Source of the DNA: Streptomonospora salina
Lineage (GTDB): Bacteria; Actinomycetota; Actinomycetes; Streptosporangiales; Streptosporangiaceae
Reading direction: 5' to 3'
NCBI RefSeq assembly: GCF_014204715.1
Contig: NZ_JACHLY010000001.1
Coordinates: forward strand, 3,928,501-3,992,500
Length of the DNA stretch: 64,000 nt
Below the pieces are notes generated by a model. It was not told the origin of the DNA. It saw only the letters and a list, made by a program, of their open reading frames with translations, and did no database searches. The position numbers and the translations under genes are program-made. Positions 1-64,000 of this stretch are shown here, piece by piece. Positions within the stretch are counted from its first letter, which is position 1. Every line of letters begins with the position of its first letter.

Positions 1-677
1 GCTGGATCTGCTCGGCCTGCAACCGGTGGAACGGCACACCGGTCTCCTCGGTGAGCAGGGTCGAGCTCATCAGATTCATCCCCTGCTCACCGGCCCATTG
101 CGCGGTGGCGCGGGTGCCGGCTCCCCACCAGATGCGCTCGCGCAGCCCCGGCGAATGCGGCTCGATCCGCAGCTTCCCGGGCGGGTTGGGAAACATCGGG
201 CTCGGGCTCGGCTCGGCGAACCCTTCGCCGCCGAGGACGTCGAGCAGCCTCGCGGTGTGCTGCCGGGCCATGTCGGCGTCCGTGGCCCCCTCCTGCGGGA
301 CGTGTCCGAAGTGCTCGTAGCCGTTGACGGCCTGCTCCGGCGAGCCGCGGCTGATCCCCAGCTGCAGGCGCCCGCCCGAGATCAGGTCGGCCGACCCGGC
401 GTCCTCGGCCATATAGAGCGGGTTCTCGTAGCGCATGTCGATGACGCCCGTGCCGATCTCGATCCGGCTGGTGCGCGCCGATCGCCGCCAGTAGCGGGAA
501 GGGCGACGCCAGCTGCCGGGCGAAGTGGTGCACCCGGAAGTAGGCGCCGTCGGCGCCGACCTCCTCGGCGGCGACGGCCAGCTCGATCGACTGCTGCAGG
601 GCGTCGGAGGCCGACCGCACCTGCGAGCGCGGCGACGGCGTCCAGTGTCCGAAAGACAGGAATCCGATGTTCTTCAC
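1..677 (-). pseudogene. LLM-class flavin-dependent oxidoreductase, frameshifted and cut by the window edge
   Basis: Bacterial luciferase-like monooxygenase family, which uses reduced flavin to oxidise small substrates. The first ~65 residues (GTG start at 677) read SFGHWTP, then AAEEVGADGAYFRVHHFARQ, then FPLLAAIGA. The frame is then lost near 473-478. In the next frame the expected family sequence resumes (TSRIEIGTGVIDMRYENPLY, then GGRLQLGISRGSPEQ) and stays open to base 1. The site is a short GC dinucleotide run; adding one GC would give the usual GARTSRIEIGTG. It is therefore either a slippage mutation or an assembly error. The C-terminus lies outside the window. No good ribosome binding site precedes the GTG. 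Confidence 0.8.
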
Positions 678-952
678 GGCTGCGTCAACACCACGCAGGC
701 TCTGGTATTCCGACTCGCCTGCCGGCGCGGCGGTCGCCGCCGCTGTGAACCGGCCGTTCCCCGCCTCTCCCGGCCGGTCCGGGCCCGGGCCCGCGTCGCC
801 CCGCAGGCGGTGCTGCGGCGCGGTTCCCCCGTTCGCCGGGCCCGCACGTCGCCCCGCAGCCGACCGCTCCGAATAGCCCGGTGTAGGGCGCCCGGCGGGC
901 GGCGCCCGGACTCGGCGGCCGCCGGAGCGCGGCGCGGACGGAAGAGGTGACC

Positions 953-1552
953 ATGGAACGCATTCCCTTCGGCATCCTGGCCCCGGCGGCGGCGGTGGCG
1001 GCCGTGCTGGCGGCCGGCTGCGGCGCCCCGGACGGCGCCGGCGGCGCAGCCGGGCAGGGCGGCGCGAGTGCCGACGGCTCCGGCGGTGCGGAAGGCACCG
1101 AGCCCGGCGCGGGCTCCGACCGCGATGCGGGCGGCGGTGCGGCCGCCGGGGCGTTGGACTTCACCGCCCCTGAGGTCGGCGGGGACGAGATCTCCGGAGC
1201 CGAACTGCGGGGCGAACCGGTGGTGCTGTGGTTCTGGGCCCCCTGGTGCACGGTGTGCCGCGGCGAAGCGCCCGGCGTCGCCGAGACCGCCGAACGCTAC
1301 GAGGGCGAGGTGGAGTTCATCGGCGTCGCCGGCCAGGGCGAACCCGACGCCATGGCGGAGTTCGTCGAATCCACGGGCACCGGCGGCATGCGCCACATCA
1401 TCGACGAGGACGGCTCCATCTGGTCGGGGTTCGAGGTGACCACCCAGCCCTCTTTCTCGTTCCTGCGGAACTCGGGGAGCTTTTTGACCTACACGGGAAC
1501 GATGACCGATCAGGAGATCGACGAGCGCGTCGAATCCGAGGTCCTGGGCTGA
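953..1552 (+). CDS. TlpA/ResA-like thioredoxin-fold lipoprotein
   Basis: Predicted extracytoplasmic thiol-disulfide reductase. The N-terminus is a lipoprotein signal with lipobox LAAGC, followed by a Gly/Ala/Ser-rich linker of about 40 residues. A thioredoxin fold then carries WCTVC with the two cysteines near residues 99 and 102, and a cis-Pro segment TQPSFSFL near the end. I chose ATG 953 over the in-frame GTG 947 because GGAAGAGG lies just upstream at the right distance. The next gene, 3 nt downstream, is a CcdA-like reductant transporter, so the pair probably forms one electron route across the membrane for cytochrome c maturation or general thiol reduction. The partner substrate cannot be told from sequence. 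Confidence 0.9.
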   Translation: MERIPFGILAPAAAVAAVLAAGCGAPDGAGGAAGQGGASADGSGGAEGTEPGAGSDRDAGGGAAAGALDFTAPEVGGDEISGAELRGEPVVLWFWAPWCTVCRGEAPGVAETAERYEGEVEFIGVAGQGEPDAMAEFVESTGTGGMRHIIDEDGSIWSGFEVTTQPSFSFLRNSGSFLTYTGTMTDQEIDERVESEVLG

Positions 1553-1555
1553 TCG

Positions 1556-2425
1556 ATGGAGCAGATCCCGTTCGCGATCGCCGTGGCCGCCGGCATGCTC
1601 GCGGTCCTCAACCCCTGCGGCTTCGCACTGCTGCCCGGATACGTGGCGCTGCTGGTGTCCGACGCCCCCGACGCGCGGTCCGGGCGCTTGCCGGCCCTGG
1701 GACGGGCCCTGGCCACCACCGCCGCGATGACCGGCGGTTTCGTCGCTGTGTTCGGCCTGTTCGCGCTGGTCGCCACACCGCTGGCGCTGTCCCTGGAGCG
1801 CTACCTGCCCTGGACGACGATCCTCATCGGCGGGGTCCTGGTCGTCCTGGGCGTGTGGCTGCTCAGCGGCCGGCCGCTGGCCGTTCCGGGGATCCGCGCG
1901 CCCTCGCCGGGGCGTGCTACCCGTTCGCTGCGGTGGGCCGCGGCTTACGGTACCGCCTTCGCGGCCGCGTCCCTGTCCTGCACCGTCGCCCCGTTCCTGG
2001 CGGTCGTCACCAGCGCGGCCGCCACCGGGGGCGCGGCCGGGATCGCGGGCGTGCTCACCGCCTACACCGCCGGCATGGGCCTGGTGGTGGGGGTGCTGAC
2101 GGTGGCGACCGCGCTGGCCCGGGACGGGGTGGCCGCGCGCATGCGCAGCGCCTTGCCGTTCGTGAACCGGGCCGGGGGAGCGCTGCTCGTTCCGGCTGGG
2201 CTCTATGTGGCCTACTACGGGTGGTTCGAGGTGCGGGTGCTGTCCGGGCAGGCGGTGTCGGACCCGGTCGTGGGGGCGGCCACGCGCGTGCAGTCGACGC
2301 TGGCCCGGGCACTGGAGCAGGCCGGCCCGGGGGCGTCGCTGGCCGTGCTGGCGCTGCTGGTCGCGGTCGCCGTCGCCGCCGGTGCCGTGCGCCGCCGGGG
2401 CCGCCTGCGGGCGGAGCAGGGGTGA
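1556..2425 (+). CDS. CcdA/DsbD-like membrane electron transporter
   Basis: Cytochrome c biogenesis/DsbD transmembrane family, moving reducing equivalents from cytosolic thioredoxin to an outer thiol protein. The 289-residue protein has about six hydrophobic segments. The two family cysteines are visible: NPCGFALLP in the first segment (Cys ~21) and ASLSCTVAPF in the fourth (Cys ~142). It starts 3 nt after the thioredoxin-lipoprotein stop, so the two are almost certainly cotranscribed and functionally paired. No ccs/res cytochrome assembly genes are next to them, so a role in general thiol metabolism is as likely as haem attachment. Confidence 0.9.
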   Translation: MEQIPFAIAVAAGMLAVLNPCGFALLPGYVALLVSDAPDARSGRLPALGRALATTAAMTGGFVAVFGLFALVATPLALSLERYLPWTTILIGGVLVVLGVWLLSGRPLAVPGIRAPSPGRATRSLRWAAAYGTAFAAASLSCTVAPFLAVVTSAAATGGAAGIAGVLTAYTAGMGLVVGVLTVATALARDGVAARMRSALPFVNRAGGALLVPAGLYVAYYGWFEVRVLSGQAVSDPVVGAATRVQSTLARALEQAGPGASLAVLALLVAVAVAAGAVRRRGRLRAEQG

Positions 2426-2634
2426 GCCGGGCGGGCGATGTCGGGGCCGTCAGCGCGGGGTGGAGGCGGTTCCGGCCGGTGGTGCGGGAGTGCGCGGGCG
2501 CACGGCGGCGGTCCCCCGCACGAGGCTTCAGGCCGCCCGTCCACCACCGGCGGTGCCCGCTCGGCGCTCCGCAGGAGTACCGTTCCCGGCGATCGCCCGG
2601 CTCCTGTCCGACCTCCAGGAAGCCCTGGTCCGTA

Positions 2635-4758
2635 TCAGCGGCGGGGCCGGGCCAGCGCCGCGGGCAAGGGTTCGGTGTGCACGATGTGCAGGGTGCTCAC
2701 CGCGCGGGTGAGCGCGACGTAGAGGCGATGCAGCCCGCGGGCTTCGGCCGCGGCGATGCGGGCGGGTTCGGCCACGACCACCGTGTCGAACTCCAGTCCT
2801 TTGGCCAGGGTCGCGGGCACGCATACGAGCCGGTTGGCCTCCAGTGCGTCGTCGGATTCGCCGGCGATCCCGCTGTCCAGGCCCTCGTCGCCGAAGATCC
2901 GGTGCAGGGCCGCCGCGTCGGCGTCGGCGGTGACGACACCGACCGAGCCCTCGTCCTTGAGCGCTTCACGGCAGGCCTGCACTACGGCGTCGGCGTAGCC
3001 GTCGCCGTCGGTTCCGGTGACATGGAGCGACCCCGGCGCACTGCGCACCCCGGTCGGCGCGTCCAGGCCGGGCGCTATCTCGGGCAGCAGCCCGGCCGCG
3101 TAGTCGATGATCTGGGCGGGCACGCGGAAGCCCCGGTCGAGCACGGCGAGGTGCGCGTCGGGCTGGCCCAAGTGCTGCAGCACCTGCTCCCACCGGTCGG
3201 CCGCAGCGGGACTGGTGGCCTGGGCGATGTCGCCGAGGACGGTGAGAGAGCCGCGGGTGCAGCGCCGGCTGATCGCGCGGCAGTGCATCGGGCTGAGGTC
3301 CTGGGCTTCGTCGACGACGATGTGGCCGCAAGTGTCGGGACGCTCGATGAGGGTGGCGGCCTCGTCGATCAGTGCCTGGTCGGCCGCCGACCACTGCGCC
3401 GACTTCGGGCTGCGCGGCTTGCCGGGAAGGAGGACCGCCTTCTGTTCCTCGGGGGTGAGCAGGCCGTCGGCGGCCCGGGCGAGGCGGTCGGGGTCGGTGA
3501 GCAGGCCCAGGACGAGCTTGAGCGGATCGGCTTTGGGCCACATGCGGCGCACCGCGGCGGTGACGGCCTTGTTGCGGCGCAGCTGGGCGAGGGTGCCCGG
3601 TTCGGCGGCCTCGCCGTCGTTCTCGATGCGGCGCATGACCACGTGGGCGATGCGCTGGGAGAGGAGGTTGGGTCCGGCGCCGTAGGCGATGTCGCGGGAG
3701 CGCAGCTCGTCCAGCACCTCGGCCAGTTCGTCGGCGGGCACGCGCCAGCGGCGCGATCCGCGCTCCACGATCAGGGTCTCCTCCGGCGGCCGGGGCTGGT
3801 TCCACAGGTCGCGGCGGATGACCTCGGCCATGCGGGCGTCGCCCTTGACGCGCTCGCTCTCGGTGGATTCGGTGCGGCGCACCGGGGCGCGGCCGATCAG
3901 CTCCTCGATCGTGTTCTGGCGGACGCCGACCTCCCCCAGGGCGGGCAGGACGCGGCGGATGTAGGACAGGAACGAGCGGTTGGGGCCCAGGATGACCACG
4001 CCGCCGTCCTGGCGGAGCCGCTCGCGTTCGGTGTAGAGCAGGTAGGCGATGCGGTGCAGGCCCACGGCGGTCTTGCCGGTGCCGGGCGCGCCCTGCACGC
4101 ACAGGGTGGGCCGCATCGGAGCGCGTACCAGGTGGTCCTGTTCGGGCTGGATGGTGGCGACGATGTCGCGCATCGGCCCGGTGCGGGGCCGCTCGATCTC
4201 GGCCGCCAGGAGCGAGCGGCCGGCGTCCCCGTCGTCGGCTGCCGCGGCACCGGTCAGCGGCTCGTCCTCGTAGGCGGTGATCTCGGCCTCGTCGGAGAAG
4301 CCGTAGCGCCGGCGCAGCACCACGCCCTGGGGATCGTCGGGGCCGGCCCGGTAGAACGCCGCGGAGACGGGGGCGCGCCAGTCGACGACCAGGGGCGAGC
4401 CCGCGCTGTCGTGGACGTGGCGCCGTCCGATGTAGACCCGGTCGGCCTCGCGGTCGCGCGTGTGGGTGACCGGATCCTCCGGGGCGCGTTCGAAGACGGC
4501 GCCGCAGGGATAGTCCAGGCGCCCGAAGAACAGCGGGGTGTCGCCGAGGCCGGTCAGGGCGTCGGCGCGGCGCTGCCGGTCCATACGCAGCAGCCGGTTG
4601 GTGAAGGTGTAGTCGGCGTCCTCGGAATAGTCCTGGACGGTCTCGGTGGTGACGACGTCGGTGTGCATGCTCTGGAGCGCGGCGCGGGCCTCGGCGAGGA
4701 AGGTCCGCTCGGTCCGGAGTTCGGGGTCCTCGGCGGAGGGCGGAGTGGGCTGGGACAT
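2635..4758 (-). CDS. helR: RNA polymerase recycling motor ATPase HelR (HelD family)
   Basis: UvrD-like superfamily 1 ATPase of the HelD/HelR type (707 aa), which binds RNA polymerase and releases it from stalled or drug-bound complexes. The N-terminal part contains a coiled-coil-prone arm (SMHTDVVTTETVQDYSED) and VDWRAPVSAAFYRA. Walker A is GAPGTGKTAVGLHR, Walker B is HIVVDEAQDLSP, and the C-terminus holds the SF1 motif LYVALTRAVSTLHIVH. ATG 4758 is preceded by a GGGAG site. In other actinomycetes HelR contributes to rifamycin tolerance (family knowledge). I looked for the inverted-repeat rifamycin-associated element in the leader and did not see a match. It stands alone, convergent with the ccdA-like gene. 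Confidence 0.85.
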   Translation of the reverse strand: MSQPTPPSAEDPELRTERTFLAEARAALQSMHTDVVTTETVQDYSEDADYTFTNRLLRMDRQRRADALTGLGDTPLFFGRLDYPCGAVFERAPEDPVTHTRDREADRVYIGRRHVHDSAGSPLVVDWRAPVSAAFYRAGPDDPQGVVLRRRYGFSDEAEITAYEDEPLTGAAAADDGDAGRSLLAAEIERPRTGPMRDIVATIQPEQDHLVRAPMRPTLCVQGAPGTGKTAVGLHRIAYLLYTERERLRQDGGVVILGPNRSFLSYIRRVLPALGEVGVRQNTIEELIGRAPVRRTESTESERVKGDARMAEVIRRDLWNQPRPPEETLIVERGSRRWRVPADELAEVLDELRSRDIAYGAGPNLLSQRIAHVVMRRIENDGEAAEPGTLAQLRRNKAVTAAVRRMWPKADPLKLVLGLLTDPDRLARAADGLLTPEEQKAVLLPGKPRSPKSAQWSAADQALIDEAATLIERPDTCGHIVVDEAQDLSPMHCRAISRRCTRGSLTVLGDIAQATSPAAADRWEQVLQHLGQPDAHLAVLDRGFRVPAQIIDYAAGLLPEIAPGLDAPTGVRSAPGSLHVTGTDGDGYADAVVQACREALKDEGSVGVVTADADAAALHRIFGDEGLDSGIAGESDDALEANRLVCVPATLAKGLEFDTVVVAEPARIAAAEARGLHRLYVALTRAVSTLHIVHTEPLPAALARPRR

Positions 4759-5332
4759 AGCGGCTCCCTGGTTGCGGGTGGGGCGACGGTAGGCGGGACC
4801 GGCGGTGCGGGTGTGCCTTCGGGAGGGCGGCGCGGCGGTGGGCTTCGCCGCGCGCGGGTTGCCGCCGAACGACTCTACCCCTACGTCAGACTTGCATGGG
4901 TGTGCGGGGCGGCGGAGGCGGCCCCGTTCCTGTCGGTCCGCCCGGCCGGGCTTCGCTTCTCGCTTCTCGAATCCTCACGGGAGGCGGTGCGCCGATGCGC
5001 CGGCACCGGGCCCGGGCACCCCGGCAGCGCCGAGAGCGGCCGCCCCCGGAGGGTGCCGCGCCCCGCTCCACGGGCCGGAGCGTTCCCCGATCCCGGCCTC
5101 CGCGGTGCCTCCGGTGGCGCACCGAGGGCCGGGCGGCGGTGCACAGCGGTCCGCGTACCGGTCGCCGGCCCGGTGATGTCCGCCCCCTGCGCCGGGCCCC
5201 GCGCCGGAACGCCCCGTGCTCGGGAGTAAGGTGCGGGGGCCGCCCATACGCCACGCAGGCGTCCTCCTCCGTCCCACCGGTTGCGGGGACGGCGTCTTCG
5301 CCGGTATCCGACCGCGCGCGATGAAGGGGACC
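4759..5332. other. Intergenic region without a convincing gene
   Basis: About 570 bases lie between the divergent helR and the small ORF at 5333. It must carry the helR promoter. Several short open frames exist on both strands but none has a recognisable product or a good ribosome binding site. No tRNA-like or riboswitch-like fold was recognised. Confidence 0.5.
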
Positions 5333-5572
5333 ATGGCCTATTTCCGTGTCCGCATGACCGACGGATCGGTGCGCACGCAGAAAGCTCTGCGCATGCGTAC
5401 CGATGCGCACAACCTCTACTTGGAGGACCGCACCGCCGGAGCCTGGCGGCCGGTGCTCGAACGGAGCCTGCACGAGGTCGAGCAGCTCCAGCGCCGCTTC
5501 ACCGAGAACAACGGCAACTGGGTCTGGGGGCCCGAGCCCCTGCCCGCACCGTCCTCCGGGACGGAAGCGTAA
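5333..5572 (+). CDS. Small conserved-looking hypothetical protein (79 aa)
   Basis: Not a family I recognise. The protein begins MAYFRVRMTDGSVRTQ, is rich in charged residues and aromatics, has no signal peptide or membrane segment, and ends in an acidic/proline tail. Alternating hydrophobic residues (FRVRM, ALRMR, HNLYLED) suggest a small beta-rich domain. ATG 5333 is chosen because AAGGGG lies 4-9 nt upstream; longer in-frame starts at 5216 and 5321 lack this. A strong shared terminator follows. Probably a cytosolic small protein; function unknown. Confidence 0.6.
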   Translation: MAYFRVRMTDGSVRTQKALRMRTDAHNLYLEDRTAGAWRPVLERSLHEVEQLQRRFTENNGNWVWGPEPLPAPSSGTEA

Positions 5573-5578
5573 GCGCGG

Positions 5579-5622
5579 GCGCCGCCCGGCCGCCGGTAGC
5601 GAGGCCGGCGGCCGGGCGGCGC
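5579..5622. terminator. Bidirectional terminator hairpin
   Basis: A perfect 18-bp GC-rich stem (arms 5579-5596 and 5605-5622) with an 8-base loop sits between the convergent genes ending at 5572 (+) and 5630 (-). No T-tract, as is usual in high-GC actinomycetes. Confidence 0.8.
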
Positions 5623-5629
5623 CATCGGG

Positions 5630-7192
5630 TCAGTGGTCGGCGCGGATGAGGTCGGCGGCGCGTTCGCCCACCGTCAACACGGTCACCATCGGGTTGGGCG
5701 AGGGCATCGTGGGAAACACCGACGCGTCGGCCACCCGCAGCCCCGACAGGCCCCGCACCCGCAACCGCGGATCGACCACGGCGCCGGGATCGTCCGCGGC
5801 CCCCATCCGGCACGTGCCCGCGGGGTGATACACCGTGTGCGCGGACCGCCGCCCGAACTCCGACAACTCCGCGTCGGTGGCCACCGACGGCCCCGGCGCC
5901 ACCTCCCGCTCGATCCAGGACGCGAACGGCTCGGTCGCCGCGATCTCCCGGGCGATGCGCAGCCCGTCCACGATCGTGGCGGCGTCGTAGTCGCCGGGAT
6001 CGGTGAAGTAGCGGAAGTCCAGCGCCGGCTTCTCCTCCGGGTCGGCGCTGCGCAGCCACATCTTCCCGCGCGAACGCGACCGGGGGACGTTGGGCGTCAT
6101 GCAGATCGCGTTGCGCGGGCCCGGGGAGTCGTAGCCCAACCGGGCCGTGTTGTCGTCGAAGGGCACCTGGTAGATGTGGAACATCAGGTCCGGGCGCGGG
6201 TCGGAGGCGTCGCGGCGCACGAACAGGCCGCCGTCGGAGGACATCACCGTGGTGTCGGGCACCTCGCGGGCGGTCTCCCACATGATGACGGACTCGGGGT
6301 GGTCCAGCAGGTTCTCGCCCACCCCGGGCAGGTCGTGGCGCACCCCGACGCCGGCCGCGGCCAGGTCGGCGGCCGGGCCCACGCCCGAGAGCATCAGCAG
6401 CCGCGGCGTGTCGATCGCCCCCGCGCACAGCACGACCTCGTTTCGGGCGGTGACGGTGCGCCGCTCGCCGTCGGCGGTCGCGACCCGCACGCCCGTGGCC
6501 CGCTCGCCCTCCAGCACCAGTTCGTAGGCGCGGGTTTCCAGCATCAGGGCGAGGTTGGCGCGCAGGCCCGTGATCGGGTGGAGGTAGGCCACCGAGGCCG
6601 AGGACCGGTGGCCGGTGTGGGGGTCGTAGGAGACCGGGAGGAAGCCCGCGCCCTGGCTGAATCCGCCGCGGTGGGAGGTTTCGGCGTTGAAGTCCTCGAT
6701 GACGGGGGCGCCGGTGGCGGCCGCGGCGGCGGTGATCCAGTCGGCGACGATCGGGTTGCGGTGGTGGGGGGCGACGGGGGTGATGTTGTTCTTGAGCCGG
6801 TCGGCGTAGGACTGGACGGTGGCGTTGTCCCAGCCGTGGGCGCCGGCGGCGACCCAGTCGTCCAGGTCCCGGGGGAAGGGGCGGAAGCTGATCAGGGTGT
6901 TGTGGGAGGAGCAGCCGCCCAGGACGCGGGCGCGGGAGTGGACGATGTGGGAGTTGCCGCGGGGCTGTTCGACGGTGGGGTAGGCGTAGTCGAGGTCGCT
7001 TTCGAGCAGGTCCAGCCAGTCTTTGAGGCGCAGTACGCGTTGCAGGCCCTGGTCGGAGGGGCCGCCCTCGATGACGCACACGCTGGTGGCGGGGTCCTCG
7101 GTGAGCCGGTTGGCGATCACCGAGCCCGCGGTTCCGCCGCCGACGATGACGTAGTCGTATTCGTGGGTCGTGTCGTTATCGCGTGCGGACAC
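5630..7192 (-). CDS. GMC-family oxidoreductase, choline-dehydrogenase-like
   Basis: FAD-dependent glucose-methanol-choline oxidoreductase (520 aa), oxidising a primary alcohol. The N-terminal ADP-binding fold is VIVGGGTAGSVIANRL (residues ~15-30). The GMC signature region ARVLGGCSSHN follows, then GAIDTPRLLMLSGVGP. The C-terminal catalytic region has HPAGTCRMG and SPNPMVTVLTVGERAADLI. The start is GTG 7192, preceded by GAAGGAG at 8 nt. The divergent neighbour is a betaine/choline-type ABC transporter, so choline or a related osmolyte alcohol is the most likely substrate; the family is too broad to prove this from sequence. Other GMC substrates such as polyethylene glycol or sugar alcohols cannot be excluded. 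Confidence 0.85.
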   Translation of the reverse strand: MSARDNDTTHEYDYVIVGGGTAGSVIANRLTEDPATSVCVIEGGPSDQGLQRVLRLKDWLDLLESDLDYAYPTVEQPRGNSHIVHSRARVLGGCSSHNTLISFRPFPRDLDDWVAAGAHGWDNATVQSYADRLKNNITPVAPHHRNPIVADWITAAAAATGAPVIEDFNAETSHRGGFSQGAGFLPVSYDPHTGHRSSASVAYLHPITGLRANLALMLETRAYELVLEGERATGVRVATADGERRTVTARNEVVLCAGAIDTPRLLMLSGVGPAADLAAAGVGVRHDLPGVGENLLDHPESVIMWETAREVPDTTVMSSDGGLFVRRDASDPRPDLMFHIYQVPFDDNTARLGYDSPGPRNAICMTPNVPRSRSRGKMWLRSADPEEKPALDFRYFTDPGDYDAATIVDGLRIAREIAATEPFASWIEREVAPGPSVATDAELSEFGRRSAHTVYHPAGTCRMGAADDPGAVVDPRLRVRGLSGLRVADASVFPTMPSPNPMVTVLTVGERAADLIRADH

Positions 7193-7938
7193 CTGAACAA
7201 CTCCTTCGTTTCGGGCCGGGCCCGGGATCGGCCGGGCCCGGCGTGCTCTGCCGGGTCCGGGGCAGGGCCGGATCCCGCAGCGCCCCCTGCCTGCGAACGG
7301 CTCCGGCGAACGGACGCGCGCCCTTTCCCGGTCCGCCGGTGCCGGAATACCGGGAGGGCGGCGAATATTCTGAATCCGTGGGATTTGCGGTGAGATTCCT
7401 CATGCGGCGAGGGCCGCCCGCATTCGGATAACGGTCCCCTCATTCTGCACACGAGTTCGGGATCCGCAACCTCCGGGGGCGCTGGAGTGTCGGACGTGCG
7501 GTCCTGCCGCCGGGGCCGCGGGGGCTCCGGCGGCAGCGGCAGCCCGAGCTCCGCCGGATCCGCGCGCGGGCGCCGAACGGTCCGGGAATGCGGCCGACGA
7601 CCGGTGTGCGGGTACGTTAGGGCAGGTCAGCGCTCTCCAGTAGGGGGTCGTTGAATTGAATGTGTATTTTCTATATTCTTCTATAGAATCGTTCTATACG
7701 GACAAACAAAGATCGATATGGCTTCTATTGGAGTAGGTGTTGATGTCCTGTTCTTTTTGCGTCATGATCGTTCAATGCCAATTTCGCGGCCTCTTCGCCG
7801 GGTAGCGAGGAGGCCGCCCTCGGTGTTCGCATGGCAAAGGAAGGTGGAAATGGGAAGTGCACGCGCGCTTGCCGAACGGGGGCGCCTTGAAGGATCTGCG
7901 CCGCCGTGATTTTCTCCGACTGGATTGGAAGTAAAGAT
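7193..7938. other. Long divergent control region with an AT-rich core
   Basis: About 745 bases separate the GMC gene from the binding-protein gene. No convincing gene is present; a 63-codon frame at 7718 has no recognisable product. The stretch 7650-7760 is strikingly AT-rich against a background above 70% GC and contains repeated TTCTATA words, listed separately. It probably holds both promoters. Confidence 0.6.
7669..7698. promoter_or_regulatory. Candidate operator: three TTCTATA repeats with a central palindrome
   Basis: TTCTATA occurs at 7669-7675, 7679-7685 and 7692-7698. The middle copy is part of the perfect palindrome TTCTATAGAA (7679-7688), and a further TTCTAT lies near 7722. Spacings of 10 and 13 bases would put the copies on roughly one helix face. 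It lies in the leader of the betaine/choline-type transporter operon. Confidence 0.45.
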
Positions 7939-8898
7939 ATGGATTCGATGCAGCGTCGTGTCGCATCGGCCTCGGTCATCGCACTCAGCTCCCTGATGGT
8001 CGCCGCTTGCGGCGGCTCCGACGGCGGCTCCGGTGGCGGTTTCGGCTCCGACGGCGGTGCCGAAACGAAGGTCACCCTCGTCGAGCAGCCGTGGGAAGAC
8101 CTCATGGTCGAGAACGAGATCGCCGCCCAGGTTCTGGAGGGGGCCGGCTACAGCGTCGAGATCGAGGACCTCTCGGTCCCGCTCACCGCCCAGGCGCTCG
8201 CCAAGGGAGACGCCGACGCCTACCTCGGCAACTGGTGGCCCAGCCAGGAGGAGGTGTTCTCCGACCCCATCGACAAGGGCGATGTCGAAGTCATGTCCAC
8301 GCTCGTCACCGGGGTCACCTACGAGCCCGCCGTGCCGAAGTACGTCGCCGAGGAGCACGGCGTCACCTCCCTGGCCGACCTGTCGGACAGCGCCGAAGAG
8401 TTCGACGGCGAGATCCTGGGGATCGAGCCCGGGTCCCCCGGAAACAACTCCATCCAGCAGGCGATCGACGACGACGCCTACGGGCTCGGCGACTTCACGC
8501 TCGTGGAGTCGAGCACACCGGCGATGCTGGCCGAGGTCGAGAAGCGGGCCGAGCAGGAGGAGCCGGTCGTGTTCCTCGGATGGGAACCCCACTGGATGAA
8601 CATCGAGTGGGACCTCGTCTACCTCGACGACCCCGAGGAGGTCTGGCCGGGCGCCGGCGAGATCCGCGCCGCGTCCCGCGAAGGATTCTCCGACGACAAC
8701 CCGAACGTGGCGCGCTTCCTGTCCCAGATGGAGATCGACCGCGAGACCGCGTCCGACTGGGTCTACAGCGTGAGCCAGGACGACCGGTCCGCCGCCGACG
8801 TCGCCGGCCAGTGGGTCGAGGACAACCCCGACACGGTCCAGAAGTGGCTTGAGGGCGTCGAGACCGCAGAGGGCGATCCCGCGGAGGCCACCGCGTGA
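7939..8898 (+). CDS. Glycine betaine/choline-type ABC transporter substrate-binding lipoprotein
   Basis: OpuAC/ProX-like binding protein (319 aa). The signal peptide ends in lipobox VAAC at the start of a Gly/Ser linker. The mature domain contains VTLVEQPWEDLMVENEIA, then DADAYLGNWWPSQEE, then IEPGSPGNNSIQQ, and a tryptophan-rich pocket segment FLGWEPHWMN. Aromatic residues of this kind form the cation-pi cage for quaternary ammonium groups in the family. I chose ATG 7939 (GGAAG nine bases upstream) rather than the earlier in-frame GTG 7906. It overlaps the ATPase gene by 4 nt. The exact ligand (betaine, choline or choline-O-sulfate) is not decidable here. Confidence 0.9.
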   Translation: MDSMQRRVASASVIALSSLMVAACGGSDGGSGGGFGSDGGAETKVTLVEQPWEDLMVENEIAAQVLEGAGYSVEIEDLSVPLTAQALAKGDADAYLGNWWPSQEEVFSDPIDKGDVEVMSTLVTGVTYEPAVPKYVAEEHGVTSLADLSDSAEEFDGEILGIEPGSPGNNSIQQAIDDDAYGLGDFTLVESSTPAMLAEVEKRAEQEEPVVFLGWEPHWMNIEWDLVYLDDPEEVWPGAGEIRAASREGFSDDNPNVARFLSQMEIDRETASDWVYSVSQDDRSAADVAGQWVEDNPDTVQKWLEGVETAEGDPAEATA

Positions 8899-10091
8899 TC
8901 GAAATCCGCAATCTCACCAAGGTCTTCGATCTCGCGCCGGCCCGGGCGCGCCGGGCACTCGAATCCGGAAGCGACCGCGAAAGCGCGGTCCGCGACGCCG
9001 GCGGCGTCCTCGCCGTCGACGACGTCTCCTTCACTGTCGGACGCGGAGAGCTCTTCGCCGTCATGGGCCTGTCCGGGTCCGGCAAGTCCACGGTCGTACG
9101 GATGATCAACCGGCTGGTGGAGCCCACCGCGGGCACCGTCTCCTTCGAAGGCGCCGACGTCGGCAGCATGACGCGCCCGGAGCTGCGGGAGCTGCGCAAC
9201 CGGCGCATCAGCATGGTCTTCCAGCATTTCGCGCTGTTCCCCCACCGCACGGTCCGGGAGAACGCCGCCTACGGGCTCAAGGCCCGCGGCGTCGGCAAGC
9301 GCGAGCGGCTCGAACGCGCCGACACGGCGCTGGACCAGGTCGGGCTCGCCCATCGCGGAGACGCCTACCCCGACGAGTTCAGCGGGGGGATGAAGCAGCG
9401 CGTGGGGCTCGCACGCGCCCTGACCACCGACCCCGACGTCCTGATCATGGACGAGCCGTTCAGCGCGCTCGACCCGCTCACCCGGCGGGCCATGCAGGAG
9501 CAGCTGCTCCAACTCCAGCAGGACCTGGGCACGACCATCGTCTTCGTCACCCACGACCTCAACGAGGCCATGCGCATCGGCGACCGGATCGTGGTGATGA
9601 AGGACGGCCGGCCCATCCAGCTCGCCACCGGACCCGAGATCATCTCCGATCCGGCGACCGACTACGTCCGCGACTTCGTATCCGACGTCGACCGCACGCG
9701 CGGGCTGACGGCGAGCACGGTCATGCAGAGCCCGTGGGTCACCGCGGCCGTCGACGAGAACCCCGCCGACGTACTGGCCCGGCTGGAGCGGGCGCCCGGA
9801 GCGTGCACCTACGTCACCGACGCCGACGGCCGCATCGCCGGCGTCGCCACCGCCGAGGCCCTGGTCCGGGCCGCGGACGAGCGCGAGCCCGACCTGGGCT
9901 CGTGTGTCCGCGACGACTACGCCGCGGTCTCCGGCGACACCCCGATCGTCGAGTTCTGCCACCTGACCGGGGGCCACGCGGCGCCGCTGGCGGTCGTCGA
10001 CGGCCAGCGGCGCCTGGTCGGCGTCCTACCGCGGAGCCGGGTCATGAATGCGATCGCCGCGGTTCCCGAGGAGGTGGTCGAGCGTGGGTAG
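8895..10091 (+). CDS. Glycine betaine/proline-type ABC transporter ATP-binding protein
   Basis: ProV/OpuAA-like ATPase (398 aa). Walker A is GLSGSGKSTVVRMINRL, the Q-loop is ISMVFQHFALFPHRTV, the signature is FSGGMKQRVGLARAL, Walker B is DVLIMDEPFSALDPLTR, and the switch is VTHDLNEAM. The last ~120 residues form a CBS-like regulatory region (MQSPWVTAAVDENPADV, then GACTYVTDADGRIAGV), which in this family senses ionic strength or nucleotides. GTG 8895 overlaps the preceding stop as GTGA, so translation is coupled to the binding protein. The 3' end overlaps the permease start. Confidence 0.95.
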   Translation: MIEIRNLTKVFDLAPARARRALESGSDRESAVRDAGGVLAVDDVSFTVGRGELFAVMGLSGSGKSTVVRMINRLVEPTAGTVSFEGADVGSMTRPELRELRNRRISMVFQHFALFPHRTVRENAAYGLKARGVGKRERLERADTALDQVGLAHRGDAYPDEFSGGMKQRVGLARALTTDPDVLIMDEPFSALDPLTRRAMQEQLLQLQQDLGTTIVFVTHDLNEAMRIGDRIVVMKDGRPIQLATGPEIISDPATDYVRDFVSDVDRTRGLTASTVMQSPWVTAAVDENPADVLARLERAPGACTYVTDADGRIAGVATAEALVRAADEREPDLGSCVRDDYAAVSGDTPIVEFCHLTGGHAAPLAVVDGQRRLVGVLPRSRVMNAIAAVPEEVVERG

Positions 10092-10998
10092 GATCCCCGT
10101 CGGAGACGCGGTCGAGGCCGGTCTCCAGTGGCTCACCGACAACGCCGGAGGGTTCTTCGACGTCGTCTCCTCGGCGCTGCTGTTCATGGTGAACACGGTC
10201 TACACCGTGCTGTCGGCTCCGCCCTCGGCGGTGCTGATCGCGATCTTCGCCGTCCTCATGATCGCCGCGACCCGCAGCATCGGCCTGACCCTGTTCACGG
10301 TGCTCGCGTTCGCCCTGGTCGTCAGCATGGACCTGTGGCCGCAGACGCTGGAGACGCTCGCGGTGGTGATCATCGCGGCCGCCGCCTCCGTCCTCGTGGG
10401 CGTGCCCGTCGGCATCCTCGCCGCGAGCAGCGCACGGGTCAGCTTCGTCGCGCGCCCGGTCCTGGACTTCATGCAGACCCTGCCGGTCTTCGTCTACCTG
10501 GTGCCGTCGGTGTTCCTGTTCGGCATCGGCGTCGTCCCGGGCATCGCGGCCACCACGGTGTTCGCCATCCCGCCGGCGGTCCGGCTCACCGAACTGGGCA
10601 TCCGCCAGGTCGACGGCGAAGTCCTGGAGGCCTCCCGCGCGTTCGGATCGCGCCCCGCGCAGGTGCTGCGCGAGGTGCAGCTGCCGCTGGCCCTGCCCTC
10701 CATCATGGCCGGCGTCAACCAGGTCATCATGCTCGCGCTGTCGATGGTCGTCGTCGCCGGACTGGTCGGCGCCCAAGGGTTGGGCGGCGTCGTCGTCAAC
10801 GGCGTGACGCAGTTCAACATCGGCACCGCTTTCGAGGGCGGCATCGCCGTCGTCGTCCTCGCGATCTTCCTCGACCGGGTCACCGGAGTCGTGGGACGCA
10901 GCGGGAGCGCACGCCGCCGGCCGGTGGCCGCCCTGCTCGCGCTGGTCCGCCCCAAGGGCCGCCGGAAGGAACCGGAAGCCGAGCCGGCACCGGCGTGA
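10084..10998 (+). CDS. Glycine betaine-type ABC transporter permease
   Basis: ProW/OpuAB-like inner-membrane subunit (304 aa) with several hydrophobic segments. The cytoplasmic EAA loop reads EVLEASRAFGSRPAQVLREV. GTG 10084 is chosen because GAGGAGG (10068-10074) lies nine bases upstream and because it overlaps the ATPase stop by 8 nt; the earlier ATG 10048 would extend well into the ATPase. The tail beyond residue ~280 is basic and low-complexity. With the two upstream genes it makes a complete osmolyte importer. A hairpin follows before the sulfatase gene. Confidence 0.92.
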   Translation: MGRIPVGDAVEAGLQWLTDNAGGFFDVVSSALLFMVNTVYTVLSAPPSAVLIAIFAVLMIAATRSIGLTLFTVLAFALVVSMDLWPQTLETLAVVIIAAAASVLVGVPVGILAASSARVSFVARPVLDFMQTLPVFVYLVPSVFLFGIGVVPGIAATTVFAIPPAVRLTELGIRQVDGEVLEASRAFGSRPAQVLREVQLPLALPSIMAGVNQVIMLALSMVVVAGLVGAQGLGGVVVNGVTQFNIGTAFEGGIAVVVLAIFLDRVTGVVGRSGSARRRPVAALLALVRPKGRRKEPEAEPAPA

Positions 10999-11006
10999 TC
11001 GCACCA

Positions 11007-11034
11007 CCGGGGGCCGCCGCACCACGGCCCCCGG
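11007..11034 (+). terminator. Hairpin between permease and sulfatase genes
   Basis: A 10-bp perfect stem (CCGGGGGCCG / CGGCCCCCGG) with an 8-base loop just after the permease stop. It may end the transporter transcript or dampen read-through into the sulfatase. Confidence 0.55.
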
Positions 11035-11074
11035 AAACGTCAGGATCCCCCATACAACGGGAGAGGAGAACTCC

Positions 11075-13435
11075 TTGCGCGATTCAGGTCCGAATCGGAA
11101 CAACCTGCCGATCGAGGGGCGGGGGCACGCTCCGGCCACGTCGATCGACGCCCGCGAGCAGGACCCGCCGTACCAGCCGGCGGACCCGCTGCGGCCGCCG
11201 GAGGGCGCACCCAACGTGGTGCTCGTCCTCCTCGACGACATGGGCTTCGGCGCACCCAGCGCGTTCGGCGGACCGTGCGAGATGCCCACCGCCGACCGGC
11301 TGGCCCGCGACGGTCTGCGCTACACCCGGTTCCACGTGACCGCGGTCTGCTCGCCCACCCGCCAGTCGCTGCTGACCGGGCGCAACCACCACTCGGTGGG
11401 GATGGGCGTCACCACCGAGATGTCCAGCGCGGCGCCGGGCTACTCCGGCATCCGCCCGCGCAGCGCCGCGACCGTCGCCGAAACCCTGCGGGCCAACGGC
11501 TACAACACCGGCGCGTTCGGCAAGTGGCACCAGACCCCCGCGCGCGACGTGAGCCCGGCCGGCCCGTTCGACCGCTGGCCCACCGGTGAGGGCTTCGAGA
11601 AGTTCTACGGCTTCCTGTGCGCCGAGATGAACCACTGGTACCCCGCGCTGTTCGACGGAACCGTCCCCACCGAGCCGTCGACGACGCCGGAAGAGGGCTA
11701 CCACCTGTCCGAGGACCTGATCGACCGGGCGGTCGAATGGGTCGGTCAGCAGCACAGCCTCAAGCCCGACGTCCCGTTCTTCGCCTACCTGCCGTTCGGC
11801 GCCACCCACGCGCCGTACCACGTGCCCAAGGAGTACCGGGAGAAGTACCGCGGCAAATTCGACCACGGGTGGGACCGCCAGCGCGAGATCACCCTGGAGC
11901 GGCAGAAGGAGCTCGGCGTCGTCCCGCAGGACGCCGAGCTGGCGCCGTGGGCCGAGGGCGTGGCGCACTGGGACGAGCTGTCGGAGGAGGAGCAGCGGTC
12001 GGCGGCCTCGCTGATGGAGCTCTACGCCGGCTTCGCCGAGCACACCGACGCGCAGGTCGGACGCCTGGTCGCCGCGCTGGAGGAGAGCGGTCAGCTCGAA
12101 GACACGCTGTTCATCTACATCCTGGGCGACAACGGCGCGTCGGCCGAGGGCGGCCTGGGCGGCACCCTCAACGAGCACCGCTACGCCAGCGGGATTCCCG
12201 ACAGCCCGGAGTTCATCAACGCCCACGACGACGCGCTGGGCGACGAGACGACCCACGCCCACTACCCCGTGGGGTGGGCGCTGGCGATGAACACGCCCTA
12301 CCAGTGGACCAAGCAGGTCGCCTCGCACTTCGGCGGCACGCGCGACGGCATGATCACGCACTGGCCCAACGGGATCTCGGAACGCGGCGGTCTGCGCCAC
12401 CAGTTCCACCACGTGATCGACGTGCTGCCGACCATCCTCGAAGCCGCCGGGGTACCCGAGCCCGACTCGGTGGACGGGATCGCCCAGCAGCCCGTCGAGG
12501 GCACCAGCATGCTCTACAGCTTCAACGAGGCCGACGCCGCCGACCGCCGCCGTCTGCAGTACTTCGAGATGGTCGGCAACCGCGGCATCTACCACGACGG
12601 CTGGATGGCGGTCACCCGCCACGGCACGCCCTGGGAGATGGTGCAGACCGGCCGCCGGTACTTCGACGACGACGTGTGGGAACTCTACGACACCAACGTC
12701 GACTGGACCCAGGCGCGCGACATCTCCGCCGAGCATCCCGGCAGGCTGCACCAGCTGCAGCAGCTGTTCCTCTCCGAGGCGGCCAAGTACAACGTGCTTC
12801 CGCTGGACGACCGCATGACCGAGCGGGAGAATCCGCGCGAAGCCGGGCGCCTCGACCTGTTCGGCGACCGCAGCACGGTCACGTTCGACGGGCCCGGGCT
12901 GCGGCTCACCGAGGAGACCGCTCCCAACGTCAAGAACCGTTCGCACACCGTCACCGCGTGGGTCGAGGTCCCCGAAGGCGGGGCCGACGGCGTGCTGGTG
13001 GCCCAGGGCGGCCGGTTCGGCGGGTGGTCGCTGTACGTCCACGAGGGATGCGCGCGCTACGCCTACAACTACTTCGGGCTGCAGGTGCACACGGTCGCCG
13101 ACGACGAGCCGCTGTCGCCCGGAGAGCACGAGGTCCGCGTGGACTTCTCCTACGACGGCGGCGGCGTCGGCAAGGGCGGACACGCGTCCCTGCTGGTCGA
13201 CGGCACCCGGGTCGCCGAAGGCCGGGTGGACGGCACCATCCCGTACTACTTCGCCTTCGACGAGACCTTCGACCTCGGCGTCGACCGGCTCTCGCCGGTG
13301 ACCGACGACTACCCCACGGCCGACAACGCCTTCACCGGTCGGCTGCGCCGGGTGCGCGTCGACCTCGGCGACGACCTGTGCAGCGACTCCGACAGCGAGG
13401 CCGAGCGCGAGCAGTTCCGAGCGGCACATGAGTGA
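11075..13435 (+). CDS. Type I (formylglycine) arylsulfatase-like sulfatase
   Basis: Alkaline-phosphatase-superfamily sulfatase (786 aa) that hydrolyses a sulfate ester. The metal site begins VLVLLDDMGFGA. The activation motif is C-S-P-T-R at residues 92-96, the Cys being the one converted to formylglycine. Further active-site blocks are TGAFGKWHQTP, FFAYLPFGATHAPYH and YILGDNGASAEGG. The C-terminal ~200 residues look like a concanavalin/LamG-type beta domain (SHTVTAWVEVPEGG, then ARYAYNYFGLQ). The start is TTG 11075 with GGAGAGGAGAA 4 nt upstream. No signal peptide is evident, so it is probably cytoplasmic, which fits hydrolysis of an imported sulfate ester. The next gene, overlapping by 8 nt, encodes its activator. 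Confidence 0.93.
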   Translation: MRDSGPNRNNLPIEGRGHAPATSIDAREQDPPYQPADPLRPPEGAPNVVLVLLDDMGFGAPSAFGGPCEMPTADRLARDGLRYTRFHVTAVCSPTRQSLLTGRNHHSVGMGVTTEMSSAAPGYSGIRPRSAATVAETLRANGYNTGAFGKWHQTPARDVSPAGPFDRWPTGEGFEKFYGFLCAEMNHWYPALFDGTVPTEPSTTPEEGYHLSEDLIDRAVEWVGQQHSLKPDVPFFAYLPFGATHAPYHVPKEYREKYRGKFDHGWDRQREITLERQKELGVVPQDAELAPWAEGVAHWDELSEEEQRSAASLMELYAGFAEHTDAQVGRLVAALEESGQLEDTLFIYILGDNGASAEGGLGGTLNEHRYASGIPDSPEFINAHDDALGDETTHAHYPVGWALAMNTPYQWTKQVASHFGGTRDGMITHWPNGISERGGLRHQFHHVIDVLPTILEAAGVPEPDSVDGIAQQPVEGTSMLYSFNEADAADRRRLQYFEMVGNRGIYHDGWMAVTRHGTPWEMVQTGRRYFDDDVWELYDTNVDWTQARDISAEHPGRLHQLQQLFLSEAAKYNVLPLDDRMTERENPREAGRLDLFGDRSTVTFDGPGLRLTEETAPNVKNRSHTVTAWVEVPEGGADGVLVAQGGRFGGWSLYVHEGCARYAYNYFGLQVHTVADDEPLSPGEHEVRVDFSYDGGGVGKGGHASLLVDGTRVAEGRVDGTIPYYFAFDETFDLGVDRLSPVTDDYPTADNAFTGRLRRVRVDLGDDLCSDSDSEAEREQFRAAHE

Positions 13436-14378
13436 GGAGACCGGATCGTGCTGCGCCCCGTCCAGGGATCGGCGGGGCGCCGCCCCCTCCCCGGGCGGCG
13501 CGCCTGCGGCGGGCGGCGGCACCGGCAGTACCGAAGGGATGGTGTTCCTCGACGGAGCGGAGTTCCTCATGGGAAGTGAGGACGACCGCGCCTACCCCGA
13601 CGACGGCGAGGGGCCCGTCCGCACCGTCGAGCTCAGCCCGTTCTGGATCAGCCCGACGGCGGTGACCAACACGCAGTTCGCCGCGTTCGTCGACGCCACG
13701 GGCTACCGGACCGAGGCCGAACGCTTCGGGTGGTCCTTCGTGTTCGGCGGGCTGCTGCCCGACGACTTCCCGCCCACCCGCGGCGTGGTCGGTACCCCCT
13801 GGTGGCGCCAGGTGGAGGGCGCGAGCTGGCGCCACCCGTTCGGCCCGCAGTCCGGAACCGACGGCATCGCCGACCATCCGGCGGTCCACGTGTCGTGGAA
13901 CGACGCCCAGGCCTACTGCGACTGGGCGGGGCTGCGGCTGCCCACCGAAGCCGAGTGGGAGTACGCCGCCCGCGGCGGCATCCGGGGGTGCGCCTTCCCG
14001 TGGGGCGACGAGCTGGAGCCCGCGGGCGAGCACCGGATGAACGTGTGGCAAGGGGCGTTCCCCCGGGAGAACACCCGCGCCGACGGGTGGTACGGCACCT
14101 GCCCGGTCGACACGTTCCCGGCCAACGGGTTCGGGATGTACAACATGACCGGCAACGTGTGGGAGTGGTGCCGCGACCGGTTCGACCCGGGCACCGCCGC
14201 CACGGACACGCGGCGGGACCCGAGCGGACCCGCCGAGGGGGCCCGCCGCAGCGCCCGCGGCGGTTCCTACCTGTGCCACGAGTCCTATTGCCGCCGGTAC
14301 CGGGTCAGCGGCCGCCAGGGAATCGCCCCCGACTCCTCCATCGGCAACACCGGATTCCGCTGCGCCCGGCAGGCGTAG
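13428..14378 (+). CDS. Formylglycine-generating enzyme (sulfatase activator)
   Basis: SUMF1/FGE-family oxidase (316 aa) that converts the Cys of CxPxR in a sulfatase to formylglycine. Family blocks are VFLDGAEFLMGSED, then VSWNDAQAYCDWAGLRLPTE, AEWEYAARGG, NMTGNVWEWCRD and the C-terminal ARGGSYLCHESYCRRYRVSG, with the copper-binding cysteine pair near residues 283 and 288. The first ~35 residues are a low-complexity Ala/Gly/Pro leader. ATG 13428 overlaps the sulfatase stop, so enzyme and activator are made together. A strong terminator follows. Confidence 0.95.
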   Translation: MSEETGSCCAPSRDRRGAAPSPGGAPAAGGGTGSTEGMVFLDGAEFLMGSEDDRAYPDDGEGPVRTVELSPFWISPTAVTNTQFAAFVDATGYRTEAERFGWSFVFGGLLPDDFPPTRGVVGTPWWRQVEGASWRHPFGPQSGTDGIADHPAVHVSWNDAQAYCDWAGLRLPTEAEWEYAARGGIRGCAFPWGDELEPAGEHRMNVWQGAFPRENTRADGWYGTCPVDTFPANGFGMYNMTGNVWEWCRDRFDPGTAATDTRRDPSGPAEGARRSARGGSYLCHESYCRRYRVSGRQGIAPDSSIGNTGFRCARQA

Positions 14379-14383
14379 CGGTG

Positions 14384-14440
14384 CGGCGTCCGACGGCGGT
14401 CGGTCCGCAGCCCCGGCTGCGGACCGACCGCCGGACGCCG
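14384..14440 (+). terminator. Strong terminator after the sulfatase/FGE operon
   Basis: A stem of 24 base pairs with one 3-base bulge in the left arm (14384-14410), a CCCCGG loop and the right arm 14417-14440. It closes the plus-strand operon and faces a convergent minus-strand gene. Confidence 0.8.
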
Positions 14441-14493
14441 TGCGGGCGCTCCGGACCGCGCGCGGGCCTCGGGGCCGCCCGGGACGCGCGCCG

Positions 14494-15039
14494 CTACTGC
14501 CGGGCGGCGGTGTCGGCGGCCAGGTCGTCGAGGTGGTCGCGCCACCAGTCCGGGCAGGCGGTTTCGCGACTCCGCGGCATGTCCTGCCGAAGCGATGCCC
14601 TGTACTCGGCGATGTCCGCGCCCCGGCGGACGGTGGCGGCCTCGGCCGGGCGCCGCGAGGCCCAGACCAGGACGCGGGTGCCGGCTTCGACGGCACCGTC
14701 GAGGTCGCCGTAGGCGGGGTCGGGCACGGTCAGACGCGCTTTCCCTTCGCCGGAGGCGGGCACGATCCAGTCGGTCGCCGCCAGCTCTAGCGTCACGGTA
14801 TGCGGCCGTCCGCCCGGGCGCACCGACGTGACGTCGCCTTCGACGATCACCTGTGCGCAGGCGATCCGCTCCGGCCCCGACAGTGCCCGGTCCTCGACGG
14901 GGCCGGTGCCCGCGCCGTCCGGAGCGGTCGCCAGAAGCACGGCCACCGCTCCTGCGCAGGCCGCGGCGGCCGCAGCAGGGCCCGCCGCCGACGCGGGCCG
15001 ACGGATCCGCCGCCCGGGGGAGGTACTGCGATCGGTCAT
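14494..15039 (-). CDS. Hypothetical secreted or membrane-anchored protein
   Basis: 181 aa with a basic N-terminus followed by an Ala-rich hydrophobic segment (residues ~16-42), suggesting a signal or anchor. The outer part contains IACAQVIVEGDVTSV, then VTLELAATDWIVPASGEG and ends in a charged region with CPDWWRDHL. The pattern resembles small actinomycete exported proteins with an OB-like beta domain, but I cannot name a family. ATG 15039 has GGAAGGA upstream. It is a single gene convergent with the FGE gene. Confidence 0.75.
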   Translation of the reverse strand: MTDRSTSPGRRIRRPASAAGPAAAAAACAGAVAVLLATAPDGAGTGPVEDRALSGPERIACAQVIVEGDVTSVRPGGRPHTVTLELAATDWIVPASGEGKARLTVPDPAYGDLDGAVEAGTRVLVWASRRPAEAATVRRGADIAEYRASLRQDMPRSRETACPDWWRDHLDDLAADTAARQ

Positions 15040-15091
15040 ATGCCGGTCCTTCCCGATTTTCCTCCTGCGACGGGTACGGACCGCGAAACGT

Positions 15092-15520
15092 TCACCCCCG
15101 CGTCTTCGACGTCCGGGCGGCGGTGTCGGCCCAGAGGGCCAGGATCAGGGTGTCGGAGTCGGGCGCTTCGACGAGGCCGGCGGGTGTGAGGGCCCAGTAG
15201 GACCGGGTGGCCTGGCCGAACCACACGGCCAGGCGGGGGTACTGCGCCTGGATCGCGGCGGCAGTGCGGTGCTCGGCGGCGAACTCGGCGGTGCGGCCGC
15301 GGCGCGGCACTTGGCGCGCGGAGCGTCGGGTGCGGCAGGGCGGATGGGCACACGACGGGCAGGTCGCCCCCGGGGCGGGGGCCGAACGGCCGCCGTCGGG
15401 ACGGGGCGGGCGCGCCTGCGCGGGCACGCGAACGGCGGCGTGCGTATCCGCGGATTCGTTCCGGGCGGTCGTCGAGGAAACGGCCGCGGCAGGCGCGGGT
15501 GCGGCGGTGATGTTGAACAT
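15092..15520 (-). CDS. Hypothetical protein of the DUF5753-HTH neighbourhood
   Basis: 142 aa. The first ~75 residues are low-complexity (Ala/Pro/Arg-rich) with a CPSCAHPPC cluster that could bind zinc. The last ~60 residues form a compact domain, AAIQAQYPRLAVWFGQATRSYWALTP, and end with DTLILALWADTAA. Proteins with this tail sit beside ATP-binding/HTH regulator pairs in many actinomycetes. ATG 15520 has an AAGGGA site. It lies downstream of the ATP-binding protein gene on the same strand. Function unknown. Confidence 0.75.
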   Translation of the reverse strand: MFNITAAPAPAAAVSSTTARNESADTHAAVRVPAQARPPRPDGGRSAPAPGATCPSCAHPPCRTRRSARQVPRRGRTAEFAAEHRTAAAIQAQYPRLAVWFGQATRSYWALTPAGLVEAPDSDTLILALWADTAARTSKTRG

Positions 15521-15635
15521 CGGTTCCCTTGCTGTAGGAGGTTTCCCGAGAGGAGGTGCGGGCCGGGCGGCCGGTGGGGGAGGGCCGCCCCGGTCCGCGT
15601 CGTCGAGGGCGGGGTCGGCGCTTGGGGCCGGAGGC

Positions 15636-16196
15636 TCAAGCGCCGAACCACCGGCCGCCGGTCAGGTCGTAGGCCAGGTGGAACCACACGTGGCGGTGGG
15701 TGGGCAGGCCGTTGTCGCCCCACCCGGTGGCCAGGGCGTCGACCAGGGCCAGTCCCCGCCCGCCGTCGGCGTCGGGATCCAGGCCGCGGGGATCGGGCGC
15801 CAGGTGGGCGCGGTCGCGGCGGTCCCAGAGGCCGATGTCGGGGGTACCGCCGTCCCGGCAGGTCAGCGTCATCCCGTCGGCGGTGCGGTCCACGCGCAGC
15901 GTGTAGCTGCCGCCGGGCTGGCCGGAGCGGGAGTGGCGGACGGCGTTTGCCGCGAGTTCGGTGCCCAGCAGGTCGAAGACGTAGCGGTAGTCGGGCCCCT
16001 GGCCGGCCGCGCACGCGCCGAGGAAGGCGTGGACCAGGGGGAACAGTGCGGTGTCGCCCCAGAAGGTGAAGGCGCGGCTGCGGAACCGCGTGCGCGGGGC
16101 GGAGGGGTCGAAGTAGTGCTGCTGCTGCCACGGGATGAGCAGAGCGAGCGGTACAGTCACGGACTGTAGTTGATTGAGAGCAGCGGTGGCCGGCAT
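15636..16196 (-). CDS. Anti-sigma-like ATP-binding protein (HATPase_c_2)
   Basis: GHKL/HATPase_c_2 domain protein (186 aa) of the RsbW-like group that accompanies DUF5753 regulators. The N-box is LLGTELAANAVRHSRSG, the G1-like motif is MTLTCRDGGTPDIG, and the glycine-rich ATP lid is DADGGRGLALVDALATGWGD. I start at ATG 16196 (AAGGAG at about 7 nt), not the upstream in-frame start at 16304, which would add a low-complexity extension lacking a ribosome binding site. It is divergent from the HTH gene, and the partner sigma or regulator is unknown. Confidence 0.9.
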   Translation of the reverse strand: MPATAALNQLQSVTVPLALLIPWQQQHYFDPSAPRTRFRSRAFTFWGDTALFPLVHAFLGACAAGQGPDYRYVFDLLGTELAANAVRHSRSGQPGGSYTLRVDRTADGMTLTCRDGGTPDIGLWDRRDRAHLAPDPRGLDPDADGGRGLALVDALATGWGDNGLPTHRHVWFHLAYDLTGGRWFGA

Positions 16197-16354
16197 GAGG
16201 ACTCCTTGAGCCTGGTGCGGGTGTGTGCGCGGGTGTGTGGAGCGGGCGCCCGTGGGTGGGACCGTTTTCCGGACAGGACGACGGGCGGTTAGTAGCTTGG
16301 CCACTGGGTGCGCTGGGTGGTGGAGCGGTGACCTGTTACATACACATAGTGAAA

Positions 16355-16395
16355 CTCGAATTTCGGGTTGTCAATGACATGACTCGATTTTCGAG
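16355..16395. promoter_or_regulatory. Two related palindromic boxes upstream of the HTH gene
   Basis: CTCGATTTTCGAG (16383-16395) is a clean inverted repeat. A weaker relative ACTCGAATTTCGG lies at 16354-16366, 28-29 bases before. Both sit in an AT-richer stretch between the divergent ATP-binding and HTH genes, fitting autoregulation. Confidence 0.4.
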
Positions 16396-16419
16396 CACAC
16401 GTCTCGTAGGATCATGCCC

Positions 16420-17283
16420 ATGCACCAACCCCTCAGCCCCACAGTTCGGCGACGCCGCTTGGCGACAGAGCTTCGGCGACTACGCGAGTCCCAGGGATTC
16501 AAGCTTTCGGAAGCGGCCAAGCAGGCAGGCGTGCCTGCCTCGACCCTCAGCAACATCGAGACCGCAGAGGCCAGGCGCATCAAAGTCCGCGACATAGATG
16601 CGCTCGCTAACCTGTACAAGGCTCCGGGCGAGGTGCGAGAGGCGCTCCAAGAGCTCGCCCGAGAGTCGAAGGAGCAAGGTTGGTGGTCCAAGTACAAGGA
16701 CGTCTTCGGAGGCAACGCACTGCCTGACTTCGAGGTCGAAGCTTCGATGATCCGCACCTACCAGTGCCAGGTCATCCCAGGGCTGCTTCAGACCCCCGAG
16801 TACAGCGAAGCTGTGTTTCGGGCCGGCCGCGCATATACAGAGAGCGAAGTCCAAAGGCACGTCGACGCCCGACTTCAGCGCCAGCAGATCCTCAACCGCC
16901 ACGACCCGCCTCAGCTCTGGGCAGTGATCGACGAGGCTGCGCTTCGTCGGAAGCTGGACGATCCCCAAATCATGCGTGGCCAACTCCAGCACTTGCTCAA
17001 CATCGCGACTCGCCACAACGTGGACATCCAGGTCCTGCCGTTCACCGCCGGAATGCACGCCGGACTCGCGGGTTCCTTCGTGATCTTGGACTTTCCAGCC
17101 TCGGCCGACCCCAGCATCGTCTACACCGAAACCGCCACCGATAGCCTCTTTGTGCAAGATGCGGCCTCTGTGCAGCGGTTCGTGACGATTTTCGCCAACT
17201 TGAACTCAGCCGCGCTTCGGGCACCGCATACCCTAGAGTTCGTCCGCCAGATCATGGAGTCCGAGCATCAGCATGACTATTGA
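16420..17283 (+). CDS. HTH (XRE) regulator with DUF5753 domain
   Basis: 287 aa. The N-terminal XRE helix-turn-helix is LRESQGFKLSEAAKQAGV with recognition helix PASTLSNIETAEARR. The C-terminal DUF5753 sensor region includes TYQCQVIPGLLQTPEYSEAVFRA cut by motif, then QILNRHDPPQLWAVIDEAALRR and FVILDFPASADPSIVYTET. ATG 16420 is chosen over ATG 16414 because TAGGA (16407-16411) is 8 nt from the former and only 2 nt from the latter. Codon use is clearly less GC-biased than in neighbours. The DUF397 gene overlaps its 3' end by 11 nt, the classic pair in actinomycete developmental or antibiotic regulation. Confidence 0.93.
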   Translation: MHQPLSPTVRRRRLATELRRLRESQGFKLSEAAKQAGVPASTLSNIETAEARRIKVRDIDALANLYKAPGEVREALQELARESKEQGWWSKYKDVFGGNALPDFEVEASMIRTYQCQVIPGLLQTPEYSEAVFRAGRAYTESEVQRHVDARLQRQQILNRHDPPQLWAVIDEAALRRKLDDPQIMRGQLQHLLNIATRHNVDIQVLPFTAGMHAGLAGSFVILDFPASADPSIVYTETATDSLFVQDAASVQRFVTIFANLNSAALRAPHTLEFVRQIMESEHQHDY

Positions 17284-17527
17284 GCCATTGGCCTTCTTCA
17301 AGTCCAGCTACAGCAGCGACCGCGTGGACTGTGTTGAGGTCGCCCACGTCCCCGCGTCCTTCCGCAAGAGCAGCTACAGCGGCGTCAACGGCGACTGCGT
17401 CGAAGTAGCCGACCTCCCCGCCGGCGCGGCCCTGCGCGACTCGAAGCATCCCGAGGCCGGACATCTCTCCTTCCCCGCCGGCGAGTGGGACGCCTTCCTC
17501 ACCGCCGCTCGGGCCGCCGAGCTGTAG
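17273..17527 (+). CDS. DUF397 domain protein (tandem)
   Basis: 84 aa with two DUF397-type repeats: FFKSSYSSDRVDCVEVAHVP, then SFRKSSYSGVNGDCVEVADL, followed by the family's RDSKHPEAGHLSFPAGEWDAFL tail read as separate blocks. Such proteins partner with the upstream DUF5753-HTH regulator, possibly as a small antagonist. The 11-nt overlap indicates translational coupling. Confidence 0.93.
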   Translation: MTIEPLAFFKSSYSSDRVDCVEVAHVPASFRKSSYSGVNGDCVEVADLPAGAALRDSKHPEAGHLSFPAGEWDAFLTAARAAEL

Positions 17528-17530
17528 CCA

Positions 17531-17725
17531 ACGTCCCCGTTGGGCCTTGGCCCGGCAGGCGCTGTGGGCGGCGACTTCCTGCGCGGCGGCCTCGGCGAGG
17601 TTGTGCCAGAGGTGCCATCGGTCGGTGACCTGCTGGGCGTCGGGCAGGGTGCGGCGCACGGCCTGGGCGTAGGTCAGCGAGTCGTCGCGGACGACGATCT
17701 CGACGCCGGGAGGCAGAGCCGATTA
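17531..17725 (-). pseudogene. ISL3-like transposase fragment
   Basis: A minus-strand open stretch of about 65 codons reads VEIVVRDDSLTYAQAVRRTL, then DAQQVTDRWHLWHNLAEAAAQ and HSACRAKAQR. This is the centre of an ISL3-type DDE transposase (VxDRxHLWxNL block). No start, no DDE C-terminus and no terminal repeats remain. It marks an old recombination point at the left edge of the mobile-element-rich island. Confidence 0.7.
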
Positions 17726-18450
17726 ACTTGCAGTCCCGCCTCCGGTGCTGGAGGAGTCGGGTAGGTGGATCGGAGGCAGACTATGGACGACTCGGAATTC
17801 CACGGCGCGGCTGGTGCGCTCCTGCCCGACGTTTGGGAGCGGGTGGCCCGGCGCCATCCGCTCCTGCCACGTCCCATCAGGATCGCCGAAGCTCCCGTCC
17901 GAGAGCCGCGGCGAGTGCTCGTTGGTGAACGAGGCCGGTGCGTACGACTCTCGCCTCAGCGGTGAAGCAATCCACTATGGTCATGTGATTGGCAGCCGGG
18001 CATATCCCTCCGTCGACGATGACGGGGGCGGTGACGCCGGACGCCGCGAGGAAGTCGTGGACCTCGTCGAGGGTCACAGCAGGACCACGGTCCTCCGGGC
18101 CGGCGTCGCCGGAAATGTTGGCCGTGGTTGCAGCGACAGGGACCGCCGTCCGCGCTGCCAGCTCGCCGAGGACGCCGGAAGCCACAGTAGCGAGCCCGGG
18201 TGAACCCACGGCTGTGTGCTGGGCTGCGTCCTCAGGGTGCCGCCACGGTAGGAGAAGTGCCAGATCGCCCGGCCAGAACTGCTGGGCGAGTTTTCTGGCC
18301 TCAGCTCCGAGCTGGAAACGCTGTTCACAGACGGCGAGGGAGGGGGCGACGTAGGCGAGCGACTTGCCGCTGGGGCGACGCTTGGCCTTGAAGATGCTGC
18401 CGCAGGCCTCCGCGTTGCTGGCGTCGGCACAGACCATGTACCAGCGGCTA

Positions 18451-19484
18451 GGCCCTGTTTAAGAAGGTGTCGCTGCGAGGTCGCGCAGCCAGATGTCGAT
18501 CACGGCGACCTGGATCGTGGCCTCGTAGCGCAGGGCGAGCTTGTCGAAGCGGGTGGCCACAGCACGGAACTGCTTGAGCCGCCCGATCCCGCACTCCACC
18601 ACGTGGCGCTGCTTATACGCCTGTCGGTCCACCCTCGGCGGCCGGCCGCCCGCCGACCCCTTCGCCTTGCGATGGCACCGCTGGTCGCGGGGCTCGGCGA
18701 TGGTCGCCGGGATCTTGCGCCGCCGCAGGTAGGCCCGGTTGGCCCGCGAGGAGTAGGCCTTGTCGGCCAACACCCGCTCGGGCCGAATACGCGGGCGCCC
18801 CGGCCCGGAGCGGGCCACACGGATGCGCTCCAGAACCCGCGCGAACTGCGGGCTGTCACCGCGCTGGCCCGCCGTCAATACCACCGACAGCGGTTTGCGG
18901 TGCTGCTCTCCGGCCAGGTGGAGCTTGGTGGAGAACCCGCCGCGCGAACGCCCCAGCGCGTGGTCGCCGGGTTCGTCGCCGGGCGGCTCGGCCTGGCGGC
19001 CGGGACGGCGGCGCGCCCCGGCGGCGTGGGGGTGGGCACGGCAGGTGGTGGAGTCGACCGCGACCGTCCAGCCGATGAGCCCGGCGGCATCGGTCCAGGC
19101 CCGCAGCTTGGCCGCGATCAGCGCCCAGATCCCGGCGCGCTGCCAGCTCCGCAGCAGATGGTAGACCGACTGCCAATGGCCGTAGCGTTCGGGCACGTCG
19201 CGCCAGGGCACACCGGCGCGGGTGCGCCAGCGGATGCCGTCCAGCAGTTGGCGCCGCGTCCATGTCGGCGGCCTCCCGCCTGCGGGTCGCGGGGGCAGCA
19301 GCGGTTTCAGGGCCCGCCACTGCTTGTCGGTCAGGTCTTTACGTCCTCCGATCGGTACCCTGGCCACCGAGGTCTCCGTGTAGATGGGCTGCTTGGTCGT
19401 TGCTCCATTTACCGGAGACCTCGCTTGTGCGCAGTCCCGACATGCCGGGCAAGCCCGATCAACCAGGGCTTCTTAAACAGGGCC
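18451..19484 (-). mobile_element. IS5-family insertion sequence, complete
   Basis: 1,034 bp bounded by perfect 16-bp inverted repeats GGCCCTGTTTAAGAAG at 18451-18466 and 19469-19484. It is flanked by a TA direct duplication (18449-18450 and 19485-19486); the wider CTAG context is also compatible with a 4-bp duplication. One intact transposase lies inside. It splits the YrdC-like gene. Confidence 0.9.
18459..19367 (-). CDS. IS5-family transposase
   Basis: DDE transposase (302 aa, GTG start). N-terminal DNA-binding part: LTDKQWRALKPLLPPRP, then RWRTRAGVPWRDVPERYG. The catalytic acidic residues sit in WTVAVDSTTCRAH, VLADKAYSSRANR and VVECGIGRLKQFRAVATRFDKL. The frame is intact and the terminal repeats are perfect, so the element may still be active. 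Same orientation as the host operon. Confidence 0.93.
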   Translation of the reverse strand: MARVPIGGRKDLTDKQWRALKPLLPPRPAGGRPPTWTRRQLLDGIRWRTRAGVPWRDVPERYGHWQSVYHLLRSWQRAGIWALIAAKLRAWTDAAGLIGWTVAVDSTTCRAHPHAAGARRRPGRQAEPPGDEPGDHALGRSRGGFSTKLHLAGEQHRKPLSVVLTAGQRGDSPQFARVLERIRVARSGPGRPRIRPERVLADKAYSSRANRAYLRRRKIPATIAEPRDQRCHRKAKGSAGGRPPRVDRQAYKQRHVVECGIGRLKQFRAVATRFDKLALRYEATIQVAVIDIWLRDLAATPS

Positions 19485-19567
19485 TAGTGGGGACGATGAC
19501 CGGCTCGCCGGCTTCGATGGCGCGGGTTGCGGCGTCGAGTTCGTCGGGGTGGACGGTGTGCATGGTG

Positions 19568-20332
19568 CTACTCCTCGAAGTTCGACGCGGGTACGTCCGC
19601 GAGGGGCGGGTAGTCCAGCCAGGGGTCGCAGAGAGCTTCGAGCCGACGGCCCGCATGATCCGGGTGGGAGACGCGGAAGTACGCCATCACCCGGGGGAAC
19701 GGCATGAGATTGCGTGCCACCGAGTGCGGGACGAGGTGGTGCATGAGCAGTACGTCCCCAGGCCTGCCGAGGAACGGGGTCCCGTTTTCGCGGTCGATTT
19801 CGGGCGGAACCTGTTGGGTCATTCCGAGTGACCACTCATCGGCGAACCAACGCGCCATGGCGAGGTGGCCACCGGGCAGGTAGCGCAGCGCCCCGCCCCG
19901 CGGGTCGCTGATGTCAGACAGCACGACGCCGACGAGCAGGGAGAACGTGCGCAGTTCCCGCGGATCCAGGTGGGGACAGGAGACCCCGTCGACATGCATG
20001 GCCTTCTCCGCCTGCACGCCCGGGAACTCGCTTTCGGGCACGCGGATCTGGACCTGGGCGGTTGTGACCGGACTGGTGTCGCCGAGCAGGTCGGCGGCAT
20101 GTGCAGCCGCGCCGGTCTCCGTGTACAGGGCGAGCAGTTCGGCGTGCTCGGCCAGCTCGGGGGCGAAGGTGCGCTGAGAATACGCGGGGATGTCATCAGG
20201 CGCCATGGCCTCGCGATACGACGATTCGATCAAGGAGACGGCTCGTTTGACCTGCTCTGGGTTAGCCAGGCCACGGCGCACGAGTACTCCGTCTTGCTTG
20301 AAGGTGGCCTTCTCTTCAGTAGTGAGGGGCAT
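19568..20332 (-). CDS. Phytanoyl-CoA dioxygenase (PhyH)-family Fe(II)/2-oxoglutarate oxygenase
   Basis: 254 aa. The iron-binding HxD is in KAMHVDGVSCPHLDP, the distal His in LLMHHLVPHSVARNLMPF, and the 2-oxoglutarate Arg is likely in FPRVMAYFRVSHP. GGALRYLPGGHLAMARW is the usual second-shell block. ATG 20332 is chosen (GGAGG five bases upstream) over GTG 20350. The start overlaps the creatininase-like gene by 17 nt and the stop lies 4 nt from the YrdC-like start. Expected to hydroxylate, epoxidise or desaturate a small intermediate of the operon's pathway; the substrate is unknown. Confidence 0.88.
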   Translation of the reverse strand: MPLTTEEKATFKQDGVLVRRGLANPEQVKRAVSLIESSYREAMAPDDIPAYSQRTFAPELAEHAELLALYTETGAAAHAADLLGDTSPVTTAQVQIRVPESEFPGVQAEKAMHVDGVSCPHLDPRELRTFSLLVGVVLSDISDPRGGALRYLPGGHLAMARWFADEWSLGMTQQVPPEIDRENGTPFLGRPGDVLLMHHLVPHSVARNLMPFPRVMAYFRVSHPDHAGRRLEALCDPWLDYPPLADVPASNFEE

Positions 20333-21152
20333 GGGTCCTCCGTAGATCACTCGGTTCGTGAGCTATGAGTGCGACGAGCCGGTCGAGGACGCCGACGCAC
20401 GCATGCAGGGCAGTAGCGAGGAGCGCCTGGCCGTGTGCCGCGGTCGCTTGGCGCGGGTCGCCGCCGATGACGCCGTGCGAGGAGATCGCGGGGTCGTCCG
20501 ATGACCAGGGCCATGTGATGCTCCGGCCGAGGGCGATGCGCTGGAACTCCTCACGCTGGCCTGGATCGGGGAAGGACCCGTTCGGGAAAAGGTCCAGCCG
20601 TACGTGGTCGGCGGCGAGGGCGAGCATCAGGGAGGTCTCGCGGATGCCGGCGTGGACCTCGGGCAATTCACCATCGCTCCGACGTTGGCTGGCGGCGAGG
20701 GAACTGGGGTTGACCACACAAGTGGCGATGCTGTGCGCTCGTTGGAGCTGGTGCGCAAGTGCCTCTAGCGCGCCGCTGTTGCCGCCGTGGCCGTTGACGA
20801 TGAGTAACGCACGGACTGGCGTGGAGCGGGCGTACTCCCCCACGAGCGCATCGATCAGCGCGGTGTAGAGCGGCACGTCGAGAGTGATGGTGCCAGGTGA
20901 CCACGCGTGCTCTGGGGAGAGCCCGTAGGGCACCGGAGGCACGACCCACAGGTTGTGCCGGTCAACGGCCTCGGCGGCCAGGTAGGTGGCGAAGCGTTCG
21001 GCGATGACCGTGTCGGTGTTGAGCGGCAGGTGCGGGCCGTGCTGTTCCAGCGAGCCGACAGGCAGGCAAAGGAGCGACCGTTCGCTCAGTTCGGCCGTGA
21101 GGCGCGGTGCGGTCAGCCGCCCATAGGATCGCTCCTCGCTCTCAGCCGACAT
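20316..21152 (-). CDS. Creatininase-family amidohydrolase
   Basis: 278 aa. Metal-binding motifs of the creatininase/MftE family: LPVGSLEQHGPHLPLNTDTV (Glu and His ligands), then LIVNGHGGNSGALEAL, and VHAGIRETSLMLALAADHV. Family members hydrolyse cyclic amides, formamides or short peptides and several work in cofactor or natural-product pathways. The start overlaps the methyltransferase stop by 11 nt. Its role in this operon is unassigned; amide or carbamoyl cleavage is plausible. Confidence 0.9.
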   Translation of the reverse strand: MSAESEERSYGRLTAPRLTAELSERSLLCLPVGSLEQHGPHLPLNTDTVIAERFATYLAAEAVDRHNLWVVPPVPYGLSPEHAWSPGTITLDVPLYTALIDALVGEYARSTPVRALLIVNGHGGNSGALEALAHQLQRAHSIATCVVNPSSLAASQRRSDGELPEVHAGIRETSLMLALAADHVRLDLFPNGSFPDPGQREEFQRIALGRSITWPWSSDDPAISSHGVIGGDPRQATAAHGQALLATALHACVGVLDRLVALIAHEPSDLRRTHAPHY

Positions 21153-21945
21153 CGCTGCTGCGCCGTCCCAGACGGATGAGGAACGCGTTCTCCTCGGGGA
21201 ACGTATCGTCGTCGCTGAACTCGGCCAGCTGGGCTTTCATCGTGGCCTCGAATTCCCTCACCCGGTCCCCGAAGAGGTGGGGTGCGGCGAAGGATGTGGA
21301 GTAGAGGTAGCCGAGGATGCTCTCCGCGGTCCAGGTGCGCTCGACGGGTACGCGGACTTCCTCGACTTCGTCGAAGGGTGATTCCGCCAGGAGGTCGCTA
21401 TAGGGGCGGTTGTGGTGCTGGAACGTACCGGAACCCGCGCGCCGCTCCTCGCCGAGAAAGCTCTGCACGACGTCACGGACGGCTTCCTTCCACGGGCTGC
21501 CGGCGGCCCAGAAGCTGCTGTCGCTGAAGATGGCGACCACGCCGCCGGGAGCGACCTGCTCGTCCAACAGGGACAGGACCGCGCCCTGGTCGAGCCAGTG
21601 AAACGCGCGGCAGACGGTGACGAGCTCGGCCTGCCAGCCGGTGGGCGGAGTGAAGTCCTCGGCCGTGCTCTGGACGAGGGACAAGCGGGAGTGCTCGGGA
21701 AGCGTGGGCCGCAGCGCCGACTCGGCGGCGGCCAGCATGTCGGCGTCGCTGTCGACGCCGATGATGTCGTCGAAGCGATCCAGCAGGGCTTCGGCAACCA
21801 GGCCGGTCCCGGTACCGAGGTCCAGGAGGCGGCGCCCACTTTTGGGACGTGTTGGGGCGGCGTGGTCGAGGACCGACGCCACCTCGTCCGGAATGCCGGG
21901 GCGGTACCAACGGTAGTACGTAGCGGTTCCGGTGAAGAGACTCAT
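21142..21945 (-). CDS. Class I SAM-dependent methyltransferase
   Basis: 267 aa. Motif I is LLDLGTGTGLVAEALLDRF, the acidic strand end is GVDSDADMLAAAES, the post-I block is LVQSTAEDF, and CRAFHWLDQ is typical of the UbiE/Cyp8-like small-molecule group. ATG 21945 overlaps the HAD gene stop in an ATGA arrangement. The substrate is not predictable. It probably methylates an intermediate of the operon's pathway. Confidence 0.9.
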   Translation of the reverse strand: MSLFTGTATYYRWYRPGIPDEVASVLDHAAPTRPKSGRRLLDLGTGTGLVAEALLDRFDDIIGVDSDADMLAAAESALRPTLPEHSRLSLVQSTAEDFTPPTGWQAELVTVCRAFHWLDQGAVLSLLDEQVAPGGVVAIFSDSSFWAAGSPWKEAVRDVVQSFLGEERRAGSGTFQHHNRPYSDLLAESPFDEVEEVRVPVERTWTAESILGYLYSTSFAAPHLFGDRVREFEATMKAQLAEFSDDDTFPEENAFLIRLGRRSSDVG

Positions 21946-22607
21946 GCGTCGCTCCCATCTGTGAGGTGTTCGATGTGCTCGGCGGCCGCCGCCAGGTCGG
22001 TGGCGACCAGTACGGCGTGGTCGATGACAAAGGATTCATCGGGAATCCGACGTCTGCGGGAGACCCAGACGGGCTTGATGCCGGATTCCACAGCCCCCAC
22101 GATGTCGCAGGTCCAGTCGTCGCCGATGTGGACCACTCGATCCGCGACGATTCCGCAATGGTCGATGACGGATTGGAAGGCGCGCGGGTCCGGCTTGGTG
22201 TGGCCGATGCGGCAGGACGGAAAGTAGTCGCTCACCCATGGGGAGAGGAGCTCGCGCAGCCCATCGGTGTCGGAGTCGACGCAGGTGACGTTCGACAGCG
22301 TGACCACGGTCGCCACAGAACTGAGGCGGCACAGGGCTTCTACCGTGCCGGGAAAGAGACGGAACGGAGCCGGGGCAAGCTCGTGGGGAAACGCTTCACG
22401 CGGAATCTCCAACTCCTTGCAGACATCGGCCACCAGCTCATCGGTGAGTGCGGGCCGAGTGTGGAGGCCGGCCCGCATGACCGCGCGCGCTCGCTCCGCC
22501 GGAAGTGGGGAGAGTTCGGCCAGGCGCGTTGCCAGCCCGGCCCCCTCGGTTGCGCCGAGGGTTCCGCCGACGTCCACCGTGACCAGCAGCGAGGTTTGCC
22601 TGATCAC
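21942..22607 (-). CDS. HAD-superfamily hydrolase
   Basis: 221 aa. Motif I deviates: LLVTVDVGGTLGAT has D-V-G rather than D-x-D, so the general acid is missing or replaced. Motif II region is VVTLSNVTC, the lysine is in IGHTKPDPRAFQSV, and motif IV is VVHIGDDWTCDIVGAVESG. The start is GTG 22607, overlapping the previous stop as GTGA; the longer open frame to 22829 is not needed. A phosphatase role is expected, but the altered first motif could mean changed activity. Confidence 0.85.
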   Translation of the reverse strand: MIRQTSLLVTVDVGGTLGATEGAGLATRLAELSPLPAERARAVMRAGLHTRPALTDELVADVCKELEIPREAFPHELAPAPFRLFPGTVEALCRLSSVATVVTLSNVTCVDSDTDGLRELLSPWVSDYFPSCRIGHTKPDPRAFQSVIDHCGIVADRVVHIGDDWTCDIVGAVESGIKPVWVSRRRRIPDESFVIDHAVLVATDLAAAAEHIEHLTDGSDA

Positions 22608-23050
22608 TCGGGGGTCCCGGCAGACGCCGGCAATGCGGAGACAATGGCTTCGACGCGGGCCTGGCGGATGGCGCTGGTTGTGGACTCGGACAGGAACGTC
22701 AGGGCATAGCGCAGTTCCGCCTCGTCCACCCCTTCGAGGGACCGCTCCTGATCTGCGGCTCTCTCCTTCAAGTCCGGGGGAACGGTCCGCGGTCGCAAGC
22801 CGTGCGGCAGGTGGAGTGTCCCGTGCCACCGCATGCCCGCTTCGAGAATGCCGGCCAGGTCCTCGGGATAGAGCACGGTGGCGTCGTCGAAGGACATGAT
22901 GCGGACGGGAACCGACGAACCCCAGACGTCAAGGCTCCCCGTGAGGAAGGTGTCGTGTCCATCGAGTCGGCTTGACAGCACTAGCAGGGGCCCGTCGGGG
23001 CCGTAGCTGATATGGCCGGAAACGGGGAGGTTCATCGAGGTGCTGGGCAT
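22604..23050 (-). CDS. Hypothetical protein of the island operon
   Basis: 148 aa, no family recognised. The N-terminal half is beta-rich (GHISYGPDGPLLVLSSRLDG, then FLTGSLDVWG, VPVRIMSFDDATVLYPEDL) and the C-terminal half is helical and charged (LKERAADQERSLEGVDEAEL). It is predicted cytosolic. ATG 23050 is favoured by GAGGAG eight bases upstream; an internal ATG 23035 would make a 4-nt ATGA overlap with the enolase-like gene. Its fixed place between pathway enzymes suggests a carrier, chaperone or small-ligand domain, without direct evidence. Confidence 0.75.
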   Translation of the reverse strand: MPSTSMNLPVSGHISYGPDGPLLVLSSRLDGHDTFLTGSLDVWGSSVPVRIMSFDDATVLYPEDLAGILEAGMRWHGTLHLPHGLRPRTVPPDLKERAADQERSLEGVDEAELRYALTFLSESTTSAIRQARVEAIVSALPASAGTPE

Positions 23051-24102
23051 GTACTACTCCTCGGGACGGTGCCGAGGCCTGGGGCGCTCGGCAGGCCGAT
23101 GCGGCCGTGCTCGGGCTGGAGCGGCACCTCGTAGAGATGCTGACGCCATGGCTCCCACTGGAGCCGGTACTCCACGGCCGGCGCTGCCTCAGGGAAGGCC
23201 GCAGCGAGGTGGAGGCCAGGGACGATCGAGCGGCCGTGCGGGTATACGGGGACGTTCTGCGACAGGGCGAGTTCGAGGATCTGCCTTGCGCGGGTCAGAC
23301 CGCCGCAGCCGACGACGTCCAGGGTCAGAGCGGTCGGTCGAACGGACTCGATGAGCGGCCCCGGGGGCTCGTCGCAGCGCGTGAGCTCGCCGACGGCGAC
23401 AGGCAGGCGGGTGGCCGTGACAAGCGCGTAGGCGTTCAGGTCGTGGTGCGGCAGCGGGTCTTCCAGCCAGAGGAGGCCGACGGTATCGACGCTCCGCGCG
23501 AAATCCGTGGCCAGTGGCGGGGTCCAGGTGCCGACGGCGTCGACGGCGACCGGGGCGCCGATGGCATCGGAGCAGCGTTCCACAGCTCGTGTCATACGCG
23601 CAGCGGCTCTGTCGGAACAGTCCTCGGCTCCTCGGCGCAGCCCCCACTTGGTGAAACGCCAGCCGTCCGCCGTGACCTTGCGTACGGTTTCCATGTCGTC
23701 GCATGCGGTGAGGTCGTGGGCGAGCCACGAGGCGTAGGCCGGCACCAAGGGCGAAGGGCTCCCGGTCGCGAGGAGGTCGGCGACCGGGTATGCAGCGACG
23801 CGGCCGTGCAGGTCCCAGGCGGCGCAGTCGACCGCGCCGACCGCCCAGGAGGCGGTCTCGGAAGGTGCGGTTCCGATAGCTGCCAGCAGTCGGATCAGCA
23901 GGCCACGGTGGTCGGCAGCGTCGTTCCCCAGCGCCACTGACGCCAGCGTGTCCCTCGCATACCTGCCGATCCGTTCGCTGATCGGACCGTAGTAGCCGAC
24001 CTCGCCAGCGCCGCGAACCGTGACGAAATGGGCGTCGTCTCTCGGGCCCACGCCCTCGCGCACCTCAACGAGCGCCAATCCTTCGATGGTCACCGCGGTC
24101 AT
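23032..24102 (-). CDS. Enolase-superfamily (mandelate racemase-like) enzyme
   Basis: 356 aa. After the capping domain (TIEGLALVEVREGVGPRDDA), the barrel shows a strand-2 Lys in FTKWGLRRG, metal ligands Asp in PVAVDAVGTW, Glu in LLWLEDPLP and Glu in VAVGELTRCDEP, and a C-terminal His in VPVYPHGRSIVPG. These fit abstraction of a proton alpha to a carboxylate, as in acid-sugar dehydratases. ATG 24102 overlaps the TPP enzyme stop as ATGA; the long N-terminal extension in the open frame (to 24363) lies in the upstream gene and is rejected. The substrate is probably a sugar-acid-like carboxylate. Confidence 0.88.
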   Translation of the reverse strand: MTAVTIEGLALVEVREGVGPRDDAHFVTVRGAGEVGYYGPISERIGRYARDTLASVALGNDAADHRGLLIRLLAAIGTAPSETASWAVGAVDCAAWDLHGRVAAYPVADLLATGSPSPLVPAYASWLAHDLTACDDMETVRKVTADGWRFTKWGLRRGAEDCSDRAAARMTRAVERCSDAIGAPVAVDAVGTWTPPLATDFARSVDTVGLLWLEDPLPHHDLNAYALVTATRLPVAVGELTRCDEPPGPLIESVRPTALTLDVVGCGGLTRARQILELALSQNVPVYPHGRSIVPGLHLAAAFPEAAPAVEYRLQWEPWRQHLYEVPLQPEHGRIGLPSAPGLGTVPRSSTCPAPR

Positions 24103-26156
24103 CGGACCACCTCGCGGGAAGCGAGCAGAAGCTGGCCGGCCGCCCGCTCTAAGCCTGCCCGGTCCATGCCGAGCGCGGCGGCGAGCTGTCGCTGGGGGAG
24201 GGGCTCTGGGGGGTCCTGCCATCCGATGACGTCCACGGGACGGTGGAGCCGTCCGGCCAGCAGGCCCCAGACAGCGGAGGGGTGGCCGAGGGTGAGCACT
24301 AGGACGGCGGCGCGTGTACCGAGGTAGTGATCGGTTTCCGCGGTACCGAGTCCGCGGGGCCACGGCGGGGCGGAGCCGAGAACGGTCAGGTCGAGCAAGT
24401 TGACCACGCGGATGCGGCAGCCGTGCTGTTCGCGGAGGTGCCCCACCGCATCAGCGGCGACGGTTGCCGGGATGTCGCCCGCGGTGACGATCGTGAGGTC
24501 CGGTTCTCCCTCGTCGCTCAGGTGGGGCCAGATCGCGAGGCCCCGCTCATGTTCCTCTTCGACGGTGCTTGCCGGATGAGCGGCGCGGGTGTGCTTGCCC
24601 GCCACGACGAGGTTGACTCTGTCGAGCGAGTCGAATGCCTCGTCCAAGGCGGCCGCGGTTCGTGCCGGATCTGCCGGCGTCAGCACGCGCACCGATGGAA
24701 GGCCCAGACCGAGGAGCGTGGTGGTAAGCGACGGGTCACCGTGGCTGTGGACGTTGTGCCATCCATAGGACGTGAGCAGAAAGTTGAGACTGGGCAGACC
24801 ATTGGCTCCGGCCATACGCCGTTGCTTGATGTGGCTCACCAAGCCGGCGATCAGCAGAGGGGCGAACGCTTCGTAGGAGATCACCCCGCCCCGGCGCCCG
24901 CAGGCGGTCCACCCGGCGAGCCACTCCAGCAGCACTTCCTCCGCTAGGAGTTCGTGTGTCCACGGCTCGTCGCGGAGATGCGGGAGCCGGTTGGACGCCA
25001 GTTCGTCCGGGCTGAAGATCCGGAAGTCCCCACGCCTGGCATGGCTTGTGGCGACGTCGGTGACCGCCTCGCTGAAGGTGCTCACGTGCCGGTGGGCGGT
25101 CCTGGCACCTTCATCTACGACAACGCGTTTGACCGGAGTGAAGGAACACCAGTGCGCGGTAGCCACAGCTTCCGCCAGTTCATCGCGGGCACTCCCGTCT
25201 GGGCCGAAGAGATCTGCGGGCCCGTACGAGGCGAGCCACTGGGCCAGTTGCGTGAGCTGATCCGGGTCGGTGCGCGGACTGGTCAGCGGGGTCTTGTGCA
25301 GGTCCGGAGTCCCTAGCAGGACACGGTCTCCGAGTGACTTCGGTCCGCCCCATCCCTTCACGCAGCGCAGGACCAGTACCGTAGGGCGGGCCGCGAGCAC
25401 CTCCTCCACCGCCTTCCGCAACGCAGTATGGAAGGCCCTGTGCTCCTGGGTGGATCCGGCCACGACGTGGATCACCAAGGCGCCCCACCCCAGTCCGCGG
25501 AAGTAGGCGCGCAATGCATCGTCATCCATCGCGCCGAGCAGCGACCCATTGCCCATGCAGAAACCGTTGACCTGCACGACGGGTAGGACCGAGGAACCGG
25601 GGACCGCCCTATGCCCCAGCCAACTCGCGGCGGTGGTGGGGGTTTCACACTCTCCGTCCCCGATGATGGGCACGGCGACCTTGGCCGACGAGTCCAGGGC
25701 AGCGCCCTGGGCGAAGGGCAGACAACCACCGAGCCGTCCGCCGAGGAACGCGCCGGCGGGGAGAGCGGGAGAGACTTCGGGGCCCAGACCACCCACGTCC
25801 GGGAACGCCTGGACCAGTCGACGCAACCCTTCCGCATCCGAGCCGAACTGCGACCGTACTTCCTCCAGCGCTCCGCTTACCCACGACGCGGCGAACTGGA
25901 CGACACCGGCGTGCCCCGCACCGAGCAACGGCACCAGATCGACTCGCCGGCGCAGTTTCCCGGCAGCGATTGCGATGTGGGACAACACCCACGCAGTGCC
26001 AGGCACGGTGCCCCAATGCCCGGAGGGGTGTTCCTTGACGTGCTCGGCCATCAAGCGTTCTGTCAGCAGGACATTGTCGCGCAGATGAAGTTGACAGACC
26101 GCGGCGTAGACGGTTGCCCGCCATAGAGCCCCGGCCAGTACGGCGGCCTCGGTCAC
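24099..26156 (-). CDS. Phosphoketolase-like thiamine-diphosphate enzyme
   Basis: About 685 aa, shorter than central-metabolism phosphoketolases (~800). Phosphoketolase blocks are clear: SGHWGTVPGTAWVLSH, LLGAGHAGVVQF, the TPP motif IIGDGECETPTTAASWLGH ending QVNGFCMGNG, VISYEAFAPLL, and a His-rich loop SYGWHNVHSHGDPSLTT. It is divergent enough to suggest a specialised acyl-phosphate or ketol-splitting reaction. The open frame extends to a GTG at 26192, but that codon lies inside the IS3 element; the native start is probably GTG 26156 (MTEAAVLAGALW). The upstream operon partner is the radical SAM gene, now separated by the IS. Confidence 0.85.
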   Translation of the reverse strand: MTEAAVLAGALWRATVYAAVCQLHLRDNVLLTERLMAEHVKEHPSGHWGTVPGTAWVLSHIAIAAGKLRRRVDLVPLLGAGHAGVVQFAASWVSGALEEVRSQFGSDAEGLRRLVQAFPDVGGLGPEVSPALPAGAFLGGRLGGCLPFAQGAALDSSAKVAVPIIGDGECETPTTAASWLGHRAVPGSSVLPVVQVNGFCMGNGSLLGAMDDDALRAYFRGLGWGALVIHVVAGSTQEHRAFHTALRKAVEEVLAARPTVLVLRCVKGWGGPKSLGDRVLLGTPDLHKTPLTSPRTDPDQLTQLAQWLASYGPADLFGPDGSARDELAEAVATAHWCSFTPVKRVVVDEGARTAHRHVSTFSEAVTDVATSHARRGDFRIFSPDELASNRLPHLRDEPWTHELLAEEVLLEWLAGWTACGRRGGVISYEAFAPLLIAGLVSHIKQRRMAGANGLPSLNFLLTSYGWHNVHSHGDPSLTTTLLGLGLPSVRVLTPADPARTAAALDEAFDSLDRVNLVVAGKHTRAAHPASTVEEEHERGLAIWPHLSDEGEPDLTIVTAGDIPATVAADAVGHLREQHGCRIRVVNLLDLTVLGSAPPWPRGLGTAETDHYLGTRAAVLVLTLGHPSAVWGLLAGRLHRPVDVIGWQDPPEPLPQRQLAAALGMDRAGLERAAGQLLLASREVVR

Positions 26157-26199
26157 CGTGCACCAGGGGGGTTCCCCCGTGAGTGTGGACACCCGGTAA

Positions 26200-27093
26200 T
26201 CAGGCAGCCAGGTGCAGCTTAGCGGTTCGGTGCTCGTAGACGGCGGGGGCGAGGTAGCCGATCGCCGAGTGCCTGCGGCGGGTGTTGTAGCGGTTGATCC
26301 AGGAGAACACCGCCATGCGCGCCGTGTGCGGGCTGGGCCACCGCTTCAAGCCGGGCCCCTGGAGGGTTTCGCGTTTGAGAGTGGCGTGGAAGGCCTCGGC
26401 CGCGGCGTTGTCGGCCGAGGAGCCCACCGCGCCCATCGAGCGCACCACCCCCAGCTCCGCACACTGTGTCTGGAACCGCCGGGAGGTGTATTGGGCGCCG
26501 TGGTCGGTGTGGAAGACCGCGCCGTCCAGGCAGCCGCCCCGCGCGCGCCGGGCCCCCTCCAACGCATCGCAGACGAGTTCGGCGCGCATATGGTCGGCGA
26601 TGGACCAGCCCACCACCCGCCGCGAGTACAGGTCGATCACCGTGGCCAGGTACAGGAACCGGTCGCCGTCCACGGGCAGGTAGGTGATGTCGCCGACATA
26701 GCGGGTGTTGGGCGCCTGGGCGGTGAAGTCGCGGCCCAGCAGGTCGCCCGCCGGGGCCGTGGCGGGCTCGGGCACCGTGGTGCGCACTTTCCTGCGCAGG
26801 TGCAGGCCTTCGATGCCGGCGGTGCGCATCAGGCGCTCCACCCGCTTGTGGTTGATTACGTGGCCCTGCTCGCGCAGCTCGGCGGTGATCCTCGGCGCCC
26901 CGCAGGCGCGGTCGGCCGCGTGGATCGCCGCGATCCGGGTGGTCAGTTCGGCGTCGGCGGCCGCCCGCTGTTCACGCGCGCCTGCGCGGGCCCGCCAGGC
27001 GTAGTAGCCCGAGCGCGACAGCTGAAGCACCGCGCACAGCCGCTTGGCGCCGTAGGCGCCCTGGTGGTCCTGGACGAAGCAGAAGCGGCTCAC
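26200..27093 (-). CDS. IS3-family transposase OrfB
   Basis: 297 aa, integrase (rve) DDE domain. It begins SRFCFVQDHQGAYGAKRLC, has the HTH_21 region ADRACGAPRITAELREQG, and catalytic residues in TRYVGDITYLPV, VFHTDHGAQYTS and DNAAAEAFHATLKRE. GTG 27093 overlaps the OrfA stop as GTGA; programmed frameshifting to make OrfAB is also possible, since the frame stays open upstream. Intact. Confidence 0.92.
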   Translation of the reverse strand: MSRFCFVQDHQGAYGAKRLCAVLQLSRSGYYAWRARAGAREQRAAADAELTTRIAAIHAADRACGAPRITAELREQGHVINHKRVERLMRTAGIEGLHLRRKVRTTVPEPATAPAGDLLGRDFTAQAPNTRYVGDITYLPVDGDRFLYLATVIDLYSRRVVGWSIADHMRAELVCDALEGARRARGGCLDGAVFHTDHGAQYTSRRFQTQCAELGVVRSMGAVGSSADNAAAEAFHATLKRETLQGPGLKRWPSPHTARMAVFSWINRYNTRRRHSAIGYLAPAVYEHRTAKLHLAA

Positions 27094-27410
27094 TGCTTCA
27101 TCTCTCCCGCGAAATAGGCGGCCGCCTTGCGCAGGATCTCGCGTTCCTTCTCCAGTTCGGCGATCTGGGCGCGCAGCCGTTTGTTCTCCTGCTGCAGCGG
27201 CTCGCCCGCGGGCGCGGCCTCTGCCGGGCGGGGGTGGGCCGGCGCGGCCGTCGCCGAGCGCTGCCTGTCGTCGATGCGGATCCAGTTGCGCAGCGTCTCG
27301 CGGTTGACGCCGAGCTCGTCGGCGATCTCGGCGATGGTGGCGCCGGGCCGGGACCGGTACAGCGCGACCGCGTCGGCTTTGAACTCGGCCGGATAGTGCT
27401 TCATGGCCAT
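27090..27410 (-). CDS. IS3-family transposase OrfA
   Basis: 106 aa helix-turn-helix protein: KHYPAEFKADAVALYRSRPG, then ATIAEIADELGVNRETLRNW, followed by a leucine-zipper-like coil (LQQENKRLRAQIAELEKERE). ATG 27410 is preceded by AAGGAGG; an alternative ATG is at 27437. It recognises the element ends and dimerises with OrfB. Confidence 0.92.
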   Translation of the reverse strand: MAMKHYPAEFKADAVALYRSRPGATIAEIADELGVNRETLRNWIRIDDRQRSATAAPAHPRPAEAAPAGEPLQQENKRLRAQIAELEKEREILRKAAAYFAGEMKQ

Positions 27411-27452
27411 GGTGGTGGACTCCTCCTTGGTTTCCATTGTCGGAGATGTCCA

Positions 27453-28559
27453 CTACTCAGGGGGAGGCTCCCCAGCCAAGGGCTCGCCGGCGAATGTGAA
27501 GTACCACAACGGCCGGTAGCACTCCCAGGCGGCGGGCCTCAGACCAGTGGGCCCGATGACGTCCTCGATCGCCACGCGTGCCTGCAAGTAGTGCTCCAGC
27601 TCCTGGCCTCCGGGGGTGCGCAGACCCGCCATGATCGAGTTGTGGGCCTGATAGACCTGGAAATTGGGGAACTCGGTGATATACGGAGCCAGCGCGCCGA
27701 CACCTTCCAGTACCGCATCAAGCGGGTCCAAGCCCACGATGTAGGTGAACGAGGTGCTATGGCCGGCCGCCGATGCCCGACGGAGTACCCCCGGCATCTC
27801 CGATGCCACGAGGACGGCCTTGCTGGACTTCAGCAACAGGTTCCGGCGGGTGAAGCACTCCGCCGTCAGCCGCAGGACGAAGGGCGCGACGTCGGCAGCG
27901 AGTTGCTCGAACGCCTCATCGGATTCCAGGACCGACGTCAGGAAGCCGATGCGTGCTTCGACGTCTTGCTCGTCGAGGACCGTACGTAAGGTGCGCAAGT
28001 GTTGCACCGCCGCCGACTCACGCTCGAAGCAGCCGGTCGAGACGGTCACCTCACGCAGCTCCGTCAGGTCACGGCGCGGATGCTGCTCCCGCAGCGCCGC
28101 GAGGAGTTGGTGCAGGTCCCGCTGCTCCGACAGCCGCGGATCAGCCGCAGCCTCAAGAGTATTCGGGCAGAAAGCGCACCCCACACAACGACTGCGGGCA
28201 TTGGGGTTCAGTGTGAGAGCGGTGTAGGCGTCCCGGAAGTACCCACCTACCGCCTCGTCCGCGTCGATGCGCTCCACGGTTCCGACCGGGGTGCTGCCCA
28301 GGGCGAGGCGCTCGCCTCTGAGCTGAAACGGAGAATCCGTGACGTTCAAGGGAACGATGAGTCGCCAGGGTACCGATGGGGCACTCGCCAACCGGACCTC
28401 GACGCGGGCGCGGTGACGTGGCACGTCGGAACCGATCCCATGCAGGTTGAGGGCGATCAGCAGTGCATCCTCGACCGGTACTCCGTACCGAGCCGCGAGC
28501 CGTCCCACCTCCCCGAGCGTGGAGGGCGTGCTGGTAGGCCCGTTGCGAATTGCCGTCAT
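27453..28559 (-). CDS. Radical SAM-like enzyme with an unusual cysteine triad
   Basis: 368 aa. The cluster motif reads NARSRCVGCAFCPNTLEAA, that is C-x2-C-x2-C rather than the canonical C-x3-C-x2-C. Downstream, VTVSTGCFERESAAVQHL, then LRLTAECFTRRNLLLKSSKA and FTYIVGLDPLDAVLEG fit a partial TIM barrel. ATG 28559 is chosen (GGAG about 9 nt upstream). The first enzyme of the minus-strand operon. The stop TAG at 27453-27455 is provided by the IS3 end, so the native C-terminus is altered by at least a few residues. The reaction is unknown. Confidence 0.75.
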   Translation of the reverse strand: MTAIRNGPTSTPSTLGEVGRLAARYGVPVEDALLIALNLHGIGSDVPRHRARVEVRLASAPSVPWRLIVPLNVTDSPFQLRGERLALGSTPVGTVERIDADEAVGGYFRDAYTALTLNPNARSRCVGCAFCPNTLEAAADPRLSEQRDLHQLLAALREQHPRRDLTELREVTVSTGCFERESAAVQHLRTLRTVLDEQDVEARIGFLTSVLESDEAFEQLAADVAPFVLRLTAECFTRRNLLLKSSKAVLVASEMPGVLRRASAAGHSTSFTYIVGLDPLDAVLEGVGALAPYITEFPNFQVYQAHNSIMAGLRTPGGQELEHYLQARVAIEDVIGPTGLRPAAWECYRPLWYFTFAGEPLAGEPPPE

Positions 28560-28666
28560 GCGCGTACTCCGTCCAGGCATCCGGGGGATGGCGCGCCGAC
28601 AGCCGTGCAGGAGCCAGCCGCCGACGACAGGCACAGACTGCCGCGGAATGCGAGGACGTGGAACGT

Positions 28667-28701
28667 CGTCCCGGGATTCCTTCCTGGACGTCCCGGGACG
28701 T
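28667..28701. promoter_or_regulatory. Tandem palindromic boxes in the divergent island promoter
   Basis: CGTCCCGGGA occurs at 28667-28676 and 28689-28698, spaced exactly 22 bp (two helical turns). The second is the core of the perfect 14-bp palindrome ACGTCCCGGGACGT (28688-28701). They lie between the divergent radical SAM operon and HTH-DUF5919 gene and are good candidates for the HTH protein's operator. Confidence 0.5.
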
Positions 28702-28813
28702 TTTTCGGCCTGGCGATCGGTTTCCCAAACCTGCGGCAGACAGACGCCCCGCCACGCAACTGGGGCGTGGAGCGCGCTTGCGGCAGGTGCCATGGTCCGG
28801 TTCACTTACCCGA

Positions 28814-29578
28814 GTGAATGAGCGACTCCGCGCCGCACTCATGCAATCCGGCATGACCGTGAAAGAGGTGGCCGACGCCTGCACGGTCGATCCGAAGACC
28901 GCTGGCCGCTGGATCAGTGGACGGGTCCCCCACCGTCGGCACCGCTGGACCGTCGCCAACTTGCTGCAGGTAGACGAGACGTACCTATGGCCGGATTCAG
29001 TCCAGAAGACGTCGCACTCCGGTGCCGCTCAGTCCGAGATTGTCGCCACCTATCCCCACCGCGCGAGCGTCCCCCGCGAGGTCTGGCTCTCCCTGCTGTT
29101 AGGGACGATGAAGCAGATCGATGTCCTGGTCTTCTCGGGGACCTTCTTCGCGCAGACGAATCCCCACATCGGACGCATGCTTCAAGAACGCGCGCAAGCT
29201 GGTGTGCGGGTGCGACTGTGCTTCGGCGATCCGACAGGAGAAGCGGTAGGTATCCGTGGCCACGAGGAGGGCATCGGCGACACCTTGTCCGCCAAGATCC
29301 GGGCGTCGCTCACCTACTACCGTGCGCTTGTCGGCCATCCAGGCTGCGAGGTGCGACTGCACGACACGACGCTGTACAACTCGATCTTCCGCTACGACGA
29401 CCATCTTCTGGTCAACCCCCATATCTGGGGCCAGCCGGCCAGCGCAAACCCGCTCTTCCAACTCCGCCGTACCGCCAACGCCGAATGGTTCGAGCGGTAC
29501 GCCGAGAGCTTCGAGGCAGTCTGGAACACAGCGCGCCCATGGGCGCCCGACGATCAGGAGCACCATCGCAGTGGGTAG
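28814..29578 (+). CDS. HTH regulator with C-terminal DUF5919/PLD-like domain
   Basis: 254 aa. The N-terminal HTH is LRAALMQSGMTVKEVADACT, then VDPKTAGRWISGRVPHRRHR and LLQVDETYLWPD, typical of this actinomycete group. The C-terminal ~160 residues (VLVFSGTFFAQTNPHIGRML, ERAQAGVRVRLCFGDPTG, then FRYDDHLLVNPHIWGQPAS) resemble a phospholipase-D-like fold without a full HxK motif, so probably sensory rather than catalytic. The GTG 28814 start lacks a strong Shine-Dalgarno and may be leaderless. It is divergent from the nine-gene operon and overlaps the NUDIX gene by 8 nt. Confidence 0.85.
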   Translation: MNERLRAALMQSGMTVKEVADACTVDPKTAGRWISGRVPHRRHRWTVANLLQVDETYLWPDSVQKTSHSGAAQSEIVATYPHRASVPREVWLSLLLGTMKQIDVLVFSGTFFAQTNPHIGRMLQERAQAGVRVRLCFGDPTGEAVGIRGHEEGIGDTLSAKIRASLTYYRALVGHPGCEVRLHDTTLYNSIFRYDDHLLVNPHIWGQPASANPLFQLRRTANAEWFERYAESFEAVWNTARPWAPDDQEHHRSG

Positions 29579-30038
29579 GACTGAGTACTACTACGACCCC
29601 AAGGCCCCTAAGGCCAACACGTTGATCCCCGCCAGCAATCTGCTAGTCGTAAATAACGAGGGAGCCATTCTCCTCCAGCGGCGCCGCGACACCGGCCAAT
29701 GGGCATTGCCCGGCGGAGCTCAAGACATCGGCGAGACTGCCGCCCAGTGCGCGGTACGCGAATGCGCGGAGGAGACTGGCATCGCCGCTGAGGTCACCGG
29801 ATTCCTCGGTGTCTATACCAACCCGGACCACATCGTCGCCTACAGCGACGGTGAGGTTCGCCAGCAATACGAGAACGCTTACATCGGGCGCTCCTTCGGC
29901 GGCAAGCCCACCGTTAACGACGAGGCCGACGGTGTCCGCTTCGTGCAGCCTGCCGACCTCGACAAGTACGACATCCACCCCAGCATGCGCCAGCAGATCA
30001 GTGACTACCTCGCCGGGACCTACCCCTATCTCGGCTGA
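29571..30038 (+). CDS. NUDIX hydrolase
   Basis: 155 aa. A full Nudix box is present: GGAQDIGETAAQCAVRECAE then ETGI, matching G-x5-E-x7-R-E-U-x-E-E-x-G-U. It is followed by FLGVYTNPDHIVAYSDGEVR and a C-terminal YDIHPSMRQQISDYL. GTG 29571 overlaps the HTH-DUF5919 stop by 8 nt with AGGAG upstream. The enzyme cleaves a nucleoside-diphosphate-linked compound; pairing with the regulator suggests it removes or makes the signal or a nucleotide-linked intermediate of the neighbouring pathway (inference). Confidence 0.92.
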   Translation: MGRTEYYYDPKAPKANTLIPASNLLVVNNEGAILLQRRRDTGQWALPGGAQDIGETAAQCAVRECAEETGIAAEVTGFLGVYTNPDHIVAYSDGEVRQQYENAYIGRSFGGKPTVNDEADGVRFVQPADLDKYDIHPSMRQQISDYLAGTYPYLG

Positions 30039-30154
30039 GCCGCCGATGCGGCCTCTATCCGCGCCACGGTAGCGAAGATCTGAGGCGATGCTCGACGGAT
30101 GAACCGCCCCACTACGCTGTCATCTCCGTAGCGGACCGGATCTCCGCCACCCGC

Positions 30155-30583
30155 TCATCGGCAGTTGTCCGGTGCCCCGTCGGGCGTCGTCGTCATGTCG
30201 CAGTACACCAGGGCGTCCGCAAGTTGCTCATCGTCGACCACCGGAAATTCAGCTTCGAGCGCTTCGCGTAGCCCGCGCTGCTCTGCCTCCAGCAGCGCGA
30301 AGGAATGGTTCGCCACGAGACGGGCAACCCGGTCGTCTACCGAGCCGATCGTCCGTAGATGGCGTGCGCCGTCGAGGGGGCGGAAGCCGGTGTTGACGAG
30401 CGGTGGCGCATAGCCGATGTCATGCAGCACCGCTGCCGCCTCCAGCGCCTTGGCCCTGTCATCGACGAGAGGCGCCAGCTTCCGTGCGCAGGCGGCCACT
30501 CCCTGCGTGTGCGCCCATCGCCGAGGAAGTCGCTCCCGCAGCAGCTCTTCCACCAGAACGTACGCAATCCCGACCGTCATCAC
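30155..30583 (-). CDS. HD-domain phosphohydrolase, C-terminally truncated by frameshifts
   Basis: 142 aa as read. HD residues: RRWAHTQGVAACARKLAP (His), AAVLHDIGYAPPLVNTG (HD) and VANHSFALLEAEQRGL. The normal family tail is missing: the frame ends at DALVYCDMTTTPDGAPDNCR. In other frames the expected tail is visible: TTADERVAEIRS, then YGDDSVVGRFIRRASPQIF and ATVARIEAASAAQPR, ending at 30026. About a 2-nt loss near 30170 and a 1-nt loss near 30135 would explain this. Either recent decay or sequencing error. Convergent with the NUDIX gene. Confidence 0.8.
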   Translation of the reverse strand: MMTVGIAYVLVEELLRERLPRRWAHTQGVAACARKLAPLVDDRAKALEAAAVLHDIGYAPPLVNTGFRPLDGARHLRTIGSVDDRVARLVANHSFALLEAEQRGLREALEAEFPVVDDEQLADALVYCDMTTTPDGAPDNCR

Positions 30584-30603
30584 GCCGGAAGCATACGACT
30601 GCG

Positions 30604-30903
30604 TCAGAACATGTCGGTGGTGCCCGTCGCCGAAAGCGGGACAGAGCCCTCAACTTGACAGCCCCCGGCCTCAGCTTGGCGCAGGGCTTGGTCTCCGAGG
30701 ATGCCGAGTGTCGCGTTGTGGTCGTAGCGCCCGTGGTGGTCGGTCAGCACGCAGGTGCGCGCGGTGGTGTAGGAGCACAGGCACGTCTCGGTCATCACCG
30801 CCATGCCCGGTGCCGCGTTCTTGGCGGCGCGGATGGCGCGGACCGGGCTGGAGCCGGTCACGGGTTCGGCGTCCTGCACGGTGGTCGGGGGGTGGTTCTC
30901 CAC
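30604..30903 (-). pseudogene. hemB: Porphobilinogen synthase (HemB) paralogue remnant
   Basis: The 99-codon frame contains the centre of HemB: PVRAIRAAKNAAPGMAVMTE, then TCLCSYTTARTCVLTDHHGR with the metal-binding Cys cluster, and HNATLGILGDQALRQAEAG. The N-terminal barrel strands and everything after the AEAG block, including the active-site lysines, are missing. It lies just after the hemC paralogue on the same strand and is too short to fold as an active enzyme. Confidence 0.7.
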
Positions 30904-30913
30904 GGTGTTCTCC

Positions 30914-31859
30914 CTAACGGGGCGGTGGTGTGTCCCCGATCTGGGCGAGGATGTTCTCGGCGCCCTGGCCGAGGAGGGTGACTGCGGCGCGTTTGCCGAG
31001 GTCGGCGGGGGCGCTGCGTATCCCGGTCTGGGTGGTGCGGATGACGGCTGTGCCGTCGAGGCCGGTGACCTGGGCGGTTATGCGGAGACGGTCGCCTTCG
31101 GCGGTGGCGAGGGCGCCGACGGGCACGCTGCATCCGCCGTGCAGCTCGGCGAGCATGGCGCGTTCGGCGGTGACGGCGGCCGCGGTCGCGTCGTCGTGCA
31201 CAGCGGCGAGCAGCTCCTGCAGGCCGGTGTCGTTCTCGCGGATCTGGACGGCGATGGCGCCCTGTGCGGGCGACGGCGGGAATGTGCGGGAGTCGAGTGC
31301 TTCAGTGATCTCCTCGGTGAGGTCGAGTCGGTGCAGCCCGGCGGCGGCGAGGATGGTGCCGGCCAGTCCCGTTTCCCGGCTGCGGCGCAGTCGCGGGGGA
31401 CGTTGCCGCGGATCGGCACGGTGGTGGTGTCGGGGCGCAGCGCGAGGAGTTGGGCGATGCGGCGAGGGGAGCCGGTGCCGATTCGTGCTCCGGTGGGGAG
31501 GTCGGCGAGGGTGGTTCCGCAGAGGGCGTCGCGGGGGTCGGCGCGGTGGGGGACGGCGGCGATGACCGTGCCGGGGGTGCCGGGGGTGGGCGCGGTGGCG
31601 AGGTCTTTGAGGCTGTGCACGGCGATGTCGACTTCTCCGGCGAGGAGGGCGTCTTCGAGGGCGGTTGCGAAGACGCTGACGGTGGACGTGCCGAGTTCGG
31701 TGAGGCTGGTTGTGCGGTCTTTATCTCCCGAGGTCATCACCGTGTGCTGTTTCCATGTGATGTCGGGGCGGGCGGTGCGGAGGGGGCGGTCACTTCGGCG
31801 CCCATGGCTTTGGCGAGGTGGCTGCCGCGGGAGCCGACACGAATCGTTCGAGCTGACAC
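30914..31859 (-). pseudogene. hemC: Hydroxymethylbilane synthase (HemC) paralogue, two frameshifts
   Basis: Reading across frames gives a near full-length HemC: IRVGSRGSHLAKAMGAEV, then RPLRTARPDITWKQHTVMTS, LAGEVDIAVHSLKDLATAPT, GARIGTGSPRRIAQLLALRP, ETGLAGTILAAAGLHRLDL and AMLAELHGGCSVPVGALATA (cofactor Cys retained). One base is missing near 31791 and another near 31398. The start is probably GTG 31859. It is clearly divergent from housekeeping HemC (LAKAMGAEV for LALAQT), so it is a second, specialised copy rather than the haem gene. Decayed or mis-assembled. Confidence 0.8.
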
Positions 31860-32337
31860 CTTGTCAAATCCTGGTTATGTGTGGTAACGGATGCGCGTAG
31901 GTTATCGGTCGTCCGAGGCGTGGGAGACTCCCCCTTCCACGCCTCAGCGCGGCGGTCCGGTCGAATAGGCGGCGCTCCGCACCCACAGGTGGGCAAGGAG
32001 GAACGGGGCGGGTGCCGCCCTGCTGGGGGAGGGAGTCAGGGCGGCGCGGGGGACCGGGCGCCGGGCTCCCGCGGTTTTTGGGGCCTCCCCCCGACGCTCG
32101 GCCGTCTCGGTCGCACCGGTCAGGCCAGCGCCAGCGTGAATCTGTTCTATGTCTGCCAGGGGCCCTGCCAGGCCCCCAGCGCCCCGACGCGCGGGCATTC
32201 ACGACGCCGGCGGAGGGCGGGCTCCGCTTCGCTTCAGGGGTTATGCGCTGACGGTGCGATCGGGTCGGTCACCCCATAGGCGGTGTTCGCCGCCTGGGTG
32301 ACGGTGGACGTCAGGACTACGGCCTCGCCGTGGCCGG
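31860..32337. other. Intergenic region, no convincing gene
   Basis: About 480 bases between the hemC remnant and the methyltransferase gene. Short frames exist on the minus strand but have no recognisable product or ribosome binding site. It marks the right edge of the island with degenerate genes. Confidence 0.5.
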
Positions 32338-33456
32338 CTACTTCAGGGCCACGCGGGTGATGGGCGTATCCGGGGAGTCCAGCCACACCCGCTGCCCGTC
32401 GGCGTCCACGGTCAGCCCGAACCGGTCGACCTCGGGGCGGCCGCGGTCCAGCCACCACCGGTAGGCGGTCTCGACCTCGTCCCACAGCCGCCGCGGCCCC
32501 GACTGGTGCACGCGCACTTCCGGGCTCTCGGCCACAGCCGCGGCCCACGAGCGGTCGGTGATCCCGTACAGCCAGGCCGTGCCCTCGTGCACGGTGTGCG
32601 TGCAGGCGTCCACCAGCAGGCCCAGCAGCAGGCCGGTACCGCCGTAGGCGGGATCGAAGACCTCGTCGAGGGTGAGGTCCGAGCCGGTGACGGCGCCGGG
32701 CCAGTCGGTGACGTACTCCTCGTGGACCGGCCATTTTCGACGGTGCGAGCGAGCCTTCATGAACTCCGCCGGCCCCGTGAGCCGACCGCCGGCGGTTCCG
32801 TCGTCGCCGACGACCAGACGGGCGATGGCGTCCTGGCGACTGTAGTCGGTGCCCCACGGCGCCACGATCACCCCGCCCGGCCGGGTCTGGGCGATCCAGG
32901 CCGGCGGGATGGACCGCACACCCGCGGTGGCGATGACTCGGTCATACGGTGCACCCGGCGCGTGGCCCGCCAGCCCGTCGCCGACCACGACCGTGGGCGC
33001 GAAGCCGGCGGCCGCCAGCCGGGCGCGGGCTTGATCGGCCAGGACCTCGTCGACCTCCACGGTGGTGACGGCCCGGTCGCCGAGCCGGCAGCTGAGCAGG
33101 CCGGCGTTCCACCCGGTTCCGGTGCCGATTTCCAGCGCCCGCATGCCCGGCTCGACGTCGAGGTCGCGCAGCATCGCCGCGACGATGCTCGGCATCGAGG
33201 AGCTGGAGGTGTAGACACCCGGACCGGTCGGAGCTCCGTCGTCGTGCTGCACGGTCAGGGGCACGTTCTCCTCGGCCCACTGCGCCCACGCTTCGTACTC
33301 GGTGCGGCGATCGACGGGCGTGCTCGCCTCCCCGGCGGAGAAGGGCCAGATGACGTCGGGCAGGAAAGCGCCGCGCGGCACGGCGCGGAAGGCGCCGCGC
33401 CACGCGGGGGCCATGCGGCCCGATTCGAGGAGCAGCTGCTCCAGCTCAGGTGTCAC
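32338..33456 (-). CDS. PIMT-like (protein-L-isoaspartate O-methyltransferase family) enzyme, likely RiPP-modifying
   Basis: 372 aa. The N-terminal substrate region reads WRGAFRAVPRGAFLPDVIWP, the PIMT hallmark SSSSMPSIVAAMLRDL precedes motif I ALEIGTGTGWNAGLLSCRL, then VTTVEVDEVLADQARARL and PYDRVIATAGVRSIPPAWIA. A ~150-residue C-terminal extension (WPVHEEYVTDWPGAVTGSDL, then LDEVFDPAYGGTGLLLGLL) goes beyond repair PIMTs (~210 aa), as in PIMT homologues that modify RiPPs. The GTG 33456 start overlaps the stop of a 34-codon peptide gene as GTGA. A longer frame to 33678 runs through that peptide and is rejected. Candidate imiditide-type modifying enzyme. Confidence 0.8.
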   Translation of the reverse strand: MTPELEQLLLESGRMAPAWRGAFRAVPRGAFLPDVIWPFSAGEASTPVDRRTEYEAWAQWAEENVPLTVQHDDGAPTGPGVYTSSSSMPSIVAAMLRDLDVEPGMRALEIGTGTGWNAGLLSCRLGDRAVTTVEVDEVLADQARARLAAAGFAPTVVVGDGLAGHAPGAPYDRVIATAGVRSIPPAWIAQTRPGGVIVAPWGTDYSRQDAIARLVVGDDGTAGGRLTGPAEFMKARSHRRKWPVHEEYVTDWPGAVTGSDLTLDEVFDPAYGGTGLLLGLLVDACTHTVHEGTAWLYGITDRSWAAAVAESPEVRVHQSGPRRLWDEVETAYRWWLDRGRPEVDRFGLTVDADGQRVWLDSPDTPITRVALK

Positions 33457-33557
33457 TTCTCGTGCCGACCGGGCGGGGGGCCGCCGTCGGGGCTGGGCGG
33501 CGGCGGAGGCGGCGGGGGTTTGGGTTGGGGCTGCGGAGGGCCTTCGTGGCGCGCCAT
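33453..33557 (-). CDS. Proline-rich 34-aa peptide, candidate RiPP precursor
   Basis: The ORF encodes MARHEGPPQPQPK, then a run of eight prolines, SPDGG and PPPGRHEK. It has a good ribosome binding site (AAGGGAG about 9 nt before ATG 33557) and its stop overlaps the methyltransferase start by 4 nt, so the two are translated together. The only Asp (residue 24) is followed by Gly, the pair most prone to succinimide formation and the preferred PIMT target. Composition is extreme (about half proline). Whether it is made is untested; a leader role for coupling only is the alternative. Confidence 0.6.
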   Translation of the reverse strand: MARHEGPPQPQPKPPPPPPPPSPDGGPPPGRHEK

Positions 33558-33761
33558 CCTGGTCTCCCTTCGTCCGGGGGCGGCTCCCTTTCCACGGTAG
33601 CCCGGTGATCACCTGCTGTAATCGGATCTGGCCGGGAGTGGACATCCGGGTAGGGGCAGGGCCGCCCTTGGCCCCCACCCGAATCGTCGGCGGCCTGCCG
33701 GTCCTGCCGGTCGCAGACGTGGTCGACGACCGTGCGGGCCGCGGCTTCCGCGCTCAGCCGC

Positions 33762-34685
33762 TCAGCCGGGGTGGGCCCCGTCGAGGTGTCCGGGGCCGTC
33801 CGTGTCGTCGGCGGCCTGCCAGTCGGAGACGAGGTCGACGAACGCCTGGGCCGCCGGCGACAGCGAGTCCGGCGGCCACACGAGCACGCCCCGGCGGGCC
33901 AGCGGCGGTGCGACGCTGACGACCACGGCTCCGAGGCCGGCCGCCTCCATGGCGAGCCGGTGCGGCAGCAGGGTCGCGCCGGAGCCGGCGATCACCAACG
34001 GCACGATCGCGGCGCGGTGCGTCGTCTCCACGGCGATGCGCGGTGACGACGCGGTGAGCGCGAGCGCGCTGTCGAGGGCGCTCCGGGTGGTGGTGCCGCT
34101 CGGAGTGGTGACGAGGTCCATCTCCGCGATCCGCTGCAGGGAGATCGGCTCCTCGGGCGGGTCCGCCGAGGGCGGGAGGACCGCCAGAACCTCCTGCTGA
34201 GGGAGGTCGAGCACCCGCATACCCGTGGTCGGGATGCCGTGCTCGGTGAGGCCGACCTCGCACTGCCCGCGGCGGACGAGGTCGACGATCGAGGCCGCGT
34301 TCTCCGCGTCGACGATGCGGAACTCCACACCGGGGTAGCGGTTGCGGAACGAACCGACGAGGGACGCGAGGGGGTCGACGGCCAGGGTGGTGACGGCGGC
34401 GATGTCGATCCGCCCCGACACGAGCCCCGACACCCGCTGGGCCGCGGTCTGCACCCGCATGAAGTCGTGCAGCACCTGGCGGGCGGGGTCCAGCAGCGCC
34501 TCTCCGACGGGGGTCAGCACGACGCCCCGCCCGACCCGGCGGAACAGCGGCGCCCCGACCTCGCGCTCCAGAACCCCTATTGCATAGGACAGCGACGGCT
34601 GTGCGATCCGCAGCGAGCTCGCCGCGCTCGTGAAACTCCCGTGGCTCGCGATCGCGAGGTAGTACTCGAGATGCTTCCGTTCCAC
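33762..34685 (-). CDS. LysR-family transcriptional regulator
   Basis: 307 aa. The N-terminal winged HTH reads YYLAIASHGSFTSAASSLRI, then AQPSLSYAIGVLEREVGAPL and GVVLTPVGEALL. The C-terminal part is a periplasmic-binding-protein-like effector domain (IDIAAVTTLAVDPLASLVGS, then CEVGLTEHGIPTTGMRVLDL). ATG 34685. It is divergent from the peptide-transporter operon and probably controls it, although the ~430-base gap leaves room for other targets. Confidence 0.93.
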   Translation of the reverse strand: MERKHLEYYLAIASHGSFTSAASSLRIAQPSLSYAIGVLEREVGAPLFRRVGRGVVLTPVGEALLDPARQVLHDFMRVQTAAQRVSGLVSGRIDIAAVTTLAVDPLASLVGSFRNRYPGVEFRIVDAENAASIVDLVRRGQCEVGLTEHGIPTTGMRVLDLPQQEVLAVLPPSADPPEEPISLQRIAEMDLVTTPSGTTTRSALDSALALTASSPRIAVETTHRAAIVPLVIAGSGATLLPHRLAMEAAGLGAVVVSVAPPLARRGVLVWPPDSLSPAAQAFVDLVSDWQAADDTDGPGHLDGAHPG

Positions 34686-35118
34686 ACGATCTTCCTACGA
34701 CTGCGCGAAGGGGGCGGCGGTACGCGCCCGCCCCGGCGGTCACCGGCCTGCGGCCTCCTCCGGCGCGGCCCGGTTTCCGGGCGCCTGTACGCACGGATAC
34801 ACGGCAACATACCCGACGAGGACGGCCGGGGGCGTGCAGCGGCAGGCGGGTCCGGCCCGCCGGAACCCGGCCGGCGGGCCGGACCGCGGGCTTCGTGCGA
34901 TCGCACATTCGCCGGTCGGATCGGGGCCGGAGAATTCGAATCCCCGTACCGGGAAGTCGAATATCTGATCGATCGGTCCGGGGCCGGTCCGGCGCGTATG
35001 CGGGTGCGTGATCCGAACGTTACGGCCGTGGTGTCCCGGCGAAATTCAGGAGAAACGGATTCGGGCATACCTTTGGTCGTTATTCTTCGCTGTTCGTCCG
35101 GTGTTCCAGAGGAGGCCC
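34686..35118. promoter_or_regulatory. Divergent control region between the LysR and peptide-transporter genes
   Basis: About 430 bases with no convincing gene. GC falls towards the right end (34930-35100), where TTCGAAT, ATATCTGATCGATCGG and similar words occur. It should contain both promoters and the LysR binding site, which I could not pin down. Confidence 0.5.
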
Positions 35119-36762
35119 ATGAGTATGCGAGCAACCAGGTTCCGCACCGCGTTCGCGGTGGCCGCGGCGGCCGTCATGGCCGTCAGCGGCTGTTCGGGCG
35201 GTGGCGACGACGGCGACGCGGGCCAGACGACGGTCACCGTCGACGGCGGCCAACCGGAGAACCCGCTGGTTCCCGCCGATACCAACGAGGTTTTCGGCGG
35301 CGACGTCCTGGATACGCTGTTCTCCGGGCTCGTGCGCTACGACCCGGAGACGGCCGATCCGGAGAATTACGTCGCGGACTCCATCGAAACCGAGGACAAC
35401 CAGACCTTCACTATCACCGTCAAGGAAGGGTGGACTTTCCACGACGGAACCGAGGTCACGGCCGAGAGTTTTGTGGACGCCTGGAACTGGGGCGCCTACG
35501 GGCCCAATGCGAATCTGAACGCGTACTGGTTCGAGCAGATCGAGGGCTATGACGAGGTCCACCCCGAAGCGGAGGACCCCGAGGCCGACCCGCCCGAGCC
35601 CGAGGCCGAGGAGATGTCGGGCCTGGAGGTGATCGACGACTACACGTTCGAGGTCACGCTGAACGACCCCTACGCGCAGTTCCCGATGCGCCTGGGCTAC
35701 ACCGCCTTCGCCCCGCTGCCGGAGGTCTTCTTCGAGGACCCCGAGGCGTTCGGCCGCGATCCCGTCGGCAACGGCCCGTTCCGGTTCGGCTCCTGGACCG
35801 ACAACCAGGAGATCACCGTCGAGGCCTACGACGACTTCGCCGGCTCCCACGCCGCCCAGGTCGACGCCGTCACCTGGCGGATGTACGACGACCGCGAGGC
35901 CGCCTACGCCGACCTGCTCGCCGGCAACCTCGACGTCATGACCCGCCTCACCCCTGCCGCGATGGCCAACGAGGTCTACAAGGACGACCTCGGGGACCGC
36001 TACATCGAGCAGGAGGCCGGGCTGATGTTCACCCTGACCGTCACCGGCAACGAACCCGGCTACGACGACGCCCGGTTCCGCCGGGCCCTGTCCATGGCGA
36101 TCGACCGCGAGGCGATCGTCGACGAGATCTTCGAAGGCACCCAGTTGGCGTCGAACGGCTGGGCCCCCGGCGTCGTCATCGGCGCCCAGGACGGCGCCTG
36201 CGGCGAGGCCTGCGAGCACTCCCCGGACCAGGCCAACGACCTGCTGCAGGAGGCCCTCGACGACGGGTTCGAGCCGCCGGAGGAAGTCGAGATCTGGTTC
36301 AACGACGACGCCGACCACCGCGAGTGGGTCACAGCCGTGGTCAACAGCATCAACCAGACCTTCGACGGTGAACTGGAGGCCGTCGCCAAGCCGGTGCCGA
36401 CCTTCAGCGAGTTCCGCTCCGGCATCAACGGCGACCAGTACAGCGGCCTGCTGCGCACCGGCTGGCAGATGGACTACCCGCACCTGGAGAACTTCCTCTC
36501 GCCGCTGTACGAGACCGGCGCCTCCTCCAACGACGGCGACTACAGCAACGAGGAGTTCGACCGGCTGATGGCCGAAGGCCGCCAGGAATCCGACCGGGAC
36601 GCGGCGGTCGAGAAGTACCGGGAGGCCGAGCGCATCCTCGCCGAGGACATGCCCGCAGTGCCGATCTACACGGCGCGCACCATCACGGGCTACTCCGAGG
36701 ACATGAGCAACGTCGAGGTCACCCCGTTCGGTGTTCCCGCTTTCGCGAACCTCGAGAAGTAG
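35119..36762 (+). CDS. Oligopeptide/dipeptide ABC transporter substrate-binding lipoprotein
   Basis: 547 aa, SBP family 5 (OppA/DppA type). Lipobox VSGC follows the Ala/Val-rich signal. Family blocks: TLFSGLVRYDPETADPENYV, TITVKEGWTFHDGTEVTAES, then DPVGNGPFRFGSW, YDDARFRRALSMAIDREAIV and RTGWQMDYPHLENFLSPLYE. A Glu/Asp/Pro insertion around residues 150-165 (EAEDPEADPPEPEAEEM) is unusual. ATG 35119 has AGAGGAGG 4 nt upstream. First gene of a five-gene transporter operon; the exact peptide ligand is unknown. Confidence 0.95.
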   Translation: MSMRATRFRTAFAVAAAAVMAVSGCSGGGDDGDAGQTTVTVDGGQPENPLVPADTNEVFGGDVLDTLFSGLVRYDPETADPENYVADSIETEDNQTFTITVKEGWTFHDGTEVTAESFVDAWNWGAYGPNANLNAYWFEQIEGYDEVHPEAEDPEADPPEPEAEEMSGLEVIDDYTFEVTLNDPYAQFPMRLGYTAFAPLPEVFFEDPEAFGRDPVGNGPFRFGSWTDNQEITVEAYDDFAGSHAAQVDAVTWRMYDDREAAYADLLAGNLDVMTRLTPAAMANEVYKDDLGDRYIEQEAGLMFTLTVTGNEPGYDDARFRRALSMAIDREAIVDEIFEGTQLASNGWAPGVVIGAQDGACGEACEHSPDQANDLLQEALDDGFEPPEEVEIWFNDDADHREWVTAVVNSINQTFDGELEAVAKPVPTFSEFRSGINGDQYSGLLRTGWQMDYPHLENFLSPLYETGASSNDGDYSNEEFDRLMAEGRQESDRDAAVEKYREAERILAEDMPAVPIYTARTITGYSEDMSNVEVTPFGVPAFANLEK

Positions 36763-36781
36763 GCGCACCGGACCGCAGCGG

Positions 36782-36811
36782 GAGGAGCGCCGCCCCGACG
36801 GGGCGCTCCTC
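36782..36811 (+). terminator. Intercistronic hairpin after the binding-protein gene
   Basis: GAGGAGCGCC (36782-36791) pairs with GGCGCTCCTC (36802-36811) around a 10-base loop. Such hairpins typically stabilise the binding-protein message and lower permease expression. Confidence 0.55.
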
Positions 36812-36832
36812 GCCGCTTTCGGAAGGACGTGA

Positions 36833-37759
36833 ATGGGTCGTTACGCGCTGCGGCGCCTGCTGCAATCGGTCCCCGTGGTGGTCGGGACCACCCTGTTGAT
36901 CTACTGGATGATGTGGGCACTGCCCGGAGACCCCTTCGCGGGACGCTGCGGGGAGCGCGCTTGCCCCCAGGACTACATCGACGCCATGAACGCCCAGTTC
37001 ATGCTGGACGAGCCGCTGCTGGTGCAGTACGGCGCCTACATGGCCAACCTGGTCCAGTTCGACTTCGGGCTCACCTACAACATGGTCCCCGTCGCCACGC
37101 TGATCGGCCAGACGTTTCCGGTCACCCTGCGGCTGGCGCTGATCGCGCTCGCCGTCGAAGCCGGCATCGGCATCGTCGTCGGGGTGATCGCCGGTCTGCG
37201 CCGCAACAGCTACTTCGACACCCTGGTGTTCGCCAGCACCCTGGTGGCGCTGTCGGTACCGATCTTCGTGATCGCCCGCTTCGCCCAATGGGGGCTGGGA
37301 GTCAACCTGGGCTGGATCACCCCCACGGTCTCCAACGAGGCCACCTGGGCGGAGCTGATCGTTCCCGGTGCGGTGATCGCCACGACCACCACCGCCGTAC
37401 TCGCCCGCCTGGCCCGCACGACGGTCGCGGAGAACCTGAGCGCCGACTACGTCCGCACCGCCGTCGCCAAAGGGCTTCCGCGCAGCCGCGTGATCGGCGT
37501 GCACGTGCTGCGCAACTCGCTGATCCCGCTGGTGACCCTCCTGGGCCTGGACCTGGGCACCCTCATGGTGGGGGCGGTGGTCACCGAAGGGATCTTCAAC
37601 ATCGACGGGCTCGGCGGACTGGTCTACAACCACATCCTGCGGCTCGACTCCACCGTGGTCGTCCCGGCCGCCACCCTGTTCGTCCTGATCTACATCTTCG
37701 CCAACCTGCTCGTGGACCTGCTCTACGGCGTGCTCGACCCGAGGATCCGATATGAGTGA
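36833..37759 (+). CDS. Peptide ABC transporter permease (DppB/OppB type)
   Basis: 308 aa with about six membrane segments. The N-terminus (ALRRLLQSVPVVVGTTLLIY) and MWALPGDPFAG are typical of the DppB family; the EAA loop is YVRTAVAKGLPRSRVIGVHV. A small Cys-containing insertion (GRCGERACPQDY) follows the first segment. ATG 36833 has GGAAGGA upstream. It overlaps the next permease by 8 nt. Confidence 0.95.
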   Translation: MGRYALRRLLQSVPVVVGTTLLIYWMMWALPGDPFAGRCGERACPQDYIDAMNAQFMLDEPLLVQYGAYMANLVQFDFGLTYNMVPVATLIGQTFPVTLRLALIALAVEAGIGIVVGVIAGLRRNSYFDTLVFASTLVALSVPIFVIARFAQWGLGVNLGWITPTVSNEATWAELIVPGAVIATTTTAVLARLARTTVAENLSADYVRTAVAKGLPRSRVIGVHVLRNSLIPLVTLLGLDLGTLMVGAVVTEGIFNIDGLGGLVYNHILRLDSTVVVPAATLFVLIYIFANLLVDLLYGVLDPRIRYE

Positions 37760-38660
37760 ACCGGCTTCCGCCACCTCCGCCGCGGGCGAAGCGCCCCGCG
37801 GGCTGTGGGGCGACGCGTGGGACGAGTTGAAGCACCGGCCGATCTTCTGGGTCTCGGCAGGCCTGATCTTCGTCTTCGTGCTGATGGCGGCGGTCCCGCA
37901 GTTGTTCACCCGGGTCGACCCGCAGTGGGCCGACCTGTCGCTGAGCATGGAACCGCCCAGCTCCGAGCACTGGTTCGGCACCGACCGGCAGGGCCGCGAC
38001 GTCTACGCCCGCACGATCTACGGTGCGCGGGCCTCCATCGTGGTGGGGCTGACCGCCACGGTGCTCACCACGCTGCTGGGCGGAACACTGGGGATGGTCG
38101 CCGCCTACCGCGGAGGATGGGTGGACGCCCTCATCTCCCGCGGCGGCGAGATCCTGCTGGGGCTGCCGTTCGTCCTCGGCGCCATCATCATCCTGTCCAC
38201 CTTCGCGGGCTCCCAGAGCGACGCGGGCCCGGCCACGATCATGATGCTGGTGATCGCCACGCTCACGGTGCTGTCCTGGCCGATGGTGGCGCGCATCGCG
38301 CGCTCGGCGGTGTATGCCGTCAAGAACGCCGACTACGTCAACGCCGCCCGCGTCGTGGGCGCAGGACCGATGCGCATCCTGTTCCGGCACCTGCTGCCCA
38401 ACGCGCTCGCGCCGATCATCGTCTACGGCTCGCTGCTGATCGCGACGTTCGTCAGCGCCGAAGCCACCCTGTCGTTCCTCGGCGTGGGCCTGCGGCCGCC
38501 GGTCATCTCGTGGGGCGTGGCCATCTCGGAGTCGGGCGACTTCATCCGCCAGGCCTTCTACCTCACCCTGTTCCCGACCGTCTTCCTGTGTGCCACGGTG
38601 CTGGCCTTCGTCCTGCTGGGCGACGCGATCCGCGACGCCCTGGACCCGAAGCTTCGCTAG
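37752..38660 (+). CDS. Peptide ABC transporter permease (DppC/OppC type)
   Basis: 302 aa. WFGTDRQGRDVYARTIYGAR is the DppC hallmark after the first membrane segment; the EAA loop is YVNAARVVGAGPMRILFRHL and LGDAIRDALDPKLR ends the protein. It overlaps the DppB-type gene by 8 nt and has an 11-nt gap to the ATPase gene. Confidence 0.95.
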   Translation: MSEPASATSAAGEAPRGLWGDAWDELKHRPIFWVSAGLIFVFVLMAAVPQLFTRVDPQWADLSLSMEPPSSEHWFGTDRQGRDVYARTIYGARASIVVGLTATVLTTLLGGTLGMVAAYRGGWVDALISRGGEILLGLPFVLGAIIILSTFAGSQSDAGPATIMMLVIATLTVLSWPMVARIARSAVYAVKNADYVNAARVVGAGPMRILFRHLLPNALAPIIVYGSLLIATFVSAEATLSFLGVGLRPPVISWGVAISESGDFIRQAFYLTLFPTVFLCATVLAFVLLGDAIRDALDPKLR

Positions 38661-38671
38661 GAGTAGTCGAC

Positions 38672-39715
38672 GTGGCACTGAACCGCCCCGACAACGACGG
38701 GCGCCCGCACGGCGCGGACGACACGCCCCCACTGCTGGAGGTCGACGACCTCCACGTGGAGTTCCGCACCCGCACCGGCACGGCCGAAGCGGTCAACGGC
38801 GTGAGCTTCACCGTCGACGGCGGCGAGACCCTGGCCGTCATGGGCGAATCCGGCTCCGGAAAGAGCGTCACCGCGCAGGCGATCATGGGGATCCTCGATA
38901 CGCCCCCCGGCAGGATCACCGGCGGCGGCATCCGGCTGCGCGGACGCGACCTGCTCGGCATGACCGCCGAGCAGCGCCGGCGCGTCCGCGGCGAGGACGT
39001 CTCCATCGTCTTCCAGGACGCGCTGTCGGCCCTGAACCCGCTGTTCCCGGTCGGCTGGCAGATCGCCGAGATGTTCCGGGTCCACCGCGGCTCCTCCCGC
39101 GCAGAAGCCAACAAGCGGGCGGTGGAACTCATGGACCTGGTGCACATCCCCGACGCGCGGCGCCGCGCCGGCGACTATCCGCACCAGTTCTCCGGAGGGA
39201 TGCGCCAGCGCATCATGATCGCCATGGCGATCGCCCTCGACCCCGGGGTGCTCATCGCCGACGAGCCCACGACCGCCCTCGACGTCACCGTGCAGGCCCA
39301 GATCATGGAGCTGCTGGCCGAACTGCAGCGGGACCGGGGCATGGCCCTGATCCTCATCACCCACGACCTGGGGGTGGTGGCCGACGTGGCCGACCGGGTC
39401 GCGGTGATGTACGGCGGGCGCGTGGTGGAGTACGCGGGTGTGCACGACGCCTACCGCCGCCCCGCCCACCCCTACACCAAGGGCCTGCTGGAGTCCATTC
39501 CGCGGCTCGACCAGGTCGGGGCGGACCTGCAGGCGATCGGTGGCACTCCGCCGAGCCTGACGGACATGCCGGTGGGCTGCGCTTTCCACCCGCGCTGCCG
39601 CTACCGGCGCGACACCTGCGTCACCGATCCGCCCCCGATGCACACCGTCGCAGGCGACCGTGGAAGCGCGTGCCACTTCTACCAGGAGGTACTGGATGAC
39701 CACACAGACCGGTGA
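38672..39715 (+). CDS. Peptide ABC transporter ATP-binding protein (DppD type)
   Basis: 347 aa. Walker A is [17 protein letters not shown], signature [20 protein letters not shown], Walker [21 protein letters not shown], switch [15 protein letters not shown]. The C-terminal oligopeptide-ATPase tail has the Cys cluster region [17 protein letters not shown] start at GTG 38672 (AGGAG eight bases upstream); the longer open frame runs through the permease and is rejected. Overlaps the DppF-type gene by 20 nt. Confidence 0.95.
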
Positions 39716-40721
39716 CCGGACCCCCGTCCTGGAGGCGCGCGCCCTCGTCAAGCACTACCCGCTGACCACCGGGGTGGTGTTCAAGCGGACGGTCGGTCGG
39801 GTCCAGGCCGTCGACGGGGTGGACTTCGCGCTGGAGCCCGGCGAGACCCTCGGGGTGGTCGGCGAGTCCGGGTGCGGCAAGTCCACTCTGGCCCGCATGC
39901 TCGTCGGACTGGAAAACCCCACGTCGGGCTCGATCCTGCTGGATGGGACCGACATCGCGGGCAAACGCGGCGGACAACTCCAGCAGATGCGCCGCGACGT
40001 CCAGATGATCTTCCAGGACCCGTACACCTCGCTGAACCCCCGCATGACGGTGGGCGACATCGTCGGCGAACCGTTCGACGTGCACCCCGGGGCGGCCCCG
40101 GCGGGCAGCCGCGGCGAGCGGATCCAGGAGCTGCTGGAGGTGGTGGGGCTCGACCCCGAGCACGTCAACCGCTATCCGCACCAGTTCTCCGGCGGGCAGC
40201 GCCAGCGCATCGGCATCGCCCGCGCCCTGGCTCTGCGGCCGCGGGTCATCGTGTGCGACGAGCCGATCTCCGCGCTCGACGTCTCCGTCCAGGCCCAGGT
40301 CATCAACCTGCTGCAGCGGCTGCAGCGGGAGTTCGGGATCGCTTTCGTCTTCATCGCCCACGATCTGTCGGTGGTGCGCCACATCGCCGACCGCGTGGCG
40401 GTGATGTATTTGGGTAGGTTCATCGAGACCGGCCCGGACGCCCGCGTCTACGACGAGACGCGCCACCCCTACACGCAGGCGCTGCTGTCGGCGGTGCCCG
40501 TGCCCGATCCCGAAGGCCGGCAGAACCGCCACCGGCGCATCCTCCCCGGGGACGTGCCCAGCCCCGCCGACCCGCCCAGCGGGTGCCGGTTCCGCACCCG
40601 CTGCCACAAGGCCGCGGACCTCTGCGCCCGCGAGGAGCCCGCGCTGGAGATCCGCCCGGGAACCTGCCACCCCAGCGCCTGCCATTTCCCCGAAACCGAC
40701 GAAGCGGTCCGGGCGGGGTGA
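39696..40721 (+). CDS. Peptide ABC transporter ATP-binding protein (DppF type)
   Basis: 341 aa. Walker A is [17 protein letters not shown], then [18 protein letters not shown], signature [20 protein letters not shown], Walker [21 protein letters not shown], and tail [19 protein letters not shown] 39696 has AGGAGG 7 nt upstream. It completes a full five-component importer. Two strong hairpins follow. Confidence 0.95.
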
Positions 40722-40725
40722 GCGG

Positions 40726-40792
40726 ACGACCCGGGCCGCGGGCCGGGTCGTGCCCGAGTGCCGTGGGGCGCGGGCGGAGGCCCGCGCCCCAC
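40726..40792 (+). terminator. Double hairpin after the peptide-transporter operon
   Basis: Stem 1 pairs ACGACCCGG (40726-40734) with CCGGGTCGT (40743-40751). Stem 2 pairs GTGGGGCGCGGGC (40763-40775) with GCCCGCGCCCCAC (40780-40792) around GGAG. Together a strong factor-independent-type end without a T-tract. Confidence 0.8.
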
Positions 40793-40822
40793 GCGCCGGG
40801 GCGGCTGTCCTAGGCTCGGAGC

Positions 40823-41389
40823 GTGGCGACCGGTGTGGAGATCGCGGGCCCGCGCATCCGACTGCGGGAGTTGGCGGAGGGTGATGCGCCCGGCCTGGAG
40901 CGCGTCTACGGGGACCGGGACGTCACCCGCCACCTCACGTTCCCGCCGCGCTCTCCCGAGCAGTGCGCGGACGTCGTCGGCTCCGCGATGTCCCACGCCG
41001 CGGCCGAACCGCGGACGATATACCTGCTCGCGGCGGTCGACGGCACCGACACGCTGATCGGCGTCGGCCGGCTGGGCATCGACGAGCACCCGCACAGCGG
41101 TCAGATCGGCTTCGTGCTGCGCGCCGACACGCGGGGGCGCGGCGTGGGCGGCGAGCTCGTGCGGCTGCTCCTGCGGCTCGGCTTCGAAGAACTGGGCCTG
41201 AGCCGCATCTGGGGCGCACGCTCACCCGAGAACGCCGCCTCCCAGCGGGTCATGGCCGGCGCCGGGATGGTGGAAGAGGGCCGGATCCGGCGCCACGTGC
41301 GCAGCTGGGGCGCGTGGCGGGACTCCGTCGTGCACGCGATCCTCGACGACGAATGGCAGCCGGAGGCGCCGTCGGACGTGCGGGGGTGA
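40823..41389 (+). CDS. GNAT-family N-acetyltransferase
   Basis: 188 aa, RimJ/RimL-like Acetyltransf_3 type. Blocks: IRLRELAEGDAPGLERVYGD, HSGQIGFVLRADTRGRGVGG (acetyl-CoA loop R-G-x-G-V-G-G), then SRIWGARSPENAASQRVMAG and RHVRSWGAWRDSVVHAIL. The start is GTG 40823. It is alone after the terminator. Acceptor could be a ribosomal protein, a metabolite or an antibiotic amine. Confidence 0.92.
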   Translation: MATGVEIAGPRIRLRELAEGDAPGLERVYGDRDVTRHLTFPPRSPEQCADVVGSAMSHAAAEPRTIYLLAAVDGTDTLIGVGRLGIDEHPHSGQIGFVLRADTRGRGVGGELVRLLLRLGFEELGLSRIWGARSPENAASQRVMAGAGMVEEGRIRRHVRSWGAWRDSVVHAILDDEWQPEAPSDVRG

Positions 41390-41483
41390 TGAGGGCGGCT
41401 GCCCCCCCCGTTCGGGACCGGACCGTGCGACGTCCGCGCGCGCCGCCGCCCGGGCGGGACGGGTCCGCCGGGTTCGGGCCCGC

Positions 41484-42173
41484 TCACCGCTCCCCGGACA
41501 CGTCCACCACGGCGGATTCGTCGAAGCTGACGAAGTCCCGCAGCTCCAGCCGGTCCAGTTCCACCCCTGCGGGCACGTCGAACACGAGTTCTCCCTCGAC
41601 TTCGTTGCCGGGGTTGATCTCGTTCAGGAAGGACTCCGCGCCCCCCGTGATCTCCGCGGCCGTATCCGTCGAGTACTGCTTGTCGTCCACGTCCACCAGG
41701 GTCTGCGACGAAGAGTCGAAGTATCCGGACTCGTCGCCGATGTTCTCTACGGTCACGGCCACCACCACGTATCGGCCGTCCGGGGTCTCGGTGATGTACC
41801 CGGAGTCGTCCGAGACCTCCGCAACACCGGTCTCCACGCCGGTGACGGTGAACGCGAACGCCCCGGATTCGACGGTGTCGCCGATCCCCGCAGGCGTGTC
41901 CTCCTGATCCTCCTGCTGCTCCTGCGTGTCCTGTCGATCGCTGCCGCTGCCGCTGCCGCTGCCGGCCTGCGGCGGGTCGGTGGACTCGACCGTGTCACCG
42001 CCGGGCGCGGCCACGATCACGGCCATGCATCCGCCGAACAGCAGCATGAACCCGACGGCCGCGGCGATACCGCAGCCGAGTCCGATCTTGCTGCCGGTGG
42101 TGAGTCCGTCGCGGCGCGGCGGATTCGGCGGGACGGGCGGTGGGGGCGGCGGGGGGTGATCGCCGTAGCTCAT
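41484..42173 (-). CDS. Membrane-anchored DUF4352-like protein
   Basis: 229 aa. A Pro-rich cytoplasmic N-terminus (MSYGDHPPPPPPPVPPNPPR) leads to one membrane helix (KIGLGCGIAAAVGFMLLFGG), a Ser/Gly and Gln/Asp/Glu linker, and an exported beta-sandwich: GDTVESGAFAFTVTGVETGV, VVAVTVENIGDESGYFDSSS, then FLNEINPGNEVEGELVFDVP and LELRDFVSFDESAVVDV, the DUF4352/Telomeric-repeat-like immunoglobulin pattern. ATG 42173 has GAGGAAAGGGG upstream. A decayed second copy lies at 53.8-54.1 kb. Confidence 0.88.
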   Translation of the reverse strand: MSYGDHPPPPPPPVPPNPPRRDGLTTGSKIGLGCGIAAAVGFMLLFGGCMAVIVAAPGGDTVESTDPPQAGSGSGSGSDRQDTQEQQEDQEDTPAGIGDTVESGAFAFTVTGVETGVAEVSDDSGYITETPDGRYVVVAVTVENIGDESGYFDSSSQTLVDVDDKQYSTDTAAEITGGAESFLNEINPGNEVEGELVFDVPAGVELDRLELRDFVSFDESAVVDVSGER

Positions 42174-42538
42174 GGTGCGCCCCTTTCCTCGGGTTTGAAT
42201 ACACAGACAGTTGATCACCGCCTGAAAGCAGTGTCAATACATATGAATGGGGTGTTGCGGTCCGCACGAACGGGTGGGCACGGCGCATCAACGGGGCATG
42301 CGCCACCGGAACGACCGGGCACGGCGCAGCGGCCACGCCGCCGACCGCCGCGGCGCCGGGGCTTCGCCGCGTACCCGAGTAATACGGACCGGACGCGCGC
42401 ACCGCGGTCGACGCCCGCCGCCCGCCGAAGGGATCGTCGTGGGCGCGGCTGGCGACCGACCCGGCCCAGCGGTGGCGGCTGACCGTGCCGCGCGGCAGGC
42501 GCCGCGCCAAGGCTCCGACCCAGGAGGTACCGGCATGA
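42174..42538. other. Upstream region of the DUF4352-like gene
   Basis: 365 bases without a convincing gene. The first ~60 bases (GAATACAC, then CTGAAAG and GTGTCAAT) recur upstream of the pseudogene copy near 54.16 kb, so the promoter was duplicated with the gene. Confidence 0.5.
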
Positions 42539-43662
42539 GTGCGACCCGGCAAGCGGCGCCCGCGGACGCCGCGGCGATGGAGGACGCTCCCGGGTGGACG
42601 CCTACCCGCACCAGTTCTCCGGCGGCATGCGCCAGCGGCTGCTGATCGCGATGGCCGTGGCGCTGCGGTCCTCGGTGCTGATCGCCGACGATCCCACCAC
42701 GGTGCTCGTCGTCACCGTGCAGGCCCAGAGCATGGAACTGCTGCACGACCTGCGGACCGAGCAGGACACGGCACTGGTGCTCATCACCCACGACCTGGCG
42801 GTCGCCGCCGAGCACGCCGACCGGGTCGCCGTGATGTACGCCGGATCCATCGTGGAGGCCGGGCCGGTCGCCGACGTCTTCGCCGCCCCCGCCACCCCTA
42901 CACGCGCGGACTCCTCGACTCGGTTCCGGGCAGCCAGAACCGGGGAGAGCCGCTGCGGTACATCCCCGGCAGCCCTCCCGACCTGCGGGCGATTCATGCT
43001 GGAGCGGCCCGACCGCGGCACGCTGCGCTTCGACGGCCCCGACCCGCTGTCGCTGCGCGGGAAGGAGCTACTCGCCTGGCGCCGGCGGGTGCAGATGGTC
43101 TTCCAAGACCCGTCCGCCTCCCTCGATCCGCGGCTCAACGCCGCCGAGCTGATCGGCGAGCCCTGGCGCACCCACCGCGACCTCGTGCCCCGCGGCGACC
43201 GCGACCGGCGGGTGCGCCGGCTGCTGGACATGGTCGGGCTACGCGAGGCCGACGCGCGGCGCTACCCGCAGGAGCTGTCCGGCGGGCAGCGGCAGCGCAA
43301 CGGGATCGCCCGCGCGCTGGCGCTGAAGCCCGACGTCATCGTGTGCGACGAGCCCGTGTCCGCGCTGGACCTGTCCGTGCAGGCGAAGGTCCTGAACCTG
43401 CTCGCCGAACTGCAGGCCGACCTCGGGGTGTCGTATGTGTTCATCTCCCACGACTTGTCGGTGGTGCGCCACGTCGCCGACCGGTGACCCGCCGTCGGGG
43501 TGCCGGTTCCGGACCCGGTGCTGGCGCGCCGAAGAGGTCTGCGCCCAACAGGCTCCTGCCGCCGAGGCGCACGGCGGTGCCCCGACGCACACGGCCGCGT
43601 GCCACGTCCCGTTGGAACCGGTGCCCCACGTGCCCGCCGGATCGGGCGTCGAGCGCGCCTGA
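42539..43662 (+). pseudogene. Deletion-fused peptide-transporter ATPases
   Basis: Debris of two ABC ATPases joined together. A short N-terminus (MSATRQAAPADAAAMEDA) jumps straight to [20 protein letters not shown], so the first Walker A is gone; Walker B has decayed to LIADDPTTVLVV. A frameshift follows near 42895 (true frame: HPYTRGLLDSVPG). The second ATPase begins mid-domain at RRRVQMVFQDPSASLDPRL, keeps [20 protein letters not shown] and VIVCDEPVSALDLSVQAKVL, then loses the D-loop-to-tail region at HVADR and ends with SGCRFRTRC in another frame. Not functional. Confidence 0.85.
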
Positions 43663-43687
43663 GCGGCGCCGGTCACCGGTGAGCATG

Positions 43688-43730
43688 CCGGTCCGCCTGG
43701 CACGGCCCCGGGCCGCGCGGGGCGGACCGG
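43688..43730. terminator. Hairpin between convergent units
   Basis: CCGGTCCGCC (43688-43697) pairs with GGCGGACCGG (43721-43730) between the plus-strand ATPase debris and the minus-strand membrane protein. Confidence 0.5.
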
Positions 43731-43799
43731 CGGGTGGCGCCGGCCGGAACCGGCCGGTGCGGCCTGCTGTTGCGGTAGGCCTCCGGCGCCGCGGCGGAA

Positions 43800-44495
43800 C
43801 TACACCGGTGCGCCGGAGGTCGCGCCGGCGGCGCCGCGCCGCCGAAGCGTCGCGGCCACCGCCCAGGCGGCCACCGCCACCGCCGCCGCGACCAGCAGCA
43901 CGTTCGGGAGGCCGTTGGCGACGCTCACCCACGGGGTGTCCGCGCGCCGCCACAGATCCACCGCGGCCGCAGCCGCCAAGACCAGCAGCAGGAGCGGCCG
44001 CCGCCGGGCGTGGTAGCCGGCGAGGGCCCCGAGGACGGCGCCGACCACGGCCATCGGAAGCATCGGCGACAACGCCATCCCCAGTGCACTCTCCAGTGCG
44101 TCGGGCTCGGGAACAGCCGGGGGCGGGGGGTGGCCGAGAGACTCCCAGGCCTCCCGCCGGCGGGCGTCGGACACCTGCGCGAGGTAGGCCCCGGCGGTGT
44201 AGACGGCGAGCGCCGCCAGCGCGAACACGCCGCCGATGGCAGCGGCCCGCCCCGCCGACCGTGCGGCCCGGTAGGCCAGCAGGACCGGAACCGCGCACCA
44301 TCCGAGGAACGTGTCGACGAGCGTGATCAGCGCGAAGTAGAGCAGGGTGGGCACCGTGTGGTCCTGTGTCCCGGCCTCGCGTGCCGTGAACGGGACCCGG
44401 TCGGCGCCCACCGAGGCCAGACCGACCGCGACCGCGCCGACCAGCAGGACCAGCACGACGACCAGCGCACGACGGTTCCCCACACATGCCTCCAC
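43800..44495 (-). CDS. Hypothetical multi-pass membrane protein
   Basis: 231 aa, no family recognised. About six hydrophobic segments: RALVVVLVLLVGAVAVGLAS, then TLLYFALITLVDTFLGWCAV, GRAAAIGGVFALAALAVYTA, MLPMAVVGAVLGALAGYHA, LLLLVLAAAAAVDL and VLLVAAAVAVAAWAVAATL. A soluble loop with HPPPPAVPEPDALE lies between segments 3 and 4. ATG 44495. The composition is typical of small actinomycete integral proteins. Confidence 0.75.
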   Translation of the reverse strand: MEACVGNRRALVVVLVLLVGAVAVGLASVGADRVPFTAREAGTQDHTVPTLLYFALITLVDTFLGWCAVPVLLAYRAARSAGRAAAIGGVFALAALAVYTAGAYLAQVSDARRREAWESLGHPPPPAVPEPDALESALGMALSPMLPMAVVGAVLGALAGYHARRRPLLLLVLAAAAAVDLWRRADTPWVSVANGLPNVLLVAAAVAVAAWAVAATLRRRGAAGATSGAPV

Positions 44496-44569
44496 GATGC
44501 TCGAACCGGACGGGTCGGGCGCTCACTGTGCCACATCCCGGGCGTGCGGCACGAAGCATGTTCCGGCCC

Positions 44570-44843
44570 GTCCCCATCGCGCCGGTCAGTCCACCTGCAT
44601 GTCGATGACCCTCCAGTGCCGCTCTCATCCCGGTGGGGACGACGCTGCAGCCGGCCTCGGCGTCTCCGTCCTCCAGCGCGGCGACATAGGTCTTCGAGGT
44701 CTCGGCCGCGGCGGCCTCGGCTTCGGGGCCCGTGCTCGGCTGCACCGTCGGCGGGGACTGCCGCTCCTCCGCGGCCCGGGTCTCGGCCGGTTCGCCCGCG
44801 GAACAGCCCGCTCCAGCCGAGAGCAGCAGGGTCAGGGGATCAG
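44570..44843 (-). pseudogene. Lipoprotein gene remnant
   Basis: A minus-strand frame reads LTLLLSAGAGCSAGEPAETR, then EAAAAETSKTYVAALEDGDA and CSVVPTGMRAALEG, the start of an exported lipoprotein with lipobox SAGAGC. No start codon precedes the signal and the frame drifts into the neighbouring membrane-protein gene, so both ends are lost. Confidence 0.45.
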
Positions 44844-44971
44844 GGCGCGGTGGATCGGTCGCACGTGGGGACTGCCTCCGCTCCGGCGCGCACTACACCC
44901 AGTTCTCGGTGCGCGGCCCAGAACTCCGCGCCGGGGTTGCCGGCCGGCCGCTGCGGGCACGGCCGTGGCGA

Positions 44972-46942
44972 TCAGCCGCGGCCCCGGGCGCCGTTCTGCG
45001 CTTCCGGGAGGAACACCCGCATCGCCGAGCTTCCCCGACGCGCCCACCGGTAGTAGGGAACGAGGGGAACATCGCGCCACGCGGGCTCGGAGTCCTCGGA
45101 GCCCCCGCGCAGCTGCGGCGCCGACGACCGGTACGGGGGGTAGCCGGCGGCATCCGGCGGGGGAGGCGCCGGCCGCACGGCCGCCATCCGCACGACCGCG
45201 CCGTCCCCCTCGGCTCGGGGAGGGCGCGCGGTGTCGAGGCGGACGTCCTCCAGCGCCCAGGCTTCCGGAAGGTCGAGGGACTCCGCGCACAGCACGAGCG
45301 GCCCGCGCTCGACGGCGACGCAGCCGCGCACCGCGTCGATGCGGGGATCGGGTCGGCTCAACCGCGGTTCGACCGGCAGGTGCAGGTCGAGGACGGACCC
45401 GGGAGTCAGCGTGCTGCGCGCCGGCGCCCAGCCGGGTGCGACGCCGCGCGCGCCCGCGCCATCGGTCAGTGTGGCGCCGTGCGCCCAGTGCGGAACCCGC
45501 AGCCGCAGGTGCACTTCCCGGTCGGGCGCATCGACGACCTCGATGCGTACGGCCCCGTCGTCGGGATAGGCGGTCGTGATGCGCAGGACCAGGTCGCCGC
45601 CGTCCAGGGCCAGGCGCAGCTCGCCGGCCGCGTACTGCAGCAGCGTCACGGTGTCGCCCTCGACCGAGGCCGCGTAGCACTGCCAGGTGGCGAGCGTGCG
45701 TGCCAGGTTCGTGGGACAGCATGAGACGTCGAACCAGGGTGCACGCACGCCTCCCTCGGCGCGCGGGTTCACCCGGTCCGGCCCTGCGTCGGCCGCGGCG
45801 GTGCGCTGGTGCAGCGGGTTGGCGTAGAAGAAGGCGCGCCCGTCGGGGGCCGGCGAAGCGGCGACCACGTTGTAGAGCGTGCGCTCCATCAGGTCGGCAT
45901 AGCGCACGTCGCCCGTGGCGAGGTAGAGCCGCCACGAGACCATGACGGAGGCGATTCCCGCGCACGTCTCGCAGTAGGCGCGATCGGGCGGCAGCTCCCA
46001 GTCCTCGCCGAAGCCTTCGTCCTGGTGCCGCGACCCCATGCCCCCGGTCAGGTACGTGCGCCGCTCGACCGTGCGCCGCCACTGCCGCTCGACGGCGTCC
46101 AGCAGCCCGGTATCGCCCGTGTCCGCGGCCACGTCGGCGGTCCCGGCCGCCAGGTACAGCGCCCGCACCGCATGGCCGCGCCACACCTCGGCCTCGCGGA
46201 CCGGCACGTCGTCCTGGAAGTAGGCGGCGTCCAGCAGCGCGATGGGCCGCAACGTGCCGTGCCCGCGCCGTTCGACGAACAGGCGCGCCTGCTCGGTGTA
46301 GCGCGGTTCGTCCAGCACGCGCCCCAGTTCGGCCAGGCCGAGCTCGATCTCCGGGTGGCCGCACAGGCCCGCTCGGCCGGCGGGGCCGAACTCGCGGCAC
46401 ACGTGATCGGCGGCCCGGCGGGCCACCTCGACGAGCTTGTCCGGGCCGACGGTCCGCGCGCGGGCGACGGCGGCCTGCAGCAGGTGGCCGGTGCAGTACA
46501 GCTCGTGCCCGGATTCGAGGTCGGTGTAGCGGGAGCGCTGGCCGGCGTGGCCGAAGCAGGTGTTGAGGTAGCCGTCGCCGTCCTGGGCCGCGGCGATCCG
46601 GTCGACGAGCGATTCGAGCACCGTGTTCACCCAGTCCTCGCCCAAGCGACCGTATTCCCAGGCCAGGGCCTCCGCCAGCTTGTAGATCTCCGAGTCGGAG
46701 AAGGGCCACCCCGGTCGGGGGCCGTCGGTCGCGCCCTGCGATACCCGGTCGAAGTTCGCGATCCAGCCCAGCCGGTCCACCCAGTCGAGGCAGTGGCGCA
46801 GGGTGTTGCGCGCATTCGACCGCTGCATCCGTTCCCAGAAGCCGCCGGCAGGGCGGAATTCGTCGAGTCCGATTCCCCGGCGCGGACCGGTGGCCGGGGC
46901 GACCGCGACGGCGCGGGTGCGGGTGCGGGTGTCGTTTTCCAC
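44972..46942 (-). CDS. Glycoside hydrolase family 127 (beta-L-arabinofuranosidase-like)
   Basis: 656 aa (alpha/alpha)6 barrel enzyme. Family landmarks: GGFWERMQRSNARNTLRHCL, DGYLNTCFGHAGQRSRYTDL, ESGHELYCTGHLLQAAVA, TYLTGGMGSRHQDEGFGED, the zinc-ligand Glu/Cys segment DRAYCETCAGIASV and the nucleophile region DVSCCPTNLARTLATW. No signal peptide, so cytoplasmic: it would trim imported beta-L-arabinofuranosyl oligosaccharides. Last gene of the LacI-controlled operon, 8 nt after the MalG-type permease. Confidence 0.92.
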   Translation of the reverse strand: MENDTRTRTRAVAVAPATGPRRGIGLDEFRPAGGFWERMQRSNARNTLRHCLDWVDRLGWIANFDRVSQGATDGPRPGWPFSDSEIYKLAEALAWEYGRLGEDWVNTVLESLVDRIAAAQDGDGYLNTCFGHAGQRSRYTDLESGHELYCTGHLLQAAVARARTVGPDKLVEVARRAADHVCREFGPAGRAGLCGHPEIELGLAELGRVLDEPRYTEQARLFVERRGHGTLRPIALLDAAYFQDDVPVREAEVWRGHAVRALYLAAGTADVAADTGDTGLLDAVERQWRRTVERRTYLTGGMGSRHQDEGFGEDWELPPDRAYCETCAGIASVMVSWRLYLATGDVRYADLMERTLYNVVAASPAPDGRAFFYANPLHQRTAAADAGPDRVNPRAEGGVRAPWFDVSCCPTNLARTLATWQCYAASVEGDTVTLLQYAAGELRLALDGGDLVLRITTAYPDDGAVRIEVVDAPDREVHLRLRVPHWAHGATLTDGAGARGVAPGWAPARSTLTPGSVLDLHLPVEPRLSRPDPRIDAVRGCVAVERGPLVLCAESLDLPEAWALEDVRLDTARPPRAEGDGAVVRMAAVRPAPPPPDAAGYPPYRSSAPQLRGGSEDSEPAWRDVPLVPYYRWARRGSSAMRVFLPEAQNGARGRG

Positions 46943-46950
46943 GTGTCAGT

Positions 46951-47766
46951 TCAGTCCTTCACAGCGCCGGCGGTCACGCCGGCGGCCACGTAGCGTTGCG
47001 CGACGACCAGCAGGATCGCCGCAGGAACAGACGCCACCACGGCGGTGGCCATGATGGCGTTCCACTGGGTGGTGTTGTTGCCGATGTACTGGTAGATGCC
47101 GAGGGTGATCGGGATGAATGCACCCGAGCGGTTGAGGGTGGAGGCGAAGATGAAGTCCGACCACGCCCACAGGAAGGCGAACAGCGACACCGTCACGGTG
47201 GAGTTCCTGCTCACCGGAAGCACGATCGAGGAGAAGATGCGCCAGACACCGGCGCCGTCGATGCGTGCGGCCTGGACGAGTTCGCGCGGGATGCCCGCCA
47301 TGAACGTCGAGTACAGCAGCACCCCGAACGGGACCGCGATCGTCGAATCGGCCACGATCAGCCCCCAGACCGTGTTGAGCAGGCCCAGGCGCACATAGAC
47401 CGCGTAGAAACCCATCGCCATGACCACCGCCGGGATCATCTGGGCGACCAGCAGCAGGAAGCTGAGCGTGCGTCCGCCCCGCAGATGCAGGACCGCCAGC
47501 GCGTAGCCGGCCGGAGCGGCGATCGCCACGGTGAGGGCCACACAGCCGAATCCGATGACCAGGCTCGTGCCCAGCGCCGGAAGCTGCTGCGACAGGGCGG
47601 CGGTGTAGCCGTCGAAGGTCGGGGCGCTCGGGAACCAGCGCGGGCTGTCGCGGCGCAGGTCCTGCGTCTGCGTCAGCGACACGTTCACCATCCAGTAGAC
47701 GGGGAACAGCATGAACGCGGTGAGCACCGCGCCGAGCGCCGTCTTCCACCACGGGCGGGCCGTCAT
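46951..47766 (-). CDS. Carbohydrate ABC transporter permease (MalG type)
   Basis: 271 aa, six predicted membrane segments. FPVYWMVNVSLTQTQDLRRD is the family N-terminus and the EAA loop is LVQAARIDGAGVWRIFSSIV. ATG 47766 overlaps the partner permease stop by 4 nt. No ATPase gene is in the locus, so a shared MsmK-type ATPase elsewhere is expected. Confidence 0.95.
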   Translation of the reverse strand: MTARPWWKTALGAVLTAFMLFPVYWMVNVSLTQTQDLRRDSPRWFPSAPTFDGYTAALSQQLPALGTSLVIGFGCVALTVAIAAPAGYALAVLHLRGGRTLSFLLLVAQMIPAVVMAMGFYAVYVRLGLLNTVWGLIVADSTIAVPFGVLLYSTFMAGIPRELVQAARIDGAGVWRIFSSIVLPVSRNSTVTVSLFAFLWAWSDFIFASTLNRSGAFIPITLGIYQYIGNNTTQWNAIMATAVVASVPAAILLVVAQRYVAAGVTAGAVKD

Positions 47767-48746
47767 GATCCCTCCCCCGAACGCTGCATCCGCAGGTGGA
47801 CGAATCCGAACACCAGCGCGATGACGATGAGCAGATTGCCGATCGCGGCGGCCGGCGAGAACTCGGGCTGGCCTGTGCCGAAGGCCTCCCGGTAGGACCA
47901 CACCGCGAGGATGAGCGACGCGTCGCCGGGTCCGCCGGTGGTCATGATCCACACGACGTCGACCACTTTGAGGGTGTAGATGAAGCCGAGCAGCAGGGTG
48001 ATGGCGGTGACCGGGCGCAGCAGGGGGACGGTGATGCGCCGGAACCGCTGCCAGGCCGTGGCCCCGTCCAGGGAGGCCGCCTCGTAGAGGCCGGCGGGGA
48101 TCTGCTGCAGGCCCGAGTACAGGATCACCAGGTTGAACGGGATTCCCAGCCAGACGTTGGCGATGATCACCGAGATCAGGGCGGTTTCCGGCGAGGTCAG
48201 CCAGTCGATCTGCGGCCCGCCGAACGCCTGGACGACCGAGTTCACGATCCCGTACTCGCTGTTGAGCATCCACGCCCACGTCGAGGACGAGACGATCAGC
48301 GGCAGCAACCAGGGCACGAGGAACAGCGCGCGCAGCACGCTCGACAACCGGAAGTTCGCCTGGAAGAACACGGCTAGCGCCAGGCCGATCGCGTACTGGA
48401 ACGCGATCGAGACGAGCGTGAACACGGCGGTGTTGACCAGGGCGACGCCGAACGTGCCGGAGGTGAACACCTCGGCGTAGTTCGCGAACCCGGCGAATTC
48501 CGGATCGCCCTGCACGAAGGCCCGCACGGTGTAGTCGTGCAGGCTCAGTTCGACGTTGCGCAACAGCGGGTAGGCGTAGAACGCCGTCAGATAGACCAGC
48601 AGGGGAGCGGCGAAACCGATCGCGCTCCACTGCTGCGAGGTGCCCGGGAGCCGGCGGCGTTCGCGCCGTGCCGGTGCGGCGGGCGCTCGGCCCGCCGCAC
48701 CGCCGCCGGACACGCGTCCCGTCGTTTCGACCGGGGTGGTGGCCAT
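47763..48746 (-). CDS. Carbohydrate ABC transporter permease (MalF type)
   Basis: 327 aa. After a basic Ala/Pro/Arg leader, LLVYLTAFYAYPLLRNVELS starts the membrane domain; the EAA loop is LYEAASLDGATAWQRFRRIT. ATG 48746 has an AGGAG site 10 nt upstream; ATG 48767, in ATGA overlap with the binding-protein stop, is the alternative and adds seven residues. Confidence 0.93.
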   Translation of the reverse strand: MATTPVETTGRVSGGGAAGRAPAAPARRERRRLPGTSQQWSAIGFAAPLLVYLTAFYAYPLLRNVELSLHDYTVRAFVQGDPEFAGFANYAEVFTSGTFGVALVNTAVFTLVSIAFQYAIGLALAVFFQANFRLSSVLRALFLVPWLLPLIVSSSTWAWMLNSEYGIVNSVVQAFGGPQIDWLTSPETALISVIIANVWLGIPFNLVILYSGLQQIPAGLYEAASLDGATAWQRFRRITVPLLRPVTAITLLLGFIYTLKVVDVVWIMTTGGPGDASLILAVWSYREAFGTGQPEFSPAAAIGNLLIVIALVFGFVHLRMQRSGEGS

Positions 48747-48763
48747 GAGCGGGAGACTCCTCG

Positions 48764-50029
48764 TCATCGTCCGGTCGCGGCTTCGGCGTCGGCCTGTGCC
48801 TTCTTCAGCGCCTCGGCGGGCGTGGCCGATCCCGACAGCGCGTTCTGCACCGCGGTCCACATCGGCTCGGAGATCTTCGGGTAGTCGGTGCCGAGGTTGT
48901 CGCTGGTGCGCCCCTTGGCGTCGCGCACCGCCTGGACCCACGGGTCCAGCTCGGGCTGCTTCTGCAGCAGCTCCTCCTGGCCCGCCGCTGTCGGGGGGAC
49001 GTAGTAGGCGAAGGTCGTAGCGGTCTCGACGAAGCCGGCGGGCGTGGTCATGCACTCCACGATCTGGCGGGTGACGTCGTAGCGGTCGGTCTCGGACTGC
49101 AGGGGGGTGACGATGAACTCGCCGCCGGTCGGTGCGGGCGCCGTTCCTCCGCCTTGGGCCGGGATCTGGATGACGCCGGTGTCGAAGTCGGCCTCGGCGG
49201 CGTTGTCGACCTGCCAGGTGCCGTTGACGGCGAAGCCGAACTCGCCGGTCGAGAACTCCTCCCAGGTGGTGTTCTGCGAGTTGTTGATGACCGATTCGGG
49301 GGCGTAGCCCTGCGCGAGCCAGTCGTCCCACAGTTCGAGCGCCTCGACGGCTTCGGGCGAGTCGAGGTCGCGCAGGTCGGCTCCGGAGCCCCAGAACCAC
49401 GGCAGGAACTGGAAGGAGCCTTCCTCGGTGCCGGTGGCCGCGAAGGTGATGCCCTTGTCGCCGTTCTCGGTGACCCGGGCGAGTGCGTCGGTCAGCGACT
49501 GCCAGTCGGTGACCGACTCCGGGTCGACTCCGGCGGCGTCGAGGATCTCGGCGTTGTAGTAGATCGCCAGGGTGTTGGCGCCGATCGGGATGCCGTAGGT
49601 CTCGTCGTCCACGACGCCGGCGGCCAGGAGGTTCTCGTCGACCTCGCCGACCTCCAGGCCGATTTCGCCGACGCTGGCGAGCATGCCGGTGTCGGCCAGG
49701 GTGGGCACCGCCGGATTGTCCAGCAGGATGACGTCGGGGCTGTTGCCCTCCTGCGCGGCCAGCAGCGCCCGGTTGGTCAGGTCGGTGGTGTCGGAGGCGG
49801 TGCGTTCGATCTGCACGCCGGCCTGCTCGCCGCAGTCGTTCACACGCTCGGCCCAGTCGGAACCCTCGGTGTGCTGCGGATAGGGGTCCCACCAGGTGTA
49901 GGTGTCGGTGTCCTGGCCGGCGGCGCCGCCGTCGCCGGACGACGAGCACGCGGTCGCCAGGACGAGTGTTGCGGCGGCCAGGCCCGCCGACGCGCAGCGG
50001 GCGGCGGACGTGCGTCTGGTGTCGTGCAT
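48764..50029 (-). CDS. Carbohydrate ABC transporter substrate-binding lipoprotein
   Basis: 421 aa, SBP family 1. Lipobox ATAC follows an Ala/Leu signal. YTWWDPYPQHTEGSDWAERV, then VILLDNPAVPTLADTGML, LAIYYNAEILDAAGVDPESV and PTGGEFIVTPLQ are typical of oligosaccharide binders. The N-terminal Trp pair suggests aromatic sugar stacking. It starts 45 nt after the LacI stop and is cotranscribed with the permeases and GH127. Confidence 0.95.
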   Translation of the reverse strand: MHDTRRTSAARCASAGLAAATLVLATACSSSGDGGAAGQDTDTYTWWDPYPQHTEGSDWAERVNDCGEQAGVQIERTASDTTDLTNRALLAAQEGNSPDVILLDNPAVPTLADTGMLASVGEIGLEVGEVDENLLAAGVVDDETYGIPIGANTLAIYYNAEILDAAGVDPESVTDWQSLTDALARVTENGDKGITFAATGTEEGSFQFLPWFWGSGADLRDLDSPEAVEALELWDDWLAQGYAPESVINNSQNTTWEEFSTGEFGFAVNGTWQVDNAAEADFDTGVIQIPAQGGGTAPAPTGGEFIVTPLQSETDRYDVTRQIVECMTTPAGFVETATTFAYYVPPTAAGQEELLQKQPELDPWVQAVRDAKGRTSDNLGTDYPKISEPMWTAVQNALSGSATPAEALKKAQADAEAATGR

Positions 50030-50074
50030 GGGGGGTTCCTTTCTGAACAGTCCCGGCCGCGGCCGGAGGCGCGG

Positions 50075-51100
50075 TCAATCCGCGGGCGGCGGGGCGGCGG
50101 TGCTGCCCCGGTCCACCAGATCCGGCGACACGAACCGCACCACGTAGGGCGCGTCGGCCGGGACCTCCTTCTCGACCCGCCGGACGAGCTGGCGTACCGC
50201 CATGCGCCCGAGCCGGTCGGGGGCGCTCTCGATCGAAGAGAACGGCAGGGAGAACGTCCGGGCGAACTCGTCGGAGTAGCGCCCGATGACGGACAGGTCC
50301 TCGGGTGCCGACAGGTTCCGTTCGTGCAGGACGGTCGGCAGGGCCGCGGCTGCGGCTTCGTTGTTGAGCAGCAGCCCGGTGGCGTCGGGGTAGGCGTCGA
50401 GGAGGGCGTGCAGCTCGCGCCCGATCTCGGGCTGGGCGGAGGAGCCGTAGACCGCGTGCAGGGTGATGCCGCGGGCGGCGGCGGTCTCGAGGGCGGCGTT
50501 CTGCAGGCGCCAGACGTAGGCGCCGCCGCGCTCGATCACGTGCTCGGGTTGCGAGACGAGGAGCAGTTCGCGGTGTCCGCGTGTGTGCAGGTGCGCGATC
50601 ATGCTGCGGCCCGACTCCTCGAAGTCGAGGTCGAACACGTCGACGCCGGTGCAGTCGCCCGGCAGGCCCACCAGCGCTCCGTGCTGCGGCGCCGCCCGCA
50701 GCACGGGCAGGCGGTCGTCGTGCTCGGCGACGTTGAGCAGGACGACGCCGTCGACCATGCGCGAGTCGGTGATGCGCTTGAGCGCCGCGGGCCCGTCCGG
50801 GTCGGAGCTGAGCAGGATGTCGTATCCGGCGTCGCGGGCCGTGTTCGTCACGCCCTGGATGTACTGCAGCATGGCCGGCGCGAATTCGTCCGGCAGGAAC
50901 TGCGCGAGCAGGCCGATCACGCGGGTCTGGGAGGTGGCCAGGGCGCGGGCGCCGGCGTTGGGCGCGTAGCCCAGGTCGCGCGCCGCCTGCCGGACCCGTT
51001 CGCGCACCTCGTCGGAGACGGCGCGCCTGCCGCTGAGGGCGTACGAGGCGGTCGAACGCGCGACCCCGGCGGCGCGGGCGACGTCCCCGATCGTGACCAT
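50075..51100 (-). CDS. LacI-family transcriptional regulator
   Basis: 341 aa. HTH: MVTIGDVARAAGVARSTASY, then ALSGRRAVSDEVRERV and hinge GYAPNAGARALATSQT. The sugar-binding domain includes IGLLAQFLPDEFAPAMLQYI, then DGVVLLNVAEHDDR and ATGLLLNNEAAAAALP. ATG 51100 is chosen; the longer open frame upstream would span the operator. First gene of the sugar operon, with a perfect palindrome 23 bases upstream, so autoregulated and probably also controlling the divergent secreted glycosidase. Confidence 0.94.
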   Translation of the reverse strand: MVTIGDVARAAGVARSTASYALSGRRAVSDEVRERVRQAARDLGYAPNAGARALATSQTRVIGLLAQFLPDEFAPAMLQYIQGVTNTARDAGYDILLSSDPDGPAALKRITDSRMVDGVVLLNVAEHDDRLPVLRAAPQHGALVGLPGDCTGVDVFDLDFEESGRSMIAHLHTRGHRELLLVSQPEHVIERGGAYVWRLQNAALETAAARGITLHAVYGSSAQPEIGRELHALLDAYPDATGLLLNNEAAAAALPTVLHERNLSAPEDLSVIGRYSDEFARTFSLPFSSIESAPDRLGRMAVRQLVRRVEKEVPADAPYVVRFVSPDLVDRGSTAAPPPAD

Positions 51101-51122
51101 GATCCACTCCCTTGCTCCGCTG

Positions 51123-51134
51123 CGAACCGGTTCG
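51123..51134. promoter_or_regulatory. LacI operator 1
   Basis: Perfect 12-bp palindrome CGAACCGGTTCG just upstream of the lacI-type gene. An imperfect relative (CGAACACGGTTCG) lies at 51221-51233. Confidence 0.75.
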
Positions 51135-51262
51135 AACCATAGCGGGGTGTTTCTTCGACGTAAACCCCGTCTGAATCCGTTTCCCCAGATCAAAACTTTG
51201 TTGTATTCGGGGGCTTGTGGCGAACACGGTTCGAAATTAGCGTCCGCGGTCGATAGTGACGT

Positions 51263-51274
51263 CGAACCGGTTCG
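51263..51274. promoter_or_regulatory. LacI operator 2
   Basis: Second copy of CGAACCGGTTCG, 70 bases before the divergent glycosidase start and 140 bases from operator 1, so one regulator can control both directions. Confidence 0.75.
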
Positions 51275-51343
51275 TCACGCACTACGAGGCCGCATACGGG
51301 GAGTCATGTCCATGCGACACCACGTCCGAGAAGGAGCCACACC

Positions 51344-53059
51344 ATGCTTCGCTCCGTCCAACGAGCGTTGACGCGCCTGTGCGTCCTCGCGCTCGCCGCG
51401 GGCACCGCCGGCGTCGGCGCGGCCGCACCGGCCGCCGCCGCGGGCCTCACCCTCACGGTCGACGTCGGCCAGACCGTGCGCCCGGCGACCCAGGTCGCCT
51501 CGGGCGGCCTCTACGGCGTCGACTCCGACACCCGCCCGAGCACCGACATGCTGCTGCCGCTGAACCCCACGAGCTTCACCCAGCCCGCGCCCGGCACGGC
51601 CCACCTGCCCAACGGCGCGACCGAACCGTGCTGCGACGCCCTCGACGTCGGCCACAACATCACGCGGGCCGGCGCCCAGCAGTTCATCCGCATGCCCGAC
51701 ATCTATCCCGACTTCCCTTACCAGTGGCAGGGCTGGAGCGACTGGGAGCAGAAGGTCACCACGATGGTCCAGGACCGCCTGGCCGCGACCGAAACCACCA
51801 ACATCCGCGGCTGGGAGCTGTGGAACGAACCCGGATGGACCTGGGACACCGAGGCGGCCGGCTCCTTCCACGACGGATGGACCCGCACCTACGACCTCGT
51901 GCGGTCCCTCGACGAGGTCACCCCCATCGTCGGTCCGAGCTGGTCCTACTACGAGCACGACCGCATGCTCGACTTCATGCGCCACGCCCGCGACACCGGC
52001 ACACTGCCCGACGTGATCGTATGGCACGAACTCGGCGACGCTGACTGGGACTCCTTCGGCGACCACGTCGCCGACTACCGCGCGATCGAGCGGCAGTTGG
52101 GCATCGACCCGCGCCCGATCGCGATCAACGAGTACAACAGCGAGAACGAGATGGACATCCCCAGCGTCGCCGTCCACTGGATCAGCGTGCTGGAGCGCCA
52201 CGGCGCGCGCGAGGCGCACCGCGCGTTCTGGAACGAGGCCGGCACGTTCGACGGGCTGTTCACCCTGGAGGGCCGGCCGACCGCCTCCTACTGGGCCTAC
52301 CGCTGGTACGGGGAGATGACCGGCAACATCGTCGAGACGACGCCCCAGAGCTGGATCGACGGCGTCGCCTCCTACGATTCGAGCAGGCAGATCGTCACCA
52401 CGGTGTTCGGCGGCGACTGGGGCGACAACACCGTCCGGGTCGAGGGGCTCGGCGCGCTGGGCCCGCGGGTCGACGTGCAGGTCCGCTACACCCCGGGCTC
52501 GGGCCGGCACACCCACGTGCCCGAGCCCAGCGTCGTGACCGACTCGACGATGCAGGTCGACAACGGTTCGATCAGCGTCCCCGTCGAGGACATGAACGCC
52601 GAGGGCGCCTACCAGCTCCTGGTCACCCCCGAGGGGGGACCGGCGACGTCCTGGCAGCGGGTCTACGAGGCCGAGAACGCGACCGTCGTCAACGCCGAGA
52701 CCCTGTCCTCGGGCGAGGCCTCGAACGGGTACTACGTCGGCCGGATCGACGGTGACGCCGACATGCGGTCGGACTCCTTCGTCGACTTCACCGTCAACGT
52801 CCCCGAGAGCCGCGACTACACGATGTCCATCGCCTACGCCAACGGCACGGGGGAGACCGCGACCCACGGCCTGGCCTACAACGGCGGTGCGTGGTCCGCG
52901 GTCTCCTACGAGCCGACCGCGGGCTGGGGCCGCTTCTCCACCACGGACGTGACCGTCTCGCTGGAGGCCGGGTACAACGTCATCCGGCTGGCGAAGGGCT
53001 CACCGAACTTCGACGGCGGCACCGGCTACGCCGAACTGGACCGCATCACGCTGTCGTAA
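51344..53059 (+). CDS. Secreted clan GH-A glycosidase with C-terminal CBM
   Basis: 571 aa. Signal peptide to about residue 33 (LAAGTAGVGAAAPAAAAG). The catalytic barrel resembles GH39/GH51-type enzymes: acid/base Glu in RGWELWNEPGWTWDT and nucleophile Glu in PIAINEYNSENEMDIP, with IVWHELGDADWDSFGDH between. After a linker the last ~130 residues are a CBM35/CBM6-like beta-sandwich (VYEAENATVVNAETLSSGEA, then NVIRLAKGSPNFDGGTGYAE). ATG 51344. Exported enzyme that probably releases arabinosides or similar oligosaccharides for the adjacent importer; the exact linkage is not predictable. Confidence 0.85.
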   Translation: MLRSVQRALTRLCVLALAAGTAGVGAAAPAAAAGLTLTVDVGQTVRPATQVASGGLYGVDSDTRPSTDMLLPLNPTSFTQPAPGTAHLPNGATEPCCDALDVGHNITRAGAQQFIRMPDIYPDFPYQWQGWSDWEQKVTTMVQDRLAATETTNIRGWELWNEPGWTWDTEAAGSFHDGWTRTYDLVRSLDEVTPIVGPSWSYYEHDRMLDFMRHARDTGTLPDVIVWHELGDADWDSFGDHVADYRAIERQLGIDPRPIAINEYNSENEMDIPSVAVHWISVLERHGAREAHRAFWNEAGTFDGLFTLEGRPTASYWAYRWYGEMTGNIVETTPQSWIDGVASYDSSRQIVTTVFGGDWGDNTVRVEGLGALGPRVDVQVRYTPGSGRHTHVPEPSVVTDSTMQVDNGSISVPVEDMNAEGAYQLLVTPEGGPATSWQRVYEAENATVVNAETLSSGEASNGYYVGRIDGDADMRSDSFVDFTVNVPESRDYTMSIAYANGTGETATHGLAYNGGAWSAVSYEPTAGWGRFSTTDVTVSLEAGYNVIRLAKGSPNFDGGTGYAELDRITLS

Positions 53060-53124
53060 CCGCCTCCGCCGCCGAGGGGCCGGGCCCGTGCGGCGGATTC
53101 TCGGGATCGTTGCAACACGTGAGG

Positions 53125-53690
53125 TCAGTTGCTCGCTTCGAGCAGCTTAGCCAGACGCTCGGCTGGGGTGTCCCAGCCGAGCGTCTTGCGTGGGCGCCCG
53201 TTGAGCTGCACGGCCACCGCCCGATCGGCGACCTCGGGCGGGCGTTGGCTGATCATCACCGTCGGTGCGGAAAAGCGTGGCTGGCGCTGCTGGGCCTGGC
53301 GGCGGGGTTTGCGCCGAGTGCGGCCCGAGCGCAGCGCCCCGGCGCTGTGCCCCGCGGCCCTGGACGTAGAGGGCCTGGTAGATCGTCTCGTGGCACGCGT
53401 GCAGCTCCGGACGGTCGGGCAGGTCCCGTTTGAGCCTACGGCTGATCTGCTCGGGGCTCCACCGCTCATCCAGCAGCTCCTGGACGCGGACACGCAGTTC
53501 GTGACTCAGCACGATCTTGGAGGGTTTGGAGCGTGCCATGCGGGCCTCGGCGCGTGCCTGGGCGGCGTGGGGGGCGGTAGTAGTGCCGGCCGCGCGGGTC
53601 CACAGTGGCGTTGCGGTTGATCTCCCGGCTGATGGTGGAGGGGAACCCAGGCCGCGGGTTCCGGCCCCTCCGGCGGCCGGTAGCGCGTCG
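53125..53690 (-). pseudogene. IS30-family transposase remnant
   Basis: Fragments of an IS30 transposase in different frames: GFPSTISREINRNATVDPRG (N-terminal HTH side), ELLDERWSPEQISRRLKRDL and HACHETIYQALYVQGRG (centre), and NGRPRKTLGWDTPAERLAKL (C-terminus). The DDE core between the last two is deleted and at least two frameshifts are present. No terminal repeats were recognised. Confidence 0.8.
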
Positions 53691-53754
53691 AAGGGACCCT
53701 GTCCGGCCGGTCGCAAGGCTGCCGGCGGACGGAGCCGGCGGGAACGGGGCGCTC

Positions 53755-54130
53755 ACACCCCCGACACGTCCACCACCGCGGACTTGTCCAAGCTGATGAA
53801 GCCCCGCAGCTCCAGCCGGTCCAGCGGGCACGTCGAATACCGGCTCTCCCCCGACCTTGTTCCCGGGGTTGATCTCGTTCAGGAACGACTCGGAGTCTGC
53901 CGTGATCTCCGCGGCCGTGTCCGTCGAGTACTGCTTGTCGTCCACGTCCACCAGGGTCTGCGAAGAGGAGCTGAAGAGGCCCGGAGTCGTCCGAGACCTC
54001 CATGACGCCGGTCTCCACGTCGGTGGCGGTGAACGCGAACGCCCCGGATTCGACGGTGTCGCCGATGGCCGCCGGCCGATCTCCCCGGTCGGCCTGGGCC
54101 GCCCGGCGGAGGAGGGTTTCCGCAACTCAT
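53755..54130 (-). pseudogene. Decayed copy of the DUF4352-like gene at 41.5 kb
   Basis: Nearly identical DNA blocks to 41484-42173: the segments encoding DTVESGAFAFT, SSQTLVDVDDKQYSTDTAAE and FLNEINPGN are preserved. The membrane helix and linker are deleted, a ~90-base piece after the EVSDDSG block is missing, and an 11-base deletion near 53835 shifts the frame. The start MSCGNPPPP and part of the promoter remain. A recent partial duplication followed by decay, next to IS30 debris. Confidence 0.85.
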
Positions 54131-54296
54131 GGCGCGCCTCGTGCTCGTCGGTGTTGAATACACCAAGGGTTGAGTATTGACTGAAAGTGTTGTCAATGTG
54201 CGAGGCTTGCGCCCGCTGCCCCGCCACGGCAGGCGGCCGGCGCCGATTGTCCAGTCGCAGGGGTCGCGACCTGCGGTTGCGTGTGGTTCCGGTGCC

Positions 54297-54716
54297 TCAT
54301 TCGCGGTGGAGCCGAGGGACCGCGCCGGCGGGCAGCGCGGCGAAGTCCGGCAGGCCGCGCAGCGCCGCTTCCGCGCCGCCGGGGTTGTAGACCGCGATCA
54401 ACCGCATCGGGGTCCAGCCGGTGTTCACGGTGCTGTGGAATACGCCCCGCGGCACGTAGACCACGTCGCCGGCGGAGATATCGAAGGGATCGGCGTCGTC
54501 CAGCATCTGCCGACCCGTCCCGGACAGCACGTAGAGCACTTCTTCCGCGTCGGGGTGGTTGTGCCGGTCGTGGCCGCGACCGGGGTTGAGCACCACTTCG
54601 CCGAACGTCAGCCCGGCCTCGGGGGTGTCGGTGTCCGGCTGGACGTACCACTTCGCCGAACCCCAGTCGAAGGTCATGGTCTCCCGGCTGTGCGGGTCGA
54701 CCGCTGCGAGTCGCAC
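54297..54716 (-). CDS. Cupin-domain protein
   Basis: 139 aa single cupin. Metal-site motif 1 is GHDRHNHPDAEEVLYVLSGT and motif 2 is DVVYVPRGVFHSTVNTG. GTG 54716 is favoured by AGGAG eight bases upstream; a shorter start at MTFDWGSAKWYV is possible. It follows the TIM-barrel/UPF0261 pair by 65 nt on the same strand and probably belongs to that unit. Could be a small-molecule dioxygenase, isomerase or sensor. Confidence 0.88.
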   Translation of the reverse strand: MRLAAVDPHSRETMTFDWGSAKWYVQPDTDTPEAGLTFGEVVLNPGRGHDRHNHPDAEEVLYVLSGTGRQMLDDADPFDISAGDVVYVPRGVFHSTVNTGWTPMRLIAVYNPGGAEAALRGLPDFAALPAGAVPRLHRE

Positions 54717-54781
54717 CTCGTGGTCTCCTGTTCCGTCGCTGTGCACCCGGCTCGCCGGCCGGCCCGGTCCTGTCCGCCGGT

Positions 54782-55612
54782 TCAGCCCGCTGCGGGCCGC
54801 AGGCGCTTGAAGCGGCGCATGGTCTCGGTCATGGCGGTCTCGGTGGGAAGCCGCTCCATGCTGGAGGCGCCGAAGAAACCGGACACCCCGCGGGTTTCGG
54901 CCAGTACGCGGCCGGCGTCCTCGGGCTCGGCGATCGGCCCCCCGTGGCACAGCACGATCACCTCGGGCGAGGCACCGCGGGCGGCGTCGGCGATCTCCTG
55001 CACCCGCTGCGCCGACTCCTCCAGCGTGAGCGCGGTGCGGGCGCCGATCGTGCCCGACGTCGTCAGCCCCATGTGGGCCACCACGACGTCGGCGCCGGCT
55101 TCGGCCATGCTGCGGGCCTGGTCGGTGTCGAAGACGTAGGGGGCGGTCAGCAGGTCCAGCTCCCGCGCCTGGCGGACCATCTCCACTTCGAGGCCGAACC
55201 CCATCCCGGTCTCCTCCAGGTTCTCCCGGAAGGTGCCGTCGACGAGGCCGACCGTGGGGAAGTTCTGCACCCCGGCGAACCCCAGCGACTTCAGCTCCGC
55301 GAGGAAGACCTCCATCCGCCGGAACGGGTCGGTTCCGCACACCCCCGCCAGCACCGGGGTGTCGCGCACCACCGGAAGCACCTCGCGGGCCATGTCCACC
55401 ACGATCGCGTTGGCGTCGCCATAGGGCATCAGCCCGGCCAGCGATCCGCGCCCGGCCATGCGGTACCGCCCCGAGTTGTAGATGATGATCAGGTCGCTGC
55501 CCCCGGCCTCGGCGCACTTCGCCGACAGCCCGGTGCCCGCGCCGGCGCCGATCACGGTCTCGCCCGCCCCGGATACGCGGTGCAGCCGGGCGAGTGCGTG
55601 GTCACGGTTCAC
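54782..55612 (-). CDS. PEP-hydrolase/Tm-1-type TIM-barrel protein
   Basis: 276 aa, TIM-barrel signal-transduction/phosphoenolpyruvate-hydrolase-like family. Blocks: [40 protein letters not shown], then [55 protein letters not shown] and [20 protein letters not shown] 55612 overlaps the UPF0261 stop (GTGA). In plants and other bacteria this barrel is fused to the UPF0261 domain, so the two form one functional complex. The true reaction is not established. Confidence 0.88.
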
Positions 55613-56835
55613 TGGTGGCGCTCCTGCAGGAGTTCGGTCAGGCGGTCGGTCATCGCCGCGGCGAACCGCGGGTCGTTGACGTGGGTGTCGAGTTCGTGCA
55701 GCTCCACCCGGGCCGGGTCGACGCGTTCGCGCAGCGCGGCGAACAGCGCCTCGTCGGCACCGGGATCGTAGAACGGCCCGCCGGGGACCGACAGCGCGGA
55801 CACTCCGCCCAGCGGCAGGAACAGCGAGACCGGACCGGCAGCCCCGTTCAGCCGGTCCGCGACGCGCCGGCCGATCTCGGCGCACTCCGCGGCCGTGGTG
55901 CGCATCAGGGTGACGTTGGCGTTGTGGTGGTAGAACAGCCGATCGGAGAATCCGGGCGGAACCGTCTCCGGAGCGGCGAAGTTCACCATGTCCACCGCTC
56001 CCACCGAGACCGCCTGGGGCAGGCCGAGGCGGCCGGCCGCGCGCAGCCGGTCCGCGCCGGCGCTCATGACCCCGCCGACGAGTTCGTCGGCCAGTTCGGT
56101 GGTGGTGATGTCGGCGATCCCGGCGAGGTAGCCGTCGGCGGCCAGCGCCTCCAGCGACTGCCCGCCGGTGCCGGTGGCGTGGAACACCAGAACCTCGAAC
56201 CCGGCGTGCTCGAGGTTTTCGCGTGCCGCGGTGACGCTGGGCGTGGTGACCCCGAACATGCTGGTGCCCACCAGCGGCCGGGGTGCGGCCTCGGGTTCGG
56301 GGACGGGGGCGCCGGCCATACCCGCGGCCGCCGCAGCGGCGTTGCCGAGGATGCGTGCGGAGAAGCGGTTGATGCCGGAGATGTCGACGACCGAGTACAT
56401 CATCGCCACGTCCCGCGCCCCCATGTAGGGGCGGGTGTCGCCCGAGGCCACCGTGGAGACGATGAGCTTGGGCGTGCCGATCGGCAGCGCGGCCATCGCC
56501 TCGGCGGCGATCGCGGTGCCTCCGGAACCGCCCACCGCCAGCGCCGCTTGGACCCGGCCCCGTTCGGACAGCCCGCGCAAGGTGGTCGCCGCGCCTTCGG
56601 CCATGCGCGCCACGGCCGCGCCGCGGTCGGCGTCCTCGCGCAGCGCATCGACCGCGGCGCCTGCGGCCCGGGCCACCTCGGCGGCGGCGATGTCGGGAAC
56701 CGCCCCCGCAGGCGGGAACACCCCGCAGTCGATCAGCAGGGGCGTGCATCCGGCCGCGGCGATGCGCGCGCGGAGAAAGTCGTACTCCGCCCCTTTGGTG
56801 TCCAACGTGCCGAGTAGCGCGACCGTCGGCGCCAT
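55609..56835 (-). CDS. Tm-1-like ATP-binding (UPF0261) protein
   Basis: 408 aa. [20 protein letters not shown] is the ATP-binding N-terminus; [20 protein letters not shown], then [60 protein letters not shown] and [20 protein letters not shown] follow. ATG 56835. First gene of a three-gene unit with the barrel protein and the cupin. Bacterial UPF0261/barrel pairs often sit in carbohydrate or aromatic catabolic loci, but no such enzymes are adjacent here. Confidence 0.9.
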
Positions 56836-57072
56836 GGCCCAACTCCTCGACTCCGGGAACGGCTCCAGCCCTTGGACGCTAGACCGGCCCGTCGCGGCGC
56901 GTCAATGCCGCACTGCGGAGTGTGGAGGACGGCCTCGTGCGGGCCGCAGCCCCCGTCCGCGCCGCCCGCCACGGGTGCCCCGGACGCGGCGGCACCGGCA
57001 CCGCCGCTCGGGGCCCGACCGCGGCGTCGTCGGTGCGCGGCCAGGAGGATCGGCTCGTGCACCGTCGGCGGT

Positions 57073-57954
57073 TCAGCCCACGGCGGCACCGGCGCTGGCC
57101 AGCAGCCGCAGTCGCTCGTCGCTGACCGACCCCGGAGCGGCGGTGTAGGTCAGCAGGATCTGGTCCCGGGCGTCGGGCAGCGGCATCTTCTCGAAGTACA
57201 GCTCCAACTCGCCCGCCGCCGGGTGGCCGAGCCGGTGCGAGCCGTGCAGGTGTTCGCGGACCTCGCGGGCCTCCCACAGCTCCCGGAACCGCGGGCTGTC
57301 GCGCCGCAGATCCGCGATCACCCGGCACAGCCGCAGGTCCTGGGGACAGCGGCCGGAATCGGAGCGCAGCTTGGCGGCCACATCGTGGCGCATGCCCTCC
57401 GGATCCAGGTGGAGGCCGGCCTCGTGCGGGTGCAGGAAAACCAGGCGGGCGATGTTGAGCTCTTCCGGCGGTACCGCGCCGATCCCGGGCCACAACCGTT
57501 CGGCCATCCGGTTCCAGGCGAGCAGGTCCATCCCGCGGCCCAGCACCAGTGCGGGAACCGCCTCCATCGTGTCGATCAGGAACCGGACTTCGCGGCGCAC
57601 GCTCTGGCGCGGCATCTCCGGCTCTTCACCGGCCTGCGCGCTGCAGGGAGCGCCCCGCGGCCGCCGGGCACGCCGGTCGGCGACGTTGCGCAGGTAGACC
57701 CGTTCGGATTCGGAGAGCTGCAGCGCCCCGGCGAGCACGTCCAGCACCTCGGCGGACACCGCCCCGCCGCGCCCCTGCTCGATGCGGGTGTAGTAGTCGA
57801 CGCTGACCCCGGCGAGCCGGGCGACCTCCTCGCGGCGCAGGCCGGGGACCCGCCGCCGGCTGCCGCCGTCGGGCAGGCCAGCGTCCTCCGGCGAGAGCGC
57901 ATCGCGGTGGGCCTTGAGAAACAAGCCGATCTCGGCCTCGGCGCGCACCATCAT
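57073..57954 (-). CDS. XRE-family regulator with MmyB-like ligand domain
   Basis: 293 aa. The HTH is VPGLRREEVARLAGVSVDYY followed by TRIEQGRGGAVSAEVLDVLA. The C-terminal half is the PAS-like MmyB domain: ALVLGRGMDLLAWNRMAERL, then LVFLHPHEAGLHLDPE and LHGSHRLGHPAAGELELYFE. The start is ATG 57954 or 57951. It is divergent from an aldo-keto reductase gene with a 123-base gap, a common repressor/target pair in actinomycetes. Confidence 0.93.
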   Translation of the reverse strand: MMVRAEAEIGLFLKAHRDALSPEDAGLPDGGSRRRVPGLRREEVARLAGVSVDYYTRIEQGRGGAVSAEVLDVLAGALQLSESERVYLRNVADRRARRPRGAPCSAQAGEEPEMPRQSVRREVRFLIDTMEAVPALVLGRGMDLLAWNRMAERLWPGIGAVPPEELNIARLVFLHPHEAGLHLDPEGMRHDVAAKLRSDSGRCPQDLRLCRVIADLRRDSPRFRELWEAREVREHLHGSHRLGHPAAGELELYFEKMPLPDARDQILLTYTAAPGSVSDERLRLLASAGAAVG

Positions 57955-58077
57955 GGGCCAAGTATGCAGCATGGCCCCGGCGGACCCGGGCTGAACCGGG
58001 CCTGGATCCGTCCCGCCGAGGCGGCCAGCATGGACCCCGGAGAACACACGGCACGGCCACAGAAGGACATGAGTCAT

Positions 58078-59106
58078 ATGCAGCGGCGCATTCTCGGGGG
58101 AACCGGCATCTCGGTCAGCGAATTCACGCTCGGCGCGATGATGCTGGGAGCCTGGGGCAACCCGGACCACGACGACTCCATCCGCATGGTGCACACCGCG
58201 CTGGACGCCGGGATCAACATCATCGACACCGCCGACATGTACTCCGACGGCGAGTCCGAGGAGATCGTGGGCAAGGCGCTCAAGGGCCGCCGGGACGACG
58301 TGGTGCTGGCCACGAAGTTCCACAACCCGATGGGCCCCGACGCCAACCACCGGGGCAACTCCCGGCGGTGGATCGTGCGCGCGGTCGAGGACAGCCTGCG
58401 GCGGCTGGGCACCGAGTGGATCGACCTCTACCAGGTTCACCGCCCGGACCCCGACACCGACATCGACGAGACCCTGTCGGCGCTGTCGGACCTGGTGCGC
58501 GCCGGCAAGGTCCGGGCACTGGGAACGTCGGCCTTCCCCGCGACCGAGATGGTGGAGGCCCAGTGGACCGCCGACCGGCGCGGACACCTGCGCCCGCGCA
58601 GCGAGCAGCCGCCCTACTCCGTCCTGGCGCGGGGGATCGAATCCGAGGTGCTGCCCACCGCCCAGCGCTACGGCGTGGGCGTCCTCACGTGGAGCCCGCT
58701 CAGCGCGGGCTGGCTGTCGGGCAAGTACGGCGGCGACCGGGGAACCGACCCGTCCCAGGCGCATCGCAGCGCCTTCCTGCCGGACATGTTCGACGTGAAC
58801 CGGCCGGGCAACGCCGCGAAACTGGCGGCGGTGACCGAACTGGCGAAGGTGGCCTCGGACGCCGGCGTCACTCTGCCGCAACTGGCCACGGCCTTCGTGC
58901 GCCGCCACCCCGCGGTGACCTCGGTGATCATCGGGCCGCGCACGCACGATCAGCTCACCGGCCTGCTCGACGGCGCCGATGTAGGGCTGGACGACGACGT
59001 GATGGACCGGATCGACGAGATCGTTCCCCCCGGCACCGACCTCAACCGCGACACCGCCTTCCACTCCCCGCCCGCGCTGACGCAGGCGCACCTGCGCCGC
59101 CGCTGA
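58078..59106 (+). CDS. Aldo-keto reductase
   Basis: 342 aa NADP-dependent oxidoreductase. Catalytic Asp and Tyr are in NIIDTADMYSDGESEEIVGK, Lys in VVLATKFHNPMG and His in IDLYQVHRPDPDTDIDET. Cofactor loops: YGVGVLTWSPLSAGWLSGKY and VTSVIIGPRTHDQLTGLLDG. ATG 58078 has AAGGA 10 nt upstream; ATG 58069 is an in-frame alternative too close to that site. Probably induced when the divergent XRE regulator binds its ligand. Confidence 0.93.
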   Translation: MQRRILGGTGISVSEFTLGAMMLGAWGNPDHDDSIRMVHTALDAGINIIDTADMYSDGESEEIVGKALKGRRDDVVLATKFHNPMGPDANHRGNSRRWIVRAVEDSLRRLGTEWIDLYQVHRPDPDTDIDETLSALSDLVRAGKVRALGTSAFPATEMVEAQWTADRRGHLRPRSEQPPYSVLARGIESEVLPTAQRYGVGVLTWSPLSAGWLSGKYGGDRGTDPSQAHRSAFLPDMFDVNRPGNAAKLAAVTELAKVASDAGVTLPQLATAFVRRHPAVTSVIIGPRTHDQLTGLLDGADVGLDDDVMDRIDEIVPPGTDLNRDTAFHSPPALTQAHLRRR

Positions 59107-59127
59107 ACGGCACCGGACCCGTCCCCG

Positions 59128-59158
59128 ACACCCCGGCGGCCCCGCGCCGCCGGGGTGT
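59128..59158 (+). terminator. Terminator after the aldo-keto reductase
   Basis: Perfect 13-bp stem ACACCCCGGCGGC / GCCGCCGGGGTGT with a 5-base loop. Confidence 0.8.
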
Positions 59159-59323
59159 GTTCGGCGGCCCCGCGCGCCACGGGCCGGACGGGACGCCGCC
59201 TCACCCATACCTCCACGATGCGCACCACGGGACCGGACGGGCACCCACTGTGCCACGCTCCGGCAGGCGGCGACTCGGCGTCCCGCGCCCGACTGGCGCG
59301 AGGTTTTCGCCGGATCACCAGGC

Positions 59324-60355
59324 TCAGCGTGGTGAATCCTCCGCGATAGATCGGTACGCGCGGGTCGGCGTGCAATCCTGCAGAGCCCGGTGCCATCCCC
59401 GGGCCGACTCCCACTGGGCGCCGGCCGGCGGATGCGGCGCGAAGAGCCACATGCGCTGGTGCGGGGCGGCCCCGCCGCCGCTGATCGAGGTGCGTGCCGG
59501 GGCGGGGAACTCACCGTTCAACTGGTGCCAGGTGTAGTGGAGCGGACCCAGCAGCTCCGTCAGGCGCTCCTCGGTGTCGTGGCCCGGCAGGACCTCGCAG
59601 AAGATCCATGGGCGGGACCGGCGCAGTACGTCGACCCCTCCGGCGATGACGTCGGGTTCGGTGGTCTCGGTGTCGATCTTGACGACGGCCGGTGTGGTGC
59701 CGGTGCGTTCGCACCAGTGGGACAGCGTATCCACCTGCACCTGTATGCGGCCGGATCCGTTGCGGAAGCCCGCGGCGAGGGAGTTCGAGGCGTCCGATGC
59801 GGTGGAGAGCGCGAGTTCGGCGCTGCCGCTGCGGTCGGCCATCGCGAGCTCCTGGACCTCCACGGGAAGCCCGTTGGCGGCGGCGAGACTGCGCGCGGCC
59901 GCCGCGACGTGCGGGGTCGGTTCGAAGGCGTAGACGGAGCGGCGGGAGTGCGCGGCGGCGAGCAGCCCGTAGAGCCCCACATTGGCGCCGACGTCCAGGA
60001 CCGCTCCCGGGTGTGCGTGCTCCAGCGCGGCGAGGAAGCAGGCGAGGGTCTCGGGTTCGAAGCCGGCGAGCCCGTTCGTTTCGAGCTTGCGGGGGACCCA
60101 GAGCCTTCGGGGGGTGGAGAAGGTGAGCGTCGCCGGTCCGGTGCCGGGGGCGCCGTCGCGGCGGGGGAGAGCCAGTTCGAAGTCGCGCGTATTCGTCGGC
60201 GGCTGCGTCTTCGCCGGTGGCGGTGGCGGTGGCGTCGGCCGCGCGGGCCGAGTTGCTCCCCGGAGGCGGTGGGGGAGGCGGGCGCGGAGACCGCGTGCCG
60301 CTCGGCGCACCGTCGGGTGGCGTCGCACGAAACGGCGCAATCGGTTCACGACCAC
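59324..60355 (-). CDS. FkbM-family methyltransferase
   Basis: 343 aa. Motif I is AVLDVGANVGLYGLLAAAHS, then VYAFEPTPHVAAAARSLAAA, AVVKIDTETTEPDVIAGGVD and WIFCEVLPGHDTEERL, the FkbM pattern. The first ~60 residues are Arg/Pro-rich and unordered. The GTG 60355 start has a G-rich site upstream. Stand-alone gene; such enzymes O-methylate sugars, polysaccharides or lipids. The target is unknown. Confidence 0.9.
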   Translation of the reverse strand: MVVNRLRRFVRRHPTVRRAARGLRARLPHRLRGATRPARPTPPPPPPAKTQPPTNTRDFELALPRRDGAPGTGPATLTFSTPRRLWVPRKLETNGLAGFEPETLACFLAALEHAHPGAVLDVGANVGLYGLLAAAHSRRSVYAFEPTPHVAAAARSLAAANGLPVEVQELAMADRSGSAELALSTASDASNSLAAGFRNGSGRIQVQVDTLSHWCERTGTTPAVVKIDTETTEPDVIAGGVDVLRRSRPWIFCEVLPGHDTEERLTELLGPLHYTWHQLNGEFPAPARTSISGGGAAPHQRMWLFAPHPPAGAQWESARGWHRALQDCTPTRAYRSIAEDSPR

Positions 60356-60618
60356 GGGAGACCCCCAGGATTCTGGTGTGTGCCGGGGCGTCCACCGCGG
60401 GGAACGGGGGCGCCACTGGAGAACCGTGCCCAGTGTGGCCGGACGCGCTCGGGGCCCTGCCCGAGGCGCGCGACGGGCCCGGTTACATTAACCGACCCGT
60501 CATCGGGCGTCCATCCCGCACGGGTGGAGGGCCCGCGGACTGCGGACCAACAAACGCGGATCGTTGCTATGCCTGCACTTAGTGTTATCGGGGTCCGGGT
60601 CTCCTTATTTTGACCGGC

Positions 60619-60852
60619 ATGAGCGCGCCGATCCAGCCCCTGTGTACCCGGGGGGTGATCGGCGGGCACCACCTCGCGCTCGCCAACACCTACACCGACG
60701 GCGAACCGGTCGGTGCGACCCCGTCGTTCCGGGGCGTCGGTCCGTCCGTCTGGATCGAGATGTCCATGCAGAACGGCGTCGTGCTCGACGGCGTCCACCC
60801 GCACGCCGTCTGGCGCGACAAGGACGACGACTACGGCGGCCTGACCTCCTGA
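60619..60852 (+). CDS. Hypothetical protein upstream of the HupE-like gene
   Basis: 77 aa: RGVIGGHHLALANTYTDGEP, then PSFRGVGPSVWIEMSMQNGV and HAVWRDKDDDYGGLTS. No family recognised and no clear ribosome binding site. Its stop is 2 nt from the next start, suggesting coupling. It may be the tail of a truncated gene. Confidence 0.45.
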   Translation: MSAPIQPLCTRGVIGGHHLALANTYTDGEPVGATPSFRGVGPSVWIEMSMQNGVVLDGVHPHAVWRDKDDDYGGLTS

Positions 60853-60854
60853 GC

Positions 60855-62168
60855 ATGCGCCTACCCGGATTGCTCGTCGCCGCGCTGACGATCGCGGTCG
60901 GAAGCGCGGCGGTCCTGCTCGCCGAAGCTCCCGCCGCGGCGCATGTGGTGCCGTCGACGACCATCGAGCTCGACGTCCACGACGACGACATCACCGCGAC
61001 CGTCACCCCGCCCGCGGACGACCTCGCCACCGCCAGCGGCATCGACGCGACCGGCGGCGGTATCGACGAGGACACCGCGGCGAGCATCACCGACTATCTC
61101 GGCGCCCATTTCGACGTGACGCCGCACGGGCGCATGTGGGAAATCGGGTTCGGCGACGTCGCCCCCGCCCGGACGCGGCAATGGGGGACGCGCACGTCCC
61201 CGCCCGTCATCGTGGAGGCGCCCCTCACGCCCGCCCACGCCGACGATCTGCGCACCTTCACGCTCGGCTACGACGCCATCATCCACCAGGTCGTGACAGC
61301 CGACATCTTCGCCATCCTGAACAGCGACTGGGCCTCCGGCGAGTTCGGATCGGCGTGGGGGCTGGGAACGGTCGCGATCGACACGGCCACCGGACGGGTG
61401 GCCCCGCTCCAGGTCGCACTCGACGAAGGCGGGCTATGTCAGGGGTTCGCGAGCATGCTCGCCCTCGGCACCGCACACGTCGCCGAAGGCACGGACCATC
61501 AGCTCTTCCTGCTCACCCTGCTCCTGCCGGCGCCTCTTGTGGCCGTCGAGCGCCGCTAGAGCGGGACCGCCCCGACCGGCCGATCCGTGCGGCGCATCAC
61601 CGCCATCACCATCGCGTTCACCATCGGCCATTCGGTCACGCTCGTGCTCGGAACGTTGGGGCTCCCCGTTCCGCAGCAGCCCGTCGAGGCGCTCATCGCC
61701 GTCAGCATCCTCATCTCCGCGGTCCACGCCGTCCGCCCCGTTTTCCCGGGGCGAGAGCCCCTGGTCGCGGGTGCGTTCGGCCTGGTCCACGGGATGGCGT
61801 TCTCCATGACGCTGGCCGCGATGGACCTGTCGGACCTGCGGCTGGGCCTCAGCCTGCTCGGGTTCAACCTCGGCATCGAGATCATGCAGCTCATCGTGCT
61901 GCCGCCGCTGGTCGCCCTTTCCCGGACGCGCATCTACACGCCGCTGCGTACCGTCGCGGCCGCGGTCACGGCGATCGCCGCGACCGGGTGGCTGCTCGAC
62001 CGCGTCGGTCTCGCCAACCCGATCGGCGCGGTCGCGGACGCGCTCGGCGGTGTCTCGCCGTGGATCGTGCCGGGGGTGTGGGTGGCGGCGGCGGCCGTAC
62101 TGGTCCGGCGGCGGGTGTGTGCGGGCCGAGCCGACAGGCCCGCCGATCGGGACACCGTGCGCAGCTGA
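60855..62168 (+). pseudogene. HupE/UreJ_2-like membrane protein split by an in-frame TAG
   Basis: The first frame (60855-61559, 234 aa) has a signal peptide ending EAPAAAHVVPS and an outer beta domain, then the start of the membrane part EGTDHQLFLLTLLLPAPLVA. A TAG at 61557-61559 interrupts VERR-stop-SGTAPTGRSVRRI; the same frame then continues uninterrupted as ITIAFTIGHSVTLVLGTLGL, then AVHAVRPVFPG and LVHGMAFSMTLAAMDLSDLR to 62168. Intact relatives are one protein, so this looks like a Trp (TGG) to amber change. A GTG at 61587 could restart translation. HupE/UreJ-type proteins have metal-binding His pairs (TDH, GHS, VHG visible); nickel or cobalt transport is one proposed role. Confidence 0.8.
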
Positions 62169-62351
62169 AACGCCGGGTGGGCGGTGCCGTCCGGTGCCGA
62201 CGTGCGCGTCCGCTGCTTCCCGGGGGCTGCCACGGCCGCGGAGGTGCCACTAATCTGGCGAGAGGGAGCGGATACCTGCCCGTCGGTCGCCGGGCCGCGC
62301 ACCGCCCGGCGACCCGCGGTGCTCGCGGAGCGCGAAGTGGGGAGGTGGCCG

Positions 62352-64000
62352 ATGGAAGCCCCGCTCGAACAGGCGCGTGACGCCTACGCCGATCTCCGCT
62401 GGCACGACGCCTACGTGCAGTTCCGCGCTGCGCGGGAGGCCGGGGAACTCGGCGTCGACGACCTGGCAGCGCTGGCCGACGCGGCGTGGTGGCTGGGCCG
62501 CAACGACGAGTCCCTGACGCTGTCGGAGCGGGTGTACCGCTGCCGCCTGCAGCACGACGATGCGGCTCGAGCCGCGCAACTCGCTGTCGAGGTCGGCTTC
62601 CTCTGGCTGATCCGGGGAGAACCGACCATCGGCTCGGGCTGGATCAGCCGCGCCGCCCGCCTCCTCCAGGACGTACCCGAGTGCGGGGCGCACGGCTACC
62701 TGCGCTATCTTGAGGCGGCCCAAGCTCTGGACCAGGGCCGCTTCGCTGACGCGCTCGACGCGGCCCGGCACATCCGACAGCTGGCCGACCGGTGCGACGA
62801 TCGCACGCTGTACGCCGGAGGACTCGTCACCGAGGGCATCGCGGTCGTCAAGGAAGGGCGCGTCGGCGAAGGCCTCGCGGTGCTCGACGAAGCGATGCTG
62901 CCGGTACGCGCAGGAGAGGTCGCGCCCAAATGGGCGGGAAACCTGTACTGCCAGCTGATGAGTCTCTTCATCGAAACGGCCGACCTCCGCCGTGCCCGCG
63001 ACTGGACCGCTGCGACGGAGCGCTGGTGCGACTGGCACAGCAGCCCCGCGATGTTCGCGGGCGTCTGCCGGGTGCACCGTGCCCAGCTACTGCGCCTCGC
63101 CGGGGCGTGGGGCGACGCCGAGCAGCACGCGACCCAGGCGTGCCGCGACCTCGCCGACATGAACGTCGGTGTGGTCGCGGAGGGCCACTACGTACTCGGC
63201 GATCTGTGCCGGCTCCGTGGCGACCTCGCCGGCGCCCGAGCCGCCTACGATCGGGCGGATGAACTCGGCCGGGATCCGCAGCCCGGCCGGGCCCTGCTAC
63301 GGCTCGCCGAAGGCTGCTGCGCCCCGGCCGGCAGGGAGCTCCGTACCGCCCTGGCCGGTACCGACCAGCCGCTCGGCCGGGCGCCGCTGCTCAGTGCACA
63401 GGTCGATGTCGCGGCGGCCGCAGGCGACGCCGACCTGGCCCGCCGAGCCGCCGGCGAGCTGGGGGACGTCGCCTCCACCTACGGCACGGCCGGTCTCGTG
63501 GCCGCCGCGCGGCAAGCCGCGGGAACGGCACGACTGGTCGCGGGCGAGGCGGAGCGCGCCCTGCCGCTGCTGCGGGACGCGATGCGCCGGTGGCGCGCAC
63601 TGGACGCCCGATTCGACGCGGCGCGGGCCCGGTTCCTTCTCGCGCGAGCGCTCCACGCCCTCGGCGACGTCGACGCGGCGGCCCGCGCGAGTGCCGCGGC
63701 CGCAGCGGTGTTCGCGGAACTGGGAGCGGCAGGCGCCCGGTGTGCGTTCGCCGCGCCGCCCGAGGCCGGCGCCGCGGGCGAGGGGGCGCTCCCCGGCGGC
63801 CTGTCGCCGCGGGAAGCCGAGGTGCTCACGTGCGTGGCGGCGGGCCACGCGAACCGCAGGATCGCCCACGCACTGGCGATCAGCGAGCGGACGGTCGAAC
63901 GCCACCTCGCCAACATCTTCCGCAAGCTCGACGTCGCCTCGCGCACGGAAGCGGCATGCTACGCGTTCGAGCACGGGCTGGCCCACCCCCGCGGCTCCTA
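62352..64000 (+). CDS. LuxR-family regulator with TPR-like N-terminus, reaching the window edge
   Basis: 549 complete codons, with the last partial codon TA at 63999-64000, so the stop is probably the next base. ATG 62352 follows GGGGAGG. Residues 1-~460 are helical TPR-like repeats (DAYADLRWHDAYVQFRAARE, ALDQGRFADALDAARHIRQL, RLRGDLAGARAAYDRADELG). The C-terminal HTH is LSPREAEVLTCVAAGHANRR, then IAHALAISERTVERHLANIF and RKLDVASRTEAACYAF. No ATP-binding domain, so shorter than LAL regulators. The target is unknown. Confidence 0.9.
   Translation, partial: MEAPLEQARDAYADLRWHDAYVQFRAAREAGELGVDDLAALADAAWWLGRNDESLTLSERVYRCRLQHDDAARAAQLAVEVGFLWLIRGEPTIGSGWISRAARLLQDVPECGAHGYLRYLEAAQALDQGRFADALDAARHIRQLADRCDDRTLYAGGLVTEGIAVVKEGRVGEGLAVLDEAMLPVRAGEVAPKWAGNLYCQLMSLFIETADLRRARDWTAATERWCDWHSSPAMFAGVCRVHRAQLLRLAGAWGDAEQHATQACRDLADMNVGVVAEGHYVLGDLCRLRGDLAGARAAYDRADELGRDPQPGRALLRLAEGCCAPAGRELRTALAGTDQPLGRAPLLSAQVDVAAAAGDADLARRAAGELGDVASTYGTAGLVAAARQAAGTARLVAGEAERALPLLRDAMRRWRALDARFDAARARFLLARALHALGDVDAAARASAAAAAVFAELGAAGARCAFAAPPEAGAAGEGALPGGLSPREAEVLTCVAAGHANRRIAHALAISERTVERHLANIFRKLDVASRTEAACYAFEHGLAHPRGS

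What the first reader, a model, noticed from the sequence alone, without database searches (positions are those of the whole stretch)
32338..33557. Two-gene candidate RiPP locus: Asp-Gly proline-rich peptide coupled to a PIMT-like methyltransferase
Seen: a 34-codon ORF with a good ribosome binding site ends in a 4-nt GTGA overlap with a PIMT-family enzyme that has a ~150-residue C-terminal extension. The peptide is about half proline and has a single Asp, followed by Gly. Known: PIMT homologues in imiditide, graspetide and some lanthipeptide clusters methylate Asp in a precursor and leave a stable aspartimide. Inference: this is a minimal imiditide-like pair whose product is an Asp24-Gly25 aspartimide in a polyproline scaffold. 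The peptide is short enough to be missed by routine annotation.
Basis: partly seen in the sequence, partly recalled or inferred. Interest (0 to 1): 0.75.

Follow-up and report, generated by a model that had tools for sequence, protein, structure and literature searches.

The report
Two-gene pamtide/imiditide peptide locus
A very short, proline-rich gene and the methyltransferase gene overlapping it form a genuine pair that recurs in related bacteria and very probably makes a peptide with one chemically altered aspartate; it is a new, unusually proline-rich member of a recently described class (type I pamtides, also called imiditides), not a new kind of system.

Summary
On the minus strand a 34-codon ORF (33453-33557) ends in a 4-nt GTGA overlap with a 372-residue PIMT-type methyltransferase (32338-33456) carrying the extra C-terminal domain and WXXXGXP motif reported for RiPP enzymes. 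The ORF is real: the window and five relatives keep it ungapped, with changes concentrated at third codon positions. A peptide-only profile gave 20 fetched loci (9 were its own rows); all 20 have a methyltransferase, or pieces of one, directly downstream. No other neighbour is shared with the five relatives compared, so the unit is two genes, the architecture published in 2023 as type I pamtides/imiditides. Added here: in 25 of 28 peptides with a C-terminal basic box, one Asp sits exactly six residues before the box's Gly. The residue after the core Asp is Gly in 21 of 36 peptides, otherwise Ser, Thr, Lys or Asn, never Pro, although Pro is abundant; Pro would block an aspartimide. A control (other Asp: Pro follows 5 of 64) makes that sign only modest. 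Asp24 is the likely target; Gly25 is favoured, not required; the polyproline stretch is a variable spacer. End product (aspartimide or isoaspartate) and function stay open. New member of a known kind.

The parts
33453..33557 (-). precursor peptide gene, 34 aa, ATG start, TGA stop
   Evidence: Ungapped conservation and third-position changes in six genomes; peptide profile finds related ORFs before a methyltransferase in other genomes
33564..33568 (-). ribosome-binding site GGGAG (7-11 nt before the ATG)
   Evidence: sequence
33483..33488 (-). codons of Asp24 (33486-33488) and Gly25 (33483-33485): predicted modification site
   Evidence: Asp in fixed register in 25 of 28 peptides with the C-terminal box; n+1 never Pro in 36
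33456..33470 (-). C-terminal box Gly-Arg-His-Glu-Lys, predicted enzyme-docking handle
   Evidence: G-[RKQ]-[HR]-[EAG]-[KGE] pattern in 28 of 37 precursors; role inferred from the SpaA C-terminal substitution; for NmaA the last 5 residues were dispensable, the last 10 not
33453..33456 (-). 4-nt GTGA overlap of precursor stop and methyltransferase start
   Evidence: sequence; same 4-nt overlap in L009 and L010, a gap of about 5-20 nt in L022, L023, L024, L100 (enzyme starts extrapolated from tblastn)
32338..33456 (-). PIMT-family peptide aspartyl methyltransferase (PAMT), 372 aa, GTG start
   Evidence: model pLDDT 86.6, pTM 0.88
33112..33126 (-). SAM-binding motif GTGTG (residues 111-115; G111, G113, G115 invariant in 17 sequences)
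   Evidence: the GXGXG SAM site of PIMTs is named in the review's Figure 11 legend
32377..32754 (-). extra C-terminal domain, about residues 235-360 (limits approximate)
   Evidence: block pLDDT 60-93 over most of it; best Foldseek match 1dl5 T. maritima PIMT, whose two chains are the only listed PIMTs aligned over nearly the whole query
32434..32454 (-). WXXXGXP motif (W335, G339, P341)
   Evidence: all three invariant in 17 sequences; motif as described in PMC13001092

Best explanation
The locus is a two-gene type I pamtide (imiditide) cassette. The 34-residue precursor is translated and its stop codon overlaps the enzyme's start, so the enzyme is probably translated by coupling. The enzyme's extra C-terminal domain is inferred to grip the basic C-terminal box GRHEK, which places Asp24, six residues before the Gly of the box, in the active site. 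The side chain of Asp24 is methylated with S-adenosylmethionine, the backbone NH of Gly25 attacks the methyl ester and methanol leaves, giving an aspartimide (-18 Da) that then hydrolyses partly or wholly to isoaspartate/aspartate. The proline stretch is a variable spacer. SHOWN: the genes, their conservation, the linkage of precursor and enzyme across genomes, the enzyme family and a fold prediction, the register. INFERRED: docking, methylation, imide formation, end product, biological role.
For: Enzyme family, motif and extra domain. Selection on the ORF. Precursors compiled through the enzyme: 24 of 25 have the core Asp. Peptide-only profile: 36 places in 20 of 338 family genomes. Of 20 loci fetched, one per genome, 9 are places that supplied the profile; among all 20, 17 have a single enzyme match of 203 bits or more starting between 3 nt before and 29 nt after the precursor stop, and 3 (L124, L126, L130) have only broken or partial matches there; among the 11 that did not supply the profile the split is 8 and 3. 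Register D-x5-G-box in 25 of 28. Pro at n+1 in 0 of 36 but at n-1 in 26 of 36; with Pro placed at each peptide's own frequency, zero has chance 4.7e-5 over the 25 assigned by register, 1.2e-6 over all 36, 0.010 over 15 dissimilar representatives. No shared protein beyond the enzyme between the window (12 kb each side) and five relatives (about 9-10 kb each side; ORFs of 90 aa or more, 35% identity, E 1e-10). Own genome: no TIGR04187 match; the four LanC-like matches lie elsewhere, three of them within about 4 kb of other PIMT-like paralogues. Published precedent: SpaA/SpaM and NmaA/NmaM.
Against: No chemistry was observed. L025 (enzyme 53-54% identical) has the box but no Asp in register; its only Asp is at residue 10 in Lys-Asp-Met. 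L132 and L133 carry the box pattern with another Asp spacing. The core Asp of 11 of 36 peptides was assigned by hand. The Pro argument is weakened by a control: the other Asp residues of the same peptides are followed by Pro in only 5 of 64; at that rate zero of 36 has a chance of about 0.05 (my arithmetic). Gly25 is replaced in 15 of 36. For NmaA, removing the last 5 residues did not much affect modification, removing 10 did, so a five-residue handle is not general in the class. Net charge is about +1, whereas the review speaks of strong positive charges. The pair is patchy: the peptide profile matches 3 of 6 genomes of the genus and 20 of 338 of the family.
Confidence: 0.88

Rival explanations
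1. The short ORF is a regulatory upstream ORF: its run of eight prolines stalls ribosomes and sets translation of the methyltransferase, which acts on other proteins.
For: Eight consecutive Pro and a 4-nt overlap, which recurs in some more distant pairs such as L102. That polyproline stalls ribosomes is recalled knowledge.
Against: The conserved residues are Asp and the C-terminal box, not the Pro run; some relatives have little Pro (12-15% in L069, L101, L105). In many others the overlap is a gap, up to 32 nt.
Confidence: 0.05
2. The methyltransferase is a housekeeping isoaspartate repair enzyme and the ORF beside it is not its substrate.
For: PCMT-family fold and sequence.
Against: Extra C-terminal domain with WXXXGXP; patchy distribution; linkage with the precursor at all 20 loci fetched; PIMT-like paralogues near LanC-like genes in the same genome.
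Confidence: 0.03
3. Same cassette, but the functional end product is the isoaspartyl (beta-linked) peptide, and the aspartimide is only a short-lived intermediate (a variant of the best explanation, not exclusive of it).
For: SpaA was hydrolysed completely by 24 h and FcaA gave mainly isoAsp (review section); Gly at n+1 lowered aspartimide in NmaA. Fast imide formation and hydrolysis at Asp-Gly is recalled chemistry.
Against: NmaA was about half aspartimide after 40 h of expression; not testable by sequence.
Confidence: 0.55

Closest known systems
Type I pamtides / imiditides (SpaA-SpaM of Streptomyces sparsogenes, NmaA-NmaM of Nonomuraea maritima)
   Same: Two genes, short precursor (often unannotated) rich in Pro/Gly with a conserved Asp near Pro/Gly, charged termini, PIMT homologue with extra C-terminal domain and WXXXGXP
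   Different: 34 aa against about 45; 47% Pro against an average of 16.8%; one Asp only; net charge about +1; fixed D-x5-G-[RKQ]-[HR] register. I saw neither the published precursor logos nor the JACS 2023 paper, so this subgroup may already be in their data sets.
Type II pamtides / cysimiditides
   Same: Precursor plus PAMT pair
   Different: No CxxCxGxG zinc motif in the window peptide
Graspetide-associated methyltransferases (TIGR04188)
   Same: Best NCBIfam model for the enzyme (2.3e-94)
   Different: Below the model's cut-off (316.7 against 380 bits) and no TIGR04187 match in the genome
FxLD lanthipeptide methyltransferases (TIGR04364)
   Same: Shared PIMT core
   Different: 129.9 against a cut-off of 320 bits; no LanC-like match within about 260 kb

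Membership tests
Type I pamtide / imiditide | PIMT homologue with extra C-terminal domain (and WXXXGXP) | tested here: met
   criteria
Type I pamtide / imiditide | short precursor gene directly adjacent, with a conserved Asp near Pro/Gly | tested here: met
Type I pamtide / imiditide | two-gene cluster without another primary RiPP enzyme | tested here: met
   no shared neighbours with five relatives; Pfam on ten nearby ORFs: 8 with a match, none a RiPP enzyme, 2 without; no TIGR04187 match in the genome, LanC-like matches far away. Other RiPP enzyme families were not searched one by one.
Type I pamtide / imiditide | charged conserved residues at precursor termini | tested here: met
   N-terminal M-x-x-H-E-G and C-terminal G-R-H-E-K
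Type I pamtide / imiditide | enzyme converts the Asp to methyl ester/aspartimide/isoAsp | not testable with these tools
   needs expression and mass spectrometry
Type II pamtide / cysimiditide | CxxCxGxG-D-CxxCxGxG zinc motif in precursor | tested here: not met
   no Cys in the peptide
Graspetide cluster | ATP-grasp maturase of the TIGR04187 family with the methyltransferase | tested here: not met
   0 matches in the whole genome at E<=0.001; only this one model was tried
FxLD class lanthipeptide cluster | LanC-like cyclase beside the methyltransferase (feature recalled) | tested here: not met
   nearest LanC-like match about 260 kb away

The most novel reading that the evidence does not exclude
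This subgroup works by a molecular ruler: the C-terminal G-B-H-E-K box docks on the PAMT's extra domain and an Asp exactly six residues upstream is imidated, while the polyproline rod only spaces the box from an equally conserved N-terminal M-x-x-H-E-G end. Because both ends are under selection and no protease or transporter is shared around the cassette, the whole uncleaved peptide may act inside the producer or at its membrane, rather than as a trimmed, secreted natural product.
Probability: 0.22. Interest if true: 0.55.

Novelty: new member of a known kind. Interest (0 to 1): 0.4.

Why it matters
The review names the link from these peptides to biological function as the bigger open challenge. 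This locus supplies a compact member (34 aa, one Asp, a single possible site), a comparative set of relatives, a testable register between recognition box and modified Asp, and a natural exception (L025) that keeps the box but lacks the Asp in register. These make substrate recognition directly testable. The pair is easy to miss: on the plasmid record L113 the gene table lists the methyltransferase but not the 44-aa precursor ORF before it (that table is incomplete by its own description).

Tried and rejected
Spurious ORF from GC-rich sequence: rejected by conservation and third-position changes. N-terminal extension of the methyltransferase (446-aa ORF): rejected, stops in 4 of 5 relatives. 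Graspetide and FxLD lanthipeptide membership: rejected. Shared operon with the LysR gene upstream or with the oligopeptide transporter: not supported, no neighbour other than the enzyme is shared with the five relatives. Promoter conservation: an alignment of 140 nt upstream shows, by eye, only a short TAC-containing block in the closest genomes; not pursued. A strict Asp-Gly pair: rejected, n+1 varies. No complex of enzyme and peptide was predicted. Papers: PMC10787088 outline, sections 2.2, 2.3, 2.5 and passages; PMC13001092 outline, imiditide, enzyme and conclusion sections; PMC11048544 passages. The JACS 2023 imiditide paper is not held and no supplement was read, so I cannot say whether this very precursor is already listed. 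Searches of the held literature: (listings only). Recalled, from no call: Pro after Asp cannot form an aspartimide, and Gly/Ser favour it.

Counts and their limits: the 25 precursors are the distinct ones beside enzymes of 300 tblastn bits or more. Rows dropped as duplicates: L089, L090, L091, L092, L093, L050, L106, L108, L109, L111; for L108 this means that the precursor of the second enzyme of the G692 tandem was not itself counted. For L107 and L112 I chose the inner start; L024 failed the ribosome-site filter and was taken; L026 was given its GTG start. One search adds ten and two from plasmids. The profile used was built from Asp-bearing precursors, so Asp counts from that route lean to the reading; the enzyme route does not have this bias except that the first ORF choice gave one point for an Asp. 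A looser set (enzymes from 45% identity) gave 48 candidate precursors, 39 with some Asp-Gly and 9 without; two of the 9 (L015, L040) are doubtful ORF choices. mis-oriented three loci and its rows for them are void; one search replaces it. One search used a pattern that matched the N-terminus and crashed; one search replaces it.

Full report
OBSERVATION. A 34-codon ORF, MARHEGPPQPQPKPPPPPPPPSPDGGPPPGRHEK (33453-33557), has GGGAG upstream and ends in a GTGA overlap with a 372-residue methyltransferase. The enzyme matches PF01135 (6.7e-27) and, among NCBIfam models, best TIGR04188 (2.3e-94; 316.7 bits against a cut-off of 380).

THE SHORT ORF IS A GENE. Six genomes of the genus, the window's included, were searched. 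G003 and G004 have the orthologous enzyme at 65 and 64% identity, each with a 34-codon ORF in the same place. In the family, G053, G076 and G077 (60-62%) have it too. Across these six the ORF is ungapped; variable columns by codon position are 9, 13 and 29 of 33 each. Invariant residues include EGP, QP, PD, GP, PGR and EK, among them Asp24. The frame of the enzyme extended upstream is not kept: stops interrupt it in 4 of 5 relatives.

PRECURSOR AND ENZYME TRAVEL TOGETHER, WITHOUT OTHER GENES. ORF comparison (90 aa or more, 35% identity, E 1e-10) of 12 kb on each side of the window with 20-kb stretches from five relatives found no protein shared with the window apart from the enzyme (and a second copy of it in G076) and antisense ORFs over it; G003 and G004 share neighbours with each other, not with the window. 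A profile of 13 precursors, used without the enzyme, matched 36 places in 20 of 338 family genomes; ten of these genomes had supplied rows of the profile. Of 20 loci fetched, one per genome, nine are profile rows. In 17 of 20 a single enzyme match of 203 bits or more starts between 3 nt before and 29 nt after the precursor stop. The other three (L124, L126, L130) have only broken or partial enzyme matches there: pieces, a 5' part, or two ends with the middle lost. Among the 11 loci that are not profile rows the split is 8 and 3. So all 20 have an enzyme or pieces of one.

WHICH ASP. Through the enzyme (300 bits or more) 25 distinct precursors were compiled and 24 have a core Asp. With ten from the profile search and two plasmid examples the set is 37. 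A C-terminal box G-[RKQ]-[HR]-[EAG]-[KGE] occurs in 28, and in 25 of these an Asp lies exactly six residues before the Gly of the box. Exceptions: L025 (no Asp in register; its only Asp is at residue 10), L132 and L133 (other spacing). Of the nine without the box, four are from named Streptomycetaceae records (L049, L051, L113, L114); in seven of the nine a P-D-G lies twelve residues before the end (listing). At the residue after the core Asp, 36 peptides show Gly 21, Ser 8, Thr 4, Lys 2, Asn 1, Pro 0, whereas the residue before is Pro in 26 of 36. With Pro placed at each peptide's own frequency, zero Pro at n+1 has probability 4.7e-5 for the 25 assigned by register, 1.2e-6 for all 36 and 0.010 for 15 dissimilar representatives; the first two treat related sequences as independent. 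A control tempers this: the other Asp residues in these peptides are followed by Pro in only 5 of 64, and at that rate zero of 36 has a chance of about 0.05. An aspartimide needs the NH of residue n+1, which Pro lacks (recalled chemistry), so this is a modest, indirect sign of imide chemistry.

THE ENZYME. An AlphaFold model (17 sequences; pLDDT 86.6, pTM 0.88) has the PIMT fold followed by strand 255-259, a short helix 263-266, helix 273-281, four strands, helix 324-337 and two more strands. Apart from the short helix and the last two strands this is the beta-alpha-four beta-alpha order given for RiPP-associated enzymes in PMC10787088. Foldseek ranks 1dl5, the T. maritima PIMT with a C-terminal domain, first, aligned over nearly the whole query but with a loose superposition (TM 0.54 by query, rmsd about 8); the other listed PIMTs align over about 230-260 columns. 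W335, G339 and P341 give WXXXGXP, invariant in 17 sequences, as described for lasso, graspetide and imiditide enzymes.

NOT ANOTHER TESTED RiPP CLASS. The genome has no TIGR04187 match. Four LanC-like matches lie elsewhere, the nearest about 260 kb away, three of them within about 4 kb of other PIMT-like paralogues. Pfam on ten nearby ORFs shows LysR, a peptide-binding protein and two permeases, NUDIX, HD and two porphobilinogen deaminase pieces, and no match for two.

MECHANISM AND MEMBERSHIP. The sequence-level features of type I pamtides/imiditides that I tested are met: two genes, short precursor, conserved Asp near Pro/Gly, charged termini, PAMT with extra domain. The defining chemistry was not tested. 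By the published precedents the enzyme methylates Asp, an aspartimide forms, and it hydrolyses to isoAsp/Asp to a degree that differs between members. Replacing the last five residues of SpaA by Ala abolished modification, which fits the box here acting as docking handle; but NmaA tolerated loss of its last five residues and not of its last ten. Differences from the published average: 34 against about 45 residues, 47% against 16.8% Pro. The window peptide has one Asp and a charge of about +1. Pro is 34-47% in the nine closest precursors and 12-26% in 14 of the other 16 (L095 and L028 have 40 and 39%), so the polyproline part is best read as a spacer.

VERDICT. Real, well supported, and a new member of a known kind. 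The register and the absence of Pro at n+1 were derived here; whether the published supplementary logos already show them I could not check.

Noticed in passing
window 30914-31740, minus strand: Porphobilinogen deaminase (HemC) domains lie in separate ORFs in different frames (31078-31740 matches the N-terminal domain model, 30914-31201 the C-terminal one), so this copy looks disrupted.
   Followed up: partly
L025 (G013), just upstream of the enzyme: Natural precursor that keeps the MAKHEGP start and PGRHEK end but lacks the segment with the core Asp, beside an enzyme frame without stops.
   Followed up: partly
L026 (G144): Precursor whose N-terminal M-x-x-H-E-G end is replaced while the Asp and C-terminal box are intact.
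   Followed up: partly
genomes G104 and G692 (same family): Expanded sets: four and ten precursor matches per genome, including two precursor-enzyme pairs in tandem at G692:C1 550808-553340.
   Followed up: no
L124, L126, L130: Precursors followed by broken or partial methyltransferase genes, suggesting decay of the cassette; L124 also has a second PAMT match just upstream.
   Followed up: partly
L049 and L050 (Streptomyces specialis, one contig): Two pairs with the same precursor sequence in opposite orientation roughly 16 kb apart.
   Followed up: no
L113 (Streptomyces sp. HUAS 15-9 plasmid) and L114 (Embleya sp. NBC_00888 plasmid): Plasmid-borne pairs with P-D-G precursors ending in GKHRK / GKHKK; the precursors are absent from the listed gene tables, which are incomplete (for L114 no gene at all is listed in the stretch).
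   Followed up: partly
G000:C1 2408859, 2711656, 2714149, 4222345, 4304128: Five further PIMT-like core domains in the window's genome, four of them within about 4 kb of a LanC-like match, probably lanthipeptide clusters; two fuller paralogues lie at 2566335 and 2744441.
   Followed up: partly
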